Shown here in pieces: positions 1 to 8,181 of a stretch of DNA of 8,181 bases (position 1 is its first letter; every line of letters begins with the position of its first letter). The notes beneath the pieces were generated by a model, which worked only from the letters and a program-made list of their open reading frames with translations, did no database searches and was not told the DNA's origin. The position numbers and the translations under genes were made by a program. Origin of the DNA: an uncultured Candidatus Saccharibacteria bacterium (GTDB lineage Bacteria; Patescibacteria; Saccharimonadia; Saccharimonadales; CAMLKC01); assembly GCA_946480595.1 (NCBI GenBank), contig CAMLKC010000040.1, positions 1 to 8,181 on the forward strand, in the 5' to 3' direction.

Positions 1-2
1 AG

Positions 3-929
3 AATCATGACATCTCTCCTGCCGATGGAACGGAAGTTTCAAACTATCTATTTCAAGCAATCAATAACGAAAAAGGGAATACGCACAACATTCTAAAAGG
101 GCTTTCTCAAAACGAGTGTCAGTCTATTATCTGCAAAAATGTTCATGACTTCATAAGGTCATACGTCAGCCCTGGAGACGTCCTGGTAGTCGGAGTATCT
201 GGAGGTGGGGATAGTAATTCTTTGCTGTTAGGCTTAACCAGCTTCACTGATTTCAGTTTTGACGTTCGTCCAGTAATTCTAAAAGGAATTCCGGACTGGG
301 ATGCAGGAGTACCTAGAGCTCTTGAATTGTGCAAAAGCTACGGTTTGCATCTTACCGTAGTAGAAGAAGAAGAAGTTCGTCAAATTTCAAAACTTAAAGA
401 CTCTAGCAACATTATCGGACAATATGAATCTATATTTCCAGGGGATGATTTTGAATTTCTTGGGACGTACATGATTCGCAAAGTACTGATGCATATTGCT
501 AGCTCTTGCAATGGCAGAGCAGTAACCGGACTCAATCTGGAGGATGTTTTTGCGGAAAGCTTACTAATGATCAGCAACAAGCGCCTGCCTCTACCTTTCC
601 CTGTGCGCAAGATCGATGGCATAGACTTCATTTACCCACTTTGGCTGTGCCCTAAAAAAATTATCGACGGTTGTTTCCCTAAGTTTTCAATGGAAAATTA
701 TGAAATGAGGTATCCGTGTTTTTCCACAGGGAGAAATCTATATTATATGATGACATACACTCTTCAATCTATGTATCCCGGAGCTCTCGAAAATTTGCTT
801 CGTGGATTCCAGAATATTAGCCAAAACAACGAACATGGATTTATGAGCGACCCTGATTTCGGCTCTTCCTTAAATGGAGAAATTGAAAATAACATCAGGG
901 AAAAATTCCTAAAAATTATGCTGCCTTAG
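3..929 (+). CDS. PP-loop ATP pyrophosphatase, TtcA/TilS-like (5' partial)
   Basis: The frame is open from the window edge, so the start lies upstream; 308 residues are visible (numbered from position 3). A TTG at 222 cannot be the true start because it falls just after the nucleotide-binding loop. Residues 59-76 form a beta-strand plus PP-loop, VVGVSGGGDSN, with SGGGDS at 66-71, the ATP signature of the N-type ATP pyrophosphatase superfamily. GLNLEDVFAES at 176-186 matches the second conserved motif (GHNxDDxAET in TtcA/TilS/Ncs6), with His replaced by Leu. The C-terminal layout (YPLWLCPKK, then YPCFSTGRN, then PGALENLLRGFQNI) follows TtcA, a tRNA 2-thiolation enzyme. However, the CxxC pair expected before the second motif is absent and the later CxxC reads CFST. 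The usual Fe-S ligand set is therefore not intact. Family known, reaction unknown: it adenylates a carbonyl or carboxyl substrate, for sulfur or amine attack. It is the first visible gene of the operon, 25 bp before the ATP-grasp gene. Confidence 0.82.
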   Translation, partial: NHDISPADGTEVSNYLFQAINNEKGNTHNILKGLSQNECQSIICKNVHDFIRSYVSPGDVLVVGVSGGGDSNSLLLGLTSFTDFSFDVRPVILKGIPDWDAGVPRALELCKSYGLHLTVVEEEEVRQISKLKDSSNIIGQYESIFPGDDFEFLGTYMIRKVLMHIASSCNGRAVTGLNLEDVFAESLLMISNKRLPLPFPVRKIDGIDFIYPLWLCPKKIIDGCFPKFSMENYEMRYPCFSTGRNLYYMMTYTLQSMYPGALENLLRGFQNISQNNEHGFMSDPDFGSSLNGEIENNIREKFLKIMLP

Positions 930-941
930 AGAAAGTTATAT

Positions 942-946
942 AGGGG
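942..946 (+). promoter_or_regulatory. Shine-Dalgarno for the TTG-initiated ATP-grasp gene
   Basis: AGGGG lies in the 25-bp gap after the PP-loop gene, 8 nt before a TTG codon at 955. The good spacing and the ensuing conserved N-terminal strand (NICLVIDP) support the TTG as the real start. Confidence 0.6.
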
Positions 947-954
947 TCTAAATC

Positions 955-2229
955 TTGAAAAATATCTGCCTAGTCATTGATCCAATTTCTACCAGCGTTC
1001 ATCTGCCCAAGGCACTGAAAGCATACGGCTTTAAAGTCGTTGGGATTTACACTAAAACTGTTAAGTCCGAATTGATGAAGCAGATAAACCTTCTAGATTT
1101 AGACCTCGTAATCCAACAAAGTCAGTTAGCATGGCCCGAAGAAGTTAACATTGAGAAGGTTGCATACGTAATACCTGGAGCCGATTCAGGAGTATATTTA
1201 GCTGACTATCTGGCTGGAATTGCTAAGATAAATCATTCGAATCCCCACCAGACTTCTGAGCTCCGCCGAAATAAATACGTAATGATCGAAGCAGTAACTG
1301 AAGCAGGACTTGCATCGATACGACAAAAAAAATGTTATTCACCAGAGCAAACGTATGAATTCCTAAAAGTTAACAAAATTATAAAGGCAGTAGTCAAACC
1401 CCAAGAAGGAATGGGCTCTGATCAAGTCTGGATTTGCGATACGGTTGAGTCAGCAACGAACGCAGCGTCACAGATATTGATGAATCCAAATATTTTCGGG
1501 GACCGGAACGACTCTGTGCTGGTACAGGAATTTATAGAAGGTGATGAATACATGATAGATACGATTTCTGTAGACGGTAGACATCGCATTATCGCGGCAT
1601 GGGAGTCCTATTTGGGCAGAAGCCAATCGCCTACACCACTTCATGCAGATGCAATTGATCATACGCATCTTATTTACTCCGCATTAGCCAATTACGCTCA
1701 GAAAATCCTAGACGTACTTGATGTAAAGTTTGGCGCGGCACATATTGAAATAAAACACAACCCAAAAACTTCGACCTTTTATCTGATTGAACTGAATCAA
1801 CGCTTTCATGGATCAATGAGCGTATTTTTTTCTACGATGGTGTACGGCACTAATCAAGTTGCCGAATTAGCAGCGGCAATGGCTAATCCGGATCAATATA
1901 AATCCACCACGAATATTATGCCTACCAAGAAGAAGCACGGAAGAAAAGTATACCTACGCTCATGTATTGAAGGCACTGTGCGTAAAGACCTAAATTCAAT
2001 ATATGAAAATAAATTTGAAAGCATTGTAGATATTATGTCGAGAGCCACCGTGGGAAAAAGTCTAACGAAGACTACTAGTTTAGCAACATCCCCAGGCACG
2101 ATCTTTCTATGCAATGAAAATCCTGAAATCTTAAACCAAGATTTCGATAAGATTCGCGAGACTGAAAACTTAGCCATGCACTCCCTGATTACTGAAACGG
2201 AGACAGGATATGAATTTATTCTTCAATAA
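955..2229 (+). CDS. ATP-grasp ligase, probable L-amino-acid ligase type
   Basis: This 424-residue protein has the ATP-grasp layout. An N-terminal pre-ATP-grasp fold begins NICLVIDP and includes YVIPGADSGVYLADYLA at about 73-89. The ATP-binding lysine motif is VVKPQEGMGSD (K148, with a glycine-rich loop at 152-156). VLVQEFIEGDEYMID follows at 188-202 (E192, E198). The metal-binding end is HIEIK (E265) and LIELNQRFHG (E279, N281, R283). Family members activate a carboxylate as acyl-phosphate with ATP and condense it with an amine. This architecture is shared with BacD-type dipeptide ligases and biotin-carboxylase-like ligases found in natural-product loci. It probably joins two amino acids or a modified amino acid in the cytoplasm. 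It starts with TTG behind AGGGG, and its last 20 bp overlap the dioxygenase gene. Substrates cannot be read from sequence. Confidence 0.88.
   Translation: MKNICLVIDPISTSVHLPKALKAYGFKVVGIYTKTVKSELMKQINLLDLDLVIQQSQLAWPEEVNIEKVAYVIPGADSGVYLADYLAGIAKINHSNPHQTSELRRNKYVMIEAVTEAGLASIRQKKCYSPEQTYEFLKVNKIIKAVVKPQEGMGSDQVWICDTVESATNAASQILMNPNIFGDRNDSVLVQEFIEGDEYMIDTISVDGRHRIIAAWESYLGRSQSPTPLHADAIDHTHLIYSALANYAQKILDVLDVKFGAAHIEIKHNPKTSTFYLIELNQRFHGSMSVFFSTMVYGTNQVAELAAAMANPDQYKSTTNIMPTKKKHGRKVYLRSCIEGTVRKDLNSIYENKFESIVDIMSRATVGKSLTKTTSLATSPGTIFLCNENPEILNQDFDKIRETENLAMHSLITETETGYEFILQ
2199..2202 (+). promoter_or_regulatory. Shine-Dalgarno for the dioxygenase, inside the ATP-grasp gene
   Basis: GGAG sits 7 nt before the ATG at 2210, within the 3' end of the preceding gene. 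It supports a true 20-bp gene overlap and translational coupling. Confidence 0.5.
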
Positions 2230-2956
2230 AAATAACTCACACTCTGAACGCTCCATCAGTTGGAATCGCGATGGTTTTGAGATATTGGGATCTCAATACT
2301 ACAAAAATAAAGTGCTCAATCTTTTTGACAGTACAACCCTTTCCCAATGGCATGATGCTCTAGAGCAGGCATTTAGCCAAGGTAGCTTTGACCATTACTC
2401 AACAGGAAACAGGATTAGGTGCCATATCAATTGTAAAATAGAACCTGACGGCACCTTAAGTTTTGGAAAGTTCAAACCATACATGCAACCACTGAAGTTC
2501 AATCCTATCACTGGGGGGTTAGTTAGAGAGTATAGTGAGATACACAGCAACTTACTCAACAATGGAATTTTTTTAGCTTTAATTAATGAAGATATCCAGT
2601 ATGCCAGTACTAATTCGTCAATAGATTTATCCAAGACGCTAATTGGTATTCATCTTATGCGCTACGCCGCTAAGCTTGAATCGCCCGCTTATAGCTCGCC
2701 TCCGTGGTTACATAAAGACAAAGAAGAAATGGTATTTATACACCATATCAACACTGATGACCGCATGATAGGCGGGGATAGCATCTTGGCAAAATCAGAG
2801 TTGGAAATAAGTAGAGTCTTTAAACTAGAGAAACATTTAGACTCGTTCGTAATGTCGCACAGAGTCTTTCACGCCGTATCTCCGATGGGCTGTAATGACG
2901 AAGATTTTGCCTATAGGGATATAATCCTAGTCACGTTTGAAAGGCTTGCAGAATGA
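2210..2956 (+). CDS. Fe(II)/2-oxoglutarate-dependent amino-acid dioxygenase, PF10014 type
   Basis: The 248-residue length is typical of the family that includes isoleucine 4-hydroxylase (IDO) and BsmA. Most of the diagnostic C-terminal half is visible. It reads SPPWLHKDKEEMVFIHHIN with the iron ligands H168 and D170, then RMIGGDSI (the GG(E/D)S turn). SHRVFHAVSPM supplies the distal histidine H221, and YRDIILVTF supplies R236, which should bind the 2-oxoglutarate carboxylate. The Fe(II) facial triad is complete. Family members hydroxylate (or sulfoxidise) aliphatic side chains of free L-amino acids, using O2 and 2-oxoglutarate and releasing succinate and CO2. The likely role is to hydroxylate a free amino-acid precursor or a small conjugate. 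It overlaps the ATP-grasp gene by 20 bp and shares ATGA with the next gene. The exact amino acid is unknown. Confidence 0.88.
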   Translation: MNLFFNKNNSHSERSISWNRDGFEILGSQYYKNKVLNLFDSTTLSQWHDALEQAFSQGSFDHYSTGNRIRCHINCKIEPDGTLSFGKFKPYMQPLKFNPITGGLVREYSEIHSNLLNNGIFLALINEDIQYASTNSSIDLSKTLIGIHLMRYAAKLESPAYSSPPWLHKDKEEMVFIHHINTDDRMIGGDSILAKSELEISRVFKLEKHLDSFVMSHRVFHAVSPMGCNDEDFAYRDIILVTFERLAE

Positions 2957-4041
2957 ACCACCCCCCCTCATTTTCATCGCCACCGTCTTTGACATTGGTG
3001 CGTTCGCTTACACAAAATATATTGAAAGAACAACAAGATAGAAAAACTGGACGAAACATCATTTTTTTTGCCGTTGATGGTATCCCCCACAACATTGCTT
3101 CTAAAGCTTGGATCGGGGCGTCGCAAATACTGGAAATGAGGTCAGTCATACCTTCTACGTCCAGCAGCGCTTGGACGTCTGCGTTCACCGGAAACACCGT
3201 GTCCCAGCACGGTGTTGTAGGCACTGTATTCAAAATAAATTGTGATGAACCACCGATAAATATTTATGATACTTTGAATTATACTCAACTATCAAGTACA
3301 GGCAATATCTTCAGCGATGCCAAGAGTCTCGGGTATATGCCAGTTGCTTTAGAGTCCGATTTATCTATCCTCTCCTGCAGATGGAAGTCCGACCTTCTAA
3401 ATAGCGCTACGATAATAAATTCAGGAGGTTTTTTTTCTAACTTACCCCCTAATAAAGGCTCACTGGAAGTCATCAAGAAAAAGCTAAAAGACTGCATAGC
3501 TGATATCACATCAGAGCACAACAGCCCTAAATTTATCTGGTGCTTTCTAGACATTGATCATTGGATACATAACATCGGCTACTCCTCTCTAGTTAGTGAG
3601 TTTCTCGCGTTTATAAATGACTTTTCCATTGAACTAACCAATTTAGACCATGTCGTTATCGCTCATTCCGATCATGGCTTGGTCCCTATAAAAAACTGCA
3701 GTTTTATAGAAAGCTTAATTTGCACTATCACTGAGTCTTTCAATGCTACTATGGGTGGCGCAGGTCGGGTTCGCTGGTTTTACTCCAAATACCCCGAAGA
3801 GTATTTGCTTGATACTCTCAAGTCAAACTCTAAAGGCTTACTTAATGTATATTCTAATAAAGAGTATACATCTGCTAACAACCTGACAGGGCAAGCAGCT
3901 CTCAGAATTGGTAAGGCTATTATCACCCCAACGACAGACTCTTTCATTAACGAAGCCGGATATACGTATGAACACGGCTCAAATTCCCCCCAGGAACTCA
4001 ACATCCCTTTTGCATGTTGGAAGCCCGATAATGAAATCTAG
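2953..4041 (+). CDS. Alkaline-phosphatase-superfamily phosphodiesterase/phosphatase
   Basis: The 362-residue protein carries all the metal-site motifs of the nucleotide pyrophosphatase/phosphodiesterase branch in order. D42 is in FFAVDGI. The nucleophile loop is PSTSSSAWTSAFTG (67-80), where S70 (or T69) takes the place of the usual Thr. D202 and H206 are in LDIDHWIHNIG, D240 and H241 in SDHG, and H341 in YEHGSN. A two-zinc active site is therefore predicted intact. No signal peptide is visible, so it should act in the cytoplasm on a phosphorylated or nucleotidylated intermediate rather than as a periplasmic scavenging phosphatase. It starts in the ATGA overlap with the dioxygenase gene and overlaps the aminotransferase by 11 bp, so it belongs to the same transcript. 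Phosphomonoester, diester and phosphonate substrates cannot be separated from sequence. Confidence 0.82.
   Translation: MNHPPSFSSPPSLTLVRSLTQNILKEQQDRKTGRNIIFFAVDGIPHNIASKAWIGASQILEMRSVIPSTSSSAWTSAFTGNTVSQHGVVGTVFKINCDEPPINIYDTLNYTQLSSTGNIFSDAKSLGYMPVALESDLSILSCRWKSDLLNSATIINSGGFFSNLPPNKGSLEVIKKKLKDCIADITSEHNSPKFIWCFLDIDHWIHNIGYSSLVSEFLAFINDFSIELTNLDHVVIAHSDHGLVPIKNCSFIESLICTITESFNATMGGAGRVRWFYSKYPEEYLLDTLKSNSKGLLNVYSNKEYTSANNLTGQAALRIGKAIITPTTDSFINEAGYTYEHGSNSPQELNIPFACWKPDNEI
4019..4023 (+). promoter_or_regulatory. Shine-Dalgarno deciding the aminotransferase start
   Basis: GGAAG lies 7 nt before the ATG at 4031. It favours this ATG over the in-frame TTG at 3908, which would force a 134-bp overlap and add 41 residues unlike the family. 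Confidence 0.5.
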
Positions 4042-5071
4042 GCTTGGTATTGACACATACGCTAATCAAGAAAAAACGCCAAACGCATTAATAGATCTTT
4101 CTTGGACAACAGACGAGAATCACTTTTTAAGTTTGAGCGTGTGCGAGCTTATTAATAACTTGCTGCTAACTGAGATCAACAACCCTAACGCATTATGGAC
4201 AAAGTATCCAGTTATGGATCCTTACGGCTCTAATGAAATATTGAGTAGTGCAGTCAAGCAGTTTAACACGCGGCTTACCGCGACCCAAGTCACAGTAGGA
4301 ACGGGAGTAACTAGTCTAATTTGTCATTTAACTAAGATTAAAACTGATGCATTTCAAATTTTCGAGCCTGCCTATTTAGACTTTTCACATTGGCTGAGCA
4401 TTGCAAATAAGAAACACATAATCACTGATGTTTCAGCAAAAAAAACTGAAAAGTATTATTTTCTCGAGCATCCTAATTTCTACAACGATTGCGATGAAGT
4501 TTTTGATTTAATTTCAAACATACAATCTCAGCACAATGAAGAAGCCATTATTATTATCGACGAATCTAATGCTAACTATCTATCGCCCGACCAAAGCGCC
4601 GTTCGCTTAGTAAACGAAGTCCCTGGCGTTGTAGTACTACGTGGATTTTCAAAGGCCTATGGGCTTGGCTCGCTCAGATTAGGTGTTTGTATTTCCTCTC
4701 CAAATATATCTCAGAGTATCAGATCGCTATTCCCGCCCCTTGCTTTTACACCAACGAGTTTACGAGTCGCTCGTATTCTCTGGGAGAACGGAGATATCCA
4801 AAAAGGATTAAGAACTCGTATATCGTCCGCCCGAGAAAAATTTCTTCCTATCTTTAATAAGTTTAATGAATTATCCATTATACCTTCCAACCCAGCTCTA
4901 CCCTACGTTATATTTAACAGTGACTCTAAAGAGTTTTTGGATTCAATTGGGGTGCAGACAAAGCTTCATACCATGTCTGTATCGCCTGGCAATGTAGCAA
5001 TCGTATGCAGACTCAGCTTACCTTTGCTCGATGAAAGACAAAAAATCCTGCATTCAATATTAGAAAAATGA
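4031..5071 (+). CDS. PLP-dependent aminotransferase, HisC/CobD-like (fold type I)
   Basis: Starting at the ATG at 4031, the protein has 346 residues, the usual size for histidinol-phosphate aminotransferase or threonine-phosphate decarboxylase relatives. Visible features are an N-terminal DLSWTTDENHF strand (the LSxNEN region of the family), a VGTGVTSLI cofactor-phosphate loop, and D177 in IIIDESNANY for the pyridine nitrogen. The Schiff-base lysine K208 is in RGFSKAYGLGSLRLG with R216, and C-terminal R327 (CRLSL) is where HisC binds the substrate carboxylate. The canonical DEAY reads DESN: the tyrosine that contacts the cofactor is an asparagine, with Y183 six residues after D177, so substrate or reaction may differ from true HisC. 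Amino transfer or decarboxylation of an amino acid are both possible. It is the last gene of the operon and ends 20 bp from a convergent transporter gene. Confidence 0.85.
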   Translation: MKSRLGIDTYANQEKTPNALIDLSWTTDENHFLSLSVCELINNLLLTEINNPNALWTKYPVMDPYGSNEILSSAVKQFNTRLTATQVTVGTGVTSLICHLTKIKTDAFQIFEPAYLDFSHWLSIANKKHIITDVSAKKTEKYYFLEHPNFYNDCDEVFDLISNIQSQHNEEAIIIIDESNANYLSPDQSAVRLVNEVPGVVVLRGFSKAYGLGSLRLGVCISSPNISQSIRSLFPPLAFTPTSLRVARILWENGDIQKGLRTRISSAREKFLPIFNKFNELSIIPSNPALPYVIFNSDSKEFLDSIGVQTKLHTMSVSPGNVAIVCRLSLPLLDERQKILHSILEK

Positions 5072-5091
5072 ACATAAGAACTCTCAATTTA

Positions 5092-6255
5092 TTAGCGACG
5101 ACACAATAAACTTATAGTCGTCGCACTCATCGCAGCAGAACTAGCAAATATTAAAAATACATAAGCCATATCCAATTGCTGATAACCCATTAAAAAAGTC
5201 CCTACAAACATCCCCACGCCCTCCCCGACGCTTGTAGCTATCGAACTAAATGTGAACGCCAAGCTTTTCTGGTGAGCAGGTGTTGAGATAGCAACTGCTT
5301 CCGACAATGCTGGAAGCGTTATGATTTCAGCTACCGTGAATATCGAAATAGCAAGCACAAAGTTATATATACTCACCCCCACCCATAGTATAAAAAAAGC
5401 CAAACCAAACACCATCAGACCCAGCACTATTTTTGAGAAAAAACTAGAAAAAACTACTTCTATCTTTTGATTTATCCACAAAGAGAAACATATCACGCAA
5501 ATCGAATTTATAGCATAGACCCCACCTAAATATACACCACCTAAATTTTCATTAACCGCTAGAGGCAGCGCAGAATTTATTTGAGCATAAAAAAAACAAA
5601 CAACAGCTGACAAACATAGAACCATCTTTAAGCTCTTATTTTCTTCGACACCGTCTGCCCGCTCTATGGCCGCAGCGCTACTGGAGAAATGGCTATCTAA
5701 CTCTAATTTATTAAGCCTTAAGCTCAATAAAGCAATAGGCATAGAAAACAAAACGACAAACAAACAAAACAGATTAAACTTACCAATGCTGATCGCCCCC
5801 GCTGCCAGCAAGGGCCCGCAGCATGCAGCAATATTGTTTACAACCGCCAATTTTGAAAAAGCACGATACAATTTTGTCGCAGACAACTCGGTAATTATCA
5901 ATTTTGTTTTTATTGATGCGCACAAATAACAAAATTCCATCATAAAAACTGCCACAAACATCAACAAAATTGAGTCGCTTTCAGCCCACAACATCATTGC
6001 TAACCCAGAGCCAAGCGAAAAAGATGCATGACTAGTAAGCGCAGTTTTTTTATCAAAAAAATTGTGCATCAATAACCGTATTGCTTTCGGCAAACACGCG
6101 ATGCCTGCCATAAAAAACGGCACCACGCCCTCTTGCCCCGATAACTTATCAATTAAAAATACAGCTAGAACGGAGAGAGCGGAGTAGCGAATAAAGCAAA
6201 AATAAAAATTCACTACGTATACAACAGTAGTCACTTTAATTTTGATAGCATCCAT
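5092..6255 (-). CDS. MFS-type 12-TM transporter, probable product exporter
   Basis: The 387-residue protein consists almost entirely of hydrophobic segments. I count about twelve (near 11-35, 46-64, 78-94, 97-117, 138-160, 162-183, 211-235, 240-262, 272-293, 299-320, 333-359 and 364-385), with a polar loop in the middle (about 185-210), the pattern of the major facilitator superfamily. A cytoplasmic loop after TM2 contains FFDKK, loosely resembling the MFS motif-A loop. ATG at 6255 is chosen as start because AAGGG lies 7 nt upstream; a TTG two codons earlier (6261) has poorer spacing. It is transcribed towards the biosynthetic operon and stops 20 bp from it, so it has its own promoter. Export of, or self-resistance to, the operon product is the natural inference; uptake of a precursor is the alternative. 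Confidence 0.8.
   Translation of the reverse strand: MDAIKIKVTTVVYVVNFYFCFIRYSALSVLAVFLIDKLSGQEGVVPFFMAGIACLPKAIRLLMHNFFDKKTALTSHASFSLGSGLAMMLWAESDSILLMFVAVFMMEFCYLCASIKTKLIITELSATKLYRAFSKLAVVNNIAACCGPLLAAGAISIGKFNLFCLFVVLFSMPIALLSLRLNKLELDSHFSSSAAAIERADGVEENKSLKMVLCLSAVVCFFYAQINSALPLAVNENLGGVYLGGVYAINSICVICFSLWINQKIEVVFSSFFSKIVLGLMVFGLAFFILWVGVSIYNFVLAISIFTVAEIITLPALSEAVAISTPAHQKSLAFTFSSIATSVGEGVGMFVGTFLMGYQQLDMAYVFLIFASSAAMSATTISLLCRR
5095..5124. terminator. Inverted repeat at the convergent gene ends
   Basis: GCGACGAC (5095-5102) and GTCGTCGC (5117-5124) are perfect 8-bp inverted repeats. A further ATAA/TTAT pair lies in the 14-nt loop. It overlaps the last codons of the transporter gene and lies 23 bp after the aminotransferase stop, so it could serve both converging transcripts. 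Neither side has a clear U-tract, so intrinsic termination is uncertain. Confidence 0.35.
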
Positions 6256-6262
6256 TATCAAA

Positions 6263-6267
6263 CCCTT
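6263..6267 (-). promoter_or_regulatory. Shine-Dalgarno of the transporter gene
   Basis: On the minus strand AAGGG precedes the ATG at 6255 by 7 nt, and it decides this start over the TTG at 6261. Confidence 0.5.
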
Positions 6268-6450
6268 AGCCTTTTTTTAAAAACATCTCACTATAACTCT
6301 TTTGCTCTATTGCCACCCTTACAAGAGCATTAGCATCGGCGGTTTCTAAATGTACATATTACAGTCAAATTGAAAATCTTTCATATTTGGTACCTGCATC
6401 TCGGATTGACCTGAGCACTATCATCCGTCAACCAATTTGATACTAGATGA
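6268..6450. other. Intergenic stretch upstream of the transporter
   Basis: No reading frame of useful length or RNA gene is visible on either strand. It should contain the transporter promoter on the minus strand, but I find no convincing -35/-10 pair. It is the left edge of a gap of about 800 bp between the transporter and the next confident gene. Confidence 0.5.
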
Positions 6451-6606
6451 TTCAACAAAATTAAGCCTCACGCTTTCAACGATGTCGATGGGGATATCGA
6501 TAATTACCTCTCTGCTGTCATCGCCTGGATCCTGAGATGTCAAAAAAACCCGTTCCCCCTAACGTTTGATCTTAGAACCCTCAACGGCAAAAGCCAAAAA
6601 AGCTAG
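6451..6606 (+). pseudogene. Remnant resembling P2 gpR-type phage tail completion protein
   Basis: Between a TGA at 6448-6450 and a TAG at 6604-6606 is a 51-codon open stretch without a good start codon. Its middle, DVDGDIDNYLSAVIAWILR (from 6481), lines up without gaps with the core of P2 gpR as I recall it (DFTGDFDLLIVPVLAWLR). The D-x-x-GD-x-D pattern, the V-x-AW and a following Gln are shared. LTFDLRTLNG after it resembles the next strand of that family. gpR proteins are about 150 residues and cap the phage or pyocin tail, so this is at most an internal fragment lacking both ends and is non-functional. The comparison is from memory, so confidence is modest. Confidence 0.35.
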
Positions 6607-6865
6607 AGCAAAACCGTGGAGACCTGAAAAGACAGAGCAACTTTTCTCGTCAGCCGATACCGCCAACAATAATGAAGTCACTGTGGGGCGCGAAACCTAT
6701 GCGCTTTGTTATAGCATTCTTTTTGCAGGATGGTGCGCGCGAGCTTTATTCAAAGGTGTCGGTCGCGGTTCCCCTTCTCCACGAGCATTGCAACACCGAC
6801 TGATTACTTTCGGGTTTGGGTATGGTGGTGAATGCGCCGCTGAGCAGCCCCGTCAGGGGAGTTGA
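6566..6865 (+). CDS. Doubtful 99-codon reading frame, unknown
   Basis: This frame would start with TTG at 6566 inside the phage remnant and has no clear Shine-Dalgarno sequence. The first half is Lys/Ala/Glu-rich. The second half contains YALCYSILFAGWCARALF, a short hydrophobic patch, followed by a Gly/Arg-rich tail. It recalls small spurious frames often called beside prophage regulatory regions, but I cannot name a family. Its 3' end is built from the bases that form the predicted structured RNA at 6813-6895, so the reading frame may simply be a shadow of RNA-coding or decayed DNA. Treat it as hypothetical. Confidence 0.25.
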   Translation: MILEPSTAKAKKARAKPWRPEKTEQLFSSADTANNNEVTVGRETYALCYSILFAGWCARALFKGVGRGSPSPRALQHRLITFGFGYGGECAAEQPRQGS

Positions 6866-6895
6866 AGATCGGCCTTAAGGCCGCCAGACCGAACC
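6813..6895 (+). ncRNA. Predicted multi-branch structured RNA, possibly phage regulatory
   Basis: GGTTTGG (6813-6819) pairs with CCGAACC (6889-6895) over 7 bp including one G-U, closing a junction. Inside are three small hairpins: GGTG/CGCC (6824-6827 with 6835-6838, one G-U), CCCC-GTCA-GGGG (6848-6859) and CGGCC-TTAA-GGCCG (6870-6883, a perfect 14-nt palindrome). Two of these have tetraloops. A closing stem around consecutive GC hairpins is more than expected by chance and suggests a stable RNA on one of the strands. Next to a phage remnant, a c4-type antisense immunity RNA is one candidate, but I cannot confirm family membership. No promoter is assigned. Confidence 0.4.
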
Positions 6896-6906
6896 GCTAT
6901 CCCTCT

Positions 6907-6933
6907 GAACCCAAAAACAGCAAAGGTGGGCTC
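6907..6933 (+). terminator. Weak hairpin after the structured RNA
   Basis: GAACCCA (6907-6913) pairs with TGGGCTC (6927-6933) with one mismatch. It is followed by AAAATTTTTG rather than an immediate U-tract. It could terminate the RNA above, but it is a weak candidate. Confidence 0.2.
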
Positions 6934-6988
6934 AAAATTTTTGATACGAATAATATAGCTCCGTGCACTCGATTATCATGTCGGACAA

Positions 6989-7059
6989 CCTGAGGTACTC
7001 AGGCTCATCAGCGGGCTTGTGCATCATGAGACAGCCGCAGGAATCCTGCGTGACTGATG
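6989..7059 (+). promoter_or_regulatory. Structured leader covering the ATG at 7057
   Basis: Three perfect stems occur in 71 nt. The first is CCTGAG-GTA-CTCAGG (6989-7003). The second is CGCAGG-AAT-CCTGCG (7036-7050). The third is an enclosing stem, CATCAG (7006-7011) with CTGATG (7054-7059), whose 3' arm contains the ATG at 7057. In RNA this would sequester that start codon. It may be a translational control leader, or evidence that initiation actually occurs at the GTG at 7090. Confidence 0.35.
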
Positions 7060-7788
7060 TTTAGCGACCAACCTTATAAGGATCGTAGTGTGGAAAAAAT
7101 AGCAGGATTTTTCCTTAAAAAAATGTGGCCAACCGTATGTGCATCCGTGTACGACGCGCGGACGCTCATCCAATCAAATACAGCATTTTTTGATGGGATG
7201 AAAGCGCGTACCGGGATTTGCTCGCGGGCTTGGTTGTTTGGAATATTTGTTGCGATCGGGCTGGGTTTACTGGGGTTACCAGCGTCTCGGTCGGCGGGCA
7301 TTACGCCCACCGTTGAGTTTGCAGGGATAATGACCGTAGCTAACTGGTTGCTGGTCGCGCTCTACGGGTTGTGTTTCGCATTGGCCGCTCGGATCCTAGG
7401 GAGCCGGCGTGAGATATTGGTCAGCGTGAATACCTTTTTCTACGTTTCTGGCTGGCTGGTAGTACTCAAGCTGTTTGAAATGCCGGCACTTGGGGCACGC
7501 TTCAAGGCGATGGCGCAAAGCTGTACTTCGATCAGCTACGACCAGGCGGTCACAACAGCGATCATGCAAAGCCCGATGGCAAGGGTGTCGGATATAATGG
7601 TGTTAATTGGCTACGTGCTCTTCATCGGCTTCGCTGTCGTGAAAATGCAGCGACGGGTTCACGACTTCGGAGGTACTCGCGCGTGGCTCTCTACGGTAGT
7701 AGGCATGGCCTTGCTGAGCGCGGCGGTTGTGTTTGTACAAGGGCCCATCATCTCGCAGTTGATCTGCAGCTACACCAGTCAGCCCTGA
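7057..7788 (+). CDS. Five-TM inner-membrane protein, unknown function
   Basis: The frame encodes 243 residues from ATG 7057. An N-terminal cytoplasmic-looking segment of about 55 residues (with DARTLIQSN and FFDGMKARTG) is followed by about five membrane segments near 58-77, 88-113, 120-145, 178-197 and 210-236. HDFGG at about 205-209 precedes the last segment. The overall shape, a soluble N-terminus then five hydrophobic helices, resembles Yip1-like membrane proteins, but I see no decisive motif. The ATG lacks a Shine-Dalgarno sequence and lies in a predicted stem. GTG at 7090 has AAGGA at 7078-7082 with 7-nt spacing and would give 232 residues starting (M)EKIAGFFLKK; I consider it at least as likely. 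Codon use is GC-richer than in the operon to the left, so it probably belongs to the host background. Confidence 0.7.
   Translation: MFSDQPYKDRSVEKIAGFFLKKMWPTVCASVYDARTLIQSNTAFFDGMKARTGICSRAWLFGIFVAIGLGLLGLPASRSAGITPTVEFAGIMTVANWLLVALYGLCFALAARILGSRREILVSVNTFFYVSGWLVVLKLFEMPALGARFKAMAQSCTSISYDQAVTTAIMQSPMARVSDIMVLIGYVLFIGFAVVKMQRRVHDFGGTRAWLSTVVGMALLSAAVVFVQGPIISQLICSYTSQP
7078..7082 (+). promoter_or_regulatory. Shine-Dalgarno for an alternative GTG start
   Basis: AAGGA lies 7 nt before GTG at 7090, which is in frame with the membrane protein. No comparable site precedes the ATG at 7057, where the nearest AGGA is 14 nt away. Confidence 0.4.
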
Positions 7789-7860
7789 GTGTGGCAATCG
7801 ATTACAACCTCGGTCAGTGGTGCCGGAGCATGATTTAGCTAAAATTGCATCCGATGAGTA

Positions 7861-8019
7861 TTGGCTGAGAGCGTGGGGTGGAAAAAGCTGAACTGGAAAA
7901 CGAGGTTTGGCAGTGTACGGCTCGCTCGTACGGGAGGGCTGGCAGAGGTCATTGGCGGTGCGTTGCCCCCCTATGCGCGCCCGTCAGGCCATGACGACAT
8001 GACCCGTGAGCTGGTTTAA
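7861..8019 (+). other. Short 52-codon reading frame, uncertain
   Basis: A TTG-initiated frame (alternative GTG at 7873) ends with GALPPYARPSGHDDMTRELV before TAA. The composition looks protein-like near the end but there is no clear ribosome binding site and no family I recognise. It may be a decayed gene end. The rest of the interval from 7789 to 8020 shows nothing else I can support. Confidence 0.2.
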
Positions 8020-8181
8020 TGGCATGTATCGAACCAGAGTGGGCGTTTTTCGGAAGCAAGCAGCCTAAGTGGAGGCTTCTTGACCTCAGATCATGATAGA
8101 GGCAAGTTTCTGCGCTTCATTGATATTGGCGAGGTGATTTCGCTGTTCAGCCAGGTCGGCAACGACTCCCCCATCCTAATC
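8020..8181 (+). other. Open frame running off the window, possible partial or decayed gene
   Basis: Directly after the TAA at 8017-8019, the same frame stays open for 54 codons to the edge. Protein-like text begins near 8041, GRFSEASSLSGGFLTSDHD, then FLRFIDIGEVISLFSQVG. There is no ATG or GTG; a TTG at 8080 is the only candidate start. It shares its frame with the preceding short ORF, so both could be one gene interrupted by a stop. No family is recognised. Confidence 0.25.

Follow-up and report, generated by a model that had tools for sequence, protein, structure and literature searches.

We conclude that the window (the whole analyzed stretch of 8,181 nucleotides) likely covers the 3' portion of a gene cluster belonging to an apparently uncharacterized and widely scattered class of ribosomal-peptide pathways, in which a peptide would be substrate or scaffold. 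The product probably derives from a ribosome-made peptide by way of unstudied enzymes, rather than from free amino acids alone. This is likely a RiPP or peptide-scaffold pathway with an adenylating PP-loop enzyme, of the TtuA/NcsA fold and without the Fe-S CxxC, as its hallmark, and the window likely represents a sub-type whose ligase resembles HilD/DdaF and whose dioxygenase resembles HilB. The argument is carried by the genes present, their synteny, the conserved peptide, and the protein folds.

Every frame in the window is open, and key motifs are retained. The visible part of the cluster comprises six genes:

3..929, + strand: PP-loop ATP-pyrophosphatase (PP), 5'-truncated, the predicted core adenylating enzyme (open frame, SGGGDS motif, 44-52% identity to homologues)
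955..2229, + strand: ATP-grasp carboxylate-amine ligase, DdaF / L-amino acid ligase-like (PF13535, NF041595, PDB match)
2210..2956, + strand: PF10014 Fe(II)/2-oxoglutarate dioxygenase, HilB/IDO-like (PF10014, HilB model, PDB match)
2953..4041, + strand: AP-superfamily protein, nucleotide pyrophosphatase / phosphonoacetate hydrolase-like (PF01663)
4031..5071, + strand: fold-type-I PLP enzyme, CobD/HisC-like (PF00155, invariant Lys208)
5092..6261, - strand: MFS transporter, convergent, likely an exporter (PF07690; homologue at the same place in the Gluconacetobacter sacchari locus)

The earlier note had called these six genes, and their positions are confirmed by the frames and by Pfam matches (for the PP-loop gene, by motif, homologues, and fold). 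Its picture of a compact, NRPS/PKS-free biosynthetic operon combining two ATP-using bond-forming folds with an exporter is borne out as well. The first five genes form a tight operon that the MFS gene faces. By their coordinates, the ATP-grasp and dioxygenase genes overlap by 20 bases, the dioxygenase and AP genes by 4 bases, and the AP and PLP genes by 11 bases, a pattern as in a co-translated operon. GC content per 500 bases is 38-42% up to 6.5 kb and 50-56% thereafter, and a megablast search of plasmids gave no match to the window DNA.

The ATP-grasp protein matches PF13535 (2.5e-12) and the PDB L-amino acid ligase 30vh (1.8e-28). Its match to dapdiamide A synthase DdaF covers nearly the full length, but at 166.8 bits scores far under the cut-off of 840 for the equivalog NF041595. 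The dioxygenase matches PF10014 (2.7e-33) and the PDB L-isoleucine-4-hydroxylase 6lnh (7.7e-35), and scores 195.3 bits against the HilB equivalog NF042428, below the cut-off of 350. Fold, metal residues, and nucleophile place the AP-superfamily protein (PF01663, 1.1e-6) in the NPP / phosphonoacetate hydrolase branch. The PLP enzyme (PF00155, 7.2e-10), whose invariant Lys208 lies within an SKAYG stretch, stays below the cut-offs of both the CobD equivalog (70.5 bits, cut-off 290.55) and the HisC equivalog (65.7 bits, cut-off 276.55); its start was set to 4031 rather than 3908 because its homologues begin there. The transporter matches PF07690 (3.2e-8) at 33.3 bits, just below the cut-off of 33.4, and may start at 6261 (TTG) or 6255 (ATG).

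The window edge truncates the PP gene on its 5' side, leaving 308 aa against 400 aa in the G. sacchari homologue, with about 90 N-terminal residues outside the window. Pfam gives no match for the protein, and its sole NCBIfam match is a weak one to TtcA (E=0.004). Its identity is nevertheless secure, given the SGGGDS motif, the homologues at 44-52% identity, and the TtuA-like fold of the G. sacchari homologue. That homologue has the TtuA/NcsA fold without the Fe-S cysteines: the CxxC of those tRNA sulfurtransferases, which binds their Fe-S cluster, aligns with the F and L of FEFL, a stretch common to the window protein, and the N-terminal part also differs. There is no sequence-level membership in the tRNA-lysidine synthetase TilS, to which a match (E=0.0038) extends across 44 positions only. 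Among viral contigs, 45 pattern matches to PP yielded no confirmed case, and blastn found no match to the Pantoea PP gene in E. coli genomes.

The closest relative of the window locus is that of G. sacchari LMG 19747 (L011), with which it pairs in the PP tree at 98/97, in an analysis for which the tool warns of long branches and composition. The G. sacchari genes run peptide, M28 peptidase, unknown, PP, ATP-grasp, FAD protein, AP, and PLP, with the MFS gene convergent; the order PP, ATP-grasp, oxygenase, AP, PLP, MFS is common to both. In the window, the PF10014 dioxygenase stands in the place that the FAD protein takes in G. sacchari, an exchange at a single operon position that suggests the step at which oxidation happens. 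Both loci are devoid of the NDK-like gene, and L011 also of the LLM and amidase genes; from PP onward, the window contains none of four genes that most clade-1 PP loci have (M28, NDK-like, LLM, and amidase).

The evidence for a peptide comes from these relatives. A peptide gene encoding 67-71 aa occurs in 11 of the 12 other clade-1 loci, and in 8 of the 11 it shares the strand of PP and precedes it by 72-293 bp; in the twelfth locus (L004), the contig ends and just 82 bases precede PP. The C-terminus reads (C/T)G(A/G)SC(E/D)TGAQ, or CGASCAVGAM in G. sacchari, and over the last 22 codons synonymous differences (464) exceed nonsynonymous ones (274) in 55 pairs. The first peptide profile matched 411 proteins at E<=1. 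The sister PP clade has a conserved peptide of its own, KFRT(T/N)C(T/S)DCVPN(Y/F/M/L), in 10 of 11 loci, and on plasmids of Xenorhabdus and Geobacillus an annotated gene for a small peptide immediately precedes the PP homologue. Among 394 actinomycete genomes from a single draw, with a subset of first-look candidates scored in each search, the peptide and clade-1 PP were each found only in the same genome (G005). Neither peptide family, nor any of the tested partners, accompanies the PP homologues of G956, G860, G709, and Paenarthrobacter, two of which have unvalidated small ORFs upstream of PP; no peptide was found at the PP locus of a Legionella MAG, nor was the L011-type peptide in plasmids. 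Neither profile matches the window, whose own peptide is not visible because the window begins within PP. We consider it likely that the window's own cluster includes a peptide and an M28 gene.

These counts cover 12 other clade-1 and 11 sister-clade PP loci, with two near-identical loci (G917 and G979, whose peptides are identical and whose PP nearly so) counting as about one. Left out were 14 of 32 loci fetched through AP that have no PP in the stretch, namely ten Lentzea-type loci (L013, L015-L019, L021, L024-L026) plus L020, L029, L030, and L033. The co-conservation expected from the earlier note holds for PP with AP (12/12 other clade-1 loci) and PLP (10/12), extends to the window-type ATP-grasp and MFS genes in G. 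sacchari alone, and fails for the PF10014 dioxygenase, which occurs in the window only. The FAD protein is present in 12/12 other clade-1 loci, M28 in 11/12, and the NDK-like protein in 9/12. Because the AP gene served to retrieve most loci, its co-occurrence is in part built into the sampling; no selection was made for the peptides, PLP, M28, or FAD genes. Among 12 PP loci found via PP itself, AP occurs in 6, not counting the centers; one of the 12, the Pantoea plasmid, had also turned up via AP. PP was found in 20 of the 33 sources behind the AP loci (the 32 loci above and the Pantoea plasmid), that is, in 18 of 19 (mostly loci with PP already known) and in 2 of 14 further genomes, one of which (G1210, behind L018) has its PP away from the fetched stretch. 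In the other 12 of the 14, AP relatives at about 25% occur independently of PP, and the genome behind L020 has AP and the sister-clade peptide without PP. Thus AP and PP co-occur without exception only in the eleven closest sources (L001-L011, with 28-36% between their AP and that of the window). Clade-1 hosts come from distant phyla and include Pantoea, leaf-nodule Burkholderia, a Lysobacteraceae MAG, Myxococcus, Saccharothrix, Actinokineospora, alphaproteobacterial MAGs, and Gluconacetobacter.

The earlier note had free-standing enzymes acting on free amino acids, and against this stands a near-invariant dedicated peptide gene in nearly all relatives, mostly directly upstream of PP, so the simple form of that reading is not supported. 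A version in which such enzymes make an antimetabolite of the bacilysin/Hil type, either a modified amino acid or a dipeptide, in a sub-type without a peptide precursor, seems to us unlikely. All of the window enzymes could take small molecules, no precursor is visible within the window, and ATP-grasp, PF10014, and MFS genes also occur in the Hil operon, for which a bacilysin-like dipeptide was proposed (PMC3684760). However, the nearest syntenic relative has precursor and M28 peptidase in the same gene run, and its CAVGAM peptide sub-family has six members, including Gluconacetobacter, Serratia (two), Vibrio, and Pantoea.

A Microcin C-like peptidyl nucleotide, made by a PP-loop enzyme that would leave AMP or phosphate on the peptide for an NPP-like enzyme to trim and the MFS protein to export, is similarly improbable. 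Such a product would suit the small loci of peptide, PP, and MFS genes on plasmids of Xenorhabdus and of Geobacillus (in Geobacillus together with a nucleoside-phosphorylase-like protein), the NPP-like fold of the AP protein, and the frequent NDK-like protein. But the NDK-like gene is missing from the window and L011, Pfam detects no ThiF/MccB domain among the window genes, and the PLP enzyme, oxygenase, and ATP-grasp ligase would be left unexplained. This scenario overlaps with our preferred one, with a different final product. A chance neighborhood or decaying cluster is very improbable: the window is truncated and shows no M28 gene, but open frames, start-to-stop overlaps, retained motifs, and above all synteny with L011 make it hard to hold.

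For the preferred peptide-based pathway, the catalytic steps can be sketched only tentatively. The substrate or scaffold would be a peptide some 70 aa long whose C-terminus is nearly invariant, and the PP-loop enzyme may activate its amide or carboxylate by adenylation. The nucleotidyl or phosphoryl group would be acted on by the NPP-type phosphodiesterase, oxidation would be the task of an oxygenase (the FAD protein in other loci, PF10014 in the window), and the M28 peptidase would free the product, whose amino-acid part the CobD/HisC-like PLP enzyme may process. In the window/L011 sub-type, the ATP-grasp ligase would attach a further residue to the unusual amino acid, and export of the coupled product would fall to the MFS protein. 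More speculatively, Proteobacteria, Actinomycetota, Myxococcota, and perhaps Bacillota may share a class of ribosomal-peptide natural products for which PP-loop ATP-pyrophosphatases of tRNA-thiolase fold were recruited, with an NPP-type phosphodiesterase, to adenylate the amides or carboxylates of peptides as functional analogues of YcaO or MccB. ClpX/ClpC paralogue genes lie inside some loci, where the Clp unfoldase might be the target, and in the window sub-type a Hil-type dioxygenase and ligase might finish the peptide-derived amino acid; we hold this wider reading to be possible, at somewhat less than even chances. None of these proteins has, to our knowledge, a tested activity. If the reading is correct, it opens up a scattered group of peptide-derived pathways, undescribed as far as our searches show, that the conserved C-terminal signature makes easy to mine; PP-loop enzymes would gain a role in peptide modification, and the Clp-ATPase genes would offer a testable target. 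The literature searched held no account of the family among the matches listed, an absence that weighs little, as most subscription journals were outside its scope.

Among known systems, a 6-thioguanine-type pathway (with the PP-loop enzyme YcfA) was an early candidate, set aside without sequence comparison. In PEARL and other peptide-scaffold pathways, such as those of 3-thiaglutamate and ammosamide, a peptide C-terminus may likewise be a scaffold from which a peptidase may free a small product. Here, however, the C-terminal residues are gene-encoded in the peptide family, and Pfam finds no LanB-like PEARL domain in the window genes, in 8 scanned ORFs of L002, or in 10 of L011. Microcin C resembles the minimal plasmid loci in combining a small peptide, an ATP-dependent activating enzyme, and an MFS protein, whereas its activating enzyme is ThiF rather than PP-loop and the peptides are unrelated. 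The earlier note knew of no characterized pathway with this gene set, which holds for the whole set in the literature searched but not for its ATP-grasp, PF10014, and MFS portion, described in the Hil operon of Pantoea ananatis (HilA/B/C, D, E) (PMC3684760). Of the Hil core (HilR, HilP, HilA, HilB, HilC), the window from PP onward has the PF10014 protein only, without HilA (PF13640), HilC (PF00106), HilR, or HilP, while the Hil gene list includes no PP-loop, AP, or precursor peptide gene and has PF00291 as its PLP gene (PMC3684760). What the two share is a PF10014 dioxygenase, a PF13535 ATP-grasp ligase, and an MFS transporter in one locus (PMC3684760).

We found all six genes of the cluster that the earlier note had described as free of NRPS/PKS cores at the positions it gave them, on re-reading the frames.

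Genes of the window
3 to 929, forward strand: PP-loop gene (PP), its 5' end cut by the window edge
955 to 2229, forward strand: ATP-grasp gene
2210 to 2956, forward strand: PF10014 dioxygenase gene
2953 to 4041, forward strand: AP-superfamily gene (AP)
4031 to 5071, forward strand: PLP gene
6261 to 5092, reverse strand: MFS gene, convergent to the other five

The gene overlaps, of 20, 4, and 11 bases, point to a single co-translated operon. The window PP protein gives nearly no signal in Pfam and NCBIfam, and its homologues are found at 44-52% identity. The GC content is 38-42% until 6.5 kb and 50-56% beyond, a step consistent with acquired DNA. Across positions 6500 to 8181, GC rises from ~39% to 50-56%; this stretch, with its 243-aa ORF (7057 to 7788; no Pfam, NCBIfam, or PHROG match), may be host DNA.

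The closest relative of the window is the Gluconacetobacter sacchari locus (L011). The two PP proteins pair in the tree with support of 98/97, for which the tool warns of long branches and of the unusual amino-acid composition of the window protein. The L011 order is precursor, M28/DUF4910, a 348-aa protein, PP, ATP-grasp, FAD protein (NAD_binding_9), AP, and PLP, with a convergent MFS gene; that of the window is PP, ATP-grasp, PF10014, AP, and PLP, again with MFS convergent. The oxygenase has thus been swapped in one slot, FAD protein in L011 versus PF10014 dioxygenase in the window. The FAD protein occurs in all 12 other loci of the same PP clade (clade-1) and is absent from the window, which alone carries PF10014; ATP-grasp and MFS genes of the window's kind occur, among clade-1 loci, only in the window and L011. 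The 348-aa protein (L011:1860-2906) has no Pfam match at E<=0.1, has a relative in a Legionella MAG (1.1e-12), and by eye looks GNAT/FemAB-like.

An ORF of ~70 aa lies upstream of PP in L001, L002, L005, L006, and L010, and farther upstream in L011; L009 was added later by motif, and L008 and L062-L064 by profile. Its C-terminus is almost invariant (ASKxGLExICGASCETGAQ; LCGASCAVGAM in L011). The peptide gene precedes PP by 72-293 bp on the same strand in 8 of 11 loci. It lies 2.5 kb upstream in L011, with two genes intervening, and on the opposite strand in L008 (5.4 kb off) and L009 (7.7 kb off). The peptide is present in 11 of the 12 clade-1 loci other than the window; in the remaining one, L004, the sequence ahead of PP is just 82 bases long. 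Over its last 22 codons, DNA comparison of 11 loci (55 pairs) gave 464 synonymous versus 274 non-synonymous differences. A profile search returned 411 proteins at E<=1. Among the 120 matches listed, the last ten residues are CGASCETGAQ (77), TGASCETGAQ (13), CGASCDTGAQ, CGGSCETGAQ, and CGASCEIGAH (8 each), or single variants (6), and the sources include Klebsiella, Serratia, Dickeya, Pectobacterium, Vibrio, Burkholderia, Lysobacter, Myxococcus, Streptomyces, and Micromonospora. The CAVGAM sub-family has six members, including G. sacchari (the one locus read), Serratia marcescens, S. rubidaea, Vibrio spartinae, and Pantoea agglomerans; the window's missing precursor is expected to be of this type. 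The class of G005 was sampled with a draw of 394 genomes, part of the first-look candidates being scored in the peptide search as in the PP search; G005 alone was found to carry the peptide, and it alone a clade-1 PP.

More distant PP genes (sister clade, 11 loci; 16-20% identity to L006) occur in actinobacteria and a Legionella MAG. Their partners are AP (10/11), M28 (9/11), and a PLP domain (9/11), the latter a methyltransferase-PLP fusion (by Pfam in Legionella, by profile in the others). A second peptide, ending KFRT(T/N)C(T/S)DCVPN(Y/F/M/L) and often immediately before AP, is present in 10 of these loci; a search of the Legionella locus found none.

Sister-clade peptide
L022:9829-9972
L027:9699-9842
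also L028, L032, L055, L056, and L069-L071

Loci with this peptide mostly hold PP, AP, M28, and the fusion gene; L020 has the peptide (L020:9627-9920), an NDK-like gene, and AP, despite which a search of its genome found no PP. Other peptides also neighbor PP: IRFRTCCADPRASR upstream in the near-identical loci of G917 and G979, LLRFRTCATDPITSW immediately before it on a Geobacillus plasmid, and a 56-aa peptide ending DICGGSTRVVSG immediately before PP and an MFS gene on a Xenorhabdus plasmid. That peptides of unlike sequence occupy comparable positions next to one kind of enzyme is, in our view, the strongest argument that the peptide would serve as substrate or scaffold. Counting against that reading, the PP genes of G956, G860, G709, and Paenarthrobacter have neither peptide family nor any tested partner. 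Two of these solitary PP genes (L035, L058) are preceded, at a distance of 220-260 bases, by unvalidated ORFs of 60 and 55 aa, that of L035 ending FVLCASALTAQV.

The Xenorhabdus nematophila plasmid, typed conjugative, carries a small locus (L034:13753-15200) of 56-aa peptide, PP-loop enzyme, MFS, and ClpX-like AAA protein; the AAA protein is encoded two genes after PP. Actinokineospora and Saccharothrix each have a ClpX paralogue inside the cluster and a second ClpX elsewhere, the Legionella MAG has a partial ClpX-like frame next to PP, and Geobacillus has a Clp N-terminal-domain AAA protein near it.

ClpX/ClpC-like genes by PP clusters
L008:12701-14128
L006:17126-18511, reverse strand
L023:20065-20541, reverse strand
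L034:16408-17298
L036:10793-12064

A Clp ATPase as the target of the product is a lead, not a finding: such a gene occurs in only 2 of 12 clade-1 loci, and two other genomes, G002 and G011, each show at least two ClpX matches, none in the cluster stretch examined.

The AP profile scan of the species-genome collection, with three peptide patterns and not exhaustive, yielded 32 loci, plus one on a Pantoea agglomerans plasmid. PP is present in 20 of 33 sources of AP loci (18/19 in one set, 2/14 in the other) and absent from AP relatives at ~25%, mostly Lentzea. For the eleven closest loci (L001-L011), a first script placed AP, PP, and PLP together in six; with profiles and wider stretches, PP adjoins AP in all eleven. 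The PP system is rare among the genomes sampled. It was found only in the centre itself in Enterobacterales (1/394), the order of G. sacchari (1/200), and the genus of the Pantoea centre (1/61), and, centre counted, in 8/394 genomes of the class of G005 and 2/145 of the order to which the Myxococcus genome belongs. Two leaf-nodule Burkholderia symbionts (L002, L004) keep the cluster, the L004 contig stopping short of the peptide's place. The Pantoea clusters (L001:6168-7786, L010) lack the NDK-like gene and have a weakly kinase-like protein and a PEP-binding one after PP instead.

The proposed scaffold role is similar in spirit to the PEARL scaffold pathways, which require a LanB-like ligase; none was seen among the ORFs scanned, 8 of L002 and 10 of L011. 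Within the portion of the literature covered by our search, we found no published account of this PP-loop peptide-cluster family, and in the passages of PMC3684760 consulted no Hil-type module is joined to a PP/AP/PLP peptide cluster. The Hil operon shares PF10014, PF13535, and MFS genes with the window, and the product proposed for it by the authors of PMC3684760 is a dipeptide resembling bacilysin. This module is therefore not new.
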